The notes beneath the pieces are model-generated. The model searched no databases. It saw only the letters and a list, made by a program, of their open reading frames with translations, and was not told the DNA's origin. Shown piece after piece: positions 1 through 64,000 of a DNA stretch of 64,000 nt. The translations under genes were made by a program, and so were the position numbers. Origin of the DNA: Amycolatopsis sp. 195334CR (GTDB lineage: Bacteria; Actinomycetota; Actinomycetes; Mycobacteriales; Pseudonocardiaceae); contig NZ_JAFJMJ010000001.1 of NCBI RefSeq assembly GCF_017309385.1, forward strand, positions 3,286,001 through 3,350,000, in the 5' to 3' direction. How positions within the stretch are numbered: the first letter of the stretch is position 1; every line of letters starts with the position of its first letter.

Positions 1-2148
1 GACGGTCCCGGTGGCCTCCGGCTCCGGTTTCGACGCGGCCAGCCACGCCGTCGCCGACGGTGCCACCACGATCGGCCGGTACCGCAGCGAGCCCAGCACG
101 TTCCACGGCACCGCGTACAGCGCCCCGGTCGGCACCAGCACCGCCTCGCGGTCACCGAGGATCTCCAGCAGCGGCCGCATCAGCTGCGCGTCGAGCAGGT
201 CGGCCTCCTTGCGCGCCGACGCCGAGATCGCCTGCAGCAGCGGTTCGGCCAGGTGGTCCGGCGCCATCGCGTTCAGGTCGGCGTGCAGCCGCCGCGTCCG
301 CTCGGCGGCGTCGCGCGCCGAACCCAGCCGGACGATCCGCACCCGGCCGTCGTGCACGACCACCGCGAGCAGTTTGTCGCCGGAGGCCGCGAAGCTGATC
401 AGCACCCGGTCGCCGAGCCTGGCCGCCACGTCCTCGACGGTGGCGACCGGCCGCGGCCGTCCCCAGCGGGTCGCCGCGTGCCAGCCCAGCCGCGTCGCCG
501 CGTGCCGCAGTTCGTTGTAGCGCGCCTGCAACCCGGCCACCGGCCTGCCGTCCAGTTTGGCTTCGCGCAGCGCGTGCCCGACGTGGCGGATTTCCGCTAT
601 CGACTCGACCAGCTGCGTGTTCTCCAGCCCGGACACCTGCTCGTAGCGGTACATCTGCGCCCGCGTGCGCTCCAGCCAGTTGAACAGCTGACGCGCCTCG
701 GTGGCCGACTCACCGCCGTCGAGCACCAGCCGCATCGCCAGATCGCCGAGTTCCTGGCCGTGCAACGCGGTGCCGGAGACCAGTTCCAGCCCGCCCATGC
801 GGTCGCGTGCCTGCCCGAGTTCGGCCAGCCCGGCCCGCGCCTGCGCGAACGCCTTGCGCCGATTTCCCTGTGCCGCCGCCAGTTCCGCTTTGCACAGGCG
901 CAACAGCATGCGGTGTTCGAGCGGGGTGTGTGGTTTCGGCCGCGGCACGCGGCGCAGCAGCTCGCCCGCTTCGTCGACCCGCCCGCGACGCACTTCCAGT
1001 TGTGCCGCAAGGGTTCTCGCCAGTGCGGCGTCCTCGCCGAGGCGCAGGTCGGACAGTCGCGCGGCGAGCTGCCCCGCGGTGGACACCAGCGCCGCGGGCA
1101 CCCGGCCGCTGGACAGCGCGCGCATCGTGTGCACCCGGAGGCCGAGCAGTTCGGCGAGGGTGGCCCAGCCCTCGGTGCCGCGTCGCCGCATCCGGCGCTG
1201 CGCCGAACCCGCGAGCTGTTGCGCGGTGGGCAGATCACCTTCGAGCAGGGCCGCGGCGGCGCGGAACAACTCGGCTTCCCCGAGGTCCTGGCCGACCCGC
1301 TGGCGGCGCATCTGCGGCAGCACCTCGTCCAGGTGCCGCCCGGCCTCGACCGCCAGTCCGGCGCCGAGCAGCGCCTGCGCCTGGTCGATCCGCAGCCGGT
1401 AGAGCATGTCCGGGCCGAGTTCGAGGTAGGCGCGCTCGGCCTCGCCGTAGTGGTGCAGCGCCTGCGGCAGCCTGCCGAGCCGCTTCTCCAGGTCGCCCAG
1501 CATGTGCTGGAGGTAGGCGCTCTTCTGCGGGAAGTCGTACTCGGCGGCCAGTTCGCTCGCGTAGTCCAGGTCCTGCCTGGCTTCGGCGAGCCTGCCGAGG
1601 GTGACGAAGGTGAGCCCGCGGTTGCTCGCCGACGCGACCAGCGCCTCGGTCAGCCGTTCGCGGCTGTCGGCGGTGGCCTCGGCGACCAGGCGGCGGCGGT
1701 GCGCGATCGCCGACTCCATCAGCGGCAGGCTGGCCTCGTCGAAGCCGGCCCTGGAGAGCATGGTGCCGTGGATGTGGTCCATGAAGCCGCGGAGTTCGGT
1801 GCGGACCGGGCCCTCGGGCAGTTCGGTGAGGCGGGGGCGCACGGCGTCGAGGCGGGCGAGGCCGTCGGCGACCGTGCCGAACTCGGCTTCGGAGTAGGCG
1901 AGCCGGATCCACAGCTCGATGTGGAGCGCGAGCCAGCGGGCGCCCTCGGGGGAGATCGTCTCGAGCAGGGCGAGACCGCGCCGGAACAGGCGCATCCCCT
2001 CGCGCTCACGGCCGGCGTGCCGGATCCGCACGGCCGTCTCGTGCAGTTCGGCGACCTGGTCCAGTACCGCTTCGCGGGCACGGGAACGCCGGTGCCGCCG
2101 GGTCGCTCCGGAATCGTTAGGGGCGGCCACCCGACTATCAGACCACAT
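1..2148 (-). CDS. TPR-CHAT domain protein (C-terminus beyond window)
   Basis: An ATG at 2148 opens a frame that stays open to the left edge (716 codons, no stop), so the C-terminus is missing. About the first 560 residues are Ala/Leu/Arg-rich helical hairpins of TPR type. The visible end reads as the start of a CHAT domain (caspase-like HetF-associated peptidase fold): VLVPTGALYAVPWNVLG at about 670-686, then a VVAPSATAW strand. The catalytic His/Cys pair of CHAT domains would lie beyond the window, so activity cannot be judged. The gene lies 64 bp downstream of the tandem-repeat gene on the same strand, so co-transcription is likely. TPR-CHAT proteins of other bacteria act as regulated proteases in conflict or cell-death systems; that role here is inference. 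Confidence 0.85.
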   Translation of the reverse strand, partial: MWSDSRVAAPNDSGATRRHRRSRAREAVLDQVAELHETAVRIRHAGREREGMRLFRRGLALLETISPEGARWLALHIELWIRLAYSEAEFGTVADGLARLDAVRPRLTELPEGPVRTELRGFMDHIHGTMLSRAGFDEASLPLMESAIAHRRRLVAEATADSRERLTEALVASASNRGLTFVTLGRLAEARQDLDYASELAAEYDFPQKSAYLQHMLGDLEKRLGRLPQALHHYGEAERAYLELGPDMLYRLRIDQAQALLGAGLAVEAGRHLDEVLPQMRRQRVGQDLGEAELFRAAAALLEGDLPTAQQLAGSAQRRMRRRGTEGWATLAELLGLRVHTMRALSSGRVPAALVSTAGQLAARLSDLRLGEDAALARTLAAQLEVRRGRVDEAGELLRRVPRPKPHTPLEHRMLLRLCKAELAAAQGNRRKAFAQARAGLAELGQARDRMGGLELVSGTALHGQELGDLAMRLVLDGGESATEARQLFNWLERTRAQMYRYEQVSGLENTQLVESIAEIRHVGHALREAKLDGRPVAGLQARYNELRHAATRLGWHAATRWGRPRPVATVEDVAARLGDRVLISFAASGDKLLAVVVHDGRVRIVRLGSARDAAERTRRLHADLNAMAPDHLAEPLLQAISASARKEADLLDAQLMRPLLEILGDREAVLVPTGALYAVPWNVLGSLRYRPIVVAPSATAWLAASKPEPEATGTV

Positions 2149-2165
2149 GAGGACGCGGGACGAAG

Positions 2166-2196
2166 TCCGCCGGGCGGGGGGATCCCGCCCGGCGGA
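2166..2196 (-). promoter_or_regulatory. 13-bp perfect hairpin between repeat gene and CHAT gene
   Basis: TCCGCCGGGCGGG at 2166-2178 pairs perfectly with 2184-2196 around a 5-nt loop. It sits 16 nt after the repeat-gene stop and 18 nt before the CHAT start. No U-tract follows on the minus strand. It could be a partial terminator, an attenuator, or an mRNA structure that sets the ratio of repeat protein to CHAT protein. Confidence 0.6.
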
Positions 2197-2212
2197 AGCT
2201 ACGGCGATCGCC

Positions 2213-2659
2213 TCAGGACGCGGGGACGCTGGTGTTGCGCGGGCCCTGGGTGGTCGGGTCGGTGCTGGTGTTGCGCGGGCCGTCCGGGGTGGTGTCGGTG
2301 CTCGTGTTCCGGGGGCCCTGCGTGGTCGGGTCGGTGCTCGTGTTGCGGGGACCCTGGGTGGTCGGGTCGGTGGCGGTGTTGCGCGGACCCTGAGTGGTGG
2401 GGTCGACGCTCGTGTTGCGCGGGCCCTGCGTGGTCGGGTTCGTGCTGGTGTTGCGGGGACCCTGGGTGGTGGGGTCGACGCTGGTGTTGCGCGGGCCCTG
2501 CGTCGTCGGGTCGGTGGCGGTGTTGCGCGGGCCCTGGGTGGTCGGGTCGACGCTGGTGTTCCGGGGGCCCTGGGTGGTCGGGTCGGTGCTGGTGTTGCGC
2601 GGACCGTCCGGCGTGGTGTCGTCCGACTCCGGGGCCAACTCCTCCGTGGGCGTGCTCAT
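2213..2659 (-). CDS. small 12-residue tandem-repeat protein upstream of CHAT gene
   Basis: A 148-residue protein. The ATG at 2659 is chosen over an upstream in-frame start because GGGAGGAAACGAAG lies directly before it. Residues 1-18 are acidic (MSTPTEELAPESDDTTPD). Residues 19-138 are ten 12-residue units of consensus GPRNTS(T/V)DPTTQ, and a partial eleventh unit ends the protein in SVPAS. Almost all variation is S/A, T/V and D/N at three positions. There is no hydrophobic core, signal peptide or membrane segment, so it is probably disordered. It belongs to no family I recognise. Lying first in a probable two-gene operon with a TPR-CHAT protein, it could be a substrate, scaffold or regulator of that protein; this is inference. 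Confidence 0.8.
   Translation of the reverse strand: MSTPTEELAPESDDTTPDGPRNTSTDPTTQGPRNTSVDPTTQGPRNTATDPTTQGPRNTSVDPTTQGPRNTSTNPTTQGPRNTSVDPTTQGPRNTATDPTTQGPRNTSTDPTTQGPRNTSTDTTPDGPRNTSTDPTTQGPRNTSVPAS
2216..2605 (-). repeat. 36-bp coding tandem repeat, about 10.8 copies
   Basis: Ten 36-bp units (2246-2605) plus a partial unit encode the GPRNTS(T/V)DPTTQ repeats. The period is exactly 12 codons, with mostly synonymous or conservative differences. Copy number may vary between strains by slippage or recombination. Confidence 0.9.
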
Positions 2660-2680
2660 CTTCGTTTCCTCCCTCGTGAA

Positions 2681-2698
2681 TGCGCCGGCACCGGCGCA
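2681..2698 (-). promoter_or_regulatory. 8-bp inverted repeat in the leader of the repeat gene
   Basis: TGCGCCGG-CA-CCGGCGCA is a perfect inverted repeat 22 nt upstream of the repeat-gene start and just before its ribosome binding site. A second inverted repeat, CCAAGG-AA-CCTTGG, lies at 2767-2780. Either could be an operator or a 5'-leader hairpin; no regulator can be named. Confidence 0.35.
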
Positions 2699-2846
2699 AC
2701 CAACCTTTTCCGTACGCCGCAAGCTGATACCAAGATGCGACGCTGGGTGTCCGGATCGGGTTCCCCCCAAGGAACCTTGGCTGAAGGTACCGCACGAATG
2801 GAGGTATGGGAATTACTATGTGCGCAGGCCCTTTTCTGTATTAGTC

Positions 2847-4298
2847 CTAAAGAGTGATCCCGGTCAGTACCGTCACCTTCTCCTCGGTCAGGTCCGCCAT
2901 CGCCGCCGGAACGCCCTCACGACCGCGTCCCGAGCCCTTGACCCCGCCGTACGGCATCTGGTCCGCGCGGTAGGACGGCACGTCACCGATGATCACGCCG
3001 CCGGTCTCCAGCTCAGCGGAAGCGCGAAAAGCGAGCCCGACATCGCGGGTGAAAACCCCTGCCTGGAGCCCGTATCGAGAATCGTTCACCGCCTCGAACG
3101 CGGCGTCGGCGGAATCCACCACGGAAATCGCGAGCACCGGGCCGAACACTTCTTCCGCCCAGACCTTCGCGTCCCGCGGAACGTCGATCAGCAGCGTCGG
3201 TTCGACGGTCGCGCCGTCCCGGCCGCCACCGGCGAGCACCCGCGCGCCGCCGTCGACCGCCTCGCCGATCCAGGTAACGATTCGCTCCGCCGCCGCTTCG
3301 TCGACCACTGGCCCGACCTCGACCTCGGTGTCGTACGGGTCGCCGGTCCGCAGCGCGCGCACCGCCTCGGTCAGCGCGGGCACGAACTCGTCGGCGACCG
3401 CGCGTTCGACGATCACCCGCTGCACCGCGATGCACGACTGGCCGGCCTGGTAGTTGCCGAAGGTGGCGATCCGCCGCGCGGCCCCGGCGAGGTCCGGCCA
3501 GTCGGCCAGCACCACCGCCGCCGCGTTGCCGCCGAGTTCGAGCACCACGTGCTTGCGCGCGGCCGCGTCGGCGATCGACCAGCCGACCGGACCGGAGCCG
3601 GTGAACGACACCACCGGCAGCCGCGCATCGGCCACCAGCGCCGAGGTTTCGGCATTTCCCAGCGGCAGCACGGAAAACGCGCCGTCCGGCAGATCCGTCT
3701 CGGCCAGGATCTCGCCCAGGATCAAGGCGGACAACGGGGTGCGCGGTGCCGGTTTCACGATGATCGGCGCACCGACCGCGAGCGCCGGGGCGACCTTGTG
3801 CGCCACCAGGTTCAGCGGGAAGTTGAACGGCGCGATGCCCAGCACCGGCCCACGCGGCACGCGCCGGACGAGCGCCAGCCTGCCCTCGCCGCCCTCGTCG
3901 GTGTCCAGCCGCTGCAACTGCCCGTCGAACCGGCGTGCCTCCTCCGCGGCGATCCGGAACACCGAGATCGCCCGCCGCACCTCGACTTCCGACCACTTCA
4001 GCGGTTTGCCGTTCTCCGCGGTGATCACCTCGGCGATCTCCTCGGCGCGTTCGGCGAGCGCGCGTGAGACGTGGTCGAGCACCGCGGCGTGCTGGTGCGC
4101 CGGGCGGCGGCGGAACTCGGCGGCCACCGAGGCCGCCTTCGCCACCGCGCGCTCGACCTGCTCCGGGCCGGGCACCGCGACCGTGGCGACTTCGAGGCCG
4201 TCGAAGGGGTGCGTGACCTCCATCGTGCTCGCGCCCTGTTCGGGCAGCCCGGCGATCCAGGCGGGACGGGGTTCGGGGGTGAATGCTTCCTCGTTCAC
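2847..4298 (-). CDS. NAD(P)-dependent aldehyde dehydrogenase
   Basis: A 483-residue protein of normal aldehyde dehydrogenase length. It carries the PFNFPLN substrate/cofactor motif (157-163), the SFTGS cofactor motif (231-235), the catalytic-base motif ELGGNA with Glu254, and the nucleophile in GQSC with Cys289. It should oxidise an aldehyde to the acid with NAD(P)+ in the cytoplasm. The GTG start at 4298 overlaps the stop of the upstream alcohol dehydrogenase (GTGA), giving translational coupling. A two-step alcohol to aldehyde to acid oxidation is therefore likely; the substrate is unknown. Confidence 0.93.
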
Positions 4299-5320
4299 GC
4301 GACCAGCACCTTCAGCGCCTTGCAGTCGGCCATCGCCTGGTAGGCGGCGGGGACCTCGTCCAGTGGCACGGTCACGTCGAACACCCGGCCGGGTTCGACG
4401 CGGCCGTCGAGCACATCGGGCAGCAGCTGCTCGATGTAGTTCCGCGCGGGCGCGACCCCGCCGGTGACGGTGATGTTGTTGCCGAACACGTACCGCCCGA
4501 TCGGGCCCTCGGTGTACTGCGGCACGCCGACCCGGCTGACCCGCCCGCCGGGGCGCGCCACGCCGATGCCCATCTCGAACGCGGGCCTGGTGCCGACGCA
4601 TTCGAGCACGGTGTGCGTGCCCCCGGTCAGTTCGCGCACCTTCGCGATGCCCTCCTCGCCGCGTTCGGCGACCACGTCGGTCGCGCCGAACTCGCGACCG
4701 AGATCGGTGCGGTCGCGGTGGCGGCCCATCAGCACGATGCGCTCGGCACCCAGGCGCCGCGCGGCCAGCACCGCGCACAGGCCGACCGCGCCGTCGCCGA
4801 TCACAGTCACCGTTGTGCGTTCGCTCACGCCCGCGGTGACCGCGGCGTGGTGCCCGGTGGAGAACACGTCGGACAGGGTCAGCAGCGAGGGCAGCAACGC
4901 GGTGTCCTCACCGACGGGAAGCTTCACCAGCGTGCCGTCCGCCTGCGGCACGCGGACCGCTTCGCCCTGGCCGCCGTCGACCCCGTGCACGCCCCAGTTG
5001 CCGCCGTTGCGGCACGAGGTGTGCAGGCCCTCGCGGCAGAACTCGCAGGTGCCGTCGGAGTAGACGAACGGCGCCACCACCAGGTCACCGGTCTTGACCG
5101 TGGTGACCTCGGCGCCGGTGTCTTCGACGACGCCGAGGAACTCGTGCCCGATCCGCTGCCCCTGCTCGGTGGCCTCACGACTGGCGTAGGGCCACAGGTC
5201 GCTGCCGCAGACGCACGACCGGAGCACCCGCACCACCGCGTCCGACGGCGCGCGGAGCACCGGGTCCGGCACGTCCTCCACGCGCACGTCCCCCGCTCCG
5301 TAGATCAGCGTGGCTCGCAT
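4295..5320 (-). CDS. zinc-dependent alcohol dehydrogenase (MDR family)
   Basis: A 341-residue medium-chain dehydrogenase. Catalytic-zinc ligands are seen in CVCGSD (Cys38) and GHE (His59-Glu60). The structural-zinc lobe shows Cys92, Cys95 and Cys103, with Gly at the usual third Cys position. The Rossmann motif is GDGAVG. ATG 5320 is preceded by GGAAAGGAC. The protein should oxidise an alcohol to an aldehyde with NAD(P)+ and pass it to the coupled aldehyde dehydrogenase. The gene is divergent from guaA across 63 bp, which must hold both promoters. Confidence 0.92.
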
Positions 5321-5383
5321 CCCCGTCCTTTCCTCGAAGTCATCACCTGCGACGATAGTGCGCGAGGAGAAGGAGGTCGGCGA

Positions 5384-6943
5384 GTGAACAGCAGCACCGG
5401 GCCGGTGCTCGTGGTGGACTTCGGGGCGCAGTACGCGCAGCTGATCGCGCGGCGCGTCCGCGAGGCCCAGGTCTACTCCGAGGTGGTACCGCACACCGCC
5501 GCAGTCGACGAGCTGCTGGCGAAGAACCCGTCCGCGATCATCCTTTCGGGTGGACCGTCCAGTGTGTACGAAGAGGGCGCGCCCGCGATGGACCCGGCGC
5601 TGGTCGAGGCGGGCGTGCCGGTGTTCGGCATCTGCTACGGCTTCCAGCTGCTGGCCAGGGCGCTCGGCGGCACGGTGGAGGCGACCGGCGCCCGCGAGTA
5701 CGGCCGCACCGAGGTCAAGGTCAGCGGCGACGGCGGCGGCGTCCTGCACGCCGAACTGCCCGCGCGGCACCCCGCGTGGATGAGCCACGGCGACAGCGTG
5801 ACCAAGGCACCGGACGGCGCGGTGGTCACCGCGACCTCCGAGGGCGCGCCGGTGGCCGGGTTCGAGGACACCGAACGCCGCATCGCCGGGGTGCAGTACC
5901 ACCCCGAGGTCGGGCACTCCCCGCACGGGCAGGAGGTGCTGCGCCGGTTCCTGCACGAGATCGCCGGTATCCGTCCACAGTGGACCACGGCGTCCATTGT
6001 GGAGGAGCAGGTGGCGGCGATCGCCGCGCAGGTCGGCGACGGCCGGGCGATCTGCGGGCTGTCCGGCGGGGTGGACTCGGCGGTGGCCGCGGCACTGGTG
6101 CAGCGCGCCATCGGCGACCGGCTCACCTGCGTGTTCGTCGACCACGGCCTGCTGCGCTCGGGCGAGCGCACCCAGGTGGAACGGGACTTCGTCGCGGCCA
6201 CCGGGGTCAACCTGGTCACCGTGGACGCGCGCGAGCGGTTCATGGACGCGCTCGCCGGGGTCACCGATCCCGAGCAGAAGCGCAAGATCATCGGCCGCGA
6301 GTTCATCCGCGTGTTCGAGCAGGCCGAGCGCGACCTCAAGGCGGAGGGCGACTACCGGTTCCTGGTGCAGGGCACGCTCTACCCGGACGTGGTCGAGTCC
6401 GGCGGCGGCGCGGGCACCTCGAACATCAAGAGCCACCACAACGTCGGTGGCCTGCCCGACGACCTGGCCTTCGAACTGGTCGAGCCGCTGCGGTCGCTGT
6501 TCAAGGACGAGGTGCGCCGGGTCGGGCTGGAGCTGGGCCTGCCGGAGACGATCGTGCACCGGCAGCCGTTCCCCGGGCCGGGACTGGGCATCCGGATCAT
6601 CGGCGAGGTCACCCCGGACCGGCTGGCCACCCTCCGCGCGGCCGACGCGATCGCGCGCGAGGAGCTGACCGCGGCCGGGATGGACCGCGACATCTGGCAG
6701 TGCCCGGTGGTGCTGCTGGCCGACGTGCGCAGCGTCGGCGTGCAGGGCGACGGCCGGACCTACGGGCACCCGGTGGTGCTGCGGCCGGTGTCCAGCGAGG
6801 ACGCGATGACCGCGGACTGGACCCGACTGCCCTACGAGGTGCTGGAGCGCATCTCCACCCGGATCACCAACGAGGTGGCCGAGGTGAACCGCGTGGTGCT
6901 GGACGTGACCAGCAAGCCGCCGGGCACGATCGAGTGGGAATAG
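5384..6943 (+). CDS. guaA: GMP synthase (glutamine-hydrolysing)
   Basis: A 519-residue two-domain enzyme that converts XMP to GMP using ATP and glutamine, the last step of guanine nucleotide synthesis. The N-terminal class I amidotransferase shows the nucleophile in GICYGFQ (Cys84) and the His/Glu pair in QYHPEVGHS. The ATP-pyrophosphatase domain has the PP-loop [13 protein letters not shown] at about 227. The C-terminal dimerisation domain ends KPPGTIEWE. The GTG start at 5384 follows GAGGAGAAGGAGG closely and begins [20 protein letters not shown] strong terminator follows the stop. Confidence 0.98.
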
Positions 6944-6946
6944 CGG

Positions 6947-6976
6947 AAAGGGCCCCGGATCAGTCCGGGGCCCTTT
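6947..6976. terminator. bidirectional terminator between guaA and the PspC operon
   Basis: AAGGGCCCCGGA at 6948-6959 pairs with TCCGGGGCCCTT at 6964-6975 around a 4-nt loop. Short T-runs flank it on both strands, so it can end guaA (+) and the convergent small membrane gene (-). Confidence 0.85.
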
Positions 6977-6990
6977 TCCGCTTGAGTGGG

Positions 6991-7203
6991 TTATCGCTTC
7001 TTGCCGCTGAACGAAGCACCGAGCAGCAGCAGGCCGATCAGCACCGCGGCGCCGGCGACCAGCCACCGCGGGTCGAAGCCGGGCAGCGGCAGCGCACCGT
7101 CGGTCAGCACGTAGGCGCTGGCGCCGAGGGTGGCGATGCCGAGCAGCAGGGTGAACACGTCGAGCCGGCGCTTCACCGGGGTGGTTTCGGATTCCTCAGC
7201 CAC
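6991..7203 (-). CDS. small two-helix membrane protein downstream of PspC gene
   Basis: A 70-residue protein. A charged N-terminus is followed by two hydrophobic helices (about 17-35 and 47-64) and a basic C-terminus, SGKKR. The start is GTG, overlapping the end of the PspC gene by 8 nt, so the two are coupled. No known family is recognised. Its position suggests a membrane partner of the PspC/LiaF-like protein. Confidence 0.7.
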   Translation of the reverse strand: MAEESETTPVKRRLDVFTLLLGIATLGASAYVLTDGALPLPGFDPRWLVAGAAVLIGLLLLGASFSGKKR

Positions 7204-8464
7204 GGCGCACCTCCACGCTGCCGGTCGACGTGGTCACGGTCAGGTTGTACTGGGGGCCACCGACGCCGTCGTTGCCGTGGTCGGTCACGGTGATCGGCGC
7301 GTTGCCGAGGCCGCTGTGCTCGCGACCGAGGCACTCGATGTCGCCGACCGAGCTCTCGCAGGTGACCTGGACGTCGGCGTCCTCCGGCACGATCACCGTC
7401 GAACTGCCGAGCGTCGAGCGCACGGTGGTGGTCACCGGGGTGCCCTCGGGCAGCTGGGTCAGGTCGAGGTCGATGTTGCCCGCGGTCTGCTGGTAGACCG
7501 GCAGCACCTCGCCCGCCGAGCGCGGCGTCGCGTCGATGTTGCCGACCCCGCCGCCGACCGCGTGGAACGGCACCGCGGTCAGCGCCACCCCGGCGATGGA
7601 CAGCGGCACGGCCAGGCCGATCAGCCCGCGGCCGCCACCGGTGAGCGCACCGGCCACCATGCCGACCCCGAGCACCCCGAGCGTCACGCCGATGATGTGG
7701 GCCGGGCTGAACCACGCCACCCCGGTGAGGCCGAGCGTGGTCAGCACACCCGCGGTGACCAGCGCCACCGCGAAGGTGATCTTGCCGACCGGGGACGAGC
7801 GGCGCCGCGGCACCGGCGGCGGCGGTGGTTCGTCGGCGAGCACCGGAGCCGGGTGGGGATCGGGCAGATCCCAGGCGAACGGCGCCGCCCCGAGCGGATC
7901 CCACTGCGGGGGCGCGTCGGTGCTGCTGGACACGGTGGTACCTCCGTCGGTCATGGTGAAGCCCGCGTCGTGGCCGGGAGCGGGCGGCACGGCGGGACGG
8001 TTGAACTGGCCGCGACTGCGGTGCAGCAGGTACAGCGCGAGCAGGATCAGGCCGAGGCCGAAGAACCCGCCGCCGTCGAACCAGTTGCCGGCGAACGACC
8101 AGGGGATGACGAAGAACAGCGAGCAGGCCAGCACCACGGTGAAGGCCGGGTTCATCGACGTCCGGCCGCGGCCGATCAGGCCCTCGATCGGCGCGACCTC
8201 GTCGTGCTCGTCGGCGAAGAGCAGCCAGCCGATCACGTACAGGCCGATGCCGATGCCGCCGAACACGGTCGCGGCGACCAGCGCCACGCGCACCACCACC
8301 GGGTCGATGCCGTAGCGGTTGCCGATCGCCGCCGCCACACCCGCGACCTTGCGCCCCTGCTTGGGGCGGCGCGGGCGGCTCGCCCAGAAGTCCTTGACGG
8401 TCTCTTCGAAACCGTTGAGCCCCGGCTTCGAAGTTTCCGGCGGCTGCGTCGATGTCCCACTCAT
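7196..8464 (-). CDS. PspC-domain membrane protein with LiaF-like C-terminus
   Basis: A 422-residue protein. A PspC domain lies at about 30-85 (KVAGVAAAIGNRYG...VIGWLLF). Two more hydrophobic helices and a Pro-rich linker (PPPPPVPRRR) follow, then a second membrane block. The extracytoplasmic C-terminus is beta-rich (STVIVPEDADVQVTCESSVGDIECLG) and resembles the toast-rack domain of LiaF-type envelope-stress proteins. PspC proteins sense membrane stress and work with two-component systems. ATG 8464 is used; the gene is divergent from a PspC-histidine kinase, with an inverted repeat between them. Confidence 0.85.
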   Translation of the reverse strand: MSGTSTQPPETSKPGLNGFEETVKDFWASRPRRPKQGRKVAGVAAAIGNRYGIDPVVVRVALVAATVFGGIGIGLYVIGWLLFADEHDEVAPIEGLIGRGRTSMNPAFTVVLACSLFFVIPWSFAGNWFDGGGFFGLGLILLALYLLHRSRGQFNRPAVPPAPGHDAGFTMTDGGTTVSSSTDAPPQWDPLGAAPFAWDLPDPHPAPVLADEPPPPPVPRRRSSPVGKITFAVALVTAGVLTTLGLTGVAWFSPAHIIGVTLGVLGVGMVAGALTGGGRGLIGLAVPLSIAGVALTAVPFHAVGGGVGNIDATPRSAGEVLPVYQQTAGNIDLDLTQLPEGTPVTTTVRSTLGSSTVIVPEDADVQVTCESSVGDIECLGREHSGLGNAPITVTDHGNDGVGGPQYNLTVTTSTGSVEVRRG

Positions 8465-8509
8465 GCCATCGAGAATGCGCTCCGGACCGCCCCGGCACAT
8501 CCGGGAAGT

Positions 8510-8529
8510 CCCCTGAACTTGCTCAGGGG
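8510..8529. promoter_or_regulatory. inverted repeat between divergent PspC genes
   Basis: CCCCTGA (8510-8516) and TCAGGGG (8523-8529) form a perfect dyad with 6-nt spacing, in the 127-bp divergent region. It is a natural candidate for binding by the LuxR-type regulator encoded at 9950; this is inference from position and symmetry. Confidence 0.4.
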
Positions 8530-8591
8530 TGGCGGGACCCGGGTCCACCTCGGGGGTTTCCCTGATGATTCCGGCGCGTCGCCGTGTGACC

Positions 8592-9953
8592 ATGGGCCAC
8601 GTGCCAGAACAGCTCCAGCAACCCACCGCGCCCGCGCCGCCCGATGCGGAGACCGTGGTGATCCCTGCGCCGCGCTCGGCGGTCGAGGAAGCGGGCCCGC
8701 CGAAGATGTACCGGCGGCGGTCCGGGCGGGCCGTGGCCGGGGTGGCCGGCGGTCTCGCCGACCACCTCGGCGTGCGCGTGCTCTGGGTGCGGATGGCCTT
8801 CGCGCTGCTCGGCGGCCTCGGCGGGGTGGGCATGTTCGCCTACGGCCTGCTCTGGGTGTTCGTCCCGCAGAACGCCAAGGAGGAGAAGAAGGAGGGCTCG
8901 GCCAAGGACCGCCAGCAGGCGTTCGGGCTGATCGCGCTCGGCGTCGGCCTGTCCGTGGCCGGGGGTGCGCTGAGCGGGCTGTTCAGCGGCTGGGTGGCCG
9001 CGCCGCTGACGGTCGCGCTGATCGGCGCGGCGGTGGTCTGGCGGGAGGCCGACGAATCGCAGCGCCGCCGCTGGCGGACGGGTGCCAAGACGGGGGTCGT
9101 CGGCACGCTGTCCGGGGCGGGCGGCTGGTCGGCGGCGATCCGCATTCTGGCCGGGGCGGCGCTGGTGATGACCGGGGTCGGCGTGGTGCTGCTCCGCTCG
9201 GGGAGCATGGAGCAGATCCAGTTCGCGTTGCTCGCGGTGCTGGCCACGCTGATCGGGGTGGCGGTGCTGACCGTGCCGTTCTGGGTCCGGCTGGTCCGCG
9301 ACCTCGGGGAGGAGCGGCGGGCCCGCATCCGCACCGAGGAACGCGCCGAGATCGCCGCGCACCTGCACGACTCGGTGCTGCAGACGCTGGCGCTGATCCA
9401 GAAGCAGTCGGGGGACCCGCGTGAGGTGGCGCGGCTGGCCAGGGGACAGGAACGGCAGCTGCGCAGCTGGCTCTACGGGCCGTCGGGGTACGGGGACAAG
9501 GAGAAGTCGGGGTCGGAGGGCCTTTCTCAGGCGGGGCAGTCGGGGGGCCGCCTGACGCGCTTGTCGGAGGCCATCGCGACCGCGTGCGGGGAGGTGGAGG
9601 ACAGCTTCGCCATCTCGGTCCAGCAGGTGGTGGTCGGCGAGGCCGAGCTGGACGAACCGCTGACCGCGCTGGTGCAGGCCGCGCGGGAGGCCATCGTCAA
9701 CGCGGCCAAGCACGCCGGGGTGGACGAGGTGAGCGTGTACGCCGAGGTGGAGCCGACGGCGGTCACCGTGTTCGTGCGCGATCGGGGGAAGGGGTTCGAC
9801 CAGGACGCGGTTCCGGCCGACCGGCATGGCCTCGCGGACTCGATCCGGGGGAGGATGGAGCGCAACGGCGGCAAGTGCCGCGTGCGCACCGCCCCTGGCG
9901 AGGGCACCGAGGTGCAGTTGGAGATGCCGCTCAAGGTTGGGAAGGTCGCGTGA
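8592..9953 (+). CDS. PspC-domain sensor histidine kinase
   Basis: A 453-residue protein, counted from the ATG at 8592; an ATG at 8565 is an alternative. A PspC domain (YRRRSGRAVAGVAGGLADHLG) is followed by several transmembrane helices. The dimerisation/phosphoacceptor segment AAHLHDSVLQTLALIQ is typical of the HisKA_3 (NarL/LiaS) class. The C-terminal ATPase has NAAKHAGVDEV (N-box) and DRGKGF (G1). It should phosphorylate the response regulator whose GTG start overlaps its stop. Fusion of PspC to a kinase links membrane-state sensing directly to phosphorelay. Confidence 0.92.
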   Translation: MGHVPEQLQQPTAPAPPDAETVVIPAPRSAVEEAGPPKMYRRRSGRAVAGVAGGLADHLGVRVLWVRMAFALLGGLGGVGMFAYGLLWVFVPQNAKEEKKEGSAKDRQQAFGLIALGVGLSVAGGALSGLFSGWVAAPLTVALIGAAVVWREADESQRRRWRTGAKTGVVGTLSGAGGWSAAIRILAGAALVMTGVGVVLLRSGSMEQIQFALLAVLATLIGVAVLTVPFWVRLVRDLGEERRARIRTEERAEIAAHLHDSVLQTLALIQKQSGDPREVARLARGQERQLRSWLYGPSGYGDKEKSGSEGLSQAGQSGGRLTRLSEAIATACGEVEDSFAISVQQVVVGEAELDEPLTALVQAAREAIVNAAKHAGVDEVSVYAEVEPTAVTVFVRDRGKGFDQDAVPADRHGLADSIRGRMERNGGKCRVRTAPGEGTEVQLEMPLKVGKVA

Positions 9954-10618
9954 CGGACGAAGCGAAGAAGCCGGTGTCGGTGTTCCTGGTGGACGACCAC
10001 GCTTTGTTTCGCGCGGGGGTGCGGGCCGAGCTGGAGTCGATCACCGAGGAGGTGCGGGTGGTCGGCGAGGCGGGGTCCGTCGCCGAGGCCGCGACGGGGA
10101 TCGCGCGCACCCGCCCGCAGGTGGTGCTGCTCGACGTGCACATGCCGGACGGTGGCGGCGCCGAGGTGCTGCGGCGGATCCGGCCGGAGCTGCCGGACGT
10201 GGTGTTCCTGGCGCTGTCGGTGTCGGACGCGGCCGAGGACGTGATCGCGGTGATCCGGGCGGGGGCCCGGGGGTACGTCACCAAGACGATCTCGTCGAAG
10301 GAGCTGGTCCGGGCGGTGGTCCGGGTCTCCGACGGCGACGCGGTGTTCTCGCCGCGGCTGGCGGGCTTCGTGCTGGACGCCTTCGCCGACCGGCCCGGCT
10401 CCGCCCCGATCAGCGACCCGGAACTGGACCTGCTGACCCCGCGCGAGCGGGACGTGCTGCGCCTGCTCGCGCGGGGGTACGCGTACAAGGAGATCGCGTC
10501 GGAGCTGTTCATCTCGGTGAAGACGGTGGAGACCCACGTGTCCAGCGTCCTGCGGAAGACCCAGCTGTCCAACCGGTACGAGCTGTCCCGCTGGGCCTCC
10601 GACCGCCGTCTCGTCTGA
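9950..10618 (+). CDS. LuxR/NarL-family response regulator
   Basis: A 222-residue protein. The receiver domain has the acidic pair VDDH near residue 15, phosphoacceptor Asp62 in LLDVHMPDG, and the switch and Lys region in ALSVS and GYVTK. The C-terminal LuxR helix-turn-helix runs LTPRERDVLRLLARGYAYKE to VKTVETHVSSVLRK. The GTG start overlaps the kinase stop by four bases, so the two are cognate partners. Its targets probably include the divergent PspC operon. Confidence 0.95.
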   Translation: MTDEAKKPVSVFLVDDHALFRAGVRAELESITEEVRVVGEAGSVAEAATGIARTRPQVVLLDVHMPDGGGAEVLRRIRPELPDVVFLALSVSDAAEDVIAVIRAGARGYVTKTISSKELVRAVVRVSDGDAVFSPRLAGFVLDAFADRPGSAPISDPELDLLTPRERDVLRLLARGYAYKEIASELFISVKTVETHVSSVLRKTQLSNRYELSRWASDRRLV

Positions 10619-10619
10619 A

Positions 10620-11543
10620 CTACTTCGCTGGAGCCGGTTCCACCGGGATCGGCTCCAGTTCGAGGTGCGTCGCGCGCCTTTTGACCCTGGTCAGCGCGAC
10701 GCCGCCGAGCACGATCAGCATGCCCGTCAGCACCCGCAGGTCCAGCTGCTCGCTGAGGAACAGGCTGCCCAGCAGCACCGACACCACCGGCAGCAGGTAC
10801 CCCACCGTCGACGCGGCCACCGCGCCCTCGGTCTCCAGCAGCCGGTAGTTCATCGCGAACGCGATCCCGGTGGAGAACACGCCGAGCACCGCCACCGCGA
10901 CGAAGGCACCCAGGTCGAAGTGCACCGGCGTGGTGCCGCCGACCGGCATCGCCAGCAGGATGAACCCGCTGGCCAGCAGCATCTGCGTGCCCGCGAGCAC
11001 GATCGGCGACGACCCGCTGCGCGAGAGGTACCGCTCCTCGTAGACGAACACGAACCCGTAGCTGGCCGACGCCGCGAGGCAGGCCAGCGCGCCCCAGCTG
11101 AGCAGGCCGGACGCCTGCCACGGCGCGAAGATCACCGCGGTACCGGCCAGGCCGAGCACCAGCCCGGCCCCCTTGGCCAGGCCCAGCTTCCGCTCCATCC
11201 CCCAGAGCACCGCGACCAGCAGCGCCCACAGCGGGGTGGTCGCGTTGATCACCCCGGTGATGCCGGAGTCCACCGTCTGCTCGCCGATCGCGAAGAGCAG
11301 GAACGGCAGCGCGCAGTGGAACAGCCCGGCCACCGCCAGGTGGAACCACAGCCGCCGGTCCGACGGCAGCCGGTGGCGGTTGAGCAGGCAGAGCAGCAAC
11401 AGCACACCGGCGCCGAGCACCAGCCTGGCGAGCACGAGCTGCACCGGCGAGAACGCGTGCAGCCCGAGTTTGATCCAGAAGAAGCTCGACCCCCACATGA
11501 GTGCGAGCGCGCCCATCCGCAACAGGGTCTTCGTTTCGGTCAC
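10620..11543 (-). CDS. EamA/DMT-family transporter
   Basis: A 307-residue membrane protein with about ten hydrophobic helices in two EamA repeats (MGALALMWGSSFFWIKLGL and the later ALACLAASASYGFVFVYEE). Such proteins export metabolites or drugs; the substrate is unknown. The GTG start at 11543 is preceded by GGGAGG. The gene converges on the response regulator with one base between stops, and is divergent from a LysR regulator that probably controls it. Confidence 0.88.
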   Translation of the reverse strand: MTETKTLLRMGALALMWGSSFFWIKLGLHAFSPVQLVLARLVLGAGVLLLLCLLNRHRLPSDRRLWFHLAVAGLFHCALPFLLFAIGEQTVDSGITGVINATTPLWALLVAVLWGMERKLGLAKGAGLVLGLAGTAVIFAPWQASGLLSWGALACLAASASYGFVFVYEERYLSRSGSSPIVLAGTQMLLASGFILLAMPVGGTTPVHFDLGAFVAVAVLGVFSTGIAFAMNYRLLETEGAVAASTVGYLLPVVSVLLGSLFLSEQLDLRVLTGMLIVLGGVALTRVKRRATHLELEPIPVEPAPAK

Positions 11544-11605
11544 CCCAGCCTCCCTCGAGTACGGGTCCAGCCTCGCCAGGTCGAGAGATAAGAACAAGCG
11601 AAATC

Positions 11606-11629
11606 TTCTGCAGTGATCTGTTAGCAGAA
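11606..11629. promoter_or_regulatory. dyad operator between EamA gene and LysR gene
   Basis: TTCTGC-N12-GCAGAA is a perfect 6-bp dyad ending 15 bp before the LysR start. LysR-type regulators bind interrupted dyads in the divergent promoter region they share with their target, so autoregulation and control of the transporter are likely. Confidence 0.5.
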
Positions 11630-11644
11630 CTGTAAGATCGGACC

Positions 11645-12553
11645 ATGCTCGACTTCCGGCGCATGCAGGTGCTGAGCGCGGTGATCACCAGCGGTTCGAT
11701 CTCCGCGGCCGCTCGCACGCTCGGTTACACGCCGTCGGCGCTGAGCCAGCAGCTGTCCACCCTGGAACGCGAGGCGGGCACGCCCCTGCTCGAACGCGCT
11801 GGTCGCGGCGTGCGCCCGACCCCGGCCGGACGCCTGCTCGCCGAACACGCCGAAGTGCTCGGCCACCAGCTTCTGCGGGCAGAAGCAGCTTTGGCCGAGC
11901 TGAAGGACGGGCGGACCGGGAGCCTGTCCATCCGGTACTTCGCCACCGCGGGCGCCGCGCTGGTGCCGCCCGCGGTGGCCGCCGTGCGCCGCGACTTCCC
12001 CGGGGTCCGCCTCAGCCTGAAGCTGACCGAGCCGGAGGACCCGCTGCCCTCGGTCGAGTCCGGCGAGACCGACTTCGCCATCGTCGTGGTGCCGAGGCAG
12101 GGGCGACCGGCGAAGAACGTCGACCTGTTCCCGCTGCTCGACGACCCCTACCGGGCGGTGCTGCCCCGGTCGCACCCGCTCGCGTCGAAGGAGGTGATCG
12201 AGCTGGCCGACCTCGGCGGCGAGCCGTGGGTCGGCATCGAACCGCTCGGCCCCTGCCTCGACATCCTGCTCGGCGCCTGCGCCGAAGCCGGGTTCACGCC
12301 GGAGTTCGCGGTCGAATCCGAGGACTACGCCACCGCGCAGGGCTTCGTCGCGGCCGGGCTCGGCGTGATGCTGATCCCCGAGCTGGGCCTCGGCTCCCCG
12401 CATCCCGGCGTGGTGGTGCGCCCGGTCGTCCGGCCGGAGGTCGTGCGCTGCATCCACGCCGCGGTCGCTTCGCACGCGCGTGAGCTGCCGGTGGTCCGCC
12501 ACCTGGTCGACGGCCTGCGGGCGGCCTCGGTCAGAGCAGGAACAGCTCGGTGA
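11645..12553 (+). CDS. LysR-family transcriptional regulator
   Basis: A 302-residue protein. The N-terminal winged helix is typical (MLDFRRMQVLSAVI, then AAARTLGYTPSALSQQLSTLE). A LysR substrate-binding domain covers about 90-295. ATG 11645 is close to the dyad at 11606-11629. The 3' end overlaps the convergent pseudokinase gene by 23 bp. It probably regulates the divergent EamA exporter; the inducer is unknown. Confidence 0.92.
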   Translation: MLDFRRMQVLSAVITSGSISAAARTLGYTPSALSQQLSTLEREAGTPLLERAGRGVRPTPAGRLLAEHAEVLGHQLLRAEAALAELKDGRTGSLSIRYFATAGAALVPPAVAAVRRDFPGVRLSLKLTEPEDPLPSVESGETDFAIVVVPRQGRPAKNVDLFPLLDDPYRAVLPRSHPLASKEVIELADLGGEPWVGIEPLGPCLDILLGACAEAGFTPEFAVESEDYATAQGFVAAGLGVMLIPELGLGSPHPGVVVRPVVRPEVVRCIHAAVASHARELPVVRHLVDGLRAASVRAGTAR

Positions 12554-13523
12554 ACGCGATTCCCATCGCCACCGCGAAGAAGATGGCCAGCGCCATCACC
12601 ACCCAGCGGCGGATCTGATCCCCGGACGGGGCCGACCGCTGGGTCTGCTGGGGCGGCATGGGGGCCATCTCGCCGATGCGCGTCTGCTGGTGCGGTGCGC
12701 CGTGCTCGGCCGGCGGGGGCGTGGTCACCTGGGGCAACGCGGTCGCGGTCGGTGGGATGAACGCGGTCTGCCTGCCGTCGGTGATCGCCTTGAGCGAGGT
12801 GATGATGTCGGAGACGGTCGGCCGGGTGACCGGGTCCGCGCGCAGCATCTTCGACAGCGCGCCGGAGAGCACGCCGGTGTGGTTCGGCTGCACCTGCGGG
12901 CCCGCCCCGTCCGGGCCCATCGGCGGCACGCCCTCGACCGCGGCGAACAGGGTGGCGCCCAGCGAGTACGAGTCGGACGCGGTGGTCGGCGTCTCCCCGC
13001 GCCGCACCTCGGGCGAGAGGTACGCCGGGTCGAGCCAGCCGGAGATGCCGATGTCGGTCAGCTTGACCCCGCCGTCGTCGGCCAGCAGCACGTTGCTCGG
13101 CTGCAGACCGCGGTGCGGGATGCCGGCGGCGTGCGCGGCGATCAGCGCGGAACCCAGCTGGACGCCGAGGAAGGCCGCCTGCTCGGCGGTCAGCCTGCCG
13201 TACTCGGACAGGAAGTCGACCATGTTCCGCGAGGGCACGTACTCCATCGCCAGCCAGACGTCGGCGCCGTCGCGGACCACGTCGTGCACGGTGATCGCGC
13301 AGGCGTGCGAGATCCGGGTGGCGTCGTGGCCCTGCTGCATGGCGACCGCGCGCGCGTGCTCGGCCTGCTGCGGATCGAGTCCGGGGGGCAGGTAGAGCCG
13401 TTTCGCGGCCACGTTGCGGTGCAGGCGCGTGTCGTACGCCATCCAGACGATTCCCGCTCGCCCGCGCCCGATCGGCTGGTCCAGCCGATAGCGGCCGCTG
13501 ATGAGCGCGCCCTGAGAACTCAA
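12531..13523 (-). CDS. membrane-anchored Ser/Thr pseudokinase
   Basis: A 330-residue protein with a complete Hanks-kinase fold but altered catalysis. The glycine loop is GRGRAG and Lys41 is kept (AAKRL). The catalytic-loop HRDLKPxN reads HRGLQPSN (137-144), losing both the catalytic Asp (Gly139) and the Lys (Gln141); DFG reads DIG (157-159). A Pro/Gln-rich linker leads to one C-terminal helix (about 309-328) with almost nothing outside. It should be inactive as a phosphotransferase and may act as a scaffold or allosteric partner of the active kinase upstream. The start is TTG at 13523; no better in-frame start is seen. Confidence 0.85.
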   Translation of the reverse strand: MSSQGALISGRYRLDQPIGRGRAGIVWMAYDTRLHRNVAAKRLYLPPGLDPQQAEHARAVAMQQGHDATRISHACAITVHDVVRDGADVWLAMEYVPSRNMVDFLSEYGRLTAEQAAFLGVQLGSALIAAHAAGIPHRGLQPSNVLLADDGGVKLTDIGISGWLDPAYLSPEVRRGETPTTASDSYSLGATLFAAVEGVPPMGPDGAGPQVQPNHTGVLSGALSKMLRADPVTRPTVSDIITSLKAITDGRQTAFIPPTATALPQVTTPPPAEHGAPHQQTRIGEMAPMPPQQTQRSAPSGDQIRRWVVMALAIFFAVAMGIAFTELFLL

Positions 13524-13618
13524 TCAACTACCTCTGTCACGCCAACGATCCGGGGGTTCTGGCCATCCACAGTAACCGGTGATCCACTGCCACCGCGCCA
13601 CAGCGAGCGTGAGCCTGC

Positions 13619-15166
13619 CTACTCGGTGCCGCTGGGCGGCGGTCCGCTCGGTTCCGTCGACGGGTCCGGTGGCGTGGACTTCGACGGCTTCGGCGAGGAC
13701 TTCGTCGGCGTCGGCGTGTCCTTGGTCGGGGTGTTGTCCTTGGGCGGGGCCGACGACGTCTGCTTCGGCGGCTCCGGACGCGACGAGGACTCCTCCTCGA
13801 CGCTCGACTCCACGACCGAGCTCTCGGTGCTCGACGGCGCGCTCGAACTCGGCGCGGGCGGCGGCGCGATCGGGTCGGCGTCACCCGCCTTGTTGTCGCC
13901 GGGCAGGAAGATCCACACCCCCAGCGCCACCAGCGCGACCAGCACGATGCCGCCGATCGCGGCGGGCTTCTTCCACGCACCGCGGCGGTCGTCCGCCGCC
14001 GTCGCCGCGCCCTGCGGGGCGGGCTGGTAGTCGTAGCCGTCGTCGTCGTTGTTCGGGTACGGCTGCGGCGGGGCCGGCGCGACCGTGGTGGCGGCCGCGG
14101 CGCGGAACTGGTCGCTGTCGTAGTCCTCGTCGGGGTAGCCCTCGGCGGGCGCGTAGCCCTCGTCCGGGCGGTCGTCGTAGAAACCGCCGGCGGCCGGGGT
14201 GTCCGAGAGCGTGCCGGAGTAACCGCCGGACATCTCGTCGGGCTCCGGCAGGGTCTGCGTGCCGAGCGCGCCGGCCATCGCACCGGCGCCGAGCGCCGCG
14301 GCCGGGGCGGCGAGCGCCTCGGTCGGCCCGCCGAGCGGGGTCTCGCCGCGCGCGACCGCGTCCAGCAGGTCCTGGCACTCCTCGGCGGTCGGCCGGTGGT
14401 CGACCTCGGGGTGCAGCATCACCGCGAGCACGCTGGCCATCGGCCCGGACTGGCGCGGCGGGTTGATCTGCCCGGCGGCCACCGCGTGCAGCAGGCTCAG
14501 CGTGTTCTCGCTCAGCCCGAACGGCGGCTGGCCCTCGCAGGCCGCGTACAGCGTCGAACCCAGCGAGAACACGTCCGACTCGGGGCCGGGGTCACCGCCG
14601 ATGGCCACCTCGGGGGCCAGGTAGGCGGGGGTGCCGGCGATCATGCCGGTCTTGGTGACGGTGACGTCGTCCTTGGCCCGGGAGATGCCGAAGTCGGTGA
14701 TCTTCACGTGGCCGTTGCCCGCGATCAGGATGTTGCCCGGCTTGATGTCGCGGTGCACGATGCCGACCGCGTGCGCCTCCTTGAGCGCCTCCGCGATCTG
14801 CGCGCCGATCCGCGCCACCTCCATCGGCGGCAGCGTTTTGTGCTCGTGCAGCACCTGCGCCAGGCTGGTGGAGTTCAGGTACTCCATGATCAGGCACGGC
14901 TGGCCGTTGTCGTCGGTGACCACGTCGAACACGGTGATCGCGTTCGGGTGGTGCAGCCGGGCGGCGATCCGGCCCTCGCGCATCGTGCGCTGTCTGGCGT
15001 CCTCGGCCTCGTGCCCGTCCAGTCCCGGCTGCAGCAGCAGTTGCTTGATCGCGACCGTGCGCGCCAGTACCTCGTCGTGCGCTTGCCAGACGGCGCCCAT
15101 CGCGCCGGTGCCGATCCGCTGGACGATGCGGTACCGACCGGCGACCAGGCGACCCTCGTCGCTCAC
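13619..15166 (-). CDS. transmembrane Ser/Thr protein kinase (Hanks type)
   Basis: A 515-residue protein. The kinase domain covers about 10-270, with glycine loop GTGAMG, Lys41, HRDIKPGN (Asp140), DFG (158-160) and GTPAYLAPE. A juxtamembrane segment rich in Ala, Tyr and Asp follows. One transmembrane helix lies at about 395-412 (AAIGGIVLVALVALGVWIF). The outside tail is about 100 residues of Ser/Pro/Thr/Lys with no PASTA or other folded sensor. The GTG start is preceded by GAAGGAGG. All catalytic residues are present, in contrast to the adjacent pseudokinase. Confidence 0.95.
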   Translation of the reverse strand: MSDEGRLVAGRYRIVQRIGTGAMGAVWQAHDEVLARTVAIKQLLLQPGLDGHEAEDARQRTMREGRIAARLHHPNAITVFDVVTDDNGQPCLIMEYLNSTSLAQVLHEHKTLPPMEVARIGAQIAEALKEAHAVGIVHRDIKPGNILIAGNGHVKITDFGISRAKDDVTVTKTGMIAGTPAYLAPEVAIGGDPGPESDVFSLGSTLYAACEGQPPFGLSENTLSLLHAVAAGQINPPRQSGPMASVLAVMLHPEVDHRPTAEECQDLLDAVARGETPLGGPTEALAAPAAALGAGAMAGALGTQTLPEPDEMSGGYSGTLSDTPAAGGFYDDRPDEGYAPAEGYPDEDYDSDQFRAAAATTVAPAPPQPYPNNDDDGYDYQPAPQGAATAADDRRGAWKKPAAIGGIVLVALVALGVWIFLPGDNKAGDADPIAPPPAPSSSAPSSTESSVVESSVEEESSSRPEPPKQTSSAPPKDNTPTKDTPTPTKSSPKPSKSTPPDPSTEPSGPPPSGTE

Positions 15167-15258
15167 GCGACCTCCTTCTGGTGCTCCACGGGCCTGACGG
15201 TGGAACTCGTGCCCGCTGAAGCGTATGCACAGGGGGACGGTCTGTGGGCCTGGTTTGC

Positions 15259-15271
15259 CGAGACCGTCTCG
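15259..15271. promoter_or_regulatory. palindrome upstream of kinase gene
   Basis: CGAGAC-C-GTCTCG is a perfect dyad 93 bp upstream of the kinase start, in the 191-bp gap behind the preceding gene. It is a candidate operator; no regulator is known. Confidence 0.25.
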
Positions 15272-15357
15272 TGATTAAGGCTAGGGCGTTCACTCTGCGC
15301 ACACGCAGGCGGCACCCAACGCGTGGGTGGGCCTGGTCACGGCGAGCGGCGACGAGC

Positions 15358-16215
15358 CTAGGAAGTGTGCTGGGCGGAGAGCAAGCGCGCCTGGGAGATC
15401 AGTCCGCCGTCCGGGCCGGTGAACCACAGCTGCTGGGTGATCCGCAGCTGCCGCCCGTCGTCGCCGAACATGCTCACCACCGCGAGCACCGAGCCGTCCG
15501 CCTGCTCGCGCACGCTCTCCACGTGCACCGAGTCCATCGCGGTCCACGCGCGGACGAGGTCGCCGGGCTGCTCGCCGGCCAGCGCGTCGGTGAGCATCGA
15601 CAGCGCGCCGCCGGGATCGACGTCCACCCGCCGGTAGAACTGCTCGACCAGTGCGCGCTTGTCGGCCGGGGTGCTGGTCGACGTGCCCGCCGCCGGGGAC
15701 ACCGTGCCGGGCACCACCTGGGCCGCGGTGGTGCCGCCGGTGGTGGTGGTGCTCTGGCCGGTGGACGTCGTGGTCTCCGAGGTCGCGGGCAGCTTCGGCA
15801 TGGTGGGCGCGGGCCCGCGTGGCGCCGGGATGGCGAACCCGCCGAGCGCGGCCGCGCCGGTGATCCCGGCTTCCGCGGGCTGGACGGTGCCTGCCGAGTG
15901 CTCCGGCGGGCGGTCGCGCAGCATGGCCGCGGCGGCGATCGAGCCGGTCAGCAGCGCCGCGGCGCCGAGCAGCCCGAACAGCTTGGAGCGGCGGGCGAAC
16001 CGGCTCTCCGGCTCGTGCGGTGGCGCGTCCGGCTGCCTCGGCTCGCGGTCCGGCACGGGTTCGGGGACCGGTTCGGGCAGGAACTTCTCCGGCGCGGCGA
16101 ACACCTCCTCGAGGTGCGCGCGGTCGACCAGTGGATCGGCCAGCATCTCCGGTGGGACCACGTCCTCCACCCGGGTCCTGGCCGGCTCCTGCTGGATACC
16201 GGTTGTCTCGTGCAC
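15358..16215 (-). CDS. single-pass membrane protein with NTF2-like external domain
   Basis: About 285 residues from GTG 16215; a GTG at 16281 in the same frame is possible. The cytoplasmic N-terminus is acidic and Pro-rich. One membrane helix follows (SKLFGLLGAAALLTGSIAAAAML), then a Thr/Pro linker (TTTSTGQSTTTTGGTT). The C-terminal ~100 residues begin LVEQFYRRVDVDPGGALSML and look like an NTF2/SnoaL-type fold. The protein at 16368-17690 has a related C-terminal domain, so the two are paralogues. Lying just upstream of the kinase gene on the same strand, it may be a sensor, partner or substrate of that kinase; this is inference. Confidence 0.75.
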   Translation of the reverse strand: MHETTGIQQEPARTRVEDVVPPEMLADPLVDRAHLEEVFAAPEKFLPEPVPEPVPDREPRQPDAPPHEPESRFARRSKLFGLLGAAALLTGSIAAAAMLRDRPPEHSAGTVQPAEAGITGAAALGGFAIPAPRGPAPTMPKLPATSETTTSTGQSTTTTGGTTAAQVVPGTVSPAAGTSTSTPADKRALVEQFYRRVDVDPGGALSMLTDALAGEQPGDLVRAWTAMDSVHVESVREQADGSVLAVVSMFGDDGRQLRITQQLWFTGPDGGLISQARLLSAQHTS

Positions 16216-16330
16216 GCCTCCAGGTAACCGAACGAGCACGGCCCGGAGCCACCCTCGATCGCCGGATAGCCCCTCCGGCACGACGAACGGCAGTCAAGGC
16301 CACTCACATGGCCCAATCCTGAGCCATTCG

Positions 16331-16354
16331 GCGCTGGGCCGAACGGCCTAGCGC
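16331..16354 (-). terminator. hairpin terminator after the upstream NTF2-like gene
   Basis: GCGCTGGGCC pairs with GGCCTAGCGC around GAAC (10 bp, one wobble pair), 14 nt past the stop at 16368. No U-tract follows, which is common in actinobacteria. Confidence 0.55.
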
Positions 16355-16367
16355 TTGGCTGTAACGC

Positions 16368-17690
16368 TCATCGGCCGTCGTCGGTGATCTTGTCGTTCTC
16401 GCTGAAGACGAGGGTGCGCTGCTCGGTGGTCTTGCTGCCGTCGGCGTGGGTCACCTCGACGGTGTTCACCGTGACGCCGTCGTTCGGGTCCACGTAGATG
16501 TGCTTGACCTCGAAGTACGCCACGTCGGAGTAGCTCTCCCGCAGGCCGGAGGCGCCTTCCTGCTGGAGTTCGCCCTCGGTCAGCGCGGCGGCCGAGCCAG
16601 GGTCCTCGGTGACCGTGTTGAAGAACTTCTCCGAGTGGTCGGCCATCGTCTTCGGGTCGTTGCTGGTCCAGTAGCGCTGCTTCTCGAACTCGCGCTTGGC
16701 CGGCTTCGCGGGCGGTTTCGCCAGGTCGGGCTGGGGCTGGCTGCTGTCGGGCCGGCCGCTGCCCGGACCGGTCTGCGGGGTGGTCGGGCGGCTGCCGCCG
16801 ACCGAGGACGGCGCGTCGCCGGTGCGGGTGCCGGTGCCGGGCTGGTCGCTGGAGGCGGGGAGGTCGCTGCCGGGCACGGACGGGTCGGTGACGTCCGTCG
16901 CGGGCGGTTCGGTGCTGGTGCCGGTACCCGTGCCGTCGCCAGGCAGCGGCAGGTCGCCCTGGACCAGCGGGTGGCCACCGCCGCCGTTCTCGCCGAGCCA
17001 GCCGTTGATCGCCCGGGACTCGCTGGCCGGTGGCTGGCCGACCAGGAACGAACCGGCGCACAGCATGGCGACCACCACGCCACCCGAGGAGGCGGCGGCG
17101 AACCAGGCGGCCTTGCGCCAGGTCCGCGGCGGGGTGACCGAGGCGGGCACCGAGCCGAGGTCGAAGGTGCCCAGCCCGTCCACCGGCGGCGCGACGTAGA
17201 TGCGGGCCTCGTCCTCTTCCGGCGCGGGCGGCGGGGGTGGCGGGGTCAGCGTGACCTTGGTGCGCCGCACCGGCCCGGTGACCTCGGCGGCGGGTGGACG
17301 CTGTTCACCTCGCTGGCTGGGCAGTTCCGGCGGGGTGAAGGGGGCGGTGTCGGCGAAGTCGGGGCAGGCGCCGAGGCCGGGGCCGTCGCCGAAGCCGGAG
17401 CCGTCGCCGAGGCCGGGGCCGTTGCCGAAGCCGGGGCCGAGGTCGGGGCGAGTGCCGAGGTCGGCGCGGGTGCCGAGGTCGGTGCGAGCCGGGACCGGCA
17501 GCACGCCGCGGGAGGCGCGGAAGCCGGGGTCGGTGCGCTGGGCGGGCGGCTCGAGCGTGCCGGTACCGCCGAAGGCGCGGTGCGAGTGGTGTCCCTGCGC
17601 GTGCGGGACGGCCGGGGTCCAGGTGCCGGAGCCGCGGCGGTGACGGCCGTGCCCGGTACCGGTGCCGGTGGAGTCGATCCTGCCGTTCAT
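16368..17690 (-). CDS. single-pass membrane protein, NTF2-like domain, low-complexity N-terminus
   Basis: A 440-residue protein from ATG 17690, which follows AGGGAGGAGAGG. Residues ~80-135 form Gly/Asp/Phe/Leu-rich imperfect repeats (DLGTRADLGTRPDLGPGFG). One membrane helix follows (AAWFAAASSGGVVVAMLCAGSFLV), then a long Gly/Thr/Pro/Ser linker. The external C-terminal ~110 residues (HSEKFFNTVTEDPGSAAALT onward) are related to the same region of the next gene (FYRRVDVDPGGALSMLT). No known function. Together with the kinase and pseudokinase it makes a four-gene same-strand cluster. Confidence 0.75.
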   Translation of the reverse strand: MNGRIDSTGTGTGHGRHRRGSGTWTPAVPHAQGHHSHRAFGGTGTLEPPAQRTDPGFRASRGVLPVPARTDLGTRADLGTRPDLGPGFGNGPGLGDGSGFGDGPGLGACPDFADTAPFTPPELPSQRGEQRPPAAEVTGPVRRTKVTLTPPPPPPAPEEDEARIYVAPPVDGLGTFDLGSVPASVTPPRTWRKAAWFAAASSGGVVVAMLCAGSFLVGQPPASESRAINGWLGENGGGGHPLVQGDLPLPGDGTGTGTSTEPPATDVTDPSVPGSDLPASSDQPGTGTRTGDAPSSVGGSRPTTPQTGPGSGRPDSSQPQPDLAKPPAKPAKREFEKQRYWTSNDPKTMADHSEKFFNTVTEDPGSAAALTEGELQQEGASGLRESYSDVAYFEVKHIYVDPNDGVTVNTVEVTHADGSKTTEQRTLVFSENDKITDDGR

Positions 17691-18009
17691 GCTGGGTGGA
17701 CCTCTCCTCCCTGCCGTGCTGACGGTGGTCTTGCCCGGTTCAACCCGATCGGAGCAGTTGCACATTCGGTGCTGCCGAGCATTTGCACATCACATCTGCA
17801 CGAGCATCCGACTGTGCACATGCGAGACCACCGGCCTCGCATGCCCGAACTGACACGCGGGTCCTCTCGAAGAACAGAGTAGAAGGCCCGGGGCAAGAAC
17901 GCGCCATCGAATCTGCAACTTGCAGAAAATTCACTCCGACGGGCGCGCCGGGCGGGTGGCGCGCCCCGGACGGCACCCCGAGTGACCGCTCTGAGTGTGC
18001 CTCCGGGCC
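17691..18009. other. 319-bp intergenic region with repeated ATGTGCA elements
   Basis: No gene is seen. The part nearest the gene at 16368-17690 holds a ribosome binding site. Three copies of TGCACAT (17759-17765, 17784-17790, 17815-17821) and a variant at 17798-17804 cluster 69-131 bp upstream of its start. On the minus strand each ATGTGCA is followed by a TGCTC element, giving a repeated two-part module. This is a plausible operator array for the gene cluster at 12.5-17.7 kb. Confidence 0.5.
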
Positions 18010-18327
18010 TCAGCCGCCGCTGCGATACCTCTGCTGGGTGGACTGCAACGCCTTGGTCGCCACCGCTCCGCTACCGGCGGCGAGCACGATCGCCAGGATG
18101 TCCATCGGGATCGCCTCACTTCCGGTGATCAGCAGCGCCAGGAACGAGGCGGCCGTGGTACCGCCCGCCACCGCCCACCGGCTGCGCACGTACTGCGCGA
18201 TCGGTGAGCCACCCGCCCTGTCCTTGGCGGCCTTGTTCAGCATCGCGAGGTAACCGGCGTGACCGAGCGCGGCGAGCAGCCCGGCGATGGCCACCACCAC
18301 GGCGATCAGGTTGACGATCGTTCCCAT
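18010..18327 (-). CDS. small membrane protein, unknown
   Basis: A 105-residue protein with three hydrophobic segments (about 4-22, 51-66 and 73-92) and a polar loop between the first two. It ends QQRYRSGG. No domain is recognised. ATG 18327 is chosen because it begins directly with the first helix; an upstream in-frame start would add 15 residues without a good ribosome binding site. Confidence 0.65.
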   Translation of the reverse strand: MGTIVNLIAVVVAIAGLLAALGHAGYLAMLNKAAKDRAGGSPIAQYVRSRWAVAGGTTAASFLALLITGSEAIPMDILAIVLAAGSGAVATKALQSTQQRYRSGG

Positions 18328-18390
18328 GCGTCCAGTGTGCCCGTCTCCGGCGCACCGCGGCTCAGGGCACACCCTGAACTTCCGGCATCG

Positions 18391-18672
18391 TTACCGGCCG
18401 AGCCGCCCCCGGCCGAGGTTCAGCAGCGCCATCGCCAGCTCACGGCCCTCCGGCCCGAGTTCGCGGTACCGGGCGAGCACGTCCATCTCGCGGTTGTAGA
18501 CGATGCGCGTGCCACCGGCGGCCATCCGCGCGGCGCCGATCGTCTTGGACACCTCGACCCGGCGCTTCACCAGGCGCAGGATCTCCTTGTCGAGCCAGTC
18601 GATCTCCTTGCGCAGCGCGTCGATGTCCTGCGCGTCGGCGACTTCGCTGGTCTCGTCGGTCTGGGGGTTCAT
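18391..18672 (-). CDS. chorismate mutase (monofunctional, AroQ type)
   Basis: A 93-residue all-helical protein, the usual length of the actinobacterial AroQ-delta class (Rv0948c type). It carries IDALRKEIDWLDKEILRLVKRR and SKTIGAARMAAGGTRIVYNRE. It converts chorismate to prephenate for Phe/Tyr synthesis. In mycobacteria this class is weak until activated by the DAHP synthase. ATG 18672 follows GGAGG. It lies next to pcrA/uvrD1 as in M. tuberculosis. A hairpin in its leader may have a regulatory role. Confidence 0.9.
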   Translation of the reverse strand: MNPQTDETSEVADAQDIDALRKEIDWLDKEILRLVKRRVEVSKTIGAARMAAGGTRIVYNREMDVLARYRELGPEGRELAMALLNLGRGRLGR

Positions 18673-18723
18673 CGGGACCTCCGTGCTCGGGTCCGGCTCC
18701 GCTTCGGGTCCCAAAGCCTGCGA

Positions 18724-18752
18724 AAGCCCCGGGTCCGTGGACTCCGGGGCTT
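18724..18752. promoter_or_regulatory. hairpin upstream of chorismate mutase gene
   Basis: AAGCCCCGG (18724-18732) pairs with CCGGGGCTT (18744-18752). It lies 52 nt upstream of the chorismate mutase start, in the leader if transcription begins further up. It may be an attenuator or the terminator of the upstream DUF1707 gene. No leader peptide rich in aromatic residues is seen. Confidence 0.45.
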
Positions 18753-18837
18753 CGTGGTGACTGCGTCGTGGCACTACGCGGACACGGGAGCCGGAGTCCG
18801 GATCCCGTAGAAAAATCGGTGGTAGCGCCGCACGCCG

Positions 18838-19254
18838 TCAGTATTGCACAACGTCACGCCGCCGGGCCGGGAACCCGCGCACCCAAGCGTGCCCGGCGAC
18901 GCTGAGCGCAAGCCAGAAGATGGGCACGAGCGGCCAGAAGAACTCGGCGCCGGAGAACGCCCAGCGGACCACGAGCAACACCGAGAGCAGCGCGGCGATC
19001 CCCGCGTGCACCCGGAGCGCGCGCACGGCGTGCACCGGCGCGCGCCGGAACGACGCCCGCTCCGGTGGCAGGTCGGCGGTCAGCCCGGTCAGTTCGTCGG
19101 TGAACGTGGCGGCGTAGACCGCGGCCACCCGTTCGTCGGTTTCGGTGAGGGTGAGCCTGCCCGCCGCGCCGGCGGACTGGACTCGGGTGGCGACCCGTTC
19201 GCGTTCGGCGTCCGAAGCGCGGATCCTGGCTGGTGTCGGCTCTGTACTGGACAT
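18838..19254 (-). CDS. DUF1707 (SHOCT-like) domain membrane protein
   Basis: A 138-residue protein. The N-terminal DUF1707 domain is typical: RASDAERERVATRVQSA, then GRLTLTETDERVAAVYAA and ELTGLTADLP. Two hydrophobic helices follow (about 84-100 and 107-124), then a short basic tail. Such proteins are common membrane-associated actinobacterial proteins without a settled function. ATG 19254 is used. It is divergent from pcrA. Confidence 0.85.
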   Translation of the reverse strand: MSSTEPTPARIRASDAERERVATRVQSAGAAGRLTLTETDERVAAVYAATFTDELTGLTADLPPERASFRRAPVHAVRALRVHAGIAALLSVLLVVRWAFSGAEFFWPLVPIFWLALSVAGHAWVRGFPARRRDVVQY

Positions 19255-19364
19255 GGCACCAGGGTGCGCGCGGGTGGCCCGTCCCGGCATCGGCTCCCGG
19301 GCGGCTCCGCCACCTACGTCCGGTGCCGTACTTCGTCACCCCTCCCGAGTAACGTGGACAGGCG

Positions 19365-21740
19365 ATGGACACCCTCTTCGATCTCCCCGCCCCCACCGGC
19401 GAGTCCGCCCTGCTGGCCGACCTCAACCCCGCCCAGCGCGCCGCGGTCACCCACGCCGGTGCGCCGCTGCTGGTCGTCGCGGGCGCGGGGTCGGGCAAGA
19501 CCAGGGTGCTCACCCGGCGGATCGCCTACCTGCTCGCCGAGCGCGGCGCGCACCCCGGCCAGATCCTCGCGATCACCTTCACCAACAAGGCCGCCGCCGA
19601 GATGCGCGACCGGGTGAGCGAGCTGGTCGGCAAGCGCGCCAACGCGATGTGGGTGTCCACCTTCCACTCCATGTGCGTGCGGATCATGCGGCGCGAGGCC
19701 AAGACCCTCGGCATGACCTCCAGCTTCTCCATCTACGACGCCGACGACACCAAGCGCCTGATCACGCTGGTCGCCCGCGACCTCGACCTGGACCCGAAGC
19801 GGTACCCGGCGCGCACGCTGGCCATCCACATCTCGAACCTGAAGAACGAGCTGCTCGACGCCGAGGACGCCAAGGCGAAGGCGGCCAACGACCTGGAGCG
19901 CCGGGTCGCCGAGGCGTACGCGGAGTACCAGCTGCGCCTCGGCCAGGCCAACGCGATGGACTTCGACGACCTGATCATGCGCACGGTCGAGCTGCTGCAG
20001 AACTTCCCCGACGTGGCCGAGTACTACCGGCGCCGGTTCCGCCACGTGCTGGTCGACGAGTACCAGGACACCAACCACGCGCAGTACACCCTGGTCCGCG
20101 AGCTGGTCGGCACCGGGACCACCGAGTCCGGCGTGGAGCCGGGCGAGCTGTGCGTGGTCGGTGACGCGGACCAGTCGATCTACGCCTTCCGCGGCGCGAC
20201 CATCCGCAACATCGAGGAGTTCGAGCGCGACTTCACCAACGCGCACACCATCCTCCTGGAGCAGAACTACCGCTCCACGCAGACCATTCTCTCCGCGGCG
20301 AACGCGGTGATCGCGCGCAACCCGAACCGCCGCGCGAAGCGGTTGTGGACCGACTCCGGCGACGGCGAGAAGATCGTCGGCTACGTCGCGGACAACGAGC
20401 ACGACGAGGCCGCGTTCGTCGCCGGCGAGATCGACGAGCTGGCCGATTCGGGCGCGGCGACCTACGGCGACGTGGCCGTCTTCTACCGCACGAACAACCA
20501 GTCGCGCGTGTTCGAGGAGATCTTCATCCGGCTCGGCCTGCCCTACCGCGTGGTCGGCGGGGTGCGGTTCTACGAGCGGCGCGAGGTCCGCGACATGCTG
20601 GCCTACCTGCGCGTGCTGGCCAACCCGGAGGACACGGTCAGCCTGCGCCGCATCCTCAACGTGCCCAAGCGCGGCATCGGCGACCGGGCCGAAGCGGTGG
20701 TGGCCGCGCACGCCGAGCGCGAGCGGATCTCGTTCGCCGCGGCGCTGCGCGAGTCCGTCGACGGCAAGGTCACCCTGATGAACCCGCGGTCGCAGAAGGC
20801 CATCGCGGGCTTCCTGGCGCTGATGGACGAGCTCGGCGGACTGGTCGAGGACGAGGCCGAGGTGGCCGACATCCTGGAGGCGGTGCTCGAACGCACCGGC
20901 TACCGCCAGGAGCTCGAGGACTCCGACGACCCGCAGGACGCCTCGCGGGTGGAGAACCTGACCGAACTGGTCACCGTGGCCAGGGAATTCGGCGAGTTCG
21001 CGGCCGAGGTCACGCCGCCGCCGGAGGACACCGTGGTGGTGCCCGGCTCGCTGCCCGCCTTCCTGGAGCGCGTGTCGCTGGTCGCCGACGCCGACTCGAT
21101 CCCGTCGCCGGACGGGGAGGACGCCGACGACGCGGGCGTGGTCACGCTGATGACCGTGCACACCGCGAAGGGCCTGGAGTACCCGGTGGTGTTCTGCACC
21201 GGCTGGGAGGACGGGATCTTCCCGCACATGCGCGCGCTGTCCGAGCCGGCCGAGCTGGCCGAGGAACGGCGGCTGGCCTACGTGGCCATCACCCGCGCGC
21301 GGCAGCGCCTGTACGTCTCCAGGGCGGTCGCGCGGACGGCCTGGGGTCAGCCGATGGCGAACCCGGCTTCGCGCTTCCTGGACGAGATCCCGGCCGAACT
21401 GCTCGACTGGCGGCGCGAGGAGCCGTCCCGCGGTGGCTTCCGCTCCGGTTCCCCGCGCGCGGCGACCACCTGGGGGAGCCGCTCGTCCTCGTTCGGCGGG
21501 GATTCGGCGCAGGCCGGCCTCTCCTCGCGCGGGATGCGCACGACGAACTTCAAGGGCTGGAAGGACACCGTGGCGCTGAAGCTGGACGTCGGCGACCGCG
21601 TCAGCCACGACAAGTACGGCCTCGGCACGGTGGTCGCGGCCGACGGCACCGGTCCCCGCGCCACCGCGACCATCGACTTCGGCGCCTCCGGCAAGGTCAA
21701 GCTGATGCTGATCGGCAGCGTCCCGATGCAGAAGCTCTGA
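19365..21740 (+). CDS. pcrA: ATP-dependent DNA helicase PcrA/UvrD1
   Basis: A 791-residue superfamily 1A helicase. Walker A is AGAGSGKTR (about 40-48), motif Ia is ITFTNKAAAEM, motif II is VDEYQDTN, motif III is GDADQSIYAFRGA, motif IV is EQNYRST, motif V is MTVHTAKGLEYPVVF, and motif VI is RLAYVAITRARQRLY. The C-terminal Tudor-like domain (VGDRVSHDKYGLGTVVAADG), which binds RNA polymerase or Ku in relatives, is present. It unwinds DNA 3'-5' in nucleotide-excision repair and replication-conflict resolution. Its neighbours match the uvrD1 region of mycobacteria. Confidence 0.97.
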   Translation: MDTLFDLPAPTGESALLADLNPAQRAAVTHAGAPLLVVAGAGSGKTRVLTRRIAYLLAERGAHPGQILAITFTNKAAAEMRDRVSELVGKRANAMWVSTFHSMCVRIMRREAKTLGMTSSFSIYDADDTKRLITLVARDLDLDPKRYPARTLAIHISNLKNELLDAEDAKAKAANDLERRVAEAYAEYQLRLGQANAMDFDDLIMRTVELLQNFPDVAEYYRRRFRHVLVDEYQDTNHAQYTLVRELVGTGTTESGVEPGELCVVGDADQSIYAFRGATIRNIEEFERDFTNAHTILLEQNYRSTQTILSAANAVIARNPNRRAKRLWTDSGDGEKIVGYVADNEHDEAAFVAGEIDELADSGAATYGDVAVFYRTNNQSRVFEEIFIRLGLPYRVVGGVRFYERREVRDMLAYLRVLANPEDTVSLRRILNVPKRGIGDRAEAVVAAHAERERISFAAALRESVDGKVTLMNPRSQKAIAGFLALMDELGGLVEDEAEVADILEAVLERTGYRQELEDSDDPQDASRVENLTELVTVAREFGEFAAEVTPPPEDTVVVPGSLPAFLERVSLVADADSIPSPDGEDADDAGVVTLMTVHTAKGLEYPVVFCTGWEDGIFPHMRALSEPAELAEERRLAYVAITRARQRLYVSRAVARTAWGQPMANPASRFLDEIPAELLDWRREEPSRGGFRSGSPRAATTWGSRSSSFGGDSAQAGLSSRGMRTTNFKGWKDTVALKLDVGDRVSHDKYGLGTVVAADGTGPRATATIDFGASGKVKLMLIGSVPMQKL

Positions 21741-21742
21741 AA

Positions 21743-21786
21743 CTGTCGTACCCACCCGCTATAACGGACGTCGAACACAAGTTCGA
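21743..21786 (+). promoter_or_regulatory. DNA-damage promoter: PafBC-like elements plus perfect LexA (SOS) box
   Basis: CTGTCGTAC (21743-21751), an 8-nt spacer and TATAAC (21760-21765) resemble the mycobacterial RecA-independent damage promoter (TTGTCRGTG-N8-TANNNT), with mismatches. Directly downstream, TCGAACACAAGTTCGA (21771-21786) is a perfect match to the actinobacterial LexA box TCGAAC-N4-GTTCGA. The position is 31 nt past the pcrA stop, pointing away from it. Confidence 0.7.
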
Positions 21787-21799
21787 CGAGCGGGTGGGT
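21750..21799. repeat. nested inverted repeat around the SOS box
   Basis: ACCCACCCGCT (21750-21760) pairs with AGCGGGTGGGT (21789-21799), an 11-bp perfect outer stem. Inside, GTCGAAC (21770-21776) pairs with GTTCGAC (21781-21787). The outer stem overlaps the putative -10 region. It could double as the pcrA terminator. Confidence 0.7.
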
Positions 21800-22061
21800 C
21801 CCTGCACCCCCCGGGAGCAGGAGAAACGACATGTGGCGAACCGGTGCGGCGTGCGCGGCGACGTCCCGTAGGTCACTGCGCACGCGGCAGCCCGCGCGCT
21901 GGAATTCGGCGTTGCGGTGCTCTTCGCGTCCCGGTCAGCTCGGCACCGCGCGGCACGCGCACGCCGAAGGCCCGGACGGGGTGGCGCGTGGGGGTGACGG
22001 TGGTGGAGGACAGCCCTCGTCCGTCAGGGACGAGGGCTGTCCACCGGAAGATCCGGAAGGA
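21787..22061 (+). other. candidate SOS-controlled short transcript, no clear gene
   Basis: Downstream of the LexA box is AGGAGAAACGACATG with ATG at 21831, a good ribosome binding site and spacing. That frame stays open but runs antisense through the M23 gene and looks like a shadow. The overlapping GTG at 21833 gives only 12 codons. A perfect 15-bp hairpin at 22008-22042 would end a transcript of about 265 nt. It may be a small RNA, a very short peptide, or the stranded promoter of a lost gene such as a DUF222/HNH element. Confidence 0.35.
22008..22042. terminator. 15-bp perfect hairpin, M23 gene / SOS transcript terminator
   Basis: GGACAGCCCTCGTCC (22008-22022) pairs perfectly with 22028-22042 around GTCAG. 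It lies 20 nt past the stop of the M23 gene (-) and also faces the candidate SOS transcript (+). There is no T-tract. Confidence 0.8.
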
Positions 22062-22898
22062 TCAGATCTTGACGCCGCGCTCGCGCAGCCAGGGGCTCGG
22101 GTCGATCTTCTTGCCGCCGCCGGTCCAGACCTCGAAGTGCAGGTGCGGTCCGGTGGACTGGCCGCGGTTGCCGACCTCGGCGATCTGCTCGCCGGCCTTG
22201 ACCTTCTGGCCCGAGCGGACCGAGAAGCTGTTCATGTGGCCGTAGACGTGGATCGTGCCGTCGTCCATCTGGATGCGGACCCAGAGGCCGAAGCCGCTGG
22301 CGGAACCGGCCTCGATCACCGTGCCGTCAGCGGCGGCGAGGATCGGGGTGCCGATCGGGGCGGCGAGGTCGATGCCGTTGTGGCTGGCGCCCCAGCGGGC
22401 GCCGAAGCCGGAGGTGAACCGGGCCTCGGGGCACGGGTTCACGATCTTGGGGCGCTTGGCCTCTTCTTCCTTCTTGCGCTGCTCCGCCTCTTCGCGCTCC
22501 ACGCGAGCGGTGGTCACCGACGCGCTGTCGTCCAGCTTCTGGACTTCGGCGGAGGCGTCGCTGCTGAGCGCGACGGGAAGGAGCTCGGGAGCGCTGGCCT
22601 TGGTGTCGCCACCGACACCGAACGCGGCGCTGGCGTCACGAGAGCTGGCCAGCGGCGTCACATTGGCGTCGGAGTCGGAACCCAGCGACTGGAGCGTCGA
22701 GCCGGCGGCCGCGGCGGCGAACGCGCCGGCGGCGACAGCGGCGACCACAACGCGGCCACGGAGTGCGGACGGGGGCGGGGGGAGCCGGTGCGTGCCCCGG
22801 ACTCGGACGACCGCACCGTCAAGTGCGTCTTCGAGCTCCGGGGAAGGAACTTGGCCGCCGGGGGAGCGGTGTCGAGCCAAGACTACGGGGCCTTCCAT
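22062..22898 (-). CDS. membrane-anchored M23-family peptidase (LytM type)
   Basis: A 278-residue protein. A short cytoplasmic region and a signal-anchor helix (RGRVVVAAVAAGAFAAAAAGS) come first, then a charged coiled-coil-like stretch (AEVQKLDDSAS to REEAEQRKKEEEAKR). The M23 domain carries the zinc ligands in SHNGIDLAAPIG (HxxxD) and GPHLHFEVW (HxH). It should cut or bind peptidoglycan cross-bridges outside the membrane. The position next to pcrA matches Rv0950c. ATG 22898 is the first good start. A long structured leader precedes it. Confidence 0.9.
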   Translation of the reverse strand: MEGPVVLARHRSPGGQVPSPELEDALDGAVVRVRGTHRLPPPPSALRGRVVVAAVAAGAFAAAAAGSTLQSLGSDSDANVTPLASSRDASAAFGVGGDTKASAPELLPVALSSDASAEVQKLDDSASVTTARVEREEAEQRKKEEEAKRPKIVNPCPEARFTSGFGARWGASHNGIDLAAPIGTPILAAADGTVIEAGSASGFGLWVRIQMDDGTIHVYGHMNSFSVRSGQKVKAGEQIAEVGNRGQSTGPHLHFEVWTGGGKKIDPSPWLRERGVKI

Positions 22899-23580
22899 CT
22901 TCGGGGAATCAGATCTCGCGTTCGGGCTGCCGGGCGGGGGATCCCGGTGAGCAACCTCGGGGGTGGTTGCTCGGCGTCCTATTCGTGATCTGACTGTAAT
23001 GGGGACCCGGGGACAGTAACGAAGGGGCACCGCCCGGGGCAAGGCGCAGCAGCCGTGTCGGCCGAACGAGGCCGACGGGCGCGCGCACTAGCTGTGCATA
23101 TGACTAAAAGTAGACCCCTGATTACTCCGTAGGTGTGACCTGGACAACAGGCATCCACCCGTGTCCCAGGTCACAAAACCGCCCCCGCGGTCCCCTGAAG
23201 CTCCCGTTGTCCCGATTTACCCGGGTCGCGCCCGGAATAAACCGTTGCGCTCCCGCTGATGAGGGCTTTCACCCGTCCGAACTATCGGTTCTTGGTCGCA
23301 TCGGTGCAGCTCACACGCCCATTCCGCCGCCGCGCCGTATCGCCGGGCACCTGATCGCCCGCGGCCCACTGAGCCCGAACCGCTGCGAGCCCACCGAAAG
23401 TTCGCGAGCACCGCGGCGGCGCACGGGCCCCAGCCACTTCCCGTGACCACCGTGGCCGCGACATCCGTGCCCAGTGACGACCGCACCCCCGTGGCGACGG
23501 CGGCCAGTCACGACTGCGATCAGCGGCTTACGAAGCCCGTCGTCCAAGGCCCGGCCCCCAAGAAAGGACCCGGCTCCCCC
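22899..23580 (-). other. long structured upstream region of the M23 gene
   Basis: No credible gene is seen. Three perfect stems occur: 22949-22956/22965-22972 (GAGCAACC), 23057-23063/23070-23076 (GTCGGCC), and 23135-23143/23166-23174 (GTGACCTGG). A minus-strand motif TTTTAGTCATATGCA spans about 23095-23109. Rpf and M23 genes of actinobacteria often carry c-di-AMP riboswitches, but I could not find that signature here. A regulatory 5' leader is possible. Confidence 0.35.
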
Positions 23581-23625
23581 AAGAAAATGACCGGGGCCCA
23601 CCCACGAAGTGCGGGCGGACCCCGG
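23581..23625 (-). terminator. minus-strand intrinsic terminator
   Basis: On the minus strand CCGGGGTCCGCCC (23625-23613) pairs with GGGTGGGCCCCGG (23603-23591), all 13 positions paired if two G-U pairs are allowed, and TCATTTTCTT follows. On the plus strand the same arms have two mismatches. This implies a leftward transcript arriving from the repeat array. Confidence 0.6.
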
Positions 23626-23734
23626 CCATTCAGTCCCCGGTTCCCTGTGGTGGTTGTCCGCCGCCCCGCCGGCGGGCAATCCCCTGTACCGCTCCGCCCC
23701 GAAGGGAGCGATATGCCGTTGGACGCCTGACCGC

Positions 23735-24104
23735 CACCCAGGTTGCGCGCCGCCCGGATCCAAGTGCCCCGGATTCCAAGGCTGCGTCGCGCCACATCCC
23801 GAGGGTGCTTGGCGCCCCGGCTCCCAAGATCGCGTGGCGGCCGGACCCGAAGGTCGCGTGGCGCCCGGATCTCGAGGTTCCGTGCCGCCCGGGTCCCAGG
23901 GCTGCGTCGCGCCCGGACGCAAAGGGCACGGGCGCCGGATCCCAGGTTTGCGTCGCCCCCGGATCCGAGTGCCCCCGGATCCGAGTGCCCCGGACCCAAG
24001 CGGCCCCCCGGACCCAAGCGGCCCCGAACCCAAGTGGCCCCCGAACCCAGGCGGCCCCCGGACCCAAGTGGCCCCGGATCGAGGGTGCGTGGCGCCCGGC
24101 CCCG
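23735..24104. repeat. degenerate tandem repeat array (about 24-bp and 16-bp units)
   Basis: About seventeen imperfect units run up to 30 bp before the next gene. The outer ones are 23-25 bp (consensus like CCCGGATCCnAGGnTGCGTCGCG). The central seven or so are 15-18 bp (CCCGGACCCAAGCGGCC). All six frames are largely open but give only low-complexity Arg/Gly/Pro protein, so I do not call a gene. A minus-strand frame ends at 23630, right before the terminator at 23581-23625. Confidence 0.75.
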
Positions 24105-24133
24105 CACCGCCGGGGCTTGCTAGCGTCGTCGCG

Positions 24134-25798
24134 ATGACTTCCAAGCCCGGTCTCCTTACCGGGGCGCTGCTCTCCGGGGTGCTCGGCTCGGTCCTGCTCG
24201 CCGTCGGCGGGGTGCTCCCCGTCGTCGGGGACGCGGCTCCCGGGTACGCCAGCGCGGCCCCGCTGATCGTGCTGGCGCTCCTCCCCGCCGCGCTCGCGGT
24301 GCTCGCCTTCACCCGCGGCCGCCCCACGCTGGCGGCCGGGGTGCTCGCCGGGACGGCCGTGCTCGCACCCGGCCGCCTCCTCCTCGACCTCCAGCTCCTC
24401 GTCGACCTCTCCACCGCCGCCCGCCCCGAGTTCCACGTGCCCGTCCAGCTGGAAGCCGGCACCGCCGGCCCCGGCCTGTGGGCACTGCTCGCCGGCCACG
24501 TGCTCACCGCCGCCGCGGGCATCGCCGCCGTGTACTTCGTGCGCCGCGAAGCCGAGGCCGAGGGCACGGACCTGCCCGGCGGCCCCCGCCTCGTGGTGCT
24601 CGCGATCGGGCTGACCGTCGTCGCCGGGGTCGGGCTGGTGATGGCGCCGTTCGAGTCCGCCGACCCCTACCTCCCCGCGCGCAACGCCTTCGAATCGCCG
24701 TGGCCGGTGCTCACCGGCGCCCTCTTCATCGCCTTCGCCATGCCGCTCGGCGCCGCGCTGGCCTTCGGCTCCGGCCTGCGCGCGGCCGCCAGGGGCAGCG
24801 TGCTCGGCCTCGCCGCCGGGGTGCTCGCGGTCGCCGTGCCGAACCTCATCGCCGGGTTCGCGGTCAAGGACGCCTCGGTCAGCGCGGGCCCGGTGGTGGC
24901 GATCGTCGCCGCGCTCGGGCTCGCCGCGCTCGCCGTCGCCCGTCAGGAAGGCACCCAGCAGAACGACGACCCCGACGTCGCCGAGGAAGCCAAGCTGCCC
25001 GGCAGCCGCCGCCTGGAGCTGGCGACCGGCGCGCTCGCCGTCCTCACCGCCGTGGCCGCCGCGCTCGGCGGACTGACCGCGCAGGTGAGCAGTTCCTCCC
25101 CGGCCATCGAGGCCCCCGAGTCGCCCGCGGCCCTGCTGCTCGTGGTTGCCGGTGTGCTGCTCGGAGTGCTCGGACTGGCCGTGCTCCTGCCCGGCCTCGG
25201 CGAGACCCTGCGTCCGGCGCTGTCCGTGGCCTGGGTCGTGGTGCCGCTCGCGGGCACGGCCGTGCTCGACACCGTGCTCACCGCCTCCCGCTTCGGCGGC
25301 GTGCTCAGCCCCGGCCCCGGCGTGACGTGGACCTCCATCGCGTTGTTCGCCGCGGTCGTCACCGGCATCTGCTCGGCCGTCGCGGGCATGGTCGAGCGCG
25401 AGAACGACGACGGCCGCCGCCCGGCGGGCAGCGCGACCACGCCGGTGGTCGCCGCGGCCGTGCTCGCCGTCGCCGCGTTCGCCACCCCGGTGGTCACCGC
25501 GCCCGACTACGACCCGCCCACCCTGGTCACCGGCTTCGGCGCGTCCTGGTGGGGCACGGTGATCGCGCTGGTGGCCGTGCTCGCCGCCTTGGCGCTCTCG
25601 TTGCGCAGCCGTCCGATGCGCGCGTTCGCCCTGCTGCTCGGCGTGCTCTTCGTCCTGGTCCTCCGCGCGGCCGAGTTGCCGCTCGTCGAACTGGACGGCG
25701 CCACCAGCGGTGCGGGCCTCTGGCTGGCTATCGCCGCCGTGATCGCCACGGCGATTTCCGCGGGATTCGTCACACGCGCCGCCGACGACGAGTCGTGA
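24134..25798 (+). CDS. large polytopic membrane protein, unknown
   Basis: A 554-residue Ala/Leu/Val-rich protein with about twelve or more hydrophobic helices and a central charged loop (RQEGTQQNDDPDVAEEAKLPG). It begins MTSKPGLLTGALLSGVLGS. No transporter signature is recognised. It lies just upstream of, and overlaps by four bases, a small B12-binding-like gene, then sucC. ATG 24134 is the first start after the repeat array. Confidence 0.8.
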   Translation: MTSKPGLLTGALLSGVLGSVLLAVGGVLPVVGDAAPGYASAAPLIVLALLPAALAVLAFTRGRPTLAAGVLAGTAVLAPGRLLLDLQLLVDLSTAARPEFHVPVQLEAGTAGPGLWALLAGHVLTAAAGIAAVYFVRREAEAEGTDLPGGPRLVVLAIGLTVVAGVGLVMAPFESADPYLPARNAFESPWPVLTGALFIAFAMPLGAALAFGSGLRAAARGSVLGLAAGVLAVAVPNLIAGFAVKDASVSAGPVVAIVAALGLAALAVARQEGTQQNDDPDVAEEAKLPGSRRLELATGALAVLTAVAAALGGLTAQVSSSSPAIEAPESPAALLLVVAGVLLGVLGLAVLLPGLGETLRPALSVAWVVVPLAGTAVLDTVLTASRFGGVLSPGPGVTWTSIALFAAVVTGICSAVAGMVERENDDGRRPAGSATTPVVAAAVLAVAAFATPVVTAPDYDPPTLVTGFGASWWGTVIALVAVLAALALSLRSRPMRAFALLLGVLFVLVLRAAELPLVELDGATSGAGLWLAIAAVIATAISAGFVTRAADDES

Positions 25799-26088
25799 CC
25801 GTTCCGCCGCGCGTGCTCCTCGCCGCCTTCGACGAAACCCCCGTGCTGGCCGAAGTAGCCAGGGCGCTGCGCGACGAAGGCATCGAGGTGATCTACGCGG
25901 GCGTGCTCGAAACCGCCGAAGAAGTCGTCAGCGCGGCCGAGCAGGAGGACCCCGCCGTGATCGCGGTTTCGCCGTCGGCGCCGGAAGTCGCGCTCGACGG
26001 TGTCGAAGTGGTCGGCTTCCGCACCGTTCAAGAAGGTGTCGACCGGGTGAAGATGGCCACAGGAGCGAGGTCACGGGCCCGTCGGTGA
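25795..26088 (+). CDS. short cobalamin-binding-like domain protein (degenerate)
   Basis: A 97-residue protein from a GTG at 25795 that overlaps the upstream stop (GTGA). The pattern RVLLAAFDETPVLAEVARALRDEGIEVIYAG resembles the first half of B12-binding domains of methylmalonyl-CoA mutase type. The cobalamin-ligand motif DxHxxG is absent (FDETPV), and the domain stops early. It probably keeps the fold but cannot bind B12 in the usual way. Function unknown. Confidence 0.6.
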   Translation: MTVPPRVLLAAFDETPVLAEVARALRDEGIEVIYAGVLETAEEVVSAAEQEDPAVIAVSPSAPEVALDGVEVVGFRTVQEGVDRVKMATGARSRARR

Positions 26089-26202
26089 CCGACTTCACCG
26101 GGTGCGGAGTCCACTACCGAACCGCAGGTCGCTAGGGTCGACTCGGCGAGAAAAGCCGCCAACGAAACCAGCACAGTGGCGTGTCGTCAGGAGACTGGAG
26201 TA

Positions 26203-27372
26203 GTGGACCTTTACGAATACCAGGCGAGGGATCTCTTCGCCGCCCACGGTGTACCGGTGTTGTCCGGTGCCGTGGCCCATACGCCCGAAGAAGCCCACGC
26301 GACGGCCGCGGAGATCGGTGGCCAGGTGGTCGTCAAGGCCCAGGTCAAGACGGGCGGCCGTGGCAAGGCCGGTGGCGTGAAGCTCGCCGACACCGCCGAT
26401 GAGGCCAAGGAGAAGGCGCAAGCCATCCTCGGCATGGACATCAAGGGCCACACCGTGCACCGCGTGCTGGTGGCCGAAGCCTCGGACATCGCCGAGGAGT
26501 ACTACTTCTCCTTCCTGCTGGACCGCGCGAACCGCACCTTCCTCGCGATGGCGTCGGCCGAGGGCGGCGTGGAGATCGAGCAGCTCGCGGTGGAGCGCCC
26601 CGAAGCGCTGGCCAAGATCCCGGTCGACGCGATCACCGGGGTGGACAAGGCCAAGGCCGTGGAGATCCTGACCGCGGGCAAGTTCCCGGAGAAGGTCGTC
26701 GACGAGGCCGCCGACGTGGTGGTCAAGCTCTGGGAGACCTTCGTCTCCGAGGACGCCACCCTGGTCGAGGTCAACCCGCTGGTCCGCGACCCGCAGGACA
26801 AGATCATCGCCCTCGACGGCAAGGTCACCCTCGACGAGAACGCCTCGTTCCGCCAGCCGGGCCACGACGCGCTCGTCGACAAGCAGGCCGAGGACCCGCT
26901 GGAGGCCAAGGCCAAGGCGAAGGACCTCAACTACGTCAAGCTCGACGGCGAGGTCGGCATCATCGGCAACGGCGCGGGCCTCGTGATGTCCACTTTGGAC
27001 GTCGTGGCCTACGCGGGCGAGAAGCACGGCGGCGTGAAGCCGGCCAACTTCCTCGACATCGGTGGCGGCGCCTCGGCCGAGGTGATGGCCGCCGGGCTGG
27101 ACGTCATCCTCGGCGACCCGGCCGTGAAGAGCGTCTTCGTCAACGTCTTCGGTGGCATCACCGCGTGCGACGCGGTGGCCAACGGCATCGTCGAAGCGCT
27201 GAAGATCCTCGGTGACGAAGCGGCCAAGCCGCTCGTCGTGCGGCTCGACGGCAACAACGTCGAAGAGGGCAGGCAGATCCTGGCCGAGGCGAACCACCCG
27301 CTGGTGACCGTGGTGGACACTATGGACAACGCGGCTGACAAGGCTGCCGAGCTCGCAGCGGCAGGGGCGTGA
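26203..27372 (+). CDS. sucC: succinate-CoA ligase (ADP-forming), beta subunit
   Basis: A 389-residue ATP-grasp protein. The N-terminus [18 protein letters not shown], the nucleotide-binding [19 protein letters not shown], and the C-terminal [16 protein letters not shown] are diagnostic. With SucD it makes ATP while converting succinyl-CoA to succinate in the TCA cycle. The GTG start at 26203 follows AGGAG. One base separates its stop from sucD. Confidence 0.98.
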
Positions 27373-27373
27373 G

Positions 27374-28264
27374 ATGTCGATCTTCCTGAACGAGAACAGC
27401 AAGGTCATCGTGCAGGGCCTGACCGGGTCCGAGGGCACCAAGCACGCGACCAAGATGATCAAGTCCGGCACCAACATCGTGGGTGGCGTGAACGCCCGCA
27501 AGGCCGGCCAGACGGTGACCATCGAGGGCAAGGAGCTCAAGGTCTTCGGCACCGTCGAGGAGGCCATCAAGGAGACCGGCGCCGACGTCTCGGTCGTCTT
27601 CGTGCCGCCGAAGTTCGCCAAGGACGCCGTGGTCGAGGCCATCGACGCGGAGATCGGCCTGGCCGTGGTGATCACCGAGGGCATCCCGGTGCACGACTCG
27701 GCGTACTTCTGGGCGCACGCGGTCGCCAAGGGCAACAAGACCCGGATCATCGGGCCGAACTGCCCCGGCGTGATCAGCCCCGGCAAGTCGAACGCGGGCA
27801 TCATCCCGGCGAACATCACCGGCCCCGGCAAGATCGGCCTGGTGTCCAAGTCGGGCACGCTGACCTACCAGATGATGTACGAGCTGCGCGACATCGGTTT
27901 CACCACCGCGGTCGGCATCGGCGGTGACCCGGTCATCGGCACCACGCACATCGACGCGCTCGCGGCCTTCCAGGAGGACGCGGACACCGAGGTCATCGTG
28001 ATGATCGGTGAGATCGGTGGCGACGCCGAGGAGCGGGCCGCGGACTACATCAAGGCCAACGTGACCAAGCCGGTCGTCGGCTATGTCGCGGGCTTCACCG
28101 CGCCCGAGGGCAAGACCATGGGCCACGCGGGCGCGATCGTCTCCGGTTCGTCCGGGACCGCGGCCGCGAAGAAGGAGGCCCTCGAGGCCGCCGGCGTGAA
28201 GGTCGGCAAGACGCCGACCGAGACCGCCAACCTCGCGCGCGAGCTGTACAACAGCCTGCACTGA
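27374..28264 (+). CDS. sucD: succinate-CoA ligase, alpha subunit
   Basis: A 296-residue subunit that binds CoA and carries the phosphohistidine. The CoA-binding N-terminus ([15 protein letters not shown]), [11 protein letters not shown], and the active-site His251 in [13 protein letters not shown] are present. It forms the complex with SucC encoded directly upstream. A strong intrinsic terminator follows. Confidence 0.98.
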
Positions 28265-28283
28265 GCCCAGCGCTCCCAGACCG

Positions 28284-28315
28284 AGGCCGGGCACCCGATC
28301 GGGTGCCCGGCCTTT
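28284..28315 (+). terminator. sucCD terminator
   Basis: A perfect 30-nt palindrome (arms AGGCCGGGCACCCGA at 28284-28298 and its complement at 28299-28313) followed by TTTG, 20 nt after the sucD stop. Confidence 0.92.
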
Positions 28316-28471
28316 GTCGTGATCGGTGCCGGGGGTGACGAAACCATTTCGGGCGCCGGAACGTCTGAGCCAGCGGGCGGGCCAGCGCCGCTGGTGCGCT
28401 AGCGTTCAGTAACCACAAGCCGCCTCTTTTGCCACACGCCGAGTGGCCGGTCGGACGACAGGAGAACACGG

Positions 28472-29347
28472 ATGTCCTTTCCCAGCAGTGGGCCTGGTTA
28501 CCCTCCGCAGGGTGGCGGCCCCCACAATCCCCAGGGACCGGGTACCGGGTCGTTCCCGCCGGTCGGCCCGCCGCCGCAACAGCAGCAGCAGTTGCAGGCC
28601 GGGGCGCTGAACTTCGCGGTCATCCTCGCGCTGGCCGTGTCGGTGCTGGGCCTGGTGCAGTACTTCGTCGGCTTCTCGGACGAGGCGTCGCCCGCCACCG
28701 AGTCGACCACCTGGTTCCTGGTCGGCGGCCTGCTCGCCGCGCTGCGCGTGCTGCCGAACGCGCCGAAGGTGCTGCCGTTCGCCGCGCTGATCAGCGTGCT
28801 GGGTGCGCTGCAGGCGCTGGACCACGTGATCGGTTACGGGGAGAACGACACCGTTCCCGGCATCATCACGGTGATCGTCATCCTCGGTTTCCTGCAGCTG
28901 CTCGCCGCGGTGGCGGCGCTGCTGTTCGACTACAACGTGCTGAAGCTGCCCACGCCGCAGCCGCAGGGCGCGCCGCAGCAGCCGCAGTTCGGCCCGCCGA
29001 CCGGGCAGCAGCCCGCGCAGCCGGGTCAGCCCGGGCAGCCGGGGCAGCCGGGTCAGCCTGGTCAGTACGCGCCGCAGCAGCCGCAGTTCGGTGGCCCGCC
29101 GCCCGCCTCGTCGCAGCAGACCACGCAGTACGCGCCCACCGGCGGCAACCAGCCCGACTCGGGCGGCTTCGCGGCGCCGACGCAGTACTCGACCCCGGTC
29201 ACGCCGCCGCCCCCCGGGCAGCAGTCGACCACCTACGCGCCGCAGCAGGGCCAGTTCTTCCAGTCCGGCGGTTCGGGTTCTTCGGAGTCCGGTGGGCAGC
29301 AGTCCCCGGGCACCCCGCCGGGCGGGTTCGGCAAGCCCAGCAGCTGA
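28472..29347 (+). CDS. 34-kDa-antigen family membrane protein (DUF5336)
   Basis: A 291-residue protein. The N-terminus is Gly/Pro/Gln-rich. Four hydrophobic helices follow (about 47-66, 79-92, 98-112 and 129-150). The long C-terminal tail has Gln/Pro/Gly repeats, including five GQP units in QPGQPGQPGQPGQPGQYAP. The layout and position after sucCD match Rv0954, the 34-kDa antigenic protein, which has been linked to the divisome. The function here is inferred from that homology. Confidence 0.85.
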   Translation: MSFPSSGPGYPPQGGGPHNPQGPGTGSFPPVGPPPQQQQQLQAGALNFAVILALAVSVLGLVQYFVGFSDEASPATESTTWFLVGGLLAALRVLPNAPKVLPFAALISVLGALQALDHVIGYGENDTVPGIITVIVILGFLQLLAAVAALLFDYNVLKLPTPQPQGAPQQPQFGPPTGQQPAQPGQPGQPGQPGQPGQYAPQQPQFGGPPPASSQQTTQYAPTGGNQPDSGGFAAPTQYSTPVTPPPPGQQSTTYAPQQGQFFQSGGSGSSESGGQQSPGTPPGGFGKPSS

Positions 29348-29362
29348 TCCCCGGTCCGATCG

Positions 29363-29394
29363 AAGGCCACCCGCGTGCGCGCGGGTGGCCTTTT
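29363..29394 (+). terminator. intrinsic terminator
   Basis: AAGGCCACCCGCG (29363-29375) pairs with CGCGGGTGGCCTT (29380-29392), followed by TT, 15 nt after the DUF5336 gene. Confidence 0.92.
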
Positions 29395-29489
29395 CGCTGT
29401 GCCCCGACCGGGTGGCTGTGGCTGGTGCCATTTTCGATCAACGGCGTGGCTCACCCGGATGGCCCAGCCTGGATGCGAGGGTCAGCGGT

Positions 29490-31025
29490 ATGCAGGTGCT
29501 CACCACTGGGCCGGACGGCGCCGAGCGGCTGAGCGACCACGGCACGCACGAGGAGGTCACCGGGGCGGCTCGGTTCCGCGTGCTCCTGGTCGCCGCCGTG
29601 CTCCCGCTGCTCGCCGGCTACACGCTGGCCGCCGGTTCGGTGGCCGCGGTGGTCGGCCTCGCCCCCGGTTCGGGGTTCAGCATCAGTGGTGCGCTGCGGG
29701 GTGGTGGTCCGGCCTGGCTGGCCACGCAGCAGGTGCCGCTCGGTCTCGGCGGGGCCCCGCTCGGGGTGCTGCCGCTGCTGCCGACGATCTTGCTCCTGCT
29801 GCTGGTGGCCAAGGTCGCGTCGAGCGCCACGCGCAAGCTCGGGCACGTCGACGCCACGCACGCGCTCGGCGTGGTCGGGGTGATCGCGTGCGCGCACGCC
29901 ACCGCCGGGGTCACCGTCGCGGTGCTGTGCAGCGGTACGGAGGTGGAAGTCGAACCGCTGACCGCGTTCCTGCTGCCGGGCGTGCTGTCCGGGGCGGCCG
30001 CGGCGGCCGGGGTGCTCGCCCGCTGCGGGGTGCCGGAACCGGTGCGGCAGTACGTCGACCCGGTCGCGGTGCGCGGGCTGCGTGCCGGCGTGCTCGGGCT
30101 GGTGGCGCTGCTGGTGGCAGGGGCGCTGGTCACGCTGCTCGGGTTCGGCCTGTCCGTGCCGGAGACCATGCGGTTGTTCGACGCCGAGACGGCCGGCAGC
30201 GGGGCGGGCATGCTGCTGGTTTCCGTGGTGTACCTGCCGAACGCGGTGGTGGCCGGGCTGTCCTTCGCGGCCGGGCCGGGGTTCTCGATCGGTGCGGTGA
30301 ACATCACGCCGTTCGCCTTCGACGGCGGGCCGGTGCCCGCGCTGCCGCTCCTCGCGGCGTTGCCGGAGGCGCAGGCGGCCTGGTGGCCCGCGTTGCTGGT
30401 GCTGCCCGCGCTCGCCGGCGCGCTGAGCGGCTGGACGTTGCGCCGCTGCGACCCGGACCCGCTGGTCCGCGTGCGCGCGGCGGCGATCGCCGGTGCCACG
30501 GCCGGGTTCGGCTGCGTGCTGCTGGGGACGTTCGCCGGTGGGCGGTTCGGGGACGCGTTGTTCGACCCGGTGACCGTGCCGATCGCGTTGTTCTCGCTGG
30601 CCGGTTCGTGCTGGGTGGCGCTCCCGGCGGCGGCGGTGGCCTGGCTGACCGGCAGCACCGGGCCGGTGGCGCCCGCGCCCGACGACATCCCGGGCGACGA
30701 CGCCATCACGGAAGTCTTCGACGCCATCCAAGACGACGACACCGCCGAAGCTTCCGACACCTCCGACACCTCCGACACCGACGAGGATCCCGAGGAAGAA
30801 CCGGACGACTCCGCCGACTCCGCCGAGGAATCGGCCGCCACCGGCGCGACCGACGAAGCCGACTGGACCGGCGCGCCCGACGAAGGCGACTGGGCCGGTG
30901 AAGCCGACCGGGCCGGTGAAGCCGCCGTGGCGGACTGGGCCGAGGAAGCCATCGCGACCGACGAAGCAGACGTGGCCGAGGAGCCCGCTCCGGGTGCCTC
31001 CGAGGAGCCCGAGCGCCGCGACTAG
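29490..31025 (+). CDS. PerM-like polytopic membrane protein (DUF6350)
   Basis: A 511-residue protein. About ten membrane helices occupy residues 28-385. It then ends in a ~115-residue very acidic tail built of Asp/Glu/Ala/Thr repeats (DTSDTSDTDEDPEEEPDDSADSAEE, then recurrent EADWAGE/ATDEAD-like units). Position between the 34-kDa-antigen gene and purN matches Rv0955 (PerM), an integral membrane protein needed for division under stress in M. tuberculosis. The acidic tail looks unusually long. ATG 29490 is used. Confidence 0.85.
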   Translation: MQVLTTGPDGAERLSDHGTHEEVTGAARFRVLLVAAVLPLLAGYTLAAGSVAAVVGLAPGSGFSISGALRGGGPAWLATQQVPLGLGGAPLGVLPLLPTILLLLLVAKVASSATRKLGHVDATHALGVVGVIACAHATAGVTVAVLCSGTEVEVEPLTAFLLPGVLSGAAAAAGVLARCGVPEPVRQYVDPVAVRGLRAGVLGLVALLVAGALVTLLGFGLSVPETMRLFDAETAGSGAGMLLVSVVYLPNAVVAGLSFAAGPGFSIGAVNITPFAFDGGPVPALPLLAALPEAQAAWWPALLVLPALAGALSGWTLRRCDPDPLVRVRAAAIAGATAGFGCVLLGTFAGGRFGDALFDPVTVPIALFSLAGSCWVALPAAAVAWLTGSTGPVAPAPDDIPGDDAITEVFDAIQDDDTAEASDTSDTSDTDEDPEEEPDDSADSAEESAATGATDEADWTGAPDEGDWAGEADRAGEAAVADWAEEAIATDEADVAEEPAPGASEEPERRD

Positions 31026-31087
31026 GCTGGGCGTGCCCAGGTCAATGGCCATGTGCCCGAGCAAGGAGACCCGTTCTGCCTAGTCGG

Positions 31088-31705
31088 TTGGAGCTGCCCA
31101 CCCCGGCCAGGGTGGTGGTGCTCGCCTCGGGGTCCGGAACCCTGTTGCAGGCCTTGCTCGACGAATCCGCCCGCCCCGGTTTCGGCGCGACGGTGGTCGC
31201 CGTCGGCGCCGACCGCACCGGGATCGAGGCACTCGCCCGTGCCGATCGCGCGTCCGTGCCGTACTTCACCGTGCGCGTCGCCGACCACCCCGATCGCGCG
31301 GCCTGGGACAAGGCGCTGACCGAAGCGGTCGCTGCCTACCGGCCCGATCTGGTGGTCTCCGCCGGGTTCATGAAGATCCTCGGCGAGCAGTTCCTGGCGC
31401 GCTTCGAGAACCGGGTGCTCAACACGCACCCGGCGCTGCTGCCCTCCTTCCCCGGCATGCACGCGGTCGCCGACGCGCTCGCCGCCGGGGTGAAGGTCAC
31501 CGGGTCCACCGTGCACTTCGTGGACGCCGGCATGGACACCGGCCCGATCATCGCCCAGGAGGCGGTGGTGGTGGAGGAGTCCGACACCGAGGACCGGCTG
31601 CACGAGCGGATCAAGTCGGTGGAACGGCGGCTGCTGGTGGACGTGGTCGCGAAGCTGTGCCGTGCGGGCTGCACGGTGGACGGACGGAAGGTGAGTTTCA
31701 GGTGA
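31088..31705 (+). CDS. purN: phosphoribosylglycinamide formyltransferase
   Basis: A 205-residue enzyme that formylates GAR with 10-formyl-THF in purine synthesis. [16 protein letters not shown] opens it; active-site motifs are [16 protein letters not shown] and [20 protein letters not shown] 31088 is the first standard start in this frame. AGGAG lies 20 nt before it, but exactly 7 nt before an in-frame CTG at 31076, so the true start may be CTG. The stop overlaps the purH start (GTGA). Confidence 0.95.
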
Positions 31706-33261
31706 GCGAGCCGGGGCGGAAGCCGGTCAAGCGGGCGCTGATCGGCGTTTCGGACAAGGCAGGACTGCTGGAACTGGCGACCGGCCTGCACGCCGCCGGG
31801 GTGGAGATCGTGTCCACCGGCGGCACCGCGAAGGTGATCGCGGACGCCGGTGTGCCGGTCACCCCGGTCGAGGAGGTGACCGGGTTCCCCGAGTCGCTCG
31901 ACGGCCGGGTCAAGACGCTGCACCCGCGGGTGCACGCCGGGCTGCTCGCCGACCGGGACCGCGCCGAGCACGTGGCGCAGCTGAAGCAGCTCGACATCGC
32001 GCCGTTCGACCTGCTGGTGGTGAACCTCTACCCGTTCCAGCAGACGGTGGCCTCGGGTGCCTCGTTCGAGGACTGCGTGGAGAACATCGACATCGGCGGC
32101 CCGGCGATGGTGCGGGCCGCGGCGAAGAACCACGGCAGCGTGGCCGTCGTGGTGGACCCGGCGCGCTACGACTGGGTGCTGGAGAACGTGCGCGACGGCG
32201 GGTTCGACCAGGAGGACCGCAAGCGCCTCGCGGCGGCCGCCTACGCGCACACGGCGTCCTACGACATCGCCGTGGCCAACTGGTTCGCCACCGCCTACGC
32301 CCCGGCCGACGACGCCGGTTTCCCCGACTTCAAGGGCGCTTCCTGGGAACGCGCCGACGTGCTGCGCTACGGCGAGAACCCGCACCAGGAGGCCGCGCTG
32401 TACCGGCACTGGAGCGGCGGCGGGATCGCGCACGCCGAGCAGCTGCACGGCAAAGCCATGTCCTACAACAACTACGTCGACGCCGATGCCGCGCGCCGCG
32501 CGGCCTACGACTTCGACGAGCCCGCCGTGGCGATCATCAAGCACGCCAACCCGTGCGGCATCGCGGTCGGAGTCGACGTCGCCGAGGCGCACCGCAAGGC
32601 GCACGCCTGCGACCCGGTTTCGGCCTACGGTGGGGTGATCGCCACGAACCGCCCGGTCACCCTGGCCGCCGCCGAGCAGATCGCGGACATCTTCACCGAG
32701 GTGCTGGTGGCGCCCGCGTTCGACGAGGACGCGCTGGAAGTGTTGACGCGCAAGAAGAACATCCGGCTGCTGCGCCTGCCGGAGGCCGCGGCGTCCCGGC
32801 TCGAGGAGCGGCCGATCTCCGGCGGTCTCCTGGTGCAGGCGGCGGACCGGATCGACGCCGAGGGCGACAACCCGGCGAACTGGACGCTGGCCACCGGTGA
32901 GGCGGTCGACGAGGCGACGCTGGCGGACCTGGAGTTCGCCTGGCGCGCGGTGCGCGCGGTGAAGTCGAACGCGATCCTGCTGGCGCACGACCGGGCCACC
33001 GTCGGCGCGGGCATGGGCCAGGTGAACCGGGTCGACTCGGCGCGGCTCGCGGTGGCGCGCGCCGGTGACCGGGCCAAGGGCGCGGTGGCTTCCTCCGACG
33101 CGTTCTTCCCCTTCCCGGACGGACTGGAAGTGCTGATCGAGGCCGGGGTGCGCGCGGTGGTGCAGCCGGGCGGCTCGGTGCGCGACGCCGAGGTGATCGC
33201 CGCGGCGGAGGCCGCCGGCGTCACGGTGTACCTCACCGGCACGCGGCACTTCGCGCACTGA
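31702..33261 (+). CDS. purH: bifunctional AICAR formyltransferase / IMP cyclohydrolase
   Basis: A 519-residue enzyme for the last two steps of IMP synthesis. The N-terminal cyclohydrolase (MGS-like) domain has [16 protein letters not shown] and STGGTAKVI. The C-terminal formyltransferase has [30 protein letters not shown] and the final GSVRDAEVI...[10 protein letters not shown]. It is translationally coupled to purN. Confidence 0.98.
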
Positions 33262-33262
33262 G

Positions 33263-33928
33263 ATGGGGTACCCGCAGCAGCCCGGTTGGGGCTACGGCTA
33301 CCCACCGCAACCGCCGCCGAGGAAGAAGAGCAGGCTGGGACTGGTCCTCGGCCTGGTCTTCGGCGGCTTGCTGCTGCTGGGGATCTCCATCCCGCTGGTG
33401 CTGTTCGCCATCGAGTACAACGAGTCGGTGGGCGGCCCGGGCTCCCCGAGCCAGGCGGCGCCCGAATGCCAGCTGCCCGAACAGGTGACGGCCAAGTACC
33501 ACGCGTCGTCACTGAGCGGCGGCCGCGACGAAACCGTGGCGACCGGGGGCCTGCGGCAGGTCAACTGCGGCTGGGCGCCGTCCCCGGAGGAGACGGTCCA
33601 CTTCCGGTCGGTGACCTTGTACATCAACCAGTACACCGGCCGGGACGGCGAGCAGGAGGCCGCCGAGTCCTTCGAACAGCAGCCGCGCGAACCTGGCGCG
33701 GTGGAGGTCGAGGGGCTCGGAGACCGGGCGTACCTGGTGCCGGTCACCGGTAGCAGCTCCTACAGCGGTGCGGAAGTCCGTGTGCTGAAGGGGAACACCC
33801 AGTTCAGCCTGAACTACACGGGCTGGGACAAGGAGTTCTGGTTCTTCGGCACGGCCAAGATCCCGCAGCCACAGGCGGACGAGGCAGCCAAGGCGTTCGC
33901 CACCGGGATCGCCGCGAACCTGGGCTAG
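33263..33928 (+). CDS. membrane-anchored secreted protein, unknown
   Basis: A 221-residue protein. A Pro/Gly/Tyr-rich cytoplasmic N-terminus (MGYPQQPGWGYGYPPQPPPRKK) leads to one membrane helix (LGLVLGLVFGGLLLLGISIPLVLFA). A ~170-residue external domain with two Cys follows (ECQLPEQ and VNCGWAP). The layout is that of DUF3558-like anchored proteins, but I cannot assign a family. It starts one base after the purH stop and may be in the same transcript. Confidence 0.75.
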   Translation: MGYPQQPGWGYGYPPQPPPRKKSRLGLVLGLVFGGLLLLGISIPLVLFAIEYNESVGGPGSPSQAAPECQLPEQVTAKYHASSLSGGRDETVATGGLRQVNCGWAPSPEETVHFRSVTLYINQYTGRDGEQEAAESFEQQPREPGAVEVEGLGDRAYLVPVTGSSSYSGAEVRVLKGNTQFSLNYTGWDKEFWFFGTAKIPQPQADEAAKAFATGIAANLG

Positions 33929-33933
33929 CCCCG

Positions 33934-34260
33934 ATGACCACCATCGCGCTGCGCCCGGCCACGCCCGAGGACGACGAGTTCTGCTTCCGCCTGCACAAGG
34001 CCGCACTGGGCGAGTACGTGGCCGAGTTGTGGGGCTGGGAGGACGAAGCGAAGCGCGAGTACCACCGGCGCTCGTTCACTCCGGAGCGCTGGCAGATCGT
34101 CACCGTGGACGGCGTCGACGCGGGCGTGCTGGTGGTCGAGGAGGAGCCGGACGAGGTGTACCTAGGCCGCATCGAACTCCACCCCGATCACCAGGGGCGC
34201 GGTGTCGGCGGGGTGCTCCTCCGGCGCGGCCACAAGATCCACCTCCGTCGCGATCCCTAG
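33934..34260 (+). CDS. GNAT acetyltransferase, C-terminally truncated
   Basis: A 108-residue protein. The GNAT core is clear: TIALRPATPEDDEFCFRLHKAA and YLGRIELHPDHQGRGVGGVLL, the acetyl-CoA pyrophosphate loop (Q/RxxGxG/A). After this motif normal family members continue for about 40 more residues; this one ends RRGHKIHLRRDP. Its stop overlaps the stop of the convergent gene by four bases. It may be a deletion remnant or inactive. Confidence 0.65.
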   Translation: MTTIALRPATPEDDEFCFRLHKAALGEYVAELWGWEDEAKREYHRRSFTPERWQIVTVDGVDAGVLVVEEEPDEVYLGRIELHPDHQGRGVGGVLLRRGHKIHLRRDP

Positions 34261-35183
34261 CCCCGGCGGCGGACGGTTCGTTCGAGGATGCCGAGCGTGG
34301 CCTTGAGCGCCGATTCCGGGACCACCGGGAAGGTGACGCGCTCCCGCCACTCGTCGCCGACGCGCGACCAGTCGTAGTAGGACGTGACGAGGGTGCCGCC
34401 CTCGGCCGGGGTCAGCCGGTAGCCGTAGACGTGGCCGACGTGCGGCCGGAACTGCCCTTCGACGGTCCAGGCGATCTCCTCGCCGGGGACGAGTTCGGTG
34501 ATGACCACCTCGACGTCGTACTTGCCCAGCGGGACGTCCCCGAGCGCCTCCCGGTCCATGTGCACCACGAACCGGTCACCGGGCCGCTCGACCGGGTCCC
34601 CGTCGGCGTCGAGGAGCATGCCCGACGCGTCGATGTCCACGTGCCCCTTCGGATCGGTGAGCACGGCGAAGACCGCTTCGGCCGTCGCCGGGATCAGCCT
34701 GGAGACCTCGATCCGTTCCACGCCAGGGGTTTCCGCCGTGCGGATCAGGGTGGCGCGGCCGAGGGTGTGGGAGGACATGGCGAACCCGAGCAGGGCGGGC
34801 GTGCCGTCCGCCGGCACCCCGATGTCCTCGACGTCCAGCGCGTGCACGGTGACGAAGTAGCGGTGCGGACCGTGCCCGGCGGGCGGTGCCGCGCCGACGA
34901 AACCGGCGACGCGGGCGTCGTTGGGCAGCTGGAACGCCGGTTCGGGAACGGATCCCTCGGGCAGCGAGGTCACCGTCGCGGGGATGTTGGCGACGGCCCA
35001 GTGCCAGAAACCGGACATCGTCGGGGCGTCGGGGTCGTACATCGTGACGGCGTAGCTCTTGGTGCCGGTCGGGGCGCCGGTCCAGGAGAGCTGGGGGCTG
35101 GTGTCGCCGCCGGGCAGCGCGGTGCTCGTGGTGGTGACGGTGAAGGCCGGAACCTCGGGGAGGCGGGCGAAGGGATCGGTCAT
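34257..35183 (-). CDS. fusion of YbhB/PEBP-like and SRPBCC (START-like) domains
   Basis: A 308-residue protein from ATG 35183; another ATG four codons upstream is possible. Residues 1-155 are a phosphatidylethanolamine-binding-like YbhB/YbcL domain (YDPDAPTMSGFWHWAVANIP, GPHRYFVTVHALD). Residues ~160-308 are a SRPBCC ligand-binding domain (IEVSRLIPATAEAVFAVLTDP, GHVYGYRLTPAEGGTLVTSYYDW). The fusion is unusual. It probably binds a small hydrophobic ligand. It is divergent from a GntR regulator, with a perfect palindrome between. Confidence 0.85.
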   Translation of the reverse strand: MTDPFARLPEVPAFTVTTTSTALPGGDTSPQLSWTGAPTGTKSYAVTMYDPDAPTMSGFWHWAVANIPATVTSLPEGSVPEPAFQLPNDARVAGFVGAAPPAGHGPHRYFVTVHALDVEDIGVPADGTPALLGFAMSSHTLGRATLIRTAETPGVERIEVSRLIPATAEAVFAVLTDPKGHVDIDASGMLLDADGDPVERPGDRFVVHMDREALGDVPLGKYDVEVVITELVPGEEIAWTVEGQFRPHVGHVYGYRLTPAEGGTLVTSYYDWSRVGDEWRERVTFPVVPESALKATLGILERTVRRRG

Positions 35184-35200
35184 GTAATCGACCATAGCAA

Positions 35201-35216
35201 AGATAATCGATTATCT
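35201..35216. promoter_or_regulatory. perfect 16-bp palindrome, likely GntR operator
   Basis: AGATAATCGATTATCT is a perfect AT-rich palindrome in the 57-bp divergent region between the PEBP-SRPBCC gene and the GntR gene. A further half-site, TAATCGA, lies at about 35185-35191. FadR/FCD-type GntR regulators bind such short palindromes. Confidence 0.7.
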
Positions 35217-35240
35217 ACCAGATCGTCTACGCTGAGGCGC

Positions 35241-35879
35241 ATGACGATGCTCTCCGAGCGGGTCCACGACCACCTGCGGAACGCGATCATGCGCGGGGAT
35301 CGACCCCCTGGTGAGGCCCTGAAACCGCAGGACATCGCGAAGGAGCGGGGCGTGAGCCTGGCGGTGGTGCGCGAGGCGCTCGTGCGGTTGGTCGGGGAGG
35401 GGCTCGCCGACCGGTTGCCCAACCGCGGGTTCGCCGTTCCGGCCTACTCCGACCGCCGTTGGCAGGAGATCGCGGAGGCCCGGCGGAGCATCGAGCCGGT
35501 CGTGCTGCGCCTGTCCGTCGAGCGCGGTGACGTCGAGTGGGAGGCCCGCGTGCGGGCGGCGCACCACCGCCTCGTGCGCACGCCGACGCACGTCGAGGAG
35601 GAGGGCGAGTACTACAGCGCGGCGTGGTCGGAAGCGCATCGGGTTTTCCATCGCACGTTGCTGGAGGGGTGCGGGAATCCGGTGCTGTTGGAGACCTTCG
35701 ACCGGTTGTGGACCGCGAGCGAACTGGCTCGCCGCTGGTCGGCGCACCGGAATCCGGAACGCGACGGCGTCGCCGAACACCAGCGCCTGGAGGAGGTCGC
35801 GCTGGCGCGCGACGCCGACGCGGCGGCGGAGGTGCTGGCGGCGCACCTGTCCCTGACCGCGGCGGGTCTGACGGGCTGA
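35241..35879 (+). CDS. GntR-family transcriptional regulator (FCD type)
   Basis: A 212-residue protein. The winged helix spans about 5-72 (VHDHLRNAIMRGDRPPGEALKPQDIAKERGVS; REALVRLVGEGL; PNRGFAV). An all-helical FCD effector domain fills the rest, with His-rich metal-site candidates (HRVFH and EHQRL). It probably represses the divergent fusion gene through the palindrome at 35201-35216. Confidence 0.92.
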   Translation: MTMLSERVHDHLRNAIMRGDRPPGEALKPQDIAKERGVSLAVVREALVRLVGEGLADRLPNRGFAVPAYSDRRWQEIAEARRSIEPVVLRLSVERGDVEWEARVRAAHHRLVRTPTHVEEEGEYYSAAWSEAHRVFHRTLLEGCGNPVLLETFDRLWTASELARRWSAHRNPERDGVAEHQRLEEVALARDADAAAEVLAAHLSLTAAGLTG

Positions 35880-35949
35880 AGAAACCTTCATCACCCGTCA
35901 GGGTGTTCCGCAGTTGACATGATCGACGGCCACTGCTTGACTGGAGCTA

Positions 35950-35965
35950 TCGAACAAACGTTCGA
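35950..35965 (+). promoter_or_regulatory. LexA (SOS) box of the imuA-imuB-dnaE2 operon
   Basis: TCGAACAAACGTTCGA is a perfect match to TCGAAC-N4-GTTCGA. It lies 98 bp upstream of the imuA start. A TTGACT hexamer at 35937-35942 may be the -35 element. This places the mutasome under SOS control, as in mycobacteria. Confidence 0.88.
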
Positions 35966-36063
35966 CAAGGTGACCGCCTTCCCCGCGGTGACGATGGCAT
36001 GGCGCTCGTGTTGCCAAGAGCACGGGTGTGGTCCGCGACGTCGTTGGGTGGAGGAGGTGACCG

Positions 36064-37065
36064 GTGCCGGTTGGTGTGACCGTTCCGGCGTCATCGGCCT
36101 CGCCCGCTCCGCTGGCGCGGCTGGCGGCGTTGCCGGGGGTCAGTACGGCGAGTGGGGTGGCGGCGGCCGCCCGGCATGCTCAGGTGACGGGAAAGGTGCT
36201 GCCCGTCCTGCCCGAGCTGGCCGGGTTGCTGCCCGCCGGTGGACTGCGACGCGGTGGCACGGTCGCGGTGCACGGCTCTCCCTCGTTATTACTGGCCCTG
36301 CTTGCCGAAGCCACCTCGCGGGGTTCCTGGGCGGCTGTGGTGGGTGTTCCCGAGCTCGGCGTTGTGGCGGCGCACGAGCTCGGGGTCGCGGTGGACCGTC
36401 TCGCGCTGGTCAACCGGCCGGGAATGGAGTTCGGCGCGGTCACGGCCGCTCTGCTGGACGGGATGGACCTGGTGGCCGTGGGCGGCGCGGGCGGTGGCGC
36501 TCGCGGTGCCGGTCCATCCCGTTCCCAGCAACTGGCACGCCGCCTTTCGGCACGGGCCCGCAACCGGGGTGCGGTCCTGCTGTCACTGGGACCTTGGCCG
36601 GGGGCCGAGGTGGAACTGACCTGCGAGGCGATCACCTGGCAGGGCTTGATGGAGTCGGGAAAGGGGTTCCTGCGAGGCGCTGATCTGAACGTGCGCACCA
36701 ACGGCCGCGGTGCCGCCGCGCGCCCGTTGCGCGCCACCGTCACCCTGCCCGCACTTCACGACGCCCACCCAGAACGCTTGGCGGAGCCAGCCCCCGCCGA
36801 GCCGCCACTGCATGCCGCTTCCGTGCAGCCTGCTTCTGCCGAGCCACCGATGCCCGCCACTTCGGTGCGGCCAGTGCCTGCCGAGCCACCGATGCAGGCT
36901 GCATCAGCGCGGCTTGCTTCTGCCGAGCCGCCGCCACATGCCGTGTCGGAGTGGTGGGGGCCGGAGCATGCCGCGCCAAGGCAGTGGGCAGCGGAACACA
37001 GCGAGCCAGAACACTGGAGCAAGCCAGAACACTGGGCCGAGCCAGTCGAGGCCGGTGTCGGATGA
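36064..37065 (+). CDS. imuA: ImuA'-like mutasome protein with repetitive tail
   Basis: A 333-residue protein. Residues 1-240 look like a degenerate RecA fold (PELAGLLPAGGLRRGGTVAVHGSPS, with no proper Walker A lysine). Residues 244-298 are four 14-residue units of the type (P/S)AEPPxxAxSxxxx, followed by an EHW/EPEHW-rich stretch. ImuA' recruits ImuB and DnaE2 for mutagenic lesion bypass. GTG 36064 follows GGAGGAGG. Its stop overlaps the imuB start (ATGA). Identity rests on context plus the RecA-like core. Confidence 0.85.
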   Translation: MPVGVTVPASSASPAPLARLAALPGVSTASGVAAAARHAQVTGKVLPVLPELAGLLPAGGLRRGGTVAVHGSPSLLLALLAEATSRGSWAAVVGVPELGVVAAHELGVAVDRLALVNRPGMEFGAVTAALLDGMDLVAVGGAGGGARGAGPSRSQQLARRLSARARNRGAVLLSLGPWPGAEVELTCEAITWQGLMESGKGFLRGADLNVRTNGRGAAARPLRATVTLPALHDAHPERLAEPAPAEPPLHAASVQPASAEPPMPATSVRPVPAEPPMQAASARLASAEPPPHAVSEWWGPEHAAPRQWAAEHSEPEHWSKPEHWAEPVEAGVG

Positions 37066-38609
37066 GCGACAACAACCGCATCCGGATGCTGGTGCTCTGG
37101 TGCCCCGACTGGCCGGTGGTGGCCGCCTGCGCGGCGGAAGCAACCCCGCCGGATCGGCCCGCTGCCGTGTTCTCCGCGAATCGCGTCGTCGCCTGTTCGG
37201 CGTTGGCGCGGGCCGACGGGGTCCGTCGCGGCATGCGGCGCAGGGAGGCGCAGTCCCGCTGCCCGGAGCTGGTGGTCTTCGGCGCCGAACCGGAGCGGGA
37301 TGCCCGGTTCTTCGAGGCCGTCGCCGTCGCCGTTGAGGAGTTGGTGGTCGGGGTCGAGGTGGTGCGGCCGGGCATCGTCGCCATGCCGGTGGCCGGGGCC
37401 GCCGGGTACTTCGGCGGCGAGGCACGGCTGGCCGAACTGCTCGTCGACCAGGTGGCCGCGCAGGTCGGCGTGGAATGCCAGGTGGGCATCGCGGACGGGC
37501 TGTTCGCGGCCACCCTCGCCGCCCACCGGTCGGCGCTGGTGGAGGCGGGCGGCACCGCGAACTTCCTTGCCCCACTGGACATCCGCGTGCTCGACCAGCC
37601 CGGTGCGGACCGGGCCGAACTGGTCGACCTGCTCCGCCGCCTCGGCCTGCGCACGCTGGGCGCCTTCGCGGCGCTGACCACCCGCGAAGTGCTCAGCCGC
37701 TTCGGCGCGGACGGCGAAATCGCGCACCGGCTGGCGTCCGGGCGATCCGAGCGGCCACCGGTCCGCCGCCGCCCGCCGCCCGAGCTGACCGTGACCAAGG
37801 AGTGCGACCCGCCGCTGGACCGGGTGGACGTCGCCGCCTTCACGGCCAAGACCATGGCCGCCGGCTTCCAGGCCGGGCTCGCGGCCTGGGGCCTGGCCTG
37901 CACCCGGCTCGGCGTGCACGCCGTCACCGAGAACGGCGAGGAGATGTCGCGGATCTGGCGCTGCGCCGAACCGCTGGACGAGCAGGGCGTGGCCGATCGG
38001 GTCCGCTGGCAGTTCGAGGGCTGGCTCAAGGGCAGGACCGGCCGCCCGACCGCGGGCGTGGTCCGGCTCCAGCTGGTCCCCGAGGAGACCGTCGAGGGCC
38101 GGTCGTTGCAGCTCGGCCTGATCGGCACCGAGCAGCAACTCGCCGACGAACGGGCCGCCCAGGCGATGGTGCACGTCCAGGGCCTGCTCGGCCCGGAGGC
38201 CGTGCTCACCCCGGTGCTCGACGGCGGGCGCGGCCCGGCCGAACGCGTGCGGCTGGTGCCGTGGGGCGATCGCCGCGTGCCCGCGCGCCTGCCGGAAGCC
38301 CGCTGGGACGGACGGCTGCCGATGCCCGCGACGGTGTTCCCCGAGCCGCTGCCCGCCCGGGTCTTCGACGCGGGCGGCACCGAGGTGGGGATCACCGAGC
38401 GGTACCAGCTCAGCGGCCCACCCGCCGCGGTGGCGGTGGACGGCGGTGACGCGCGCCCGGTGCGCGGCTGGTCCGGGCCGTGGCAGGCCAGGGGCCGGGG
38501 AACCGACCAGGTGCGGCTGCAGGTGGTGCTCGACGGCACGTCGGCACTGCTGCTGGTCCGCACGCTCGACAATCCGAAGTGGACAGTGGAAGGGGAGTAC
38601 GGCTGGTGA
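37062..38609 (+). CDS. imuB: ImuB, Y-family polymerase-like mutasome adaptor
   Basis: A 515-residue Y-family homologue. The start RMLVLWCPDWPVVAACAAE lacks the catalytic carboxylates of active DinB enzymes (DxDxF), as in known ImuB proteins. Little-finger and C-terminal adaptor regions follow. ImuB links DnaE2, ImuA' and the beta clamp. Its ATG overlaps the imuA stop, and its stop overlaps the GTG of a 47-codon ORF. Confidence 0.93.
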   Translation: MSDNNRIRMLVLWCPDWPVVAACAAEATPPDRPAAVFSANRVVACSALARADGVRRGMRRREAQSRCPELVVFGAEPERDARFFEAVAVAVEELVVGVEVVRPGIVAMPVAGAAGYFGGEARLAELLVDQVAAQVGVECQVGIADGLFAATLAAHRSALVEAGGTANFLAPLDIRVLDQPGADRAELVDLLRRLGLRTLGAFAALTTREVLSRFGADGEIAHRLASGRSERPPVRRRPPPELTVTKECDPPLDRVDVAAFTAKTMAAGFQAGLAAWGLACTRLGVHAVTENGEEMSRIWRCAEPLDEQGVADRVRWQFEGWLKGRTGRPTAGVVRLQLVPEETVEGRSLQLGLIGTEQQLADERAAQAMVHVQGLLGPEAVLTPVLDGGRGPAERVRLVPWGDRRVPARLPEARWDGRLPMPATVFPEPLPARVFDAGGTEVGITERYQLSGPPAAVAVDGGDARPVRGWSGPWQARGRGTDQVRLQVVLDGTSALLLVRTLDNPKWTVEGEYGW

Positions 38610-38749
38610 GTGACCAGGAGTACCTGCGCCGGGTGCGCGAATGGCTGAGCGAGGAACTCGGTGGCGCGCCCGCCGAGGTGGCCGGGATCGAGCTGGACCT
38701 GTCCGCGCTGATCCCGCTCCAGCGCACCGGTGAGCACCAGTACGGCTGA
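38606..38749 (+). CDS. 47-codon ORF between imuB and dnaE2
   Basis: VSDQEYLRRVREWLSEELGG, then a segment ending LIPLQRTGEHQYG. The GTG start overlaps the imuB stop (GTGA) and the stop overlaps the dnaE2 start (TGATG), so translation runs through all three. The sequence is acidic, with a predicted N-terminal amphipathic helix. No family is recognised. It may be a small mutasome subunit or a coupling peptide that sets dnaE2 translation. Confidence 0.7.
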   Translation: MSDQEYLRRVREWLSEELGGAPAEVAGIELDLSALIPLQRTGEHQYG

Positions 38750-41700
38750 TGGGCTGGAACAACCCGCCGGTCCGCTGGCAGGACCTGGAACGCGAGCTGT
38801 CCGGACGACAGCCGGAGTCTGAGCGTGAGGCGTCCGGGCAGCAACCGCTCCAGCCGGAGCCCGCACGCGAGCTGTCCGGGCAGGCGATTCCACCGGAGTC
38901 CGAGCGGGACGGGGGCGACAGCCCCGCCTGGACTCGGCACCGTCACGCCTACCGCCCCCCGGAGGATCTGCGCACCCGCCGCGGGGACGACCAGGCGGGC
39001 GCAGCCGTGCGCGTGCCGTACGCCGAGTTGCACTGCCATTCGAACTTCAGCTTCCTCGACGGCGCGAGCCACCCGGAGGAACTGGTGGAGGAAGCCGTCC
39101 GCCTGGGGTTGGATGCGTTGGCCCTCACCGATCGCGACGGTATGTACGGCGTCGTGCGCTTCGCCGAGGCCGCCGCGGATCTCGGCCTCCGCACGGTGTT
39201 CGGCACCGAGCTCAGCCTCGGCCTCAACAGCCCCCAGAACGGCCTGCCCGACCCCGAGGGCGAGAGCCTCCTCCTGCTCGCCTACCAGCAAGAGGGCTAC
39301 GGCAACCTCTGCCGCGCGATCACCCGCGGCCAGCTCCAAGGACCACAGTCGGAGAAAGGCCGCCCCGTCTACGACCTGGAATCCATCGCCGAGGACACCG
39401 CGGGCAAGTGCGTCGTCCTCACCGGCGGCCGCCGAGGGGCGGTGCGCCGCGCGCTGGTCGACGGAGGCATCGACGCCGCGCGCACCCGGCTCGACCAGCT
39501 GGTCGCCCTCTTCGGCCGTGAGCACGTGGTCGCCGAGCTGGTGTCCCACGGCGAGCCGATGGACGACCACCACAACGACGCCATCCGCGACCTCGCCGAG
39601 TCGTTCGGGCTCCCGCTGGTCGCCACCGGCGGCGTCCACTACGCGACCCCGCGCCACGGCCGCCGCCTGGCCGCCGGGCTCGCCGCGATCCGCGCCCGCC
39701 GCAGCATCGAGGAGATGGAAGGCTGGCTACCCGCTGCGGACAACGCCTTCCTGCGCTCCGGCAAGGAAATGCAGGAGATCTTCACGCGCTACCCCGGCGC
39801 GGTGCAGCGCGCGGCCCTGCTGGGCACGGAATGCGCGTTCGACCTCAGCCTGGTGGCGCCGGACCTCCCGCCGTTCGACGTGCCCGACGGCCACACCGAG
39901 GCCAGCTTCCTGCGCCAGGAGGTGATGAAGGGCGCCGCCCACTGGTACGAGGGCAACGAGAAAGCGTACGCCCAGCTCGAACACGAGTTGCGCATCATCG
40001 AGGAACTCGGCTTCCCCGGTTACTTCCTGATCGTCTGGGAGATCGTCGACTTCTGCCGCCGCAACAACATCTACTGCCAGGGCCGGGGGTCGGCGGCGAA
40101 CTCCGCGGTCTGCTTCGCGCTCGGCATCACCAAGGTCGACTCGGTGAAGTGGAAGCTGCTGTTCGAGCGCTTCCTCGCCCCGGACCGCGACGGTTACCCC
40201 GACATCGACCTGGACATCGAATCCGGCCGCCGCGAGGAGGTGATCCAGCACGTCTACCAGAAGTACGGCAGGCTGCACACCGCCCAGGTGGCCAACGTGA
40301 TCACCTACCGCTCGCGCTCAGCCGTGCGTGACGCCGCCCGCGCGCTCGGGTATTCGCCGGGACAGCAGGACGCGTGGAGCAAGCAGCTCGACCGCTGGGG
40401 CCCGCTCAATTCCACAAAGGACGATCACGACCACGACATCCCGGCCGACGTGCTGGCGATGGCAGGCGATCTGGAGGGCTACCCCCGGCACCTGGGCATC
40501 CACTCCGGCGGCATGGTGATCTGCGACCGCCCGGTGAGCGAGGTCTGCCCGATCGAATGGGCGCGCATGGCCGATCGCAGCGTGCTGCAGTGGGAAAAGG
40601 ACGACTGCGCCACGGCCGGACTGGTCAAGTTCGACCTGCTCGGCCTCGGCATGCTCTCCGCACTGCACTACATGGTCGACCTGGTCGCCGAATTCGAAGG
40701 CAAGACCATCGAACTGGGAAAGCTGGACCTGGAGGACAAGAAGGTCTACGAAATGCTCCAGCGCGCCGACGCGATCGGGGTGTTCCAGGTGGAGAGCCGC
40801 GCCCAGCTGGCGACGTTGCCGCGCCTGGCCCCGCGCAAGTTCTACGACCTCGCCGTCGAGGTCGCGCTGATCCGCCCCGGCCCCATCCAGGGCGGCTCGG
40901 TGCACCCGTTCATCCGCCGCTACACCGGCAAGGAGGAGTGGGACTTCGACCACCCGCTGATGGCGAACGCGCTGGGCAAAACCTATGGCGTGCCGCTGTT
41001 CCAGGAGCAGATGATGCAGATCGCGCTGGACGTGGCCGGGTTCAGCGCCGCCGAAGCCGACCAACTACGGCACGCGATGGGGTCGAAGCGTTCCCAGCAG
41101 CGGATGGAGCGGCTGCGGAAGCGGTTCTACGAAGGAGCCGAGGCCAACGGCGTCGAGCGCGAACTGGCCGTGCGCATTTTCGTCAAGCTGCAGGCGTTCG
41201 CGAACTTCGGCTTCCCCGAGAGCCACGCGCTGAGCTTCGCGTACCTGGTGTTCGCCAGCGCCTACTTCAAGCTGTACCACCCGGCCGCCTTCTGCGCGGC
41301 GTTGTTGCGCGCGCAGCCGATGGGCTTCTACTCCCCGCAGTCGCTGGTCGCCGACGCGCGGCGGCACGGGGTGGTGGTGCTCGGCCCCGACGTGAACGCC
41401 AGCGACTGGCACGCCACGCTGGAACCCCACGGTGACAAGGAAAACGCCGTACGCACCGGCCTCGCGACCATCCGGAACATCGGCGAGGACGTGGCGAAGG
41501 CGCTGGTCGCCGAGCGCGCGAGCGGCGGCCCGTTCGCGGACATGGCCGACGTCGCGCGCCGGGTCAGGCTGAAGACCCCGCAGGTGGAGGCGCTGGCCAC
41601 GGCCGGTGCGTTCGGCTGCTTCGAGGCGGACCGGCGCAAAGCTCTCTGGGCCGCGGGCGCCGTGGCCGGCGAACGCCCGGAGAAACTGCCGGGCAGCGCG

Positions 41701-42144
41701 GTCGGCGTGGCCGCTCCCGCGCTGCCCGGTATGGACGACCTGGAGCTGGCGGTGGCCGACGTGTGGGCCACCGGGATGTCCCCGGACAGCTTCCCGACGC
41801 AGTTCGTCCGCGACCAGCTGGACGCGCTCGGGGCGCTCTCCTCCGAGGCGCTGCACCGGGTCGAGCACGGCACGCGGGTCCTCGCCGGTGGCGCGGTCAC
41901 CCACCGGCAGCGCCCGGCCACCGCCGGCGGCATCACCTTCATCAACCTCGAGGACGAGACCGGCATGATCAACGTGGTCTGCTCGGCCGGGTTGTGGCGC
42001 CGGTACCACCGGGTCGCCCGCGACAGTTCCGCCTTGCTGGTGCGCGGGGTGGTCGAACGCGCGGACGGGGTGGTCAACCTGATCGCCGACCGCCTGCAGC
42101 GGTTGCAGTTGCGCATTCCCGCCAAATCCCGGGATTTCCGATAA
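38749..42144 (+). CDS. dnaE2: error-prone DNA polymerase DnaE2
   Basis: A 1131-residue C-family polymerase. A ~90-residue N-terminal extension with ELSG and ESERE repeats precedes the PHP domain (YAELHCHSNFSFLDGASHPEEL). Polymerase motifs include GRGSAANSAVCFALG and PDIDLDIESGRREEVIQHVYQ (catalytic Asp pair), FGFPESHALSFAYLVFASAY, and a C-terminal OB fold (INLEDETGMINVV). It copies damaged DNA as part of the ImuA'/ImuB/DnaE2 mutasome under SOS control. It starts with ATG inside TGATG of the preceding small ORF. Confidence 0.97.
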   Translation: MGWNNPPVRWQDLERELSGRQPESEREASGQQPLQPEPARELSGQAIPPESERDGGDSPAWTRHRHAYRPPEDLRTRRGDDQAGAAVRVPYAELHCHSNFSFLDGASHPEELVEEAVRLGLDALALTDRDGMYGVVRFAEAAADLGLRTVFGTELSLGLNSPQNGLPDPEGESLLLLAYQQEGYGNLCRAITRGQLQGPQSEKGRPVYDLESIAEDTAGKCVVLTGGRRGAVRRALVDGGIDAARTRLDQLVALFGREHVVAELVSHGEPMDDHHNDAIRDLAESFGLPLVATGGVHYATPRHGRRLAAGLAAIRARRSIEEMEGWLPAADNAFLRSGKEMQEIFTRYPGAVQRAALLGTECAFDLSLVAPDLPPFDVPDGHTEASFLRQEVMKGAAHWYEGNEKAYAQLEHELRIIEELGFPGYFLIVWEIVDFCRRNNIYCQGRGSAANSAVCFALGITKVDSVKWKLLFERFLAPDRDGYPDIDLDIESGRREEVIQHVYQKYGRLHTAQVANVITYRSRSAVRDAARALGYSPGQQDAWSKQLDRWGPLNSTKDDHDHDIPADVLAMAGDLEGYPRHLGIHSGGMVICDRPVSEVCPIEWARMADRSVLQWEKDDCATAGLVKFDLLGLGMLSALHYMVDLVAEFEGKTIELGKLDLEDKKVYEMLQRADAIGVFQVESRAQLATLPRLAPRKFYDLAVEVALIRPGPIQGGSVHPFIRRYTGKEEWDFDHPLMANALGKTYGVPLFQEQMMQIALDVAGFSAAEADQLRHAMGSKRSQQRMERLRKRFYEGAEANGVERELAVRIFVKLQAFANFGFPESHALSFAYLVFASAYFKLYHPAAFCAALLRAQPMGFYSPQSLVADARRHGVVVLGPDVNASDWHATLEPHGDKENAVRTGLATIRNIGEDVAKALVAERASGGPFADMADVARRVRLKTPQVEALATAGAFGCFEADRRKALWAAGAVAGERPEKLPGSAVGVAAPALPGMDDLELAVADVWATGMSPDSFPTQFVRDQLDALGALSSEALHRVEHGTRVLAGGAVTHRQRPATAGGITFINLEDETGMINVVCSAGLWRRYHRVARDSSALLVRGVVERADGVVNLIADRLQRLQLRIPAKSRDFR

Positions 42145-42210
42145 TCGGATTGACCTGCCCAACGGTCCGGGGCCACTATTTCCGTGCCTGGACGAAGGGA
42201 GGTGTCCGAA

Positions 42211-42663
42211 GTGGACGTTCTAGTGCTGAACGCGGGATACGAGCCGCTGCAACGGGTTTCCGTGCCGCACGCGGTGCGCATGCTGGTGCGCAACGTGGCC
42301 GTGGTCCACGAGGCGGGCACCGGCCCCGCGTTCGGGGTCTTCCCGCGCCCGCGCATCGTGCGGCTGCTGAAGTACGTCGTGATGAAGTGGCGTTACGCCG
42401 CGCCGCCGCGCTGGTCGCGCCGCGGTGTGCTCCGGCGGGACAACCACCTCTGCGCCTACTGCGGCAGGCACGCCGCCACCGTGGACCACGTCCTGCCGCT
42501 GTCCCGCGGCGGGGAGCGGACCTCGTGGCTGAACACGGTCGCCGCCTGCGGTGGCTGCAACGCGCGCAAGGCGAACAACCTGCCCCGCGAGGTGGGCATG
42601 CACCTGCGTTTTCCTCCGCGCGTCCCCACCTGGGACGAATTCTCCGAGCTCGTACCTAGGTGA
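42211..42663 (+). CDS. HNH endonuclease
   Basis: A 150-residue protein. Zinc knuckles C81AYC84 and C113GGC116 surround the HNH core VDHVLPLSRGG (His93) and WLNTVAACGGCNARKANN. The N-terminus VLVLNAGYEPLQRVSVPHAVRML is typical of a widespread actinobacterial HNH family. GTG 42211 is chosen for its GGGAGG 8 nt upstream. It overlaps the convergent TetR gene by 8 bp. Confidence 0.92.
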   Translation: MDVLVLNAGYEPLQRVSVPHAVRMLVRNVAVVHEAGTGPAFGVFPRPRIVRLLKYVVMKWRYAAPPRWSRRGVLRRDNHLCAYCGRHAATVDHVLPLSRGGERTSWLNTVAACGGCNARKANNLPREVGMHLRFPPRVPTWDEFSELVPR

Positions 42664-43225
42664 CCGCACCGAGAACGCGGAGGAGGCTGTGGCGCACCGC
42701 CGCGGTCGCGTTCTCGGCGGTCATCCGGCCGGCGCCGACTTCGGCGCCGGCCGCGTGACCGAGGGCCACCACCGCGGCCGCCAGCCAGGCCGGTGACTGG
42801 TCCCGGCTGAACTCACCGGCTTCCTGGCCACGGCGGATCACCCGGTCCAGCCGGTCGAGCACGGTGCCGTGGTCCTGCTCGTCCGCACCCGCGATGGCGG
42901 GGAGCCGCGGGTACCGCTCGAAGGTCCGCCAGCTCGCGTCGAACAGGCGCAGGATCGCGTCGGCCGCGGGGCCTTCGTCCAGCTTCGCCGCGTCCATCGC
43001 GGCGACCGCCTCCGCGGTCACCCGCTCGACGACCGCCGCCGCCAGCGCTTCCCGTGACGGGAAGTGCGCGTACACGGTCTGCCTGCTCACCCCGGCGGCT
43101 TCGGCGATTTCCTCGACGCTGGCGTCCGGACGCGCGCCGAGCACCTGGCTCGCCGCGGCGAGGATCGCGTGGGCGCTGCGTTCGGCGTCGGCCCGGCGCC
43201 GCCGCTTCGGGGTCAACTCAGACAT
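42656..43225 (-). CDS. TetR-family transcriptional regulator
   Basis: A 189-residue protein. The N-terminal helix-turn-helix is SVEEIAEAAGVSRQTVYAHFPSREAL; the C-terminal ligand domain is helical and Ala-rich. ATG 43225; a TTG nine bases upstream is possible. It is divergent from a SnoaL-like gene, and a palindrome between them is its probable operator. Confidence 0.92.
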   Translation of the reverse strand: MSELTPKRRRRADAERSAHAILAAASQVLGARPDASVEEIAEAAGVSRQTVYAHFPSREALAAAVVERVTAEAVAAMDAAKLDEGPAADAILRLFDASWRTFERYPRLPAIAGADEQDHGTVLDRLDRVIRRGQEAGEFSRDQSPAWLAAAVVALGHAAGAEVGAGRMTAENATAAVRHSLLRVLGAVT

Positions 43226-43255
43226 GCTTGTCAACTTTACTGGCCCGCTCTAGCC

Positions 43256-43271
43256 TTGACAGCACTGTCAA
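43256..43271. promoter_or_regulatory. TetR operator between regulator and SnoaL-like gene
   Basis: TTGACAG-CA-CTGTCAA is a perfect 7-bp dyad 17 nt before the SnoaL-like start. A related half-site (TTGTCAACTTTAC) at about 43229-43241 covers the regulator's own start. TetR autoregulation and repression of the divergent gene are likely. Confidence 0.7.
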
Positions 43272-43287
43272 AGTTAAGGAGCCGAGC

Positions 43288-43656
43288 ATGACCACCGAAG
43301 ACCTCATCGCCTACCTGACCTCGTACCCCGAGGAAATGGCCTTCGGCACCGAGTCGCCGGAAACCGTGTTCGACCGGTACCACACGCCCGACATCGAGTA
43401 CCGCAACGAAGGCATCCTGCTCAACCGCGACCGCCTCATCGCGCACGCGCGCCCCGCTCGCAAGAACGCGACCAGCTGCACCGTCGAGGTGCACGACGCG
43501 CTGGTCTGCGGCGACCGCATCGCCGCGCGGTACACCCTGCGCGCGACCATGCGCAAGGGCACCAAGTTCGCTTCGGACATCCACATGTTCGGCTCGGTCG
43601 AACCGGACGGCCGCATCCGCCGCGTCACCCAGATCGGCCGCGAGCTGGAGGCCTGA
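43288..43656 (+). CDS. SnoaL-like (NTF2-fold) protein
   Basis: A 122-residue protein with the cone-fold pattern of SnoaL-like proteins: YHTPDIEYRNEGILLNRDRLIAHARPAR, VCGDRIAARYTLRATMRKG, and DIHMFGSVEPDGRIRRVTQI. Members are small enzymes or ligand-binding proteins; the substrate is unknown. ATG 43288 follows AAGGAG. It is regulated by the divergent TetR through the palindrome at 43256-43271. Confidence 0.85.
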   Translation: MTTEDLIAYLTSYPEEMAFGTESPETVFDRYHTPDIEYRNEGILLNRDRLIAHARPARKNATSCTVEVHDALVCGDRIAARYTLRATMRKGTKFASDIHMFGSVEPDGRIRRVTQIGRELEA

Positions 43657-43678
43657 CCGCTTCTGCGAAGCTGGGGCG

Positions 43679-44275
43679 GTGGAAGCAGAAACGGAAACCG
43701 GTGAGGACTACCGAGACGCGGTACTGCCCGGCGCGAACTGGGAACGACGGCGGTTCGTCGGCTGCGACTTCACCGAGGCCGACCTCCGCGGCCTGGTGAC
43801 GCAGGGCTGCACCTTCGACGAATGCGATTTCACCAAGGCGGACCTCGGGGAATCCCGCCACACCGCGTCGGCGTTCCGCTCGTGCGTGTTCGACCGGACG
43901 GTGCTCGCGGACACCACCTGGGAGAGCTGTTCGCTGCTCGGCTCGTCCTTCACCGCGTGCCGGATGCGGCCGATTTCCTTGCGGGAGTGCGATTTCACCC
44001 TCGCGTCACTGGGCGGCGCGCGGCTGGCGAAGGTCGCGCTCGCCGGATTGCGCTTCCGTGAGGCCAACTTCCTCGACGCCGACCTCTCCGGAACGGACCT
44101 GTCGGGCGCGGACCTGTCCGGGGCCCGGCTCGCCGGCGCGAAGCTGGAGGGCGCCGATCTGCGCGGTGCCAAGCTCGAAGCCCGCGAACTGCGCCAGGCG
44201 AACCTCGCCGGCGCGCGGGTCGACATGGACACCGCCATCGCCTTCGCCGCCGCGCACGGCCTGCTGGTGAGCTGA
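43679..44275 (+). CDS. pentapeptide repeat protein
   Basis: A 198-residue protein. Repeats of the A(D/N)LXX type run through most of it (FTEADLRGL, FTKADLGES, then ADLSGTDLSGADLSGARLAGAKLEGADLRGAKL). Such proteins fold as right-handed quadrilateral beta-helices; some (MfpA/Qnr) mimic DNA and protect gyrase. The function here is not determined. The start is GTG 43679; a terminator follows. Confidence 0.92.
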   Translation: MEAETETGEDYRDAVLPGANWERRRFVGCDFTEADLRGLVTQGCTFDECDFTKADLGESRHTASAFRSCVFDRTVLADTTWESCSLLGSSFTACRMRPISLRECDFTLASLGGARLAKVALAGLRFREANFLDADLSGTDLSGADLSGARLAGAKLEGADLRGAKLEARELRQANLAGARVDMDTAIAFAAAHGLLVS

Positions 44276-44276
44276 A

Positions 44277-44310
44277 AAGGGGCGTTCCCGCGGCGGGAAC
44301 GCCCCTTCTT
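44277..44310 (+). terminator. intrinsic terminator after pentapeptide gene
   Basis: AAGGGGCGTTCCC (44277-44289) pairs with GGGAACGCCCCTT (44295-44307), followed by CTT. It may also serve the convergent TNT-domain gene, whose stop is at 44323. Confidence 0.92.
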
Positions 44311-44322
44311 CGTGCACAGACC

Positions 44323-46668
44323 TCAGTCCACCGGCGGTTCGCCCGGGTCCAGTTCGATCAGGTCGCCCTCGTTGAGCAGGTCCTCGATCGACGCGGGCAG
44401 CAGGTACGCCGCGCCGCCACCGGGCTGGTTGAACCACGGGATGGCGATGCCGGCGAGCGCTTCGAGCGGCCGCTGCACCCGGTAGACGTGGTAGGGCCGG
44501 TTGACCCACTCCGGCACCAGCGAGCGCTCCTCGAACGGCGTGCCCGCCACGTAGGTCAGGTTGCCGTTCGGCCCGCCGAACCGGTCCAGCTCACTGCCCG
44601 CGGGCAGCTCGCGCAGCTCCTTGCCGCGGAACAGGGTCAGCGGCGGCTCACCGGCGAGCGGCTTGATCGGCCACTGCTGGCCACCCGCACCCCCGCCGCT
44701 GCCACCGGCGGCGGCATCCTCCCGGCGCGGGGCGGGCCGCTGCGGCGCGGCCGGGGCCGGGCGCGGCGGTTCGACCGGCGGCACCGGCACCTGCTGGGTC
44801 GGCGCGGGCTCCGGCGGCCGGGCGGGCGGTTCGGGCCGGGACGGCGGCGCGGGCGGCGCCACCTCCGGGGTCAGCGTGGTCATCAGGCCGGGACCGGCTT
44901 GGTCGCCGTCGAGCAGCGCACCCACCGGCGTCGGCGACTGGCGGGGCGGCGGCTGCCGGAACGGCTGCTGGGGCGGCTCCGGCGGCTCCTCGCGCACCGG
45001 GGCGACCACCTGGGTCGGCGGCGCGGGCGGCGGCTGCGGGGGTGCCTGCGGTGGCGGCGGGGGCGGTGTCGGGGGCTGCGCCGGCGGTGGCGGCTGCGGC
45101 GGGGCAGGCGGCTGGGCCTGGCTCCGCGCCTGCGGACGGCCGTTGAGCAGAAGCTTGCCGAGCATGAACGCGGCCGCGTCGTCGGCGTCGCCGAAGACCG
45201 CCGGATTGGTCAGCTCACCGTCGTACCAGCCGACCCGCCAGCCCGCGTCGATCCGCTCCAGGCTCCAGCCGTGCTCGGCGGGCTCGCCGATCCGGTACTC
45301 CTCGTCCGGGATCCGCAGCTCGTCCAGCTTGTCCTGCAGGTCGTCGAGGACCGGGTCCCCGTGCTCGACCGGCTCCGGCTCCTCGACCGGCGGCGGGCCG
45401 CCCGGCGCGATCGGGGTCATCGCGACCTGGGTGGGCGCGGCGGCGGGCACGTCCGGCTTCGGCGCCGGGGTGAACCGGGTCGCCTGGTCCGGCCCGGCGG
45501 GCACGAACTCGTCCTCGTCGTCGATGTCCACGACCTCGTGCGCACCGTGGGCCCCGGCGGGCTCGGGTTCGCTGAAGCCCTGCTCGTCGAAGCCCGGCTG
45601 GTACCCGTCCTGCGGATCCGGGTACGCGTGCGGCTCGGTCGCGTACTGGTCCTGGCTCGGCGGGGTCTTGTCGTCGTACTCGGCCTCGTACTGGTCGTCG
45701 TAGGCGGCGTCGGCGTACGACTGCTGCTGCGGCTCGTCGAACTGCTCGAACTGCGGTTCCGGCGGCGCGGCCGGGGCCGGGGGCGCGACCGGGGCGGGCG
45801 GGGCCACCGGCGGCGGGCTCGACGGCGCGCCCGGCCGCGGCGGCGGGCCGCTGCTGTGCACGTAACCCGCGGCGGCCTGCCGGGTCGCCTCCGGCACCTC
45901 GGCGACGGTGAAGTTGTGCTGGTGGATGTGGTCGATCAGGTCCTGCTCCGGCGAGACGCCGTAGGTGCGCAGGTAGTAGTTGACCGCGGCGGGCCAGATC
46001 CAGGTGCCGTCGCTGTGGAAGGCGATCGGCACGGCGGCCTCGGGCACCTCGGCCAGGCGGTCGGTGTCGTACCCGCGGCCGGGCACCACCACCGGGGCGG
46101 CGTCGAGGTAGTCGAGCAGGCGGTCCTGCTCGTCGTGCTCCAGGTCGGGACGGGTGATCACGGGGTGGCCTGCCGGATCCGTGCCGTCGAAGACCCTGGC
46201 GATGCGGAAGCGCGGGCCGGGCCGCTCCGGGCCGAGGCCGGACATCCGGCGCATCAGCCATTCGGGGATGTTCTCCTCGGCGCGCGGGAACATGCGCAGC
46301 TCGTCGGCGTAGGCCTGCGGCGGGGGCATCAGGTCCCACGTCGGCTCGTCGCGGTCGTACTCGAGGTTGTAGCTGGACGGGTGGTCGAGCTGGTAGCGGG
46401 CGTTGAACCAGGTGCCCCGGCCGTCGCGGTACATCCCGCCGCGGAGCCTGCCGAACAGGGTGGCGATGTCGTGGGTGGCCACCCACTCGCGGGAATCACC
46501 GTCGGCGGTGACGATCTCCCCGGTCAGCTCGTGGTACCGGCCCACGGCGCGATACTCGGCGGTGACACGCTGCCAGTCACGCGGGGCGGCACGCAGAAGC
46601 GCCAGCCCGATCTGCTTGACCAGGGTGTCCTGCTCGGTTGCGTTCAGCTGGGTCGTCGGTTGAGCCAC
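44323..46668 (-). CDS. large TNT-domain (NAD glycohydrolase) toxin-like protein
   Basis: A 781-residue protein. Residues 1-290 contain globular regions (DWQRVTAEYRAVGRYHELTG, reminiscent of YezG-like immunity folds; IAFHSDGTWIWPAAVNYYLR). A ~370-residue Pro/Ala/Gln/Glu-rich low-complexity region follows, interrupted by a short domain near 470-530 (GWSLERIDAGWRVGWYDGEL). The C-terminal ~110 residues match the tuberculosis necrotizing toxin family: LPAGSELDRFGGPNGN, GTPFEERSLVPEW, YHVYRV, PWFNQPGGGAAY. TNT hydrolyses NAD+. No signal peptide or adjacent immunity gene is seen. GTG 46668 is the first start compatible with the domain. Confidence 0.85.
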   Translation of the reverse strand: MAQPTTQLNATEQDTLVKQIGLALLRAAPRDWQRVTAEYRAVGRYHELTGEIVTADGDSREWVATHDIATLFGRLRGGMYRDGRGTWFNARYQLDHPSSYNLEYDRDEPTWDLMPPPQAYADELRMFPRAEENIPEWLMRRMSGLGPERPGPRFRIARVFDGTDPAGHPVITRPDLEHDEQDRLLDYLDAAPVVVPGRGYDTDRLAEVPEAAVPIAFHSDGTWIWPAAVNYYLRTYGVSPEQDLIDHIHQHNFTVAEVPEATRQAAAGYVHSSGPPPRPGAPSSPPPVAPPAPVAPPAPAAPPEPQFEQFDEPQQQSYADAAYDDQYEAEYDDKTPPSQDQYATEPHAYPDPQDGYQPGFDEQGFSEPEPAGAHGAHEVVDIDDEDEFVPAGPDQATRFTPAPKPDVPAAAPTQVAMTPIAPGGPPPVEEPEPVEHGDPVLDDLQDKLDELRIPDEEYRIGEPAEHGWSLERIDAGWRVGWYDGELTNPAVFGDADDAAAFMLGKLLLNGRPQARSQAQPPAPPQPPPPAQPPTPPPPPPQAPPQPPPAPPTQVVAPVREEPPEPPQQPFRQPPPRQSPTPVGALLDGDQAGPGLMTTLTPEVAPPAPPSRPEPPARPPEPAPTQQVPVPPVEPPRPAPAAPQRPAPRREDAAAGGSGGGAGGQQWPIKPLAGEPPLTLFRGKELRELPAGSELDRFGGPNGNLTYVAGTPFEERSLVPEWVNRPYHVYRVQRPLEALAGIAIPWFNQPGGGAAYLLPASIEDLLNEGDLIELDPGEPPVD

Positions 46669-46824
46669 CCCGACATTTTGACTGGTCCGCTCCGGCAATG
46701 CACGGCACATGTGACTAAAGGGCCTGACCGCCAGCTCACACCCGCTTTCTGCCTCGCCCGACCGGGGGTCGCGGAGACGAGGATCACCGGCCGGGGGTGA
46801 CGCCGGGCCGTCACACTGGGAGGG

Positions 46825-47835
46825 ATGAGCACCGTGCGTGAACCCACCGGCGCCGTGGCGCCGGCCCCGCAGGCACCCTCGGTGGCCGCGAAGGTGCTCG
46901 GCGTGAGCCTCGCCGTGTTCTCCGGCGTGACGATGGCGGTGCAGGGCCGGATCAACGGCCAGCTCGGCGTCGAACTCGGCGACCCGATGCTCGCGGCGGT
47001 GTTCTCCTTCGGCGGTGGCCTCGTCCTCCTGCTGGCCGCGCTGCCGTTCGCGCCGAAGATGCGGAAGGGCGTCGTCCGCGTGCGCGACGCCGTGCGCTCG
47101 GGTGAGCTGCGGTGGTGGCAGTGTCTCGGCGGCCTGGCCGGCGCCATGTTCGTGGCCGGGCAGGCGCTGGTCGTGGTGGCGATCGGGGTGGCCATGTTCA
47201 CCGTGGGCGTGGTCGCCGGGCAGACGGTGAGCAGCCTCGCGGTGGACCGCGCCGGGCTCGGCCCAGCCGGTCCGCGCCCGCTGACCTGGCCCCGGGTGGC
47301 CGGGGCGGTGCTCACCCTGGTGGCGGTGCTCGGCTCGGTGTCCGGCGGGCTCGGCGAGACCGACGCCGGCGAGCTGTGGCTGATGGTGCTGCCACTGGTC
47401 GCGGGCTTCTGCGTGGCGGTGCAGCAGGCGGTCAACGGCCGGGTCGGCGCGGCCTCGGGCAGTGCGCTGACCGCGACGCTGGGCAACTTCACCGTGGGCT
47501 TCGTCGCGCTCGTGCTCGCCTGGGTGGTCTCGCTGCTGGTCCGCGGCGGCCCGTCCGGTTTCCCGTCGAACCCGCTGCTCTACGCGGGCGGCATCGTCGG
47601 GATCCTGTTCATCTCGATCGCCTCGCTGGTGGTCCGGTGGACCGGGGTGCTGCTGCTCGGCCTGGCCGCGATCGCCGGGCAGCTGATCGGCGCGCTGCTG
47701 CTCGACCTGCTGCTGCCCGCGCACGGCGAGCACCTGGCGCCGGAGACGATCGCCGGGGTGGTGCTGGCGCTGATCGCGATCGGCATCGCCGCGCTGGGCG
47801 GCGGGCGGCGCCGGACGCGCCGTTTGCCACAATGA
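46825..47835 (+). CDS. DMT-family transporter (YdcZ/DUF606-like)
   Basis: A 336-residue membrane protein with about ten helices in two halves ([36 protein letters not shown]). The repeated QxxxNGxxG motif marks each half. The substrate is unknown. Its stop overlaps the folD start (ATGA), so it heads a three-gene coupled operon. Confidence 0.88.
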
Positions 47836-48692
47836 AACCCGTGACGGCGACGGTTCTCGACGGCAAGGCGACCAAGGACGCGATCTTCGACGAGCTCAAG
47901 CCGCGGGTCGCGGCGCTCGCCGAGCGCGGCATCACCCCGGGGCTGGCCACCGTGCTGGTCGGCGACGACCCGGGCTCCCACTGGTACGTCAAGGCGAAGC
48001 ACGCCGACAGCGCCAAGGTCGGGGTGAACTCCATCCGGCGCGACCTGCCCGCCGACATCACCCAGGACAAGCTCGAAGCGGTGATCGACGAGCTGAACGC
48101 CGATCCCGCGTGCACCGGTTACATCGTGCAGATGCCGCTGCCGAAGCACCTGGACACCGGCGCCATCCTCGAGCGGATCGACCCGGACAAGGACGCCGAC
48201 GGCCTGGCCCCGGTCAGCCTGGGCAGGCTGGTGCTCGGGGAGACCGCGCCGCTGCCGTGCACCCCGCTGGGCATCGTGGAACTGCTGCGCCGCTACGACG
48301 TACCGCTCGACGGCGCGCGGGTGACCGTGATCGGCCGCGGCATCACCGTCGGCAGGCCGCTGGGCCTGCTGCTCACCCGGCGCAGCGAGAACTCCACGGT
48401 GACGCTGTGCCACACCGGGACGCGTGATCTGGCCGCCGAGGTCAAGCGCGCGGACATCGTGGTGGCCGCGGCGGGCGTGCCGGGCATCATCACGCCGGAG
48501 ATGGTCAAGCCGGGCGCCGCGGTGCTCGACGTCGGGGTGTCCAGGGTGGACGGCAAGATCGCCGGCGACCTGGCGGCCGGGGTCGAGGAGGTGGCCGGGT
48601 TCATCTCGCCGAACCCCGGCGGGGTCGGCCCGATGACCAGGGCGATGTTGATCAGCAACGTGGTGGAAGCCGCCGAGCGGGCCGCGCGGTGA
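47832..48692 (+). CDS. folD: methylene-THF dehydrogenase/cyclohydrolase
   Basis: A 286-residue bifunctional enzyme that interconverts 5,10-methylene-THF and 10-formyl-THF, supplying PurN and PurH. Active-site Lys is in [16 protein letters not shown], the folate motif is [24 protein letters not shown] is present, and the Rossmann segment is [15 protein letters not shown]. The final [14 protein letters not shown] is diagnostic. ATG 47832 overlaps the upstream stop; GTG 47841 is an alternative. Confidence 0.97.
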
Positions 48693-49003
48693 CCACGGTG
48701 ACCGCCCCGGCGCCGCCGCCGCGCAAGGACCGCAGGCCGTGGCTGGTGCACGTGCCGTTCCTGGTGGTGATGGCGCTGGTGACGCTGGCCGCGCTGCGGA
48801 TCGGGATGTACCACTGGCGGCAGGGCGCGGCGCTGATCGGCGGCGCGCTGCTGACCGCCGCGGTGCTGCGCGGGGTGCTCTCGGACGCGCGCGCGGGGCT
48901 GCTGGCCATCCGCGGCAAGGCGGTCGACGTGATCACCTACACCACGTTCGCGACGCTCATTCTCTTTGTGGCGTTGACGATCACGCGCGGTCCCGGCGTC
49001 TGA
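48689..49003 (+). CDS. DUF3017 membrane protein
   Basis: A 104-residue protein. A Pro-rich N-terminus is followed by three hydrophobic helices (about 19-37, 44-62 and 79-96). DUF3017 proteins sit directly downstream of folD in many actinobacteria (Rv3355c). Function unknown. GTG 48689 overlaps the folD stop (GTGA). Confidence 0.88.
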
Positions 49004-49073
49004 AACTTTCGTAGGGGGCCATCTCCGCCGAAAGACGGACGACACCAGAGTGTCCGCCGGTCACCATTGACCG

Positions 49074-50552
49074 GTGATCAAATCCAGGCTCTTCGCCACC
49101 GCGCTGACCGGGGTGCTGGCGCTGGTCGTGGTCGTGGCACCCGCCGCGGCTGCCGGACCGTCGCTGGCTTGGGGACCGTGCACCGAGTCGGGGCTCGAGC
49201 GGTACCAGTGCGCGATCGCCGAAGTGCCGATCGATCACGCGCACCCGGACGGGCCGAAGTTCGGCCTGTCCGTGGTGCGCCAGCCCGCCGCGGATCCGGC
49301 GCGCCGCATCGGCACGCTGTTCCTCGCGGTGGGCGGGCCCGGTGGTTCGGGGGTGGACTCGGCGAAGGGGCGCGAGCTGGCTCAGGGGGAGCTGGCCGAG
49401 CGGTTCGACGTGGTCACCTTCGACCAGCGCGGGATCGGGCGCAGCGGGCAGGTCCGGTGCTTCGCCTCGGTGGCGGAGCAGGAGGAGTTCTGGGCCGCGG
49501 CGGTGATCCCACCGGCGAACCGGGAGGAGGAGCGGGCCGCCGCTTCGCGTGCCAGGGAGTACGCGAGGGGGTGCGCCGAACACGGTGGTCCGTTGCTGGG
49601 GCACTTGACCACCGCGGACGCGGCGCGGGATCTGGACTGGCTGCGGGAGGCCGTCGGGGACGCGAAGCTGACCTACGCGGGCGGGTCGTACGCGAGCTAC
49701 CTCGGTCAGGTCTACGGCGCGATGTTCCCGGAGCGGGTCCGGGCACTGCAGCTGACGGCGATGATCGATCCCGAGGGGTACACGAACCGGACCACGTCGA
49801 CGCTGCTGGAGCGGTCGGCCGGGACGGAGGGCGTGCTGCGGGAGTTCGCCCGATTGTGTGACGCCGCCGGGCCGCGGTGCGCGCTTTCGGGGAACGCGCT
49901 GGCCAGGAACGCCGCCGTGCTGGACCGGTTGAAGCGGGGCCCGATCACGGTGGGTTCGCTGGAGGTGCGGTACCGGGACGTGGTGCCGAGCCAGGCGAGC
50001 ATGCTCTACGACACGCAGGAGGGGTGGCCCGCCTTCGCCACCCTGGTCGCGGAACTGGAACGCGGCCCGGCGGGGGACGAGCGCGTGGTGTCGGAGATCC
50101 TGACGGCCTTGGCCTTCCGCTTGGATTTCCTGGACTCGTTCACCGCCATCACCTGCGCGGATGTGCGGGTGCCGCAGGTGCCTTCGGCGTGGCCGCTGCT
50201 GAACGGGGCCTTCGATGCCCAGTCGCCACACTACGGGCGAAGCTGGTGGTACCTGACCCAACCGTGCGCGGCCTGGCCTTCCTCGCCACAGCGCTACACG
50301 GGCCCTTGGCACCTGAAGTCGGCTACTCCGGCCCTGCTGATCAACAACCGCTACGACCCGGTTACGCCGCTCTCGTACGCGCACACCTCGAGGCGCCTAC
50401 TGGGCAACGCACACCTGATCACCGTCGAAGGCCATGGGCACACCCCGCTCAGCCCCTGCGCTGATGCCGCCCGCGCCGAGTACCTCCTGACGCAGACCGT
50501 CCCCACCACCTCGACCTGCCCCGCTTCGCCCGGCCCCTTCCCACCCACCTAA
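49074..50552 (+). CDS. secreted alpha/beta-hydrolase, tripeptidyl-aminopeptidase type
   Basis: A 492-residue protein. A signal peptide (MIKSRLFATALTGVLALVVVVAPAAAAG) is clear. The oxyanion region is VGGPGGSG, the nucleophile elbow is GGSYASYLG (catalytic Ser), and the acid and base lie in NNRYDPVTPL and GHGHTPL. Peptidase S33 C-terminal region is present. It should release N-terminal peptides outside the cell. GTG 49074 is used. Its 3' end runs into a pyrimidine-rich repeat region. Confidence 0.92.
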   Translation: MIKSRLFATALTGVLALVVVVAPAAAAGPSLAWGPCTESGLERYQCAIAEVPIDHAHPDGPKFGLSVVRQPAADPARRIGTLFLAVGGPGGSGVDSAKGRELAQGELAERFDVVTFDQRGIGRSGQVRCFASVAEQEEFWAAAVIPPANREEERAAASRAREYARGCAEHGGPLLGHLTTADAARDLDWLREAVGDAKLTYAGGSYASYLGQVYGAMFPERVRALQLTAMIDPEGYTNRTTSTLLERSAGTEGVLREFARLCDAAGPRCALSGNALARNAAVLDRLKRGPITVGSLEVRYRDVVPSQASMLYDTQEGWPAFATLVAELERGPAGDERVVSEILTALAFRLDFLDSFTAITCADVRVPQVPSAWPLLNGAFDAQSPHYGRSWWYLTQPCAAWPSSPQRYTGPWHLKSATPALLINNRYDPVTPLSYAHTSRRLLGNAHLITVEGHGHTPLSPCADAARAEYLLTQTVPTTSTCPASPGPFPPT

Positions 50553-51060
50553 CCCGCTCCGCTGGCCCGGGCCGCCTCGTCTACCTGCCACCCGCCCGCT
50601 TCTCGTCCACCTACGTTGCTCCGCTTCGTCGGCTTCCTTCTCGCTCGCCTAAGCCGCTCCGCTCCGCTGGCCCGGGCCCACCTCACCTACCTGCCGCCCG
50701 CCCACCCTTCCCGTCTGCCCAAGCCGCTTCACCCGCCGGGTCGCCTCATCTACTTGCGCCCGCCCGCCCACTCTGCCCACCGTGCCGCCCCGCCCTTCCC
50801 GCCTACCTAAGTTGCTCCGCCTGCCCGGGCCGCCTCGTCTACTTGCGCCCGCCCACCCACCGTGCCCGCCCTGCCCGCCCGCTCCTCCCGCCCACCTCAA
50901 GGTGCTCCGCCCGCCCTTGCCACCCACCTACGTCGCCCCGCCTGCCCTTCTCGCCCGCCCAAGCCGCTCCACCCGCCCGGGCCGCCTCACCTACCCACGC
51001 CCGCCCGCCGAGCCCGCCGGACCAGGCCCGCCTCACTGCCCGCGGGACCGGGCCCGCGTC
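50548..51060. repeat. strand-biased pyrimidine-rich imperfect repeat array
   Basis: Five longer units of about 60-90 bp begin near 50549, 50650, 50720, 50808 and 50958, with three shortened copies between. The shared core is (C/T)AAGCCGCTCC, then GCCCGGGCCGCCTC(A/G)TCTAC, then CGCCCGCC. The plus strand is strongly C/T-rich. Open frames on both strands give only low-complexity Pro/Arg or Gly/Arg protein, so no gene is called. Confidence 0.75.
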
Positions 51061-51320
51061 ACTGTCCGCGTGTGTCCGGCCGGTGAGCCCTGCCGGATCG
51101 GGCCGCCTCCGCCCAAGCTGCCCACCTCCGCCCAAAACCTGCCCGCCCGCCTGCGGCCCGCGCCCCCTGCGGCCTGCCCCTGGCCCCCTGCGGCCTGCGC
51201 CCCCTGCACCCCCTGCGGCACCCGCGCCCGTCCACTAGCCCCCTGCCGTCCGGCCCCACCCAGCTCATCCCACTCCACGCGACCCGCCCCCGAGCCACCT
51301 CCCCGGCCCACCGCGTCCCA
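51061..51320. other. gene-free C-rich continuation of the repeat region
   Basis: The 260 bp between the repeat array and the transporter terminator remain C-rich on the plus strand (CCCCTGCGGCCTGC-like runs near 51165-51225) without a clear repeat unit. I see no gene, RNA or promoter. Confidence 0.5.
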
Positions 51321-51360
51321 CAAAACAAAAGAGGCGCAGAGGTCCGAAACCCCTGCGCCC
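51321..51360 (-). terminator. intrinsic terminator of the MFS gene at 51375
   Basis: GGCGCAG (51333-51339) pairs with CTGCGCC (51353-51359), extended inside by GGT/ACC. On the minus strand TCTTTTGTTTTG follows, a clear U-tract. Confidence 0.88.
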
Positions 51361-51374
51361 CTTCGGCAAAACGA

Positions 51375-52547
51375 TCAGGCAGCCACCGGCACCGGAGCCG
51401 CCTGCTCCCGCCGGTCCAGCAGGCCCGACACCACCGCGATGCTCAACCCGAGCACCGCCAGCGAAGCCCCCACCCAGTTCGGCGCGACCAGCCCCAGGCC
51501 ACCCGCGATGACCAGGCCGCCCAGGTACGCGCCGATCGAGTTCGCGATGTTGAACGCCGACTGCACCGCCGCCGACACCAAGGACGGCGTGCCACCGGCC
51601 TTCTCCATGATCCGCGCCTGCAGCATCGGCCCGATCATGAACCCGGCCAGCCCGATCCCGAACACGGTGATCGCGGCGCCCACCTTCCCCTGCGCGGTGA
51701 CCGTGAACACGGCCAGCACCGCCGCCAGCGCGGTCAGCGCGACGTACAGGCTCGGCATCAGCGCCCGGTCGGCCAGCCGTCCGCCGAGCAGGTTGCCCAG
51801 CGTCATACCGAGCCCGGCCAGCGAAAGCAGCAGCGTCACGTCACCCGGCGCGTACCCGGCGACGTCGGTCAGCATCGGCGCGATGTAGGACAGGCAGGCG
51901 AACACCCCGCCCAGCCCGAAGGTGACGATCGCCAGCGCGAACCACACCTGCGGACGGCGGAACGCCCCCAGCTCCCCGCGCAATGAGCTCTCCACCGGCT
52001 TGCCCTGGAACGGCACCAGCTTCTGGATCGCGGCCATCGCCACCAGGCCGATCACCGCGACCACCCCGAACGTGGCGCGCCACCCGACCTGCTGGCCCAG
52101 CAGCGTGCCCAGCGGCACCCCGATCACGTTGGCCAGCGTGAGGCCGACGAACATCATCGACACCGCCTTGGCCCGGTTTTCCTTGCCCACCAGGCTGGAG
52201 GCGACCACCGCACCGGCACCGAAGAAGGCACCGTGCGGCAAACCGGCCAGGAAGCGGAAGATCACGCCCCACTCGTGGTTGGGCGACAGCGCGAAAAGCA
52301 GGTTTCCGACGGTGAACATCGCCATCATGGCGAGCAGCATCGTCTTGCGCGGCAACCGGACGGCCACCGCGGTGAGCAGCGGTGCGCCGATCACGACGCC
52401 GAGCGCGTAACCCGAGATCAGGTGGCCCGCGGTCGGGATGGAGACCCCGAAGTCGGCGGCCGTCTCGGGCAGCACGCCCATCATGACGAACTCGGTGGTG
52501 CCGATGCCGAAGGCACCGATGGCGAGCGCGAGCAGCGCGATGGGCAC
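51375..52547 (-). CDS. MFS drug-efflux-type transporter (AraJ/Cmx-like)
   Basis: A 390-residue, twelve-helix major facilitator. It begins IALLALAIGAFGIGTTEFVMMGVLPETAADFGVS, the signature of the sugar-efflux/chloramphenicol-exporter subgroup. The loop 2-3 motif is VRLPRKTMLL, and motif C-like glycine-rich segments follow. GTG 52547 is preceded by GAGGAG. Likely a proton-driven exporter; substrate unknown. A palindromic operator lies just upstream. Confidence 0.92.
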   Translation of the reverse strand: MPIALLALAIGAFGIGTTEFVMMGVLPETAADFGVSIPTAGHLISGYALGVVIGAPLLTAVAVRLPRKTMLLAMMAMFTVGNLLFALSPNHEWGVIFRFLAGLPHGAFFGAGAVVASSLVGKENRAKAVSMMFVGLTLANVIGVPLGTLLGQQVGWRATFGVVAVIGLVAMAAIQKLVPFQGKPVESSLRGELGAFRRPQVWFALAIVTFGLGGVFACLSYIAPMLTDVAGYAPGDVTLLLSLAGLGMTLGNLLGGRLADRALMPSLYVALTALAAVLAVFTVTAQGKVGAAITVFGIGLAGFMIGPMLQARIMEKAGGTPSLVSAAVQSAFNIANSIGAYLGGLVIAGGLGLVAPNWVGASLAVLGLSIAVVSGLLDRREQAAPVPVAA

Positions 52548-52565
52548 GGTTCTCCTCTCGGGAAG

Positions 52566-52581
52566 TCTGTACCGATACAGA
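52566..52581 (-). promoter_or_regulatory. palindromic operator upstream of MFS gene
   Basis: TCTGTA-CCGA-TACAGA is a perfect 6-bp dyad ending 18 nt before the start codon, where it would overlap the leader or promoter. Its cognate regulator may be the ArsR at 52735 or an unlinked TetR-type protein. Confidence 0.55.
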
Positions 52582-52734
52582 TGGGGGACGGCAAAAAGGA
52601 CAGCTCAGCGCGGACCCCGACATCGCTGATCTGTCCTGCTCCCAGTTCAACCGATCGCGCGCCGGAAGTCATCCCGATATCGCGTGAGCCTGCCCACCAT
52701 GATCGGCGTCACTTCGTCCACAAAGGACGGAAAC

Positions 52735-53052
52735 TCACCGCGGCGCGTGCAGGATGCCGTTGAGCAGACCGGGGAAGAGCGCGTCCAGGTCCTCCCGGCG
52801 CAACCAGTTGTAGCGCGCCGTGCCCTGCTGGCGGCCCATGATCACGCCCGCCTCGCGCAGGGTGCGCAAATGGTGCGTCAGCGTCGACTTGCTGATCCGG
52901 ACGTCCAGCGCGCCGCAGGCGATCTCACCCCGCGCGGCCAGCTGGCGGACGATCTCCAGCCGCACCGGGTCGGCCAGCGCGTGCAGCACCGGCTCGATGC
53001 GGATCTCGTCGCGCTCCGGATAGAGGTAGGCCGGCGCCGTCTCGGTGGACAT
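52735..53052 (-). CDS. ArsR-family winged-helix regulator
   Basis: A 105-residue protein. LHALADPVRLEIVRQLAARGEIACGAL and KSTLTHHLRTLREAGVI form the winged helix. No Cys pair typical of metal-sensing ArsR proteins is seen in the recognition helix. ATG 53052. It is divergent from the MFS gene at 53141 and probably represses it. Confidence 0.9.
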   Translation of the reverse strand: MSTETAPAYLYPERDEIRIEPVLHALADPVRLEIVRQLAARGEIACGALDVRISKSTLTHHLRTLREAGVIMGRQQGTARYNWLRREDLDALFPGLLNGILHAPR

Positions 53053-53104
53053 GTCCAGATTGTACGACTCGCTTCAAACCACTGGACAGGCATAGTACGG
53101 TAAC

Positions 53105-53129
53105 CATCGAACTACGATCGCCATCGAAC
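53105..53129. promoter_or_regulatory. direct repeat in ArsR/MFS divergent promoter
   Basis: CATCGAAC occurs at 53105-53112 and 53122-53129 within the 88-bp divergent region. It is a possible operator for the ArsR protein. Confidence 0.3.
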
Positions 53130-53140
53130 AAAGGGTGAGC

Positions 53141-54322
53141 ATGCCGGACTCCTCCCGTCGGACCTACGTACTGGCGCTGGGCGCCTTCTCGGTCGGGACC
53201 AGCGCGTACGTGGTCGCCGGGCTGTTGCCCGCGCTGGTCAGCGCGCTGAACGTGTCCACCGCCGCGGCCGCCCAGCTGGTCACCGCCTTCGCCATCGCCT
53301 ACGCGATCGGCGCGCCGCTGCTGTCCGCGCTGACCAGCCACTGGGAACGCCGCACGCTGCTGGTCGCCGCGCTCGCGGTGACCGCGGCCGGGAACTTCCT
53401 CGCCGCACTGGTGACCGACTACCCGCTGCTGTTCGCCGCACGGATCGTCACCGCGATCGGCGCCGCCGTGTACACGCCGGTGGCCAGCGCCGTCGCCGCG
53501 GAACTGAGCCCGCCCGAGCGCCGCGGCCGGGCGGTCGCGATGGTGTTCGGCGGGCTCACCGTGGCCACCATTCTCGGCGTGCCGCTGGGCAGCCTGATGT
53601 CGCAGCACGGCGGTTACCGGCTGGTGTTCGCGCTGGTCGGCGTGGTGGCGCTGGCCGGAGCGGTGGCCGTGCGGCTGATGCTGCCCTCGGTCGCGCCGCA
53701 GCCGCCGGTGCCGTTCCTGACGCGGTTCACCGTGGCGAAGGACCCGCGGGTGCTGGCCCTGCTCGGCGCGACCGCGCTCGGCTGCCTCGGCGCGTTCACC
53801 GTCTACACCTTCATCACCCCGCTGCTCGCGGAAACCGCCGGTGTGCACGGCACGCTGGTCAGCCTGCTGCTGTTCGCGTACGGCGCGGGCGGGGTGCTGG
53901 GCAACTCGGTCGGCGGCCGGATCACCGACCGCTGGGGTTCGCGGCGGCCGCTGATCGCGGTGATGAGCGCGATGGCGGTGACGCTGGCGGTGATGCCGTT
54001 CACCGCGACCTCGGTGGCCGGCGCGGCGATCACCCTGTTCGTCTGGGGCCTGTCCACCTGGTCGGTGAACCCGCCGATCCAGCACCGGCTGATCGAGGTG
54101 GCCGGGTCGTCGGCCGGGCTGGCGCTGTCGCTGAACGCGTCGGCGATCTACCTCGGGGTCGGGCTGGCCGGGGTCGCGGGCGGGGTGGTGACCCGGTACG
54201 GCGGGCCGACGCTGCTGCCGACGGTGGCCGCCGCGCTGACCGTGTCCGCCGGTTCGATCGCGATGCTGGCTTGGCGACGTCGTGCCGTTGTCGCCCCGCC
54301 GGTGCCCGCGGCTGTGGGATGA
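53141..54322 (+). CDS. MFS transporter
   Basis: A 393-residue, twelve-helix major facilitator (YVLALGAFSVGTSAYVVAGLLPALVSALNVS; ARIVTAIGAAVYTPVASAVAAELSPPERRGRAVAMVFGG). Related to the pump at 51375 at subgroup level. ATG 53141; a GTG six bases earlier is possible. Its stop overlaps the ATG of a 17-codon ORF (TGATG). Confidence 0.92.
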   Translation: MPDSSRRTYVLALGAFSVGTSAYVVAGLLPALVSALNVSTAAAAQLVTAFAIAYAIGAPLLSALTSHWERRTLLVAALAVTAAGNFLAALVTDYPLLFAARIVTAIGAAVYTPVASAVAAELSPPERRGRAVAMVFGGLTVATILGVPLGSLMSQHGGYRLVFALVGVVALAGAVAVRLMLPSVAPQPPVPFLTRFTVAKDPRVLALLGATALGCLGAFTVYTFITPLLAETAGVHGTLVSLLLFAYGAGGVLGNSVGGRITDRWGSRRPLIAVMSAMAVTLAVMPFTATSVAGAAITLFVWGLSTWSVNPPIQHRLIEVAGSSAGLALSLNASAIYLGVGLAGVAGGVVTRYGGPTLLPTVAAALTVSAGSIAMLAWRRRAVVAPPVPAAVG

Positions 54323-54375
54323 TGGCCGACATGCTGATCTCGATTCTTGGAGGCGGTTCGCCTCAGCTCCGATGA
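54322..54375 (+). CDS. 17-codon linker ORF between MFS and TrmH genes
   Basis: ATG 54322 overlaps the MFS stop (TGATG) and reads MADMLISILGGGSPQLR, with its own stop overlapping the TrmH-family start at 54372 (ATGA). It contains a GGAGGC that could serve the next gene. It may only pass ribosomes along the operon. A chance ORF cannot be excluded. Confidence 0.3.
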   Translation: MADMLISILGGGSPQLR

Positions 54376-54890
54376 GCCCGGCGATCCGGGTGCGCACCCC
54401 CGGAGAACTGCGGGCTTCCCGCCGGCGCCGCGCGCACCGGTGCTGGGGACATCTGCTGGCCGCGCCGCTGTGGCCGTTGCACGGCGCGAATCTGGGCACA
54501 CTGTTGAGAACCTGCGACGCCGTGGGCGCTTGTCTCGCGGTGCCAAGGTTTTCGTGGGTCCCCGAAGCGCTGCGACGTGGAAACACCTTGCGGCAGCCCG
54601 CTTGCGTGCACTGGGTGAACGATCCGCTCGGGTGGTTGGCACGCGAACGCGAGGCGGGCAGCGCGGTCGTCGGTGTCGAGCTGGCCGACGAGTCCATCCG
54701 GCTGGGCGACCTGCCCGCGGCCCGCCGGCGCACGGTCGTGGTGCTGGGGCACGAACAGCACGGCGTGCCACCGGAAGCGCTGGAACTGCTGGACAGCGTG
54801 GTGGAGATCCCGATGGTGGGCACCGGAAGCAGCCTGAACGTGGCGGTGGCCGGGAGCCTGGTGCTCTACAAGCTGGCGGGATTGGTGTGA
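54372..54890 (+). CDS. TrmH/SpoU-family RNA 2'-O-methyltransferase
   Basis: A 172-residue SPOUT methyltransferase. The three motifs are present: HGANLGTLLRTCDAVG, VVVLGHEQHGVPPE, and IPMVGTGSSLNVAVAGSLVLYK. It methylates a ribose in tRNA or rRNA with SAM; the target is not determined. The short length fits the minimal TrmL-like type. Its stop overlaps the next gene's start (GTGTGA). Confidence 0.9.
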   Translation: MSPAIRVRTPGELRASRRRRAHRCWGHLLAAPLWPLHGANLGTLLRTCDAVGACLAVPRFSWVPEALRRGNTLRQPACVHWVNDPLGWLAREREAGSAVVGVELADESIRLGDLPAARRRTVVVLGHEQHGVPPEALELLDSVVEIPMVGTGSSLNVAVAGSLVLYKLAGLV

Positions 54891-55552
54891 CCACTAGGCT
54901 GGGGCGGGTGACCGAGGTGCTCGCGGAAGTCGAGGGAGTCTGCGGTCAGCTCGTGCTGCGCCGGGCGGGTGCGGATTTCGAGGTGATCGCGAACGGGGTG
55001 TTCCTGATGGACACCCGCAACGGGGAGTCGGAGCGGCTGCTGGTTTCGGTGGCCGCGGACCTGGTGCCGGGGCGGGCGCGCCTGCTGATCGGCGGGCTGG
55101 GCGTCGGCTACTCGCTGCGGGCGGCGCTGGACCACGCCGGGGTGGGCGAGATCTTCGTGGTGGAGCGGGAACCGGCGGTGATCGAGTGGAACCGCACGGG
55201 CCCGCTGCGCGAGGTGCACGGTGACGCGCTCGCCGACCCGCGCGTCACCGTCGTCGAGGCGGATCTGGTGCGGTGGCTGCGGGAGACCGAGGAAACCTTC
55301 GACGCCCTGTGCCTGGACATCGACAACGGTCCGAAGTGGACGGTGACGGCGGGCAACGCCTCGCTCTACAGCCCGGCGGGCCTGGACAGCTTGGCCGCCC
55401 GCCTGCGCCCCGGCGGGGTGCTGGCGGTGTGGAGCGCCGAAGCCAGCGACGAGTTCACCGCGCGCCTGCGGAAGCGCTTCAACGAGGTGCGGGTGCTCGA
55501 AATCCCGGTCCCCCGAGGCGAACCCGACGTGGTCTGGATCGCCCGCGTCTGA
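54887..55552 (+). CDS. spermidine-synthase-like class I methyltransferase fold protein
   Basis: A 221-residue protein. SAM/decarboxy-SAM-binding motif I is LLIGGLGVGYSLRAAL, followed by VVEREPAVIEWN, VVEADLVRWL and LCLDIDNGPKW. It resembles the catalytic half of spermidine synthases without the N-terminal beta domain. Function unknown. GTG 54887 overlaps the upstream stop. Confidence 0.82.
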   Translation: MTTRLGRVTEVLAEVEGVCGQLVLRRAGADFEVIANGVFLMDTRNGESERLLVSVAADLVPGRARLLIGGLGVGYSLRAALDHAGVGEIFVVEREPAVIEWNRTGPLREVHGDALADPRVTVVEADLVRWLRETEETFDALCLDIDNGPKWTVTAGNASLYSPAGLDSLAARLRPGGVLAVWSAEASDEFTARLRKRFNEVRVLEIPVPRGEPDVVWIARV

Positions 55553-55596
55553 CGCGCACACTGTCCCCCTGCGCGTCGGCGTGTCAGGATCTGCTC

Positions 55597-56169
55597 ATGA
55601 CGCGCAAACTTCGCCTGACCGGGGACGCCGCGGCGGACAAGCTGCTCTCCGATGACCCGTTCGCCCTGCTCACCGGGATGTTGCTGGACCAGCAGATCGC
55701 CATGGAGATCGCCTTCATCGGGCCCCGCAAGATCGCGGATCGGATGGACGGGTTCAGCGTCACGAAGATCGCCGAGGCGGACCTGGAGGAGTTCGTCGAG
55801 TTGTGCGTGCAGAAGCCGGCGATCCACCGCTACGGCGGTTCGATGGCGCGCCGCGTGCACGCGCTGGCGCAGCACATCGTCGAGAACTACGGCGGCAAGA
55901 CCGACGGCATCTGGAAGAAGGGCAAGCCCGACGGCAAGGAGGTGCTGAAGCGGCTCAAGGCGTTGCCCGGGTTCGGCGACCAGAAGGCGCGCATCTTCCT
56001 GGCCCTGCTCGGCAAGCAGCGCGGCGTCCAGCCCGAAGGCTGGCGCGAGGCCGCCGGCGCCTACGGCGACGAGGGCTCGCACCGGTCGATCGCCGACGTC
56101 ACCAGCCCCGAGTCGCTGGCCGAGGTGCGCGCGTTCAAGAAGGCCGCCAAGGCCAAAGCGGCCCGGTGA
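55597..56169 (+). CDS. HhH-GPD-type DNA glycosylase-like protein, copy 1
   Basis: A 190-residue protein. FALLTGMLLDQQIAMEIAF opens a helical HhH-GPD fold, and the helix-hairpin-helix is RLKALPGFGDQKARIFLALLG. I do not see a clear catalytic Lys or Asp at the usual site, and the length is short for MutY/Nth enzymes. It is probably a base-excision repair protein of the short actinobacterial type. A close paralogue lies at 57007, with a metallo-beta-lactamase between. Confidence 0.85.
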   Translation: MTRKLRLTGDAAADKLLSDDPFALLTGMLLDQQIAMEIAFIGPRKIADRMDGFSVTKIAEADLEEFVELCVQKPAIHRYGGSMARRVHALAQHIVENYGGKTDGIWKKGKPDGKEVLKRLKALPGFGDQKARIFLALLGKQRGVQPEGWREAAGAYGDEGSHRSIADVTSPESLAEVRAFKKAAKAKAAR

Positions 56170-56981
56170 ACCTCGACGTCCGCTGGCACCCCGGCCACCC
56201 GGTGCCGAAGTTCGACACCGCACCGCCGCTGCAGGTGCACGCCTACGACGACCGGACGCTGATCCTCCGCCAGAACAAGGCGCTGAACTACGAGGCGCCG
56301 TTCCTGTTCCTGCTGATCGGCGACGAGCGGGCGCTGCTCCTGGACACCGGCGCCACCGCCGATCCGGCGCACTTCCCGCTGCGTGCCACCGTCGATGACC
56401 TGATCGGTGATCGCGAACTCGTGGTCGCGCACACGCACGGTCACGGTGACCACGTCGCCGCCGACGGGCAGTTCGCCGACCGGCCGCGGACCACGGTCGT
56501 CGGCCGTGACCGCGCCGACGTGATCGAGTTCTTCGGCTTCCGGGACTGGCCGGAGGACGTCCGGCAGTTCGACCTCGGCGGCCGCGTGCTCGACCTGATC
56601 CCCGGACCAGGGCACCAGGACGCCGCCGTGGTCTTCTACGACCGCGAGACCGGGATCCTGTTCACCGGCGACACCCTGTACCCGGGCCGCCTGTACGTCT
56701 TCGACCTGCCCGCCTACACCGCCACGATCGACCGGCTGATCGGCTTCTGCGGGCAAAAGCAGGTTTCGCACGTGCTCGGGTGCCACATCGAGATGACCTC
56801 GGAGCCGGGCGTCGACTACCCGATCGGGTCGACCTATCAGCCGGACGAGCCGCCGTTGCAGCTCACTCCCGGTCACCTGCGGGACCTGCGCGCGGCGCTG
56901 GCGAAGGTGGACGGCAGGCACGGCGTCCACGTGTTCGCCGAGTTCGTCGTCCACCACCACGCGGTGCACCGGCACCTGTGA
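56166..56981 (+). CDS. metallo-beta-lactamase-fold hydrolase
   Basis: A 271-residue protein. Metal motif is HTHGHGDH (HxHxDH); further ligands are in GPGHQDA and FTGDTLYPG. It may hydrolyse a thioester, lactone or phosphoester; substrate unknown. GTG 56166 overlaps the stop of the first glycosylase gene (GTGA). Confidence 0.88.
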   Translation: MNLDVRWHPGHPVPKFDTAPPLQVHAYDDRTLILRQNKALNYEAPFLFLLIGDERALLLDTGATADPAHFPLRATVDDLIGDRELVVAHTHGHGDHVAADGQFADRPRTTVVGRDRADVIEFFGFRDWPEDVRQFDLGGRVLDLIPGPGHQDAAVVFYDRETGILFTGDTLYPGRLYVFDLPAYTATIDRLIGFCGQKQVSHVLGCHIEMTSEPGVDYPIGSTYQPDEPPLQLTPGHLRDLRAALAKVDGRHGVHVFAEFVVHHHAVHRHL

Positions 56982-57006
56982 CCCCGCGCGTGCGATCCTG
57001 GGCCGC

Positions 57007-57591
57007 ATGACGCGCACGCTGCACCTCACCGGCGACGCGGCGGCGGACGAGCTGCTGTCCGCCGATCCGCTGGCCCTGCTCACCGGGATGCTGCTGGACC
57101 AGCAGGTCGCGATGGAGGTCGCCTTCATCGGGCCGAAGAAGATCGCCGACCGCCTCGGCACCGACCGCCTCGACGCGGCGAAGATCGCCGAGCACGACCC
57201 CGAGGCGTTCGCCGCGCTCTGCGCCACGCCGCCCGCCGTGCACCGGTTCCCGGGTTCGATGGCGAAGCGGATCCAGGCGCTGTGCCAGTTCATCGTCGAG
57301 CACTACGACGGCGACACCGCCGCGATCTGGTCCGAAGGCGCCCCGACCGGCAAGGAGGTGCTGAAGCGGCTGAAGGCCCTGCCCGGTTACGGGGACCAGA
57401 AGGCGCGCATCTTCCTGGCGCTGCTCGGAAAACAACGAGATGTCCAACCGGACGGCTGGCGCGAGGCCGCCGGCGCTTACGGCGAAGAGGACTCGCGCCG
57501 CTCGATCGCGGACGTCACCAGCCCCGAAACGCTGGCCGAGGTGCGCGCGTTCAAGAAGGCCACCAAAGCCGCGGGCAAAAAGACGGGCTGA
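57007..57591 (+). CDS. HhH-GPD-type DNA glycosylase-like protein, copy 2
   Basis: A 194-residue paralogue of the protein at 55597. LALLTGMLLDQQVAMEVAFIG and KEVLKRLKALPGYGDQKARIF are nearly identical to copy 1, as is the C-terminal GWREAAGAYGEE...RRSIADVTSPETLAEVRAFKK region. The middle third differs. This is a local duplication around the metallo-beta-lactamase gene. ATG 57007. Confidence 0.85.
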   Translation: MTRTLHLTGDAAADELLSADPLALLTGMLLDQQVAMEVAFIGPKKIADRLGTDRLDAAKIAEHDPEAFAALCATPPAVHRFPGSMAKRIQALCQFIVEHYDGDTAAIWSEGAPTGKEVLKRLKALPGYGDQKARIFLALLGKQRDVQPDGWREAAGAYGEEDSRRSIADVTSPETLAEVRAFKKATKAAGKKTG

Positions 57592-57661
57592 CTCCGCGTA
57601 ACAACTCGCGATCGCGCGCCGACTCTCAAGCCAACAATGGGCTTGAGAGGTGGGAGCACAC

Positions 57662-58138
57662 ATGTCGAGCGATGTTCAGCACGCCGTTCCGGTGGCTCCC
57701 GCGCCGCCCCCGCAGCGCCGGATTTCGTGGCTCACTTTCGCCGTGGGCGTGGTTTCCGGCGCTGCTTTGCTGGGTGGCACCTGGGGTTTGGTCACGATCG
57801 CCGGTTCGACCTCCACGCCGGACTCCTTCACCCTGCGTGGCTCGATGACGCTGTACGACAGCAAAACCGCGATCAACGATTGCCGGGGATCCGGCGGCTA
57901 TTCGGATATTCGCGCGGGAGCTTCGGTCACCGTTTACGGCGCTTCGGGCAATGTGGTCGGCGACGGGAGCCTGGGACCCGGGAAAAGCGCGTCGAGTTCC
58001 TGCTCGTATTCCCTCATGGTCGAAGACGTGCCGGATGGCGAGAAGTTCTACCAGGTCGAGGTGAGTCACCGCGGCAAGATCACGGTTACCGCGGAAGACG
58101 CCAAGGCCGGACTGGTCACCCTGTCCCTCGGCGACTGA
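57662..58138 (+). CDS. membrane-anchored exported protein, unknown
   Basis: A 158-residue protein. A short Pro-rich cytoplasmic N-terminus leads to one helix (WLTFAVGVVSGAALLGGTWGLVTIAG). The external beta-rich domain (FTLRGSMTLYDSK; SVTVYGASGNVVGDG; YQVEVSHRGKITVT) has two Cys (NDCRGSGG, SSCSYSL) that may form a disulfide. No family is recognised. ATG 57662 follows GGGAG. Confidence 0.75.
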   Translation: MSSDVQHAVPVAPAPPPQRRISWLTFAVGVVSGAALLGGTWGLVTIAGSTSTPDSFTLRGSMTLYDSKTAINDCRGSGGYSDIRAGASVTVYGASGNVVGDGSLGPGKSASSSCSYSLMVEDVPDGEKFYQVEVSHRGKITVTAEDAKAGLVTLSLGD

Positions 58139-58148
58139 GGCCCGCCCG

Positions 58149-58511
58149 TCAGGGCAGCGGGCGGCGACCCGCGAAGCCGAGATCCGCCCGGTGGTACCAG
58201 GTCAGGCCCTCATCGCCTTCGAGCCAGCACAGCAGCACCGGGATGCCGTCCAGGTCGGCCGGGAAGTCGATCAGCAGGGGTGCGAAGCCCTTCAGCTCGG
58301 CGCCCGTCCCCTGGATCGTGCTCATCAGCTCGTCCAGCCGCGCCTGCGCCGCCTTCAGCTCCGGGAGGCCGCCCAGTGCGGTCGCCGCCCCCTCCGGGGT
58401 GAGCGACGCGGCCAGCTCCGCCGCGTCCGCGCGCAGGGTGATCAACTCCTCGATGCACGGCCTCAGCTGCTCGAGTTCCGCCCGCGCCTCCGGCACCGTG
58501 AACAGTCCCAT
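58149..58511 (-). CDS. DUF2203 family protein
   Basis: A 120-residue cytoplasmic protein with the DUF2203 pattern: [21 protein letters not shown], then [46 protein letters not shown]. Function unknown. ATG 58511. It ends ten bases from the convergent exported-protein gene. Confidence 0.85.
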
Positions 58512-58705
58512 GCCCACGAGGGTGCCAGTCGCGGTTGGCGGCCCCGATCGCGCCCTGGTTGGATGCCGACGAAAGCCTCCGCGCTCTATTACTGCTGAGT
58601 AACCAGGGTGCGGCCACACCCCGCCCGGATTTACCAGTACGCTTGTACCGCTACCACGAGACGTGCATAGAGACGCGAAGACCCGCGAGAGGAGCACCGC
58701 TGCTC

Positions 58706-59929
58706 ATGGCCAAGATCAAGGTCGAGGGGACCGTCGTCGAACTCGACGGCGATGAGATGACCCGCATCATCTGGCAGTTCATCAAGGACAAGCTGGTCCA
58801 CCCCTACCTGGACGTGAACCTCGAGTACTACGACCTGGGCATCGAGGAGCGGGACCGCACCGACGACCAGATCACCGTCGACTCGGCCAACGCCATCAAG
58901 CGCCACGGCGTCGGCGTGAAGTGCGCCACCATCACCCCGGACGAGGCGCGGGTCGAGGAGTTCGGCCTGAAGAAGATGTGGCGGAGCCCGAACGGCACCA
59001 TCCGCAACATCCTCGGCGGCGTCGTCTTCCGCGAGCCGATCATCATCCAGAACATCCCGCGGCTGGTCCCCGGCTGGACCAAGCCGATCATCATCGGCCG
59101 CCACGCCCACGGCGACCAGTACAAGGCCACCGACTTCAAGGTCCCCGGCCCCGGCACGCTGACGCTGACCTACACCCCGCAGGACGGCTCCGAGCCGATG
59201 GAGTTCGAGGTCGCCCAGTACCCGGAGGGCGGCGGCGTCGCGATCGGCATGTACAACTACCGCCGCTCGATCGAGGACTTCGCCCGCGCGTCGCTGCAGT
59301 ACGGCCTCGACCGCGAGATGCCGGTCTACATGTCGACCAAGAACACCATCCTCAAGGCCTACGACGGCATGTTCAAGGACGTGTTCCAGGAGATCTTCGA
59401 CGCCGAGTTCAAGGCCGACTTCGACGCCAAGGGCCTGACCTACGAGCACCGCCTGATCGACGACATGGTCGCCGCGGCGCTGAAGTGGGAGGGCGGCTAC
59501 GTCTGGGCCTGCAAGAACTACGACGGTGACGTGCAGTCCGACACGGTGGCACAGGGCTTCGGCTCGCTCGGCCTGATGACCTCGGTGCTGCGCACCCCGG
59601 ACGGCAAGACCGTCGAGGCCGAGGCCGCGCACGGCACGGTGACCCGGCACTACCGCCAGCACCAGCAGGGCAAGCCGACCTCGACCAACCCGATCGCCTC
59701 GATCTACGCCTGGACCCGGGGCCTCGAGCACCGCGGCAAGCTGGACTCGAACGCCGAGCTGATCGGCTTCGCGAACAAGCTGGAGCAGGTCGTCATCGAG
59801 ACCGTCGAGAGCGGCAAGATGACCAAGGACCTCGCGCTGCTGGTCGGCAAGGACCAGCCGTTCCAGACCACCGAGGAGTTCCTCGCGACGCTGGACGAGA
59901 ACCTGGCCAAGAAGGTCGCCCAGGGCTGA
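58706..59929 (+). CDS. icd: NADP-dependent isocitrate dehydrogenase (homodimeric type)
   Basis: A 407-residue enzyme that converts isocitrate to 2-oxoglutarate. The start [44 protein letters not shown] (substrate site), [13 protein letters not shown] and [19 protein letters not shown] are typical of the eukaryote-like dimeric class. It provides NADPH and acts in the same cycle as SucCD. ATG 58706 follows GAGAGGAG. A GTAC-GCTT-GTAC dyad lies in the upstream region. Confidence 0.97.
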
Positions 59930-59938
59930 CCACCCGAG

Positions 59939-59990
59939 CAACCACCCAGGGTGACCGGCCGGTCACGGCGTTGGCCTCCCTGGGTGGTTG
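59939..59990 (+). terminator. compound terminator after icd
   Basis: CAACCACCCAGGG (59939-59951) pairs with CCCTGGGTGGTTG (59978-59990). Inside it the perfect palindrome GTGACCGGCCGGTCAC (59951-59966) can form its own stem. It lies 9 nt after the icd stop and lacks a T-tract. Confidence 0.8.
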
Positions 59991-60081
59991 TCCCGGTCGC
60001 TCCTGTCTCTCGATCAACTCTCCGTCTACCCTGGTCGGGACCAGGTTTTGCGGGGGATCTCGCGAGCACTGAGGAGCACCG

Positions 60082-60405
60082 GTGGTACTCGGCATACCGA
60101 AGAAGATCCTGATCGCGATCGCGGTGGTCGTCGGCATTGGCATCATCTACGTGATGGGCGCGGACAAGCGGGCTTCCGAGGCCAGCGGCGGCGGTGGGCC
60201 GACCGGCTGCCGGATGACGGTCACCGCCGACGTGCTGAACGTCCGGTCCCAGCCGGCCGACAACGCCCAGATCGTCGGCAAGTTCAAGCAGGACGCCCAG
60301 ACCGACGCGCACCCGGTGGTGCAGAACGGGTTCCGCATGATCGCCCAGGACCGCTGGGCGGCCACCGAGTTCCTCAAGCCGATGGACGGCGCGAACTGCG
60401 GTTGA
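60082..60405 (+). CDS. membrane-anchored SH3-like domain protein
   Basis: A 107-residue protein. One N-terminal helix (ILIAIAVVVGIGIIYVMG) is followed by a bacterial SH3 domain (CRMTVTADVLNVRSQPADNAQIVGKF). Such domains often bind cell-wall peptide. Two Cys are present. GTG 60082 follows GAGGAG. Confidence 0.8.
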   Translation: MVLGIPKKILIAIAVVVGIGIIYVMGADKRASEASGGGGPTGCRMTVTADVLNVRSQPADNAQIVGKFKQDAQTDAHPVVQNGFRMIAQDRWAATEFLKPMDGANCG

Positions 60406-61137
60406 TCACAGCTCCAGGGTGAGCCCCTCCTCGGCCAGCAGGACCTCCCCGTCGAACACCCCGTCCGCCTCGCGCGCGGAGACCCGGCGGTCGCTGCCCG
60501 GCCAGAAGTGCGTCAACAGCAGGCGTTTCGCGCCCGCGCGAGCCGCCCAGCCCGCGGCTTCGGTCGCGGTCATCACATAACGCGGCTGGGTTCGCGGCGA
60601 TGGTCCTTGCAGCGTCGATTCCACGATGAAGAGGTCCGCGTCCGCGCCCAGCTCGGCCAGCGCGGGATCGGGACCGCTGTCGCCGGTGTAGGCGACGGTG
60701 AGGTCCGGCAGGCTCAGCCGCACGCCCCAGTTCGGCACGTGGTGCGGCAGGCGCCAGGTGCGGAGGGTGAACGGCCCCACCGAGGTGGTGGTCGACAGTT
60801 CGTGGAACTCGTACACCTCGGCGGGATCGGGGTTCGGCTCGACCGCGCGGAGCACGTCGAGCACGCCTGGTGGGCAGTAGAGGGGGACCTTGCCGCCGTC
60901 GTTGTAGGCGCGGATGCGGCCGAGCGCGCTGAGGTCCGAGCAGTGGTCGGGGTGGGCGTGCGTGATCACCGCCGCGTCCACGCCGCCGTCCGGGACGTGC
61001 TCCAGCAGCCGGGCGAAGGTGCCGTAACCGAGGTCGAGCACCACCCGGAAGCCGTGGTGGTCCAGCAGGAACCCGCTGCACGCCCGGCCGGGTTCGGGGT
61101 ACGCGCCGCAGCTGCCGAGCACCGTCAATCGCGCCAT
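60406..61137 (-). CDS. metallo-beta-lactamase-fold hydrolase, RNase Z-like subgroup
   Basis: A 243-residue protein. Motifs are LTVLGSCGAYPEPGRACSGFLL, THAHPDHCSDL (HxHxDH), AYTGDSGPDPAL and LLLTHFWPGSD. The family contains tRNase Z and related phosphodiesterases, but this protein lacks the RNase Z exosite arm. Function uncertain. ATG 61137. Confidence 0.88.
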   Translation of the reverse strand: MARLTVLGSCGAYPEPGRACSGFLLDHHGFRVVLDLGYGTFARLLEHVPDGGVDAAVITHAHPDHCSDLSALGRIRAYNDGGKVPLYCPPGVLDVLRAVEPNPDPAEVYEFHELSTTTSVGPFTLRTWRLPHHVPNWGVRLSLPDLTVAYTGDSGPDPALAELGADADLFIVESTLQGPSPRTQPRYVMTATEAAGWAARAGAKRLLLTHFWPGSDRRVSAREADGVFDGEVLLAEEGLTLEL

Positions 61138-61195
61138 GCGGCGATCCTCCCAGGTGGACTGTGGCGAAACCGGCCGGATCCGCGACTTCAGCGGC

Positions 61196-61630
61196 ATGAA
61201 GAACGTGCAGACGAAGGTTGTGACGCGGCGGCCAGCCGACGAGGTGTACGCGTACCTCGCGGACTTCACGCACCAGGCCGAATGGCGGTTCGACGTGCTG
61301 ACCTCGGAGCTCGTCTCCGGCGAGGTGGGCCGGGTCGGCGCGCGGTACCGGCAGCGGGTGCGGCCGGGGCGCAAGGAGACGGCCAGCGAGGTCGAGCTGA
61401 CCAGGGCCGATCCGCCGGGGGAGGTGGCGTTCCGCACGCTCGACCGCGGGCCGGTGACCGTGTCGGGGGCCTGGCACATCCGATCGGTGGATGCGGGCAC
61501 GGAGGTGGTCTGCGACGTCGCGATCGAGACGAAGGGGCCGCTCAAGCTGCTGGAACCGCTGATGGGGCCGCAGCTGCGCAAGATCGCCGGCCGGTACGAG
61601 GCCGACCTCTCGGAGCGGCTCGGCGCGTGA
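61196..61630 (+). CDS. SRPBCC (polyketide cyclase/START-like) protein
   Basis: A 144-residue protein: RPADEVYAYLADFTHQAEWRFDV at the N-terminus, then beta strands and the C-terminal long helix LMGPQLRKIAGRYEADLSERL. Likely binds a hydrophobic ligand. ATG 61196 begins the domain; upstream in-frame codons overlap the divergent hydrolase start. Confidence 0.85.
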   Translation: MKNVQTKVVTRRPADEVYAYLADFTHQAEWRFDVLTSELVSGEVGRVGARYRQRVRPGRKETASEVELTRADPPGEVAFRTLDRGPVTVSGAWHIRSVDAGTEVVCDVAIETKGPLKLLEPLMGPQLRKIAGRYEADLSERLGA

Positions 61631-61659
61631 ACTGTCGGGGCGGCGGGTAGCCTCCCGGC

Positions 61660-62457
61660 GTGCTCACCGTCTCCACTGTGAATGTCAACGGAATGCGTGC
61701 CGCGGCCAAGAAGGGGTTCGTCGAGTGGCTGGCCGCCACCGGCGCGGATGTGGTCGCCTGCCAGGAGGTGCGCGCGGAAACCGACCTGCTGCCGGACGAG
61801 GTGCGTGAGCCGGAGGGCTGGCACGCGTTCCACGCGCCGTGCGAGCAGAAGGGCCGGGCGGGGGTGTCGCTGTACTCCCGGGTCGAGCCGGAGTCGGTGC
61901 GGATCGGCTTCGACGCGCCGGAGTTCGCCGAGAGCGGGCGGTACCTGGAGGCCACCTTCGCCGAGGTGGTGGTCGCGAGCCTGTACCTGCCCAGCGGGGA
62001 TGTCGGCACGCCGCGGCAGGAGGAGAAGGAGCGGTTCATGGCCGCGTTCCTGCCGTACCTGACCGACCTGCGCGGCAAGGCCGAGGCCGACGGGCGCGAG
62101 GTGCTCGTGGTCGGGGACTGGAACATCGCGCACGCCGAGGTGGACCTGAAGAACTGGCGGACGAACCGGAAGAACTCGGGCTTCCTGCCGGAGGAGCGGG
62201 CGTGGCTGGGGCGCGTCTACGAGGAGGCCGGGTACGCCGACGTGCAGCGCCGGCTGGACCCGGAGGGGCCGGGCCCGTACACGTGGTGGTCGTACCGGGG
62301 CAAGGCCTTCGACAACGACGCGGGGTGGCGGATCGACCTGCACGTGGCGAGCCCGGGCCTGGCGGACCGGTGCGAGTCCATCCAGGTGGAGCGCGCGGCC
62401 ACCTATGCGGAGCGCTGGTCCGACCACGCCCCGGTGACCGCCGTCTACAACATCTGA
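61660..62457 (+). CDS. xth: exodeoxyribonuclease III
   Basis: A 265-residue AP endonuclease/3'-exonuclease. Active-site motifs are NVNGMRAA, CQEVRAE (metal Glu), YLPSGD, VGDWNIAH, and the final WSDHAPV (catalytic Asp-His). It acts in base-excision repair after glycosylases such as those at 55.6-57.6 kb. GTG 61660. Confidence 0.95.
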   Translation: MLTVSTVNVNGMRAAAKKGFVEWLAATGADVVACQEVRAETDLLPDEVREPEGWHAFHAPCEQKGRAGVSLYSRVEPESVRIGFDAPEFAESGRYLEATFAEVVVASLYLPSGDVGTPRQEEKERFMAAFLPYLTDLRGKAEADGREVLVVGDWNIAHAEVDLKNWRTNRKNSGFLPEERAWLGRVYEEAGYADVQRRLDPEGPGPYTWWSYRGKAFDNDAGWRIDLHVASPGLADRCESIQVERAATYAERWSDHAPVTAVYNI

Positions 62458-62463
62458 GCCGGT

Positions 62464-62516
62464 GTCACGAATGTGGCTTTCGAGACGTGGCGCGTCCCGA
62501 AAGCCACATTCGTGAC
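62464..62516. repeat. 19-bp perfect inverted repeat (possible dispersed palindromic element)
   Basis: GTCACGAATGTGGCTTTCG (62464-62482) is perfectly complementary to 62498-62516, with a 15-nt loop that contains GACG/CGTC. It lies between xth (+) and a convergent small secreted-protein gene, so it may terminate both. From memory this sequence recurs in Amycolatopsis genomes; not verified here. Confidence 0.75.
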
Positions 62517-62524
62517 GCGGTGCG

Positions 62525-62731
62525 CTACGAGACGCCGAGCAGGGTGGCCAGTGCGGAGATCAGGGCCTTCGACGTGCTCGCGATGGTGGCGTCGAGGTAC
62601 TCGGCGATCGGGGTGAGTTCGGCGGCGGAGGCCGAGCCGCTCAGTGCGAGTGCGGCGAACGGCACGGCGGCGCCCACGGCGAGGCCGCGCAGGGTCCAGC
62701 GCTGGGCGTTGCTCCGGCGGGAAGTGCGCAT
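62525..62731 (-). CDS. small secreted protein
   Basis: A 68-residue precursor. A Sec signal (LRGLAVGAAVPFAALALSGSASA) with cleavage after ASA leaves about 32 residues (AELTPIAEYLDATIASTSKA onward), a short amphipathic helical peptide without Cys. No family is recognised. ATG 62731 follows GAGAGGACGAGAAGC. Confidence 0.7.
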   Translation of the reverse strand: MRTSRRSNAQRWTLRGLAVGAAVPFAALALSGSASAAELTPIAEYLDATIASTSKALISALATLLGVS

Positions 62732-62907
62732 GCTTCTCGTCCTCTCTGCTGGGTTCGGGCGAACGGTCGCTCGCCCGAACAGCAGCATGCGCACGGCCAT
62801 CCAGTCCCAACAAGGCCGGAAACCGAGGCTTAGCGATCACGAAACACCCGGGTGAACGGCGTTAACGAACTCGACACCGCGGTGTGCGATTTGCGAACGT
62901 TCGGGGT

Positions 62908-63543
62908 GTGGACGAACCCCTGATCACCAGCAATCCCCTGCCCGACGGGCTGCCGCCGCGGCTGGTGGGCCAGCTCGCCTTCCTCGCCGAGGCCGACAAG
63001 CTCAAGACCGTGCTCCGCCAGTCCCCGCTCGCGGCGGCCGAGCGGCGCGAGAACGACGCCGAGCACTCCTGGCACCTCGCGCTGATGGTCGCCGTGCTCG
63101 CCGAATACGCCGACGAGCCGATCGACCTCGGGCGCACCGTGCAACTGGTCGTGGTGCACGACCTCGTCGAGATCTACGCGGGCGACACCCCGCTCTACGA
63201 CGACCACGGCCGCGAAAGTCAGCAGGAGCGCGAAGAAGCCGCCGCCGAAAAGCTGTTCGGGTTGCTGCCCGATGACCAGGCCGCCCATTTCCGCGCGCTC
63301 TGGGACGAATTCGAAGCGCGGGAAACGCCGGAAGCGCGATTCGCCAAGGCGATGGACCGGATGCAACCGCTCCTGCTGAACTGGCTGGCCAAGGGCGGCA
63401 CCTGGCAGACGCCCGGCGTCACCGCCGCCACGGTCCGGGAACGCAAGGCCGTGATCGGCGACGCGTCCGCGGAACTGTGGGCGGCGGCGAGCACGCTGAT
63501 CGCCGAAGGCGAGCGGCGCGGCTGGGTTGCACCGTCTACTTAG
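62908..63543 (+). CDS. HD-domain hydrolase (YfbR/HDDC2-like)
   Basis: A 211-residue protein. Metal ligands are in AERRENDAEHSWHLALM, VVVHDLVEIYAGDTPLYD (HD and ExxxGD) and ARFAKAMDRMQPLLLNW. The family hydrolyses 5'-deoxynucleotides. GTG 62908 is the likely start. Convergent with the DHFR-like gene (4-nt overlap). Confidence 0.88.
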   Translation: MDEPLITSNPLPDGLPPRLVGQLAFLAEADKLKTVLRQSPLAAAERRENDAEHSWHLALMVAVLAEYADEPIDLGRTVQLVVVHDLVEIYAGDTPLYDDHGRESQQEREEAAAEKLFGLLPDDQAAHFRALWDEFEARETPEARFAKAMDRMQPLLLNWLAKGGTWQTPGVTAATVRERKAVIGDASAELWAAASTLIAEGERRGWVAPST

Positions 63544-64000
63544 GATTCGATCCGGCTGTAGGTGAGCACGATCACCCCTGACTCATAGGCCGCGTGCTTG
63601 CTCAGGTGGTACCGCTCGGGCCGGAATTCCCCGCTGAACATGGGCATTCCGGCCCCGGCGACCACCGGGTGCATTTTCACCACGATCTCGTCGATTTCGT
63701 CGCGCAGGGCGTTGGCCAGCGTCGCGCCGCCGACGAGCCAGATGTTCTGCCCGTCCTCCTTTTTCAGCTCGCGCACCTTTTCCACCGGGTCGGTGGTGAC
63801 CAGTTCGACCTTGCCGGGCGGCTCGGTCATGGTGGTCGAGAAAACGAGGTGCCGGAGGTGCTCGTAGGCGTCGTCGATCCCGACCGCGAGGCCGTTTTCG
63901 AAGGATTTGCGGCCTTCCAGCACGGTGTCGAATTCCTTGTTCGGCGTGTCGCCGAGGTCGAACATCGGGCGCGCGAACGTCGGGATCATTTCCGGGTAGT
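63540..64000 (-). CDS. dihydrofolate-reductase-like (RibD C-terminal) protein, N-terminus beyond window
   Basis: The frame continues past the right edge (YPEMIPTFARPMFDLGDTPNKE at the edge), so the N-terminus is missing; an internal ATG at 63989 is not the likely start. Motifs: EFDTVLEGRKSFE, IWLVGGATLANAL, VVKMHPVVAGAGMPMF. These are the RibD_C/DHFR-like fold found in many small actinobacterial reductases of unknown substrate. Confidence 0.85.
   Translation of the reverse strand, partial: YPEMIPTFARPMFDLGDTPNKEFDTVLEGRKSFENGLAVGIDDAYEHLRHLVFSTTMTEPPGKVELVTTDPVEKVRELKKEDGQNIWLVGGATLANALRDEIDEIVVKMHPVVAGAGMPMFSGEFRPERYHLSKHAAYESGVIVLTYSRIES

Follow-up and report, generated by a model that had tools for sequence, protein, structure and literature searches.

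A TPR-CHAT protease gene of Pseudonocardiaceae is paired with a small upstream gene whose product diverges rapidly between genera

Securin is the small, disordered, and poorly conserved dedicated inhibitor of separase. Among bacterial TPR-CHAT proteases, the control of Csx29, which acts on Csx30 as its substrate, is already understood; HetF, for its part, cleaves PatU3. RRNPPA receptors (Rap, NprR, PlcR) have a small peptide gene nearby. We know of no adjacent disordered partner of HetF and, to our knowledge, there is no securin counterpart of the repeat or Cys classes of small protein described below. The protease region of Csx29 is said to resemble separases (PMC10028731), and HetF of cyanobacteria is described as a putative protease with TPR and CHAT domains (PMC8406250). 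HetF differs from the protein considered here in having a transmembrane domain and in acting in cell division and heterocyst formation. Csx29/Craspase (type III-E CRISPR, with Csx30 and CASP-sigma) is likewise a TPR-CHAT protease with a dedicated partner, and its fold is matched by the models. The locus is of this already known kind. A description of its pairing with a hypervariable partner was not found among the open-licence PMC papers listed (titles and abstract openings).

The window is a stretch of 64,000 nucleotides from Amycolatopsis sp. 195334CR (contig NZ_JAFJMJ010000001.1, positions 3,286,001 to 3,350,000). A preliminary description had reported a 148-residue protein of GPRNTS(T/V)DPTTQ repeats on the same strand as, and 64 bp before, a TPR-CHAT gene, and this is confirmed by the open reading frames, the 11 repeat units, and TRF (array at 2228-2602, score 491, period 36 bp, 10.4 copies). 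The small gene (2213..2659, minus strand), recognized by ORF reading and by ORFs at the same position in relatives, encodes an acidic, hydrophilic protein of 148 aa, in which an 18-residue acidic N-terminus, MSTPTEELAPESDDTTPD, is followed by 11 units that all open with GPRNT and mostly read GPRNTS(T/V)DPTTQ (12-residue array at 2216..2605, minus strand, core GPx6P). Among the repeat units of the four genomes carrying GPRNTS repeats, pN/pS is 0.39, 0.35, 0.77, and 0.46; synonymous variation exceeds nonsynonymous, the pattern expected of translated sequence. (The CHAT pN/pS for L007 versus L008 and L118 was left out, these being apparently out of register.) No sequence homologue of the repeat protein was found at E ≤ 0.01. 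Two matches were set aside as chance: an NCBIfam “collagen-like adhesin” hit to the repeat protein (E 0.02, 13.5 of 500 bits) and a UBact hit (E 0.22). The repeat protein also matched weakly in eight further Amycolatopsis genomes (E 1e-7 to 1e-3); these matches were rejected, on pieces (L133-L138 and L168-L169) that contained no CHAT match, and four more matches lie outside this check.

The TPR-CHAT gene is represented in the window by its N-terminal 716 residues, that is, the TPR part and the start of CHAT (1..2148, minus strand). It runs off the window to position G000:C1:3285473 of the same genome, and the portion inside stops short of the catalytic residues. The full protein, taken from the assembly (L004:13473-16148, minus strand), has 891 aa and matches Pfam CHAT (PF12770) over residues 649-872 (E 4.3e-22, 79.3 bits versus a curated cut-off of 24). 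The catalytic His and Cys, which the preliminary description had proposed to look for by extending the contig, are both there: His768 and Cys808 are invariant in 133/133 aligned sequences, including that of the window (sequences of at least 750 aa; 18 of 151 were shorter and excluded). By profile and dyad the protein belongs to the CHAT family, and proteolytic activity is predicted. The Csx29 profile matches the CHAT part weakly (E 4.7e-4, 19.1 bits, versus a cut-off of 300), and Pfam matches of the protease and the partners include no separase or securin family. The reading frame begins with ATG at 2148, which leaves the intergenic gap of 64 bp. However, a conserved TGTGNTNTNATA element (2136..2147, minus strand) overlaps this ATG, so the true start is probably, judging from conservation, the in-frame GTG at 2130 (2128..2130, minus strand), six codons further on, and the gap would then be 82 bp. 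The downstream neighbor (a GMC-type oxidoreductase gene by sequence reading) is convergent; therefore, there is no third gene on the same strand on that side. Elsewhere in this genome, a third CHAT gene lies at G000:C1:386218-387135 (L003, L006; E 2.1e-10).

How widely is the pairing kept? A CHAT homologue at E ≤ 1e-30 occurs in 76 of the 100 genomes searched, and CHAT of the close type (E ≤ 1e-238) in 54 of 80 genus genomes, in 58 copies, with the window's genome counted. That the genus is Amycolatopsis is borne out by CHAT sequences of its members that are identical to those of named Amycolatopsis (L009 to L191, L012 to L199, and L018 to L194). All 58 copies in Amycolatopsis have a small same-strand ORF directly upstream, as do six loci from other genera of the family, giving 64/64 for the clade (clade-like matches from an order-level search, such as G359:C1:7409045 and G235:C6:160669, lie outside these upstream counts). 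In a multi-genus set, the best 80 of 110 relatives (Kibdelosporangium, Actinocrispum, Saccharothrix, Umezawaea, Lentzea, Amycolatopsis, and others), a small ORF precedes CHAT at 77 loci, some of these ORFs having TTG starts and being found only by frame reading. The exceptions are L196 and L244, with a 160-aa protein and a sigma factor, and L253, with an S8 peptidase (by reading). A class-wide sample of 394 genomes yielded two matches at E ≤ 1e-110, both from the same family and one of them the window's own genome.

The repeat is far more restricted. Within the 64-locus set, four partners are of the GPRNTS type (11 units in the window's genome, 7 in G004, 5 in G100, and 5 in G107, the CHATs of the last three being 93-97% identical to the window's), four have other G-P repeats (in other genera), 54 have C-x2-4-C, and two have CCG. 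The remaining 54 genus partners have 43-64 aa, start with MSTPT or MTTTE, and carry C-x2-4-C near the end; partner length is mostly 43-77 aa, with a C-terminal Cys-x2-4-Cys. Consequently, the earlier proposal of a TPR-CHAT protein paired with a probably disordered protein is upheld in its two-gene pairing (64/64, and 77/80 of the best 80 of 110) and intact dyad, but the idea that the 12-mer repeat defines the system is not, because homologous CHAT loci without a repeat ORF exist. The conserved feature is the small partner and not the repeat, and the first reading was too narrow. Nor is a polymer needed, given that the partner of Umezawaea tangerina (L180) has one full motif.

A role in cell death or conflict had also been suggested. 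Neither protein matched any PADLOC 2.0 family at E ≤ 1, and in this lineage the locus keeps a stable neighbor, an aldehyde dehydrogenase gene (2847..4298, minus strand; 483 aa as read, start approximate, enzyme name by sequence reading) that marks the orthologous locus; such a role is therefore unsupported. The same evidence bears on the possibility that the partner is a guard or decoy, with repeats that imitate, or act as bait for, a factor of a phage or competitor and a protease that is unleashed when the partner is disturbed. Fast divergence between genera, together with near-identical units within one protein, would fit this, and CHAT domains have been counted among the effectors of bacterial conflict systems (PMC10907252). 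However, stable synteny in this lineage and a clade member in 54/80 genus genomes are unlike mobile defence islands and, with PADLOC lacking a match, we consider this explanation improbable.

Partners could be typed at 91 loci (the multi-genus 80, best of 110 relatives, plus 11 others): 25 have G-P-type repeats, 44 have C-x2-4-C near the C-terminus (L181, L190, and L231, untyped at first, were assigned to this Cys class by eye), 18 have CCG, one is other (Solihabitans, L232), and three have none. The CCG class comprises Lentzea and one record labelled Nocardia. On a CHAT tree of 92 rows, with Solihabitans placed in the repeat class, partner class changes three times, the minimum for four states, versus at least 34 times in 200 shuffles; the trees are “quick” ones without bootstrap, from which rows were dropped (9/151 for length in one, 2/94 in the other). 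Partner class thus tracks protease phylogeny. Fourteen positions separate repeat-type from Cys-type CHATs (11 in residues 328-622 and three in 826-847), which is a lead only because they track phylogeny too. Nine genomes have one repeat-type and one Cys-type module (a tenth listing entry, Lentzea aerocolonigenes, is two strains and is not counted), and modules of both types are carried by G100 and G107. By accession there are four more two-module genomes, namely Kibdelosporangium philippinense, Saccharothrix sp. S26, NRRL B-16348, and NRRL B-16314. In the record JOAA01, whose contigs are labelled Rhodococcus rhodnii NRRL B-16535, both CHAT modules (L181, L197) are placed by the tree very near Kibdelosporangium aridum, so that mislabelling or contamination of the record is probable.

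Loci of Actinocrispum, Actinosynnema sp. ALI-1.44, and the Kibdelosporangium type form the sister group of the window's lineage (SH-aLRT 99), and the same aldehyde dehydrogenase gene is common to all of them on the upstream side (74-76% identity to the window's). The common neighbor and the sister grouping therefore identify one orthologous locus. Compared with the window's lineage, CHAT at this locus is 60-64% identical and the partners only 22-37%. The repeat unit has been replaced completely (GPRNTSTDP; GPVHHESVP or GPVSHQTEP; GGYHHDTGP; GTYPFDLPKP), with the repeat types of other genera keeping the G-P-x6-P spacing. Cys-free partners outside the window's lineage contain this spacing 54 times, versus 6.7 ± 2.4 in 300 shuffles (maximum 14), a test that is descriptive only because the motif was read from the same sequences. 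The Cys-free set of 32 includes seven fragments of a sister clade's 160-aa protein (see below), and the signal comes from the other 25. Other raised spacings are x2 (40, from GPYKP units), x7 (20), and x10 (15). The weight rests on the different fillers found in different genera with one spacing kept.

Partners are acidic and hydrophilic. Over 106 unique sequences, class means of the net charge run from −7 to −10, with −1 to −16 for single sequences, and the top 15-residue Kyte-Doolittle hydropathy is 1.13; on the evidence of composition they are probably disordered as well. Pfam and NCBIfam gave only chance-level matches for the partners tested, and the source annotation of a Saccharothrix partner (P0007) as “antitoxin protein of toxin-antitoxin system” was discarded as lacking Pfam support. 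Two partner-linker-protease fusions were modelled with AlphaFold, one of the Kibdelosporangium repeat type (L174) and one of the Amycolatopsis Cys type (L204). The overall mean pLDDT is 73.9 and 76.9, with the protease part folded; loops that begin at a catalytic residue or immediately beyond it are of low confidence in the two models. The partner part is unfolded in both (pLDDT about 25-37), there is no confident partner-protease interface, and docking is unsupported by these models because the partner stayed unfolded. For the C-terminal part, the best structural matches of either model include separase, separase-securin, and Csx29, so the modelled protease fold resembles that of separase and Csx29. 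As in separase-securin, the predicted enzyme is a caspase-like protease with a helical superhelix; the differences are that the proteins here are bacterial and encoded by adjacent genes, and that inhibition is our proposal.

Our preferred reading, put forward tentatively and with slightly less than even confidence, is that the small protein is a cognate, probably disordered, securin-like regulator of the adjacent TPR-CHAT protease. It builds on the conserved pairing, the tracking of phylogeny by partner class, the acidic and hydrophilic composition, the dyad, and the modelled fold. From these we infer disorder, physical binding, inhibition, and a release trigger, as follows. The partner, made from the gene adjoining the protease gene, would lie along the TPR superhelix by means of short motifs, which are located in the C-terminal half of the partner and consist of G-P-x6-P repeats in the window's lineage and of C-x2-4-C in others. 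Until a signal takes the partner away, it would hold the protease inactive, or folded and in position. Across genera, the motif constants are G1, P9, and mostly P2 (G1 and P9 being fixed by the search pattern itself). Binding is favoured over cutting within the motif because the constants are G, P, and a final P, and not a cleavable residue.

The repeat protein may still act as a substrate, decoy, or activator, and the regulator is preferred to a Csx30-like substrate. In the latter case, which we regard as doubtful, the small protein would be dedicated to the protease as Csx30 is to Csx29, with cleavage releasing or destroying a fragment that has a downstream function. A gene adjoining that of the protease and a hydrophilic, probably disordered chain would suit a substrate, as would the 11 Arg of the window's protein (one per unit, with Lys absent). 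Yet no cleavage-suited residue of the motif is kept in all genera, and the Kibdelosporangium motifs have neither Arg nor Lys. Further evidence for a substrate comes from a sister clade, in which an ECF sigma factor, a protein of ∼160 aa, and TPR-CHAT form an operon at 39/39 loci. As at our locus, a dedicated gene directly precedes the TPR-CHAT gene, and the TPR-CHAT proteins are homologous; unlike at our locus, there is a sigma factor and a ∼160-aa partner with a weak CarboxypepD_reg (carboxypeptidase-regulatory-like) C-terminus. The Csx29-Csx30-sigma set is similarly arranged, although Csx30 has 565 residues, versus 43-148 aa for the partners here (PMC10028731). Sister loci with such a layout include L147-L151, L154-L156, L160, L196, and L244. 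Two Cys-type Saccharothrix loci (L200, L224) show the order sigma - small ORF - CHAT, which also favours a substrate, and at two others, L190 and L231, a related sigma gene lies ∼2 kb upstream. Against it, neither the sigma factor nor the 160-aa protein is retained at any of the 64 window-clade loci, within ∼1-1.8 kb of upstream DNA. The simplest history, in a direction that we infer, would be that the small partner replaced the 160-aa protein and that the sigma gene was lost later.

The TPR part brings in a different comparison. Its structural matches include peptide-bound Rap, NprR, PlcR, and LGN; the resemblance is partly generic, because the unrelated TPR proteins TSK and MalT match too. 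The RRNPPA receptors share the TPR superhelix, although their effector is a phosphatase or DNA-binding domain and not, as here, a CHAT protease. On a peptide-signal reading, the 12-mers that the protease would cut out of the repeat protein serve as a species-specific signal; the match of the TPR part to pheromone receptors speaks for this. Near-identical tandem units, in 11, 7, 5, and 5 copies at four loci with CHATs of 93-97% identity, would also suit a precursor of this kind. However, none of the 106 unique partners has a hydrophobic export signal, judged by hydropathy alone, and in most relatives the C-terminal motif occurs only once, without repetition. We rate this as the least probable of the readings considered. 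Hardly to be expected either is metal or redox sensing, in which His/Cys-rich partners, with zinc or copper bound, would gate the protease, the repeats being a metal-free version. C-x2-4-C, often with a nearby His, occurs at 44/91 typed loci and CCG at 18/91, and several Saccharothrix and Lentzea partners have His-rich stretches. The 25 repeat-type partners contain no Cys, so this reading cannot explain the window.

Extending the securin-like regulator to the family as a whole gives a more ambitious picture that we think rather unlikely in its entirety: a Pseudonocardiaceae counterpart of separase-securin, with a disordered, acidic, fast-diverging inhibitor-chaperone whose G-P-x6-P motifs are homogenised within proteins and replaced between genera. 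Each lineage would then have a lock and key of its own, and two insulated copies (repeat and Cys type) would operate in many genomes. Dozens of natural protease-partner pairs are available, often two paralogous pairs per genome. The partner has been replaced while the protease is still recognisable, and cognate recognition is therefore testable by pair swaps, which would show whether bacteria have disordered, fast-evolving regulators of separase-like enzymes.

The two genes may be transcribed separately, given a hairpin between them and the element before the CHAT start. The hairpin (2166..2196, minus strand) is GC-rich, with a terminator-like stem and no T run (z −3.2 versus shuffles, a control that applies to the window's locus only). 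A GC-rich hairpin follows the small ORF at 14/14 loci folded, and in several relatives its tail is T-rich; a consensus scan of window positions 2000-3000 gave no terminator and no sigma-70 promoter. The TGTGNTNTNATA element, a putative promoter or operator just before the likely CHAT start, occurs in 57 of the 62 unique regions from the 64-locus set, and in 52/76 of the multi-genus set (best 80 of 110 relatives). In 17 of the 24 misses in the latter it is replaced by palindromic TGTGATGATCACA, the Lentzea form of the element. None of 39 unique sister-clade regions has TGTGNTNTNATA, and many there show the related TGTGCTCCCATAG. Other tandem repeats occur elsewhere in the window, namely C-rich arrays with units of 16-89 bp (23546-24075 and 50696-51070), and a 42-bp repeat and a G-rich 36-bp repeat (36796-36933 and 45009-45120).
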